A stretch of DNA of 7,304 nucleotides, taken from positions 1-7,304 of the forward strand of contig JADFOP010000062.1 in NCBI GenBank assembly GCA_022562795.1, read 5' to 3'. Every line of letters begins with the position of its first letter. The stretch's first letter is position 1. The position numbers and the translations under genes were made by a program. Below the pieces are notes generated by a model. The model was not told the origin of the DNA. It saw nothing but the letters and a program-made list of their open reading frames with translations, and made no database searches. Source of the DNA: Nitrospinota bacterium (GTDB lineage Bacteria; JADFOP01). Shown here piece after piece: positions 1-7,304 of this stretch.

Positions 1-198
1 CTTCCTCTTCTTAGTCGACCCGGGCTTCGGGATCTCCACCCTCCGTACGGGCTTGAAGCGATAGCTGCCGGCGCCAAGCTTGTCGTGGATCAGGTCGAGG
101 TACTCCTCGGCCCGCTCCGCGAAGGCTTCCACCGTCATCTGGTCTATTCCGGCTGCCCCGGCATTGCTCTTCACTGACTGCCATGCCCGGTGCAGTCG
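1..198 (-). pseudogene. Group II intron-type reverse transcriptase, N-terminal fragment running off the window edge
   Basis: This stretch is seen only by translating the minus strand in the frame starting at base 198. It gives 66 codons open to the window edge. The peptide starts RLHRAWQSVKSNAGAAGIDQ, passes through a TVEAF segment and a GSYRFKPVRRVEIPKPG segment, and ends STKKRK. In the family this is the RT0/RT1 region of group II intron-encoded proteins: the N-x-G-A-x-G-x-D signature, then the L-x-x-G-x-Y-x-x-x-P-V-R-R-V-x-I-P-K-P-G block that normally runs into RPLGIP or KLGIP. The catalytic YADD, maturase and endonuclease domains would lie beyond the edge. There is no start codon or ribosome site of its own. 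The preceding VMERVYDRG lies in the hemH frame and also resembles the usual lead-in of these proteins; removing one G from the G6 run at 199-204 would join the two. It could be a relic, part of a longer gene cut by the window, or the product of an assembly join. The family call is firm; its status is not. Confidence 0.8.
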
Positions 199-829
199 CC
201 CCCCGGTCGTAGACCCGCTCCATCACTCCTTCGATAGTCTCGAGCAACTGGGCTTCGTAGGGCGAGCCGGCGGCCACCGAGACCGGTAGGCTGTGGGCGG
301 TGAAGATGAGGGTGGCCCGGGCCTGCCCGTCGACGGGGACGGCCTCCCACGCCTCTTTAACCGAGTCGGCCCAGGCATCCAAGAAGGAAGGGTTAGTGTG
401 CCAGCCCTCGACGACGACAATCTCGGGCGGCTCGCGCAACGAATCAGCGGCCTCGACGAGGGCCCTGCGGTAGGCGTCGGTCCAGGTATGGGGAGACACG
501 GTCAGGCCCACAAGACGGCTGCAACCTTTCCCGACCAACGAACTGACGGCCTCAGAGATGAACGGCTCGCTGTGGCGCATCCCAACGGCCGCCGGCCAGG
601 GACGCCCCGCATCGGCCAGGCGGCGCTCGAGGGACTCAGCCTGCCTACGTGTGATAGCCGTTATCGGCGAGCCGCCGCCGATGGCCCGGTAGCGCTCGGT
701 AATCTCTTCGAGGTGCTCGTCGGAAATCCACCCCTTGCCCAAAATGTCATCGAGGAAGGCGGGAATCTCTTCCAGGCGCTCAGGCCCCCCGTAGGCCATC
801 AGCACAACACCCGTCGCTTGGTGGACCAT
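11..829 (-). CDS. hemH: Ferrochelatase with its C-terminal third replaced (hybrid, probably inactive)
   Basis: Ferrochelatase inserts Fe2+ into protoporphyrin IX (or coproporphyrin III in some lineages), the last or near-last step of haem synthesis. Family hallmarks are visible in residues 1-200: VVLMAYGGP at 8-15, RYRAIGGGSP at 46-55, VGMRH at 82-86, LTVSPH at 109-114 and FTAHSLP at 176-182 with catalytic His179, then PYEAQL at 190-195. Normal enzymes run to about 310-340 residues and continue with a W-x-x-x-x-QS segment, a catalytic Glu and a GFxxDHxETLxD-like block. None of these is present. Residues from about 211 to the stop at 272 are Arg/Gly/Pro-rich and resemble nothing in the family, because they are an out-of-frame reading of the reverse-transcriptase fragment. 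The start is secure: the ATG directly abuts the hemE TAA, giving coupled translation without a clear Shine-Dalgarno site. As read, the product lacks half of the active site. The alternative is an intact hemH mis-joined in assembly. Confidence 0.85.
   Translation of the reverse strand: MVHQATGVVLMAYGGPERLEEIPAFLDDILGKGWISDEHLEEITERYRAIGGGSPITAITRRQAESLERRLADAGRPWPAAVGMRHSEPFISEAVSSLVGKGCSRLVGLTVSPHTWTDAYRRALVEAADSLREPPEIVVVEGWHTNPSFLDAWADSVKEAWEAVPVDGQARATLIFTAHSLPVSVAAGSPYEAQLLETIEGVMERVYDRGATAPGMAVSEEQCRGSRNRPDDGGSLRGAGRGVPRPDPRQAWRRQLSLQARTEGGDPEARVD
199..235 (-). other. Junction between hemH and reverse-transcriptase sequence, with G6 run
   Basis: Ferrochelatase similarity fades after the LLETIEG segment (residues 195-201). 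The next residues, VMERVYDRG, read well as the lead-in of a group II intron reverse transcriptase. Bases 204-199 of the minus strand are a run of six G. Past that run the hemH frame turns to nonsense while the next frame continues the RT as RLHRAWQS. So the changeover probably lies near 225-235, followed by an apparent one-base frameshift at the homopolymer. No ribozyme sequence, target-site duplication or insertion-sequence end could be recognised at the join. Confidence 0.55.
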
Positions 830-1861
830 TTAGCGTTGAGAGAGCTCGTGGACCATATCGACGAGGGCCGCGACCGACTCGACTGGCGTCGTGGGCAGCA
901 CCCCATGGCCCAGATTGAAAATGTGGCCCGGCCGTCCGGCGGCGGCCTTCAATATGGCTTCCACCTGGCCCCTGAGGGCGCTCGTTGGGGCGTGTAGGGC
1001 AACGGGGTCGAGGTTGCCTTGGACGGCCACCTCAGCTGGGCCGAGACGCTCCCAGGCTTCGCCGAGCGAGACGCGCCAGTCCAAGCCGATGACATCGCTT
1101 CCGGCCTCGCGCATTAGATCGAGCAGGGTCGCCGTGCCCGTGCCGAAGTGGATGACGGGGACCCCGGGGGTGAGGCCTGCGATGACGGCCTTCGAGTATG
1201 GAAGGACGTAGCGGGCGTAGTCGGACGGGCTAAGGCAGCCGACCCAACTGTCGAAGAGCTGGACGGCATCGACCCCGGCGGCGATCTGCGCGTTGAGGTA
1301 AGCGGAGACAACCGTCGCGAATTTACCCATCAAGGTATCCCAGGCCTCAGGGGCGCCGTACATGATGCGCTTCGTCTCCAAATAATGGCGCGAGGCGCCC
1401 CCCTCGATCAGGTAGCTCGCAAGGGTGAAGGGCGCGCCGGCAAAGCCGATCAGCGGAGTCTTTCCGTCCAGCTCGGCCTGCACCAGACCGATTGCCTCCA
1501 GGACGAAGGGAAGGTCGGCCTCTGGCTCGACGGGCCTCAGCCGGTCCACGTCGGCCGCCGTCCGGACGGGGTTGTGGATGACTGGGCCTTCTCCCGCGGT
1601 GAACTCAAGGTCGGCGCCCATCGGCTCCAGTGGCAATAGAATGTCAGCGAAAATGATGGCCGCGTCCAGGTCGAACCGCTCCAGCGGCTGGAGGGTCACC
1701 TCGGCGGCCAGCTCCGGGGTCTTGCACAAAGTGAGAAAGGGTGTGCTCTTGCGGATCTCCCGGTACTCTGCCATATATCGGCCCGCCTGGCGCATAATCC
1801 AGATGGGCGTATACGGGGTCGGCTCCCGGCGGCAGGCCTTGAGGAAGATGTCGTGTTCCAT
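830..1861 (-). CDS. hemE: Uroporphyrinogen decarboxylase
   Basis: Cytoplasmic, cofactor-free enzyme that removes four carboxyl groups from uroporphyrinogen III to give coproporphyrinogen III. With the start at 1861 the protein has 343 residues, the usual length, and looks complete. Signatures in order: WIMRQAGRYMAEYR at 21-34 (substrate-binding Arg24), IIFADILLP at 69-77 with the essential Asp73, GFAGAPFTLASYLIEGG at 139-155 with Tyr150, QLFDSWVG at 201-208 with Ser206, HFGTGT at 238-243, GLDWRVSL at 259-266, QGNLDP at 281-286 and FNLGHG at 315-320 with His319. An in-frame ATG at 1912 would add 17 residues unlike the family N-terminus (MEHDIFLKAC is typical). A candidate promoter whose -10 overlaps that upstream ATG also favours 1861. 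Neither start has a strong Shine-Dalgarno site. It is followed without a gap by hemH, so the two form a haem operon. Confidence 0.96.
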   Translation of the reverse strand: MEHDIFLKACRREPTPYTPIWIMRQAGRYMAEYREIRKSTPFLTLCKTPELAAEVTLQPLERFDLDAAIIFADILLPLEPMGADLEFTAGEGPVIHNPVRTAADVDRLRPVEPEADLPFVLEAIGLVQAELDGKTPLIGFAGAPFTLASYLIEGGASRHYLETKRIMYGAPEAWDTLMGKFATVVSAYLNAQIAAGVDAVQLFDSWVGCLSPSDYARYVLPYSKAVIAGLTPGVPVIHFGTGTATLLDLMREAGSDVIGLDWRVSLGEAWERLGPAEVAVQGNLDPVALHAPTSALRGQVEAILKAAAGRPGHIFNLGHGVLPTTPVESVAALVDMVHELSQR

Positions 1862-1910
1862 CGGAGACTGGTCCGTTTGTAGGATTGACGAAGGGCTCCC
1901 AAACGCCGCC

Positions 1911-1940
1911 ATCTTACCCTGGGGAGCCTTTTAATGTCAA
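1911..1940 (-). promoter_or_regulatory. Candidate sigma70 promoter for hemE-hemH
   Basis: On the minus strand a perfect TTGACA lies at 1940-1935. It is followed after 18 nt by TAAGAT at 1916-1911, which matches four of six bases of the -10 consensus. Transcription would begin near 1905, leaving a leader of about 45 nt before the ATG at 1861 and excluding the ATG at 1912. The -35 is strong, the -10 mediocre and the spacing one longer than ideal. Confidence 0.42.
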
Positions 1941-1975
1941 AGATGTTCAGGCCCGCGGGGCTGGACTTTTTTTTC

Positions 1976-2004
1976 TTGACAGAGATAGTTAAGCACCGTA
2001 TTAT
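1976..2004 (+). promoter_or_regulatory. Strong sigma70 promoter of the marR-RND operon
   Basis: A perfect TTGACA at 1976-1981, a 17-nt spacer and TATTAT at 1999-2004 (five of six bases of TATAAT) sit in an AT-rich island within GC-rich DNA. A T8 tract at 1967-1974 just upstream of the -35 could act as an UP-like element. The start of transcription is expected near 2011, about 20 nt before the regulator's ATG. Confidence 0.8.
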
Positions 2005-2009
2005 TAAGA

Positions 2010-2020
2010 TGTTAATTACA
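2010..2020 (+). promoter_or_regulatory. Possible MarR operator half-palindromes at the transcription start
   Basis: TGTTAATTACA is an imperfect palindrome (TGT and ACA arms) located where transcription from the TTGACA/TATTAT promoter should begin. TTAA-type motifs also occur nearby (GTTAAG at 1988-1993, ATTAAG at 2003-2008). MarR-family proteins commonly bind such AT-rich palindromes over their own promoters. The match is short and AT-rich DNA yields such patterns by chance, so this is only a candidate. Confidence 0.25.
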
Positions 2021-2031
2021 GGAGAACGCCC

Positions 2032-2559
2032 ATGGACGATCTCGCCGCCTACACCGGCATGCGGCTGGCCTACTACGAGGAGAAGTTTTCAGGCTTCGAC
2101 CCGGCCGACGGCCTGCTGGTCATCAGTCTAATCCGCACCCAGGACGTCTACGTCCGGGCGCGTGAGGCATACCTCGCCCGCTACGGCCTTACCGGCTCGA
2201 CCCTCAACGTCCTCATGTTCCTCGACAGCACCCCCGAAGAACGCCTGCCGATGCACACCATCAGCGAAAACCTTCTGGTCTCGAGGGCCAATATCACGGG
2301 CCTCATCGACAGCCTTGAGAAGCGAGGCTATGTCCGCCGCCGGCCCGACCGAGACGACCGGCGGGTCGTTCACGCGGAGATTACCGAAGAGGGGAGGGCC
2401 GTGCTCCACGAGCTTTTACCGGGCCACTTCCGGGCCGTCGAGGCCATGCTGGAGGGCTTCAGCCCGGAGGAGAAGGCTACCCTGGTGGAGCTCTTCTCCC
2501 GTGTGCGGGACGGGGTCGCCAACGGCTACATCCAGGCCGCCCGCGGCTTCGAGGAGTGA
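2032..2559 (+). CDS. MarR-family transcriptional regulator
   Basis: A 175-residue winged helix-turn-helix protein, expected to work as a homodimer. The N-terminal helices (about 25-65) and C-terminal helices (about 122-170) would form the dimer interface. The recognition helix lies in SENLLVSRANITGLIDSLEK (78-97), followed by RGYVRR and a wing with the family D-x-R-x-x-x-V pattern (DRDDRRVVHAEITEEG, 106-121). The N-terminus, with about 25 residues before the first dimerisation helix, is a little longer than in minimal MarR proteins. The start is set by AGGAGA at 2020-2025, seven bases before ATG and directly downstream of a strong promoter. It is the first gene of an operon with the RND adaptor and permease, so it most likely represses that operon and is released by a small ligand, as MexR and similar regulators do. 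The ligand cannot be read from the sequence. Confidence 0.93.
   Translation: MDDLAAYTGMRLAYYEEKFSGFDPADGLLVISLIRTQDVYVRAREAYLARYGLTGSTLNVLMFLDSTPEERLPMHTISENLLVSRANITGLIDSLEKRGYVRRRPDRDDRRVVHAEITEEGRAVLHELLPGHFRAVEAMLEGFSPEEKATLVELFSRVRDGVANGYIQAARGFEE
2551..2556 (+). promoter_or_regulatory. Ribosome binding site for the adaptor, inside the end of marR
   Basis: GAGGAG encodes the last two Glu codons of the MarR protein and lies six bases before the GTG at 2563. It fixes that GTG as the adaptor start and implies translational coupling across the 3-nt gap after the TGA. Confidence 0.75.
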
Positions 2560-2562
2560 GCC

Positions 2563-3681
2563 GTGCGCGTACGGTGGACCTTAGTCCGTCTCCTCACCGC
2601 CCTTCTTTTGAGTGGGCTGGGCCTTCCTGCGCCAGCCGCCGCGCAGGGCCGAGGCCCAGCGCCCGTCGTGGTGGCCCCCGTAGAGACGAGGACCCTGGAG
2701 GCGATCGTCACCCTGGTCGGCACCGTCCATCCCGCCACCCGTAGCCTCATCGCCAGCGAGACGGCAGGCCTCGTCATCTGCTGCCCCGTGGAGGAGGGCG
2801 AGACGGTCAGAAGGGGTCAGCTCCTGGCCCAGCTGCGCAGGGTGCCTACGGAGATAAAGCTTCGCGAGGCCCGAGCCGCTTGGCAGCGGGCAAAGGCCGA
2901 ACATACCAACGCTCAGCGAGAGGCGGCTCGACGCGAGGACCTCTACGAGAGGCAGGTTATTGCAATCGAGCAGTACCAGTCCGCCACCACTGCCGTTCAG
3001 GCGGCCGCCGAGCGGGTGGCCGAAGCGCAGGCGGTCATGGCCCGCCTGGAAGACCAGTTAGCGCAAAGCTCGATCACTGCCCCGTTTCCCGGCGTGGTGG
3101 TCAAGGAGCACACCGAGGTGGGCCAGTGGCTCGACCAGGGCGACCCGGTAGTGGAGCTGATCGACCTCTCGACGGTCGAGGTCACCGTGCCCGTGCCCGA
3201 GCGCTACATCGCTGAGGTCCGCAGTGGCGAGGCCGCCTCTTTGAGCCTTGACGCCCTGCCCGGCCGCTCGTTTGCCGGCCGAGTCGTCCATATCATCCCG
3301 CAGGCCGACGCTTCCAGCCGCACATTCCCCGTCAAAGTCGAGGTTGCCAACCCCGACGGGCTCATCAAGAGCGGCATGTTCGCCCGGGTCACCCTCCCGG
3401 TCGGGAGGGCACGGCGAGCCATCGTGGTACCCAAAGACGCCCTGGTGAGCCGCGGCCCGGTCTCCCTCCTCTTCGTCGTGAACGACGGCGTGGCCCACCA
3501 GGTGGCCGTCAAAAGGGGCCAGGCCACGGGGGCCTGGGTGGCCGTCGAGGGCCCGGTGGAGGAAGGCCAGCTCGTCGTCATCCGCGGTAACGAGCGGCTC
3601 CGCGACGGCATGCCGGTGACCGTCGTGCCGCCCGATAAAGCTGGGGCCACAGCCGGAGACAGAGCCCGAGGGCCATCGTGA
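2563..3681 (+). CDS. RND efflux periplasmic adaptor (membrane fusion protein, HlyD/AcrA type)
   Basis: A 372-residue adaptor that would bridge the inner-membrane RND pump and an outer-membrane channel. An N-terminal signal peptide is visible: basic start, hydrophobic LLTALLLSGLGL at 10-21 and an AAAQ cleavage site near 27-28. No lipobox Cys is present, so it is a free periplasmic protein. Domain order: first lipoyl half (about 61-95, with PVEEGETVRRGQLLAQL), alpha-helical hairpin rich in Ala/Arg/Glu (about 97-168), second lipoyl half (ITAPFPGVV and VGQWLDQGDPVVELID, 171-202), beta-barrel (about 205-280, with the SGMFARVTLP motif at 270-279) and membrane-proximal domain (about 285-355, with VVPKDAL at 288-294). 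The length is typical. The start is GTG, chosen for its ribosome site and signal peptide. Its stop overlaps the permease start by 4 nt. Odd point: adjacent Cys73-Cys74 in the first lipoyl half, where the family usually has small hydrophobic residues. Confidence 0.93.
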   Translation: MRVRWTLVRLLTALLLSGLGLPAPAAAQGRGPAPVVVAPVETRTLEAIVTLVGTVHPATRSLIASETAGLVICCPVEEGETVRRGQLLAQLRRVPTEIKLREARAAWQRAKAEHTNAQREAARREDLYERQVIAIEQYQSATTAVQAAAERVAEAQAVMARLEDQLAQSSITAPFPGVVVKEHTEVGQWLDQGDPVVELIDLSTVEVTVPVPERYIAEVRSGEAASLSLDALPGRSFAGRVVHIIPQADASSRTFPVKVEVANPDGLIKSGMFARVTLPVGRARRAIVVPKDALVSRGPVSLLFVVNDGVAHQVAVKRGQATGAWVAVEGPVEEGQLVVIRGNERLRDGMPVTVVPPDKAGATAGDRARGPS

Positions 3682-6600
3682 AGCTCATCGAGCGGTCCAT
3701 CCGTTATCCAGTCTCTGTAACAGTCGGGGTCCTGCTCGTGGCCCTCTTCGGGCTGGTGGCCCTGATGCGCATCCCCGTCCAACTCACACCCACCGTCGAG
3801 AAGCCTGAGATCACCGTCGAGACCCGTTGGCCGGGCGCCAGCCCCCAGGAGGTGGAGCGGGAGATCGTCGAGGAGCAGGAGGAGCAGCTAAAAAGTGTGG
3901 AGGGCTTAAGGCGGCTCACCAGCGAGAGCATGGACGGCCGGGGCCGGGTCGTCTTGGAGTTCGAGGTGGGCAGCGACATGAACGCTAACCTCCTGAAAGT
4001 CGCCAATAAGCTAAACCAGGTTCCCTCCTACCCCGATGAGGCCGACGAGCCGGTTATATCTAGCGTCAACATCCGTGGCAACGCCATCGCCTGGTTCATC
4101 CTCAAGCCCAAACCTGGAAACCCCGTGAACATCTACCATCTGCGGGACTTTGCGGATGACTTCGTCAAACCACTCATAGAGCGGGTGTCCGGAGTGGCCC
4201 GGAGCAACATCTACGGCGGCCAGGAGCGGGAGCTTAGGGTGGTGGTCGACCCCGAGGCCCTTGCGGCGCGGAACGTCACCCTCCTCCAGGTTGCCACGGC
4301 CCTGGATGAAGAAAACAGGAACATCTCGGCGGGTGACTTTGACGAGGGCAAGCGCCGCTACATCGTCCGCACGACAGGCGAGTTCCAATCCCCCGAGGAC
4401 GTGGCCAATGTCATCATCGCCCGCCACAACGGCAGCGCAGTCTACGTTAGAGACGTGGCCCGGGTGGAGCTAGGCTTCAAGGACGCCGACTTCGCCGTGC
4501 GCCACATGGGTGAGCCGGCCATCGCGCTCAACGCTCTTCGGACGACGGGGAGCAACGTGCTTGAGGTCATGAAAGGCCTCCACCAGGCCGTAGAGGAGCT
4601 CAACGAGGGCATTCTGGCCGACCGCAACCTCTCCCTCCAGCAGGTCTACGACGAGACGGACTACATTAAGAGCGCTATCTCGCTGGTGTCGTACAACCTC
4701 TTGATCGGCGGCATCCTGGCTATCCTGGTGCTCCTGCTCTTCCTGCGAAGCGCCTCGTCCACCTTCATCATCGCGATGGCCATCCCCGTCAGTGTGGTCG
4801 GCACTTTCTTCGCCCTCTGGTTCGTGGGCCGGAACCTCAATGTAGTCAGCCTTGCGGGTATGGCCTTCGCCGTGGGCATGGTGGTAGACAACTCCATCGT
4901 CGTGTTGGAGAACATCTACCGTCACCTCCAGCTCGGCAAGAGCCGTCGCCAGGCGGCCTACGACGGGGCCGTCGAGGTCTGGGGGGCGGTCTTCGCCTCC
5001 ACCATGACCACCGTGGCGGTCTTCCTGCCCATCATTTTCGTAAAGGAGGAGGCGGGCCAGCTATTCCGCGACATCGCCATAGCCATCTCCTGCGGTGTTG
5101 GGCTCTCCCTCATCGTCGCCGTCACCGTCATCCCGAGCCTCTCGAACAAAATTCTGACCACCACCGGGAAAGAGGACGCCGCGCCCACGAGGCGCCGCCG
5201 CGCTCTCAGGGGCCTGGCCAGCTTCTTCCAGGCAGCCACCGATCTCTTCGCCGGCTTCATCTACTGGCTCTGTGGGAGGCGCCTGGCAAGCTTGGTCGTC
5301 ATCGTGGGCCTCACAGTCGCCTCCCTCGGAGGCTCGTGGCTGCTGATGCCCGACACGGAGTATCTGCCGACGGGCAACCGCAACCTCGTCATAGGAGTCC
5401 TCCTGCCGCCGCCGGGGTACAACCTGGAGGAGCTTACCGAGATTGGCAAGCTCATCGAGTCGCGCCTCTCCCCGTACTGGTCTGACGGGGCGGGCGACCT
5501 CGACGGGCCGGGCATCGAAAACTTCTTCTACGTGGCCCGCGGCCGAAGTGTTTTCATGGGGGCTGTAGCTTCCGATCCGCGCCGGGCCCGGGAGCTTATA
5601 CCCCTCATGCGGAGCTCCTTCGAGGGGATTCCCGGCATGATCGCCATAGTCACCCAGACGAGCCTCTTTCGTCGGGCCCTCGGCGAGGGGCGCAACATCG
5701 ATGTCGAGATAACCGGCCCCGAGCTGGGGCGGCTCGTCAGCCTCGGCGGGCGGCTCTTCGGGGGGATTATGCAGCTGCTCCCGCCGGGCACGCAGGCCCG
5801 GCCCATCCCGAGCCTCGACCTCGGCAACCCAGAGGTCCGGGTCATCCCCGACCGGGAGCGTGCGGCCGAGCTCCAGCTATCCAGCCGTGAGATCGGCTTC
5901 ATCGTCAACGCCCTGGTGGACGGGGCCAAAGTCAGCGACTACCAGCACGAGGGGGGCGAGATTGACCTCACCCTTAAGGGCGAGGACCGCTTCGCCCGCC
6001 GAACCCAGGATCTGGCCCTGCTCCCCATCCGCACCCCTACGGGGCAAATCGTAAGCCTCGGCAGCGTGGCCGACGTGAGGGTCGTTACAGGGCCCGAGCA
6101 GATAAACCGCATCGAGCGGCAGCGGGCCATCACTTTGCAGGTCATCCCGCCTGTCACCATGGCCCTGGAGACGGCGATGCGCCAGATTGAGGAGGGGCTC
6201 TTAGCGCCGCTTCGCGAGGAGGGGACGCTCGGCCGGCTATACAACATCCGGCTCGCCGGGACCGCCGACAAGCTCACCCTTACCCGGAGGTCCCTCCAGT
6301 GGAACTTCATCCTGGCGATCATCATCACCTATCTCCTCATGGCGAGCCTATTCGAGAGCTTTCTCTACCCCTTCGTCATCATGTTCAGCGTGCCGCTGGC
6401 CTCGCTCGGGGGGTTTTTGGGCCTCCGGGTTGTCAACGCCACAATCTCATACCAGGCCCTCGACATCATCACAATGCTCGGCTTCGTCATCCTCGTAGGC
6501 ATCGTGGTGAACAACGCCATCCTCATAGTCCATCAAGCCCTGAACCACATGCGGGACGAGGGGATGGAGCCCCGCGAGGCCGTCCGCGAGTCGGTCCGAA

Positions 6601-6842
6601 ACCGCGTCAGGCCCATCTTCATGAGCACGACGACGAGCGTCTTCGGCATGCTCCCTCTCATCCTCTTTCACGGGGCGGGGAGCGAGCTATACCGGGGCCT
6701 CGGCAGCGTCGTGGTAGGAGGGCTCGTCCTTTCGACCATCTTCACCCTGGTCCTGGTCCCCACCCTCTTTTACCTCGCGCTCTCGGCCCGCCGGGCCGTG
6801 GTGGAGCGGCTCACCTCGGGCCGTGGCGCCCCGGCCGCCTGA
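3678..6842 (+). CDS. RND-family efflux permease (HAE1/AcrB-like)
   Basis: An inner-membrane trimeric proton-driven pump of 1054 residues, full length for the family. TM1 is at about 10-30. The first large periplasmic loop is about 31-335. TM2-TM6 fall at about 341-488. A basic linker follows (RRRR at 505-508), then TM7 at about 537-557. The second periplasmic loop is about 558-870, and TM8-TM12 lie at about 873-1034. Family motifs include ETRWPGASPQEVE at 48-60, VVDNSIVVLENI in TM4 (402-413), GIVVNNAILIV in TM10 (941-951) and RVRPIFMS at 976-983. By alignment from memory to AcrB, Asp404 matches Asp407, but Asn405 replaces Asp408 and Asn945 replaces Lys940; Arg976 and Ser983 match Arg971 and Thr978. 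The motifs fit drug/hydrophobe RND pumps better than metal pumps, but the substrate is unknown. The start is GTG in a GTGA overlap with the adaptor stop, with CGAGGG at 3667-3672 as ribosome site. No TolC-like gene follows. Confidence 0.95.
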   Translation: MKLIERSIRYPVSVTVGVLLVALFGLVALMRIPVQLTPTVEKPEITVETRWPGASPQEVEREIVEEQEEQLKSVEGLRRLTSESMDGRGRVVLEFEVGSDMNANLLKVANKLNQVPSYPDEADEPVISSVNIRGNAIAWFILKPKPGNPVNIYHLRDFADDFVKPLIERVSGVARSNIYGGQERELRVVVDPEALAARNVTLLQVATALDEENRNISAGDFDEGKRRYIVRTTGEFQSPEDVANVIIARHNGSAVYVRDVARVELGFKDADFAVRHMGEPAIALNALRTTGSNVLEVMKGLHQAVEELNEGILADRNLSLQQVYDETDYIKSAISLVSYNLLIGGILAILVLLLFLRSASSTFIIAMAIPVSVVGTFFALWFVGRNLNVVSLAGMAFAVGMVVDNSIVVLENIYRHLQLGKSRRQAAYDGAVEVWGAVFASTMTTVAVFLPIIFVKEEAGQLFRDIAIAISCGVGLSLIVAVTVIPSLSNKILTTTGKEDAAPTRRRRALRGLASFFQAATDLFAGFIYWLCGRRLASLVVIVGLTVASLGGSWLLMPDTEYLPTGNRNLVIGVLLPPPGYNLEELTEIGKLIESRLSPYWSDGAGDLDGPGIENFFYVARGRSVFMGAVASDPRRARELIPLMRSSFEGIPGMIAIVTQTSLFRRALGEGRNIDVEITGPELGRLVSLGGRLFGGIMQLLPPGTQARPIPSLDLGNPEVRVIPDRERAAELQLSSREIGFIVNALVDGAKVSDYQHEGGEIDLTLKGEDRFARRTQDLALLPIRTPTGQIVSLGSVADVRVVTGPEQINRIERQRAITLQVIPPVTMALETAMRQIEEGLLAPLREEGTLGRLYNIRLAGTADKLTLTRRSLQWNFILAIIITYLLMASLFESFLYPFVIMFSVPLASLGGFLGLRVVNATISYQALDIITMLGFVILVGIVVNNAILIVHQALNHMRDEGMEPREAVRESVRNRVRPIFMSTTTSVFGMLPLILFHGAGSELYRGLGSVVVGGLVLSTIFTLVLVPTLFYLALSARRAVVERLTSGRGAPAA

Positions 6843-6877
6843 AGGAGCCCAAATCCCGCCGTCGGAGGCTCCGTATT

Positions 6878-6907
6878 CGGAAAATCCCGGGAAATCGCGG
6901 AAAATCG
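6878..6907. repeat. Three-unit 10-bp tandem repeat
   Basis: Three consecutive 10-mers occur 36 bases after the permease stop: CGGAAAATCC, CGGGAAATCG and CGGAAAATCG. They differ from one another at one or two positions. The period equals about one helical turn, so the GAAAAT-type tracts would face the same side of the helix. Function unknown. Confidence 0.75.
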
Positions 6908-6988
6908 GCCCGTCAGCGAGCTTGAACGGTCAATGGGACAAATTTCTCTTTTTGTGAATAACGTGGGTGGACGATCTGTCGAGACACG

Positions 6989-7002
6989 GCGGCCAAGGCC
7001 GC
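6989..7002. repeat. GC-rich palindrome flanked by CTGTCGA direct repeats
   Basis: GCGGCC-AA-GGCCGC is a perfect 14-bp palindrome. The heptamer CTGTCGA occurs on both sides, at 6976-6982 and 7014-7020, so the palindrome sits roughly centrally between two direct repeats. This could be a small mobile or REP-like unit. The pieces are short and chance cannot be excluded. Confidence 0.45.
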
Positions 7003-7033
7003 TTGCGGCACCCCTGTCGACGGACTTGCGACT

Positions 7034-7133
7034 CCCTGTCCTAAAGGCCGGACACCCACAAGGGGCGTCCCTACATGGTCTTGTGCCCGTGTAGGGACAG
7101 GGTTTACCCTGTCCGCAAAGAAAACCCGGACAG
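7034..7133. repeat. Nested inverted-repeat cluster (candidate dispersed palindromic element)
   Basis: GTCCCTACA at 7067-7075 pairs with TGTAGGGAC at 7090-7098 (9 bp, 14-nt loop). Overlapping it, GGACAGGG at 7095-7102 pairs with CCCTGTCC at 7107-7114 across TTTA. A second CCCTGTCC lies at 7034-7041, and CGGACAG at 7127-7133 is complementary to CTGTCCG at 7109-7115. Several alternative hairpins are therefore possible. The GTAGGGAC and CCTGTCC vocabulary resembles dispersed intergenic palindromic repeats seen in many large uncultured-bacterial genomes. Whether it is multicopy here cannot be tested in one window. Confidence 0.6.
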
Positions 7134-7139
7134 CCTAAA

Positions 7140-7154
7140 TCCGCCTCAGGCGGA
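7140..7154. repeat. Palindrome with a partial second copy at the window end
   Basis: TCCGCC-TCA-GGCGGA is a perfect 6-bp inverted repeat with a 3-nt loop. Its first ten bases, TCCGCCTCAG, recur at 7286-7295, where the right arm is degraded to CCGGAT. A direct copy this close points to a dispersed repeat family. Confidence 0.6.
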
Positions 7155-7198
7155 CTACATTTTTAAATATCAAAAAACAGGCGGGCCTGTCGTCACGC

Positions 7199-7225
7199 AC
7201 TTCCCGTACTTCCTTTACTTCCCGA
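7199..7225. repeat. Three-unit 9-bp tandem repeat
   Basis: ACTTCCCGT, ACTTCCTTT and ACTTCCCGA follow one another without gaps. The common core is ACTTCC. The strand is pyrimidine-rich on plus and purine-rich on minus. No coding frame through it has a credible start, so the repeat is most simply a non-coding slippage product. Confidence 0.6.
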
Positions 7226-7249
7226 ATGAGGAGCGTTTTTTTACAGGGT

Positions 7250-7282
7250 AGTCGGGGTCGCCCCGGACCCCGACTCCTTTTT
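7250..7282 (+). terminator. Rho-independent terminator of the marR-RND operon
   Basis: AGTCGGGGTC at 7250-7259 pairs perfectly with GACCCCGACT at 7266-7275 around the loop GCCCCG. Two C residues and then TTTTT at 7278-7282 follow. The U tract is present only on the plus strand, so it ends plus-strand transcription. It is the only strong intrinsic terminator downstream of the permease, about 410 nt after its stop codon. Confidence 0.85.
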
Positions 7283-7285
7283 AGG

Positions 7286-7304
7286 TCCGCCTCAGCCGGA
7301 TCCC
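7286..7304. repeat. Second, degraded copy of the TCCGCCTCAG repeat at the window edge
   Basis: TCCGCCTCAG repeats the left part of the palindrome at 7140-7154, and the right arm is altered. The sequence ends here, so the element may continue outside the window. Confidence 0.5.

Follow-up and report, generated by a model that had tools for sequence, protein, structure and literature searches.

Described relatives of the two genes

The closest described systems for the gene fragments joined in this DNA are ferrochelatase (HemH, Pfam PF00762) and the reverse transcriptases/maturases (RTs) encoded by group II introns (NCBIfam TIGR04416). For hemH, a genome of the same genus is available for comparison (G001, only about 85% complete), in which hemE is followed without a break by a complete hemH (306 aa) and by hemY. 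Its intact HemH covers PF00762 profile positions 2-313, and the gene name hemY was assigned from amine-oxidoreductase family similarity and from the position after hemH.

Related RTs occur in Desulfobacterota, for example in strain NaphS2. In the relatives compared here (loci L017, L023, L024, and L032), the RTs sit in introns whose D1-D4 RNA starts approximately 640-740 nt upstream of the RT gene. The copy at L032 (approximately position 5187; Delta proteobacterium NaphS2) departs from its sister copy at L017 just past the KRKLGIP block and then runs into stop codons. It is apparently truncated, with the break in nearly the same RT region as the contig end described below.

The window and its genome

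The window, i.e., the whole stretch of DNA that was analysed, is the entire contig C62 (7,304 bp). It comes from a 2.15 Mb genome assembled in 84 contigs, with an estimated completeness of 97%. The features that bear on the junction are listed in Table 1, together with one feature of a second contig (C76) of the same genome.

Table 1. Features of the hemH-RT junction and of the facing contig tip (window coordinates unless another contig is named).
Feature	Coordinates	Strand	Evidence
Group II intron reverse transcriptase/maturase, N-terminal fragment (RT0/RT1), cut by contig end	1..204	-	TIGR04416, E 3e-16
G6 run, one base longer than in RT relatives; puts the RT out of the hemH frame	199..204	-	Alignment and translations
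Junction zone GTGATGGAGCGGGT; same sequence as in hemH of G001, resembles the starts of RT genes	213..226	-	Alignments
hemH (ferrochelatase), 5' two thirds, residues 1-206	213..829	-	PF00762; blastn to same-genus hemH (PF00762 E 3.6e-46)
hemE (uroporphyrinogen decarboxylase), intact, directly upstream of hemH	830..1912	-	Pfam URO-D, E 9.7e-133
LuxR-type regulator, latter part, truncated	C76 (L044) 3757..4235	opposite to hemY	GerE, E 3.5e-9; Autoind_bind from position 89

The remainder of the window contains an ordinary efflux operon (2032-6842), in which genes for a MarR regulator, an HlyD-type adaptor, and an AcrB-type RND transporter are intact, consecutive, and overlapping or nearly so. Near the opposite end of the contig, a palindromic repeat, GGGACAGGGTTTACCCTGTCC, is located at 7094-7114. 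It has 20 copies in the genome with at most one mismatch, compared with none for the reversed control, and looks like a dispersed repeat family whose copies are often paired approximately 100 bp apart.

The hemH fragment

The hemH part belongs to an open reading frame of 272 aa (829..11, minus strand). Residues 6-206 of its product align with positions 2-220 of the 317 in the ferrochelatase profile, including the TAHSLP block of the N-terminal two thirds, and no match is found beyond residue 206. At the DNA level, identity to the hemH of G001 is 79.6% as far as window base 213, where the similarity stops. The conserved HVE block and the rest of the C-terminal third are missing from the reading frame and from the whole assembly: a search for the lost end across the genome returned nothing, and the identical query recovered the G001 gene as a positive control. 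The description of HemH in the first-pass annotation, as canonical up to about residue 200 and lacking its C-terminal third, is borne out by these results. That annotation had also envisaged another hemH elsewhere in the source genome; a search of the genome for a second ferrochelatase found none.

The RT fragment

A second minus-strand frame runs from approximately base 200 to base 1 (RAWQSVKSNAGAAGIDQMTVEAF...PVRRVEIPKPGSTKKRK; full translation RAWQSVKSNAGAAGIDQMTVEAFAERAEEYLDLIHDKLGAGSYRFKPVRRVEIPKPGSTKKRK), with no stop before the contig end. It matches positions 6-66 of the 353 in TIGR04416, which comprise the RT0/RT1 region, and its identity to group II RTs of Desulfobacterota reaches 76%. 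Judged by profile and alignment, this resemblance is far beyond chance. The earlier proposal that 66 codons in another frame correspond to RT0/RT1 of group II intron proteins therefore holds, and the RT call withstands the test set for it, namely that RT matches should be found. Only the first 60-70 codons are present. The fragment lies at the low end of C62 and is cut at base 1 by the contig end, before the expected place of the YADD catalytic blocks and the maturase domain.

In a profile search, this tip was the sole TIGR04416 match in the window genome, and a second copy of its DNA was not detected there, so that an RT gene that is multicopy in this genome, a possible reading of one of the first-pass options, is without support. 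With an RT query whose first residues were adjusted by hand, no RT was found in the incomplete genome G001 or in G002. Among plasmids, a possible donor gave no DNA match and only protein matches below 60% identity, and the viral contigs searched held no match to the tip. The G+C content of the tip (approximately 62-65%) is in line with the rest of C62, which counts against an artefact.

The join between hemH and the RT

At the junction, HemH reads ETIEGVMERV, and RT genes encode (V)MERV or LERV at this position in the matching frame; the similarity of the RT relatives reaches back to the same place (for example, VMERIYEPRRLRQAWQQVKQNAGAAGIDQM). The two genes therefore have (V)MERV in common, read in the same frame, and the changeover falls within or beside bases 213-226. 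The change of frame comes a few bases past the join, at the G6 run. If the extra base of this run were absent, HemH and the RT would appear fused in frame.

An RT of this family inside a haem gene brings to mind a group II intron that retrohomed into hemH and was then collapsed by the assembler. The window RT does belong to the group II intron proteins, and its relatives are carried by introns with D1-D4 RNA upstream. However, hemH is followed immediately by the first RT codons, no intron RNA separates the two, and group II intron RNA (Rfam) had no match in the window or in C76. A normal intron insertion is unlikely because the intron RNA found upstream of the RT in its relatives, approximately 640-740 nt long, is absent; moreover, the C76 side shows a LuxR-type gene and no intron end. 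Ordinary retrohoming would not produce such a junction, and a collapsed intron is hardly credible.

The facing contig and the 409 bp gap

The hemY orthologue of the window genome (73% identical to that of G001) is located on contig C76 (4,235 bp). In G001 coordinates, C62 leaves the cluster at 2117 and C76 resumes it at 2527, so that 409 bp, from the 3' part of hemH into the 5' part of hemY, are unaccounted for. C76 also runs into unrelated sequence at its tip, where part of a LuxR-type regulator gene is found. The G+C content changes abruptly at approximately 3757, from 63-75% (about 70%) in hemY to 44-54% (about 48%) in the tip. This LuxR piece is the sole Autoind_bind (PF03472) match in the window genome, with no second copy, and Autoind_bind was not detected in G001. 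Among plasmids, it had no DNA match, and its protein matches were weak and mostly alpha- or gammaproteobacterial, with 24-31% identity among the best.

As the breaks in C62 and C76 flank one gap of 409 bp, the two contigs that were due to meet both end in truncated genes unrelated to the cluster. On both sides, the sequence leaves the syntenic relative for unrelated DNA, and a short, defined stretch is missing, which is the arrangement expected of chimeric joins.

The same arrangement would also arise from a real rearrangement, in which a mobile or foreign segment, with the RT fragment at one edge and the LuxR-type gene at the other, replaced approximately 409 bp and inactivated hemH and probably hemY. 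A single deletion would leave unrelated DNA at both edges, as seen on the two contigs, and joins at microhomology happen in genuine recombination too, a point against an artefact. Nevertheless, such an event would cost the organism its only ferrochelatase and truncate hemY, with hemE and the rest intact; the RT and LuxR edge genes are both truncated exactly at the joins; and no other part of the supposed element was recognised among the contigs. This rearrangement is considered improbable. Also improbable is a locus that is real as recorded, in which the segment bounded by the RT and LuxR genes eliminated the 3' part of hemH together with the beginning of hemY and left an organism with the earlier haem-pathway genes and no ferrochelatase.

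A contig-end artefact as the preferred explanation

Very probably, the hemH-RT fusion is a contig-end artefact, and the locus represents a single assembly gap flanked by two chimeric tips. The chromosome would most likely carry hemE-hemH-hemY uninterrupted, like the same-genus relative, with approximately 400 bp across the hemH-hemY boundary left unassembled. On the hemH side, the contig may have been continued into a group II RT gene of different origin via the short common stretch that encodes MERV, and on the hemY side into a LuxR-type gene. Several observations argue for this reading: the RT runs off base 1 of a window that is a whole contig; the only group II RT and the only Autoind_bind matches of the genome are these two tips, and G001 has neither; and the bin carries other foreign-looking DNA (contig C50, 13.8 kb). 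C50 (L058) encodes, at 1-1500, the alpha chain of a ribonucleotide reductase that shares 92% identity with that of the alphaproteobacterium Qipengyuania citrea, compared with 77% for the next match in the collection searched, and is probably a contaminant of the bin. A general pattern of chimeric ends was not established by G+C alone among 39 sampled contig starts (one of them all N).

The first-pass annotation had offered two options, a real disruption of hemH or a chimera at a multicopy RT gene. Its gene calls were right and the chimera is favoured; multiple RT copies in this genome are not supported. The decisive context, outside the window, is C76, which carries hemY and ends in a foreign gene fragment 409 bp farther along the cluster.

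The joins would have been made by the assembler or by a chimeric molecule; sequencing reads would then not support them, and the source DNA would contain a complete hemH. A molecule of the latter kind could have been formed during library preparation or whole-genome amplification, by template switching at the common stretch, and assembled because local coverage was low. This variant of the artefact is listed separately because its remedy differs from that of an assembler join. The short common stretch at the hemH join and the involvement of both sides of one poorly assembled gap suit it; however, its sequence pattern is the same as that of an assembler join, and it is regarded as possible but rather doubtful.

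Implications for users of the record

Since the fusion is most likely an assembly error, the record is no sound evidence for a broken haem gene, and the normal hemE-hemH-hemY order in the same-genus genome indicates that the locus is biologically ordinary. In an automatic annotation, hemH and hemY would appear as truncated or fused genes, a group II RT and a LuxR-type regulator that binds an autoinducer would be assigned to the organism, and haem auxotrophy might be deduced. Each of these conclusions depends on two contig tips, which should be trimmed or flagged.

Comparison with known systems

Compared with ferrochelatases of the PF00762 family, the first 206 residues encoded in the window are approximately 75% identical to the same-genus protein, but the window copy is without the C-terminal third, including the GFVADHVEVLYD block of the relative. 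The likeness to group II intron-encoded RTs of Desulfobacterota (TIGR04416), such as those of strain NaphS2, extends over 63 codons at the amino acid identity given above, and the N-terminal MERVY..RL..AWQ block is common to the window and these relatives. In contrast to those RTs, the window has a frame-shifting base and no upstream intron RNA, and its RT breaks off after the opening codons. The locus as a whole resembles the chimeric contigs of fragmented genome and metagenome assemblies, with an abrupt switch to unrelated sequence near a contig end, a short sequence common to both partners where they join, and a second contig whose break is complementary. It differs from them in that the gap lies within a single gene cluster and each of its two tips carries a different unrelated gene.
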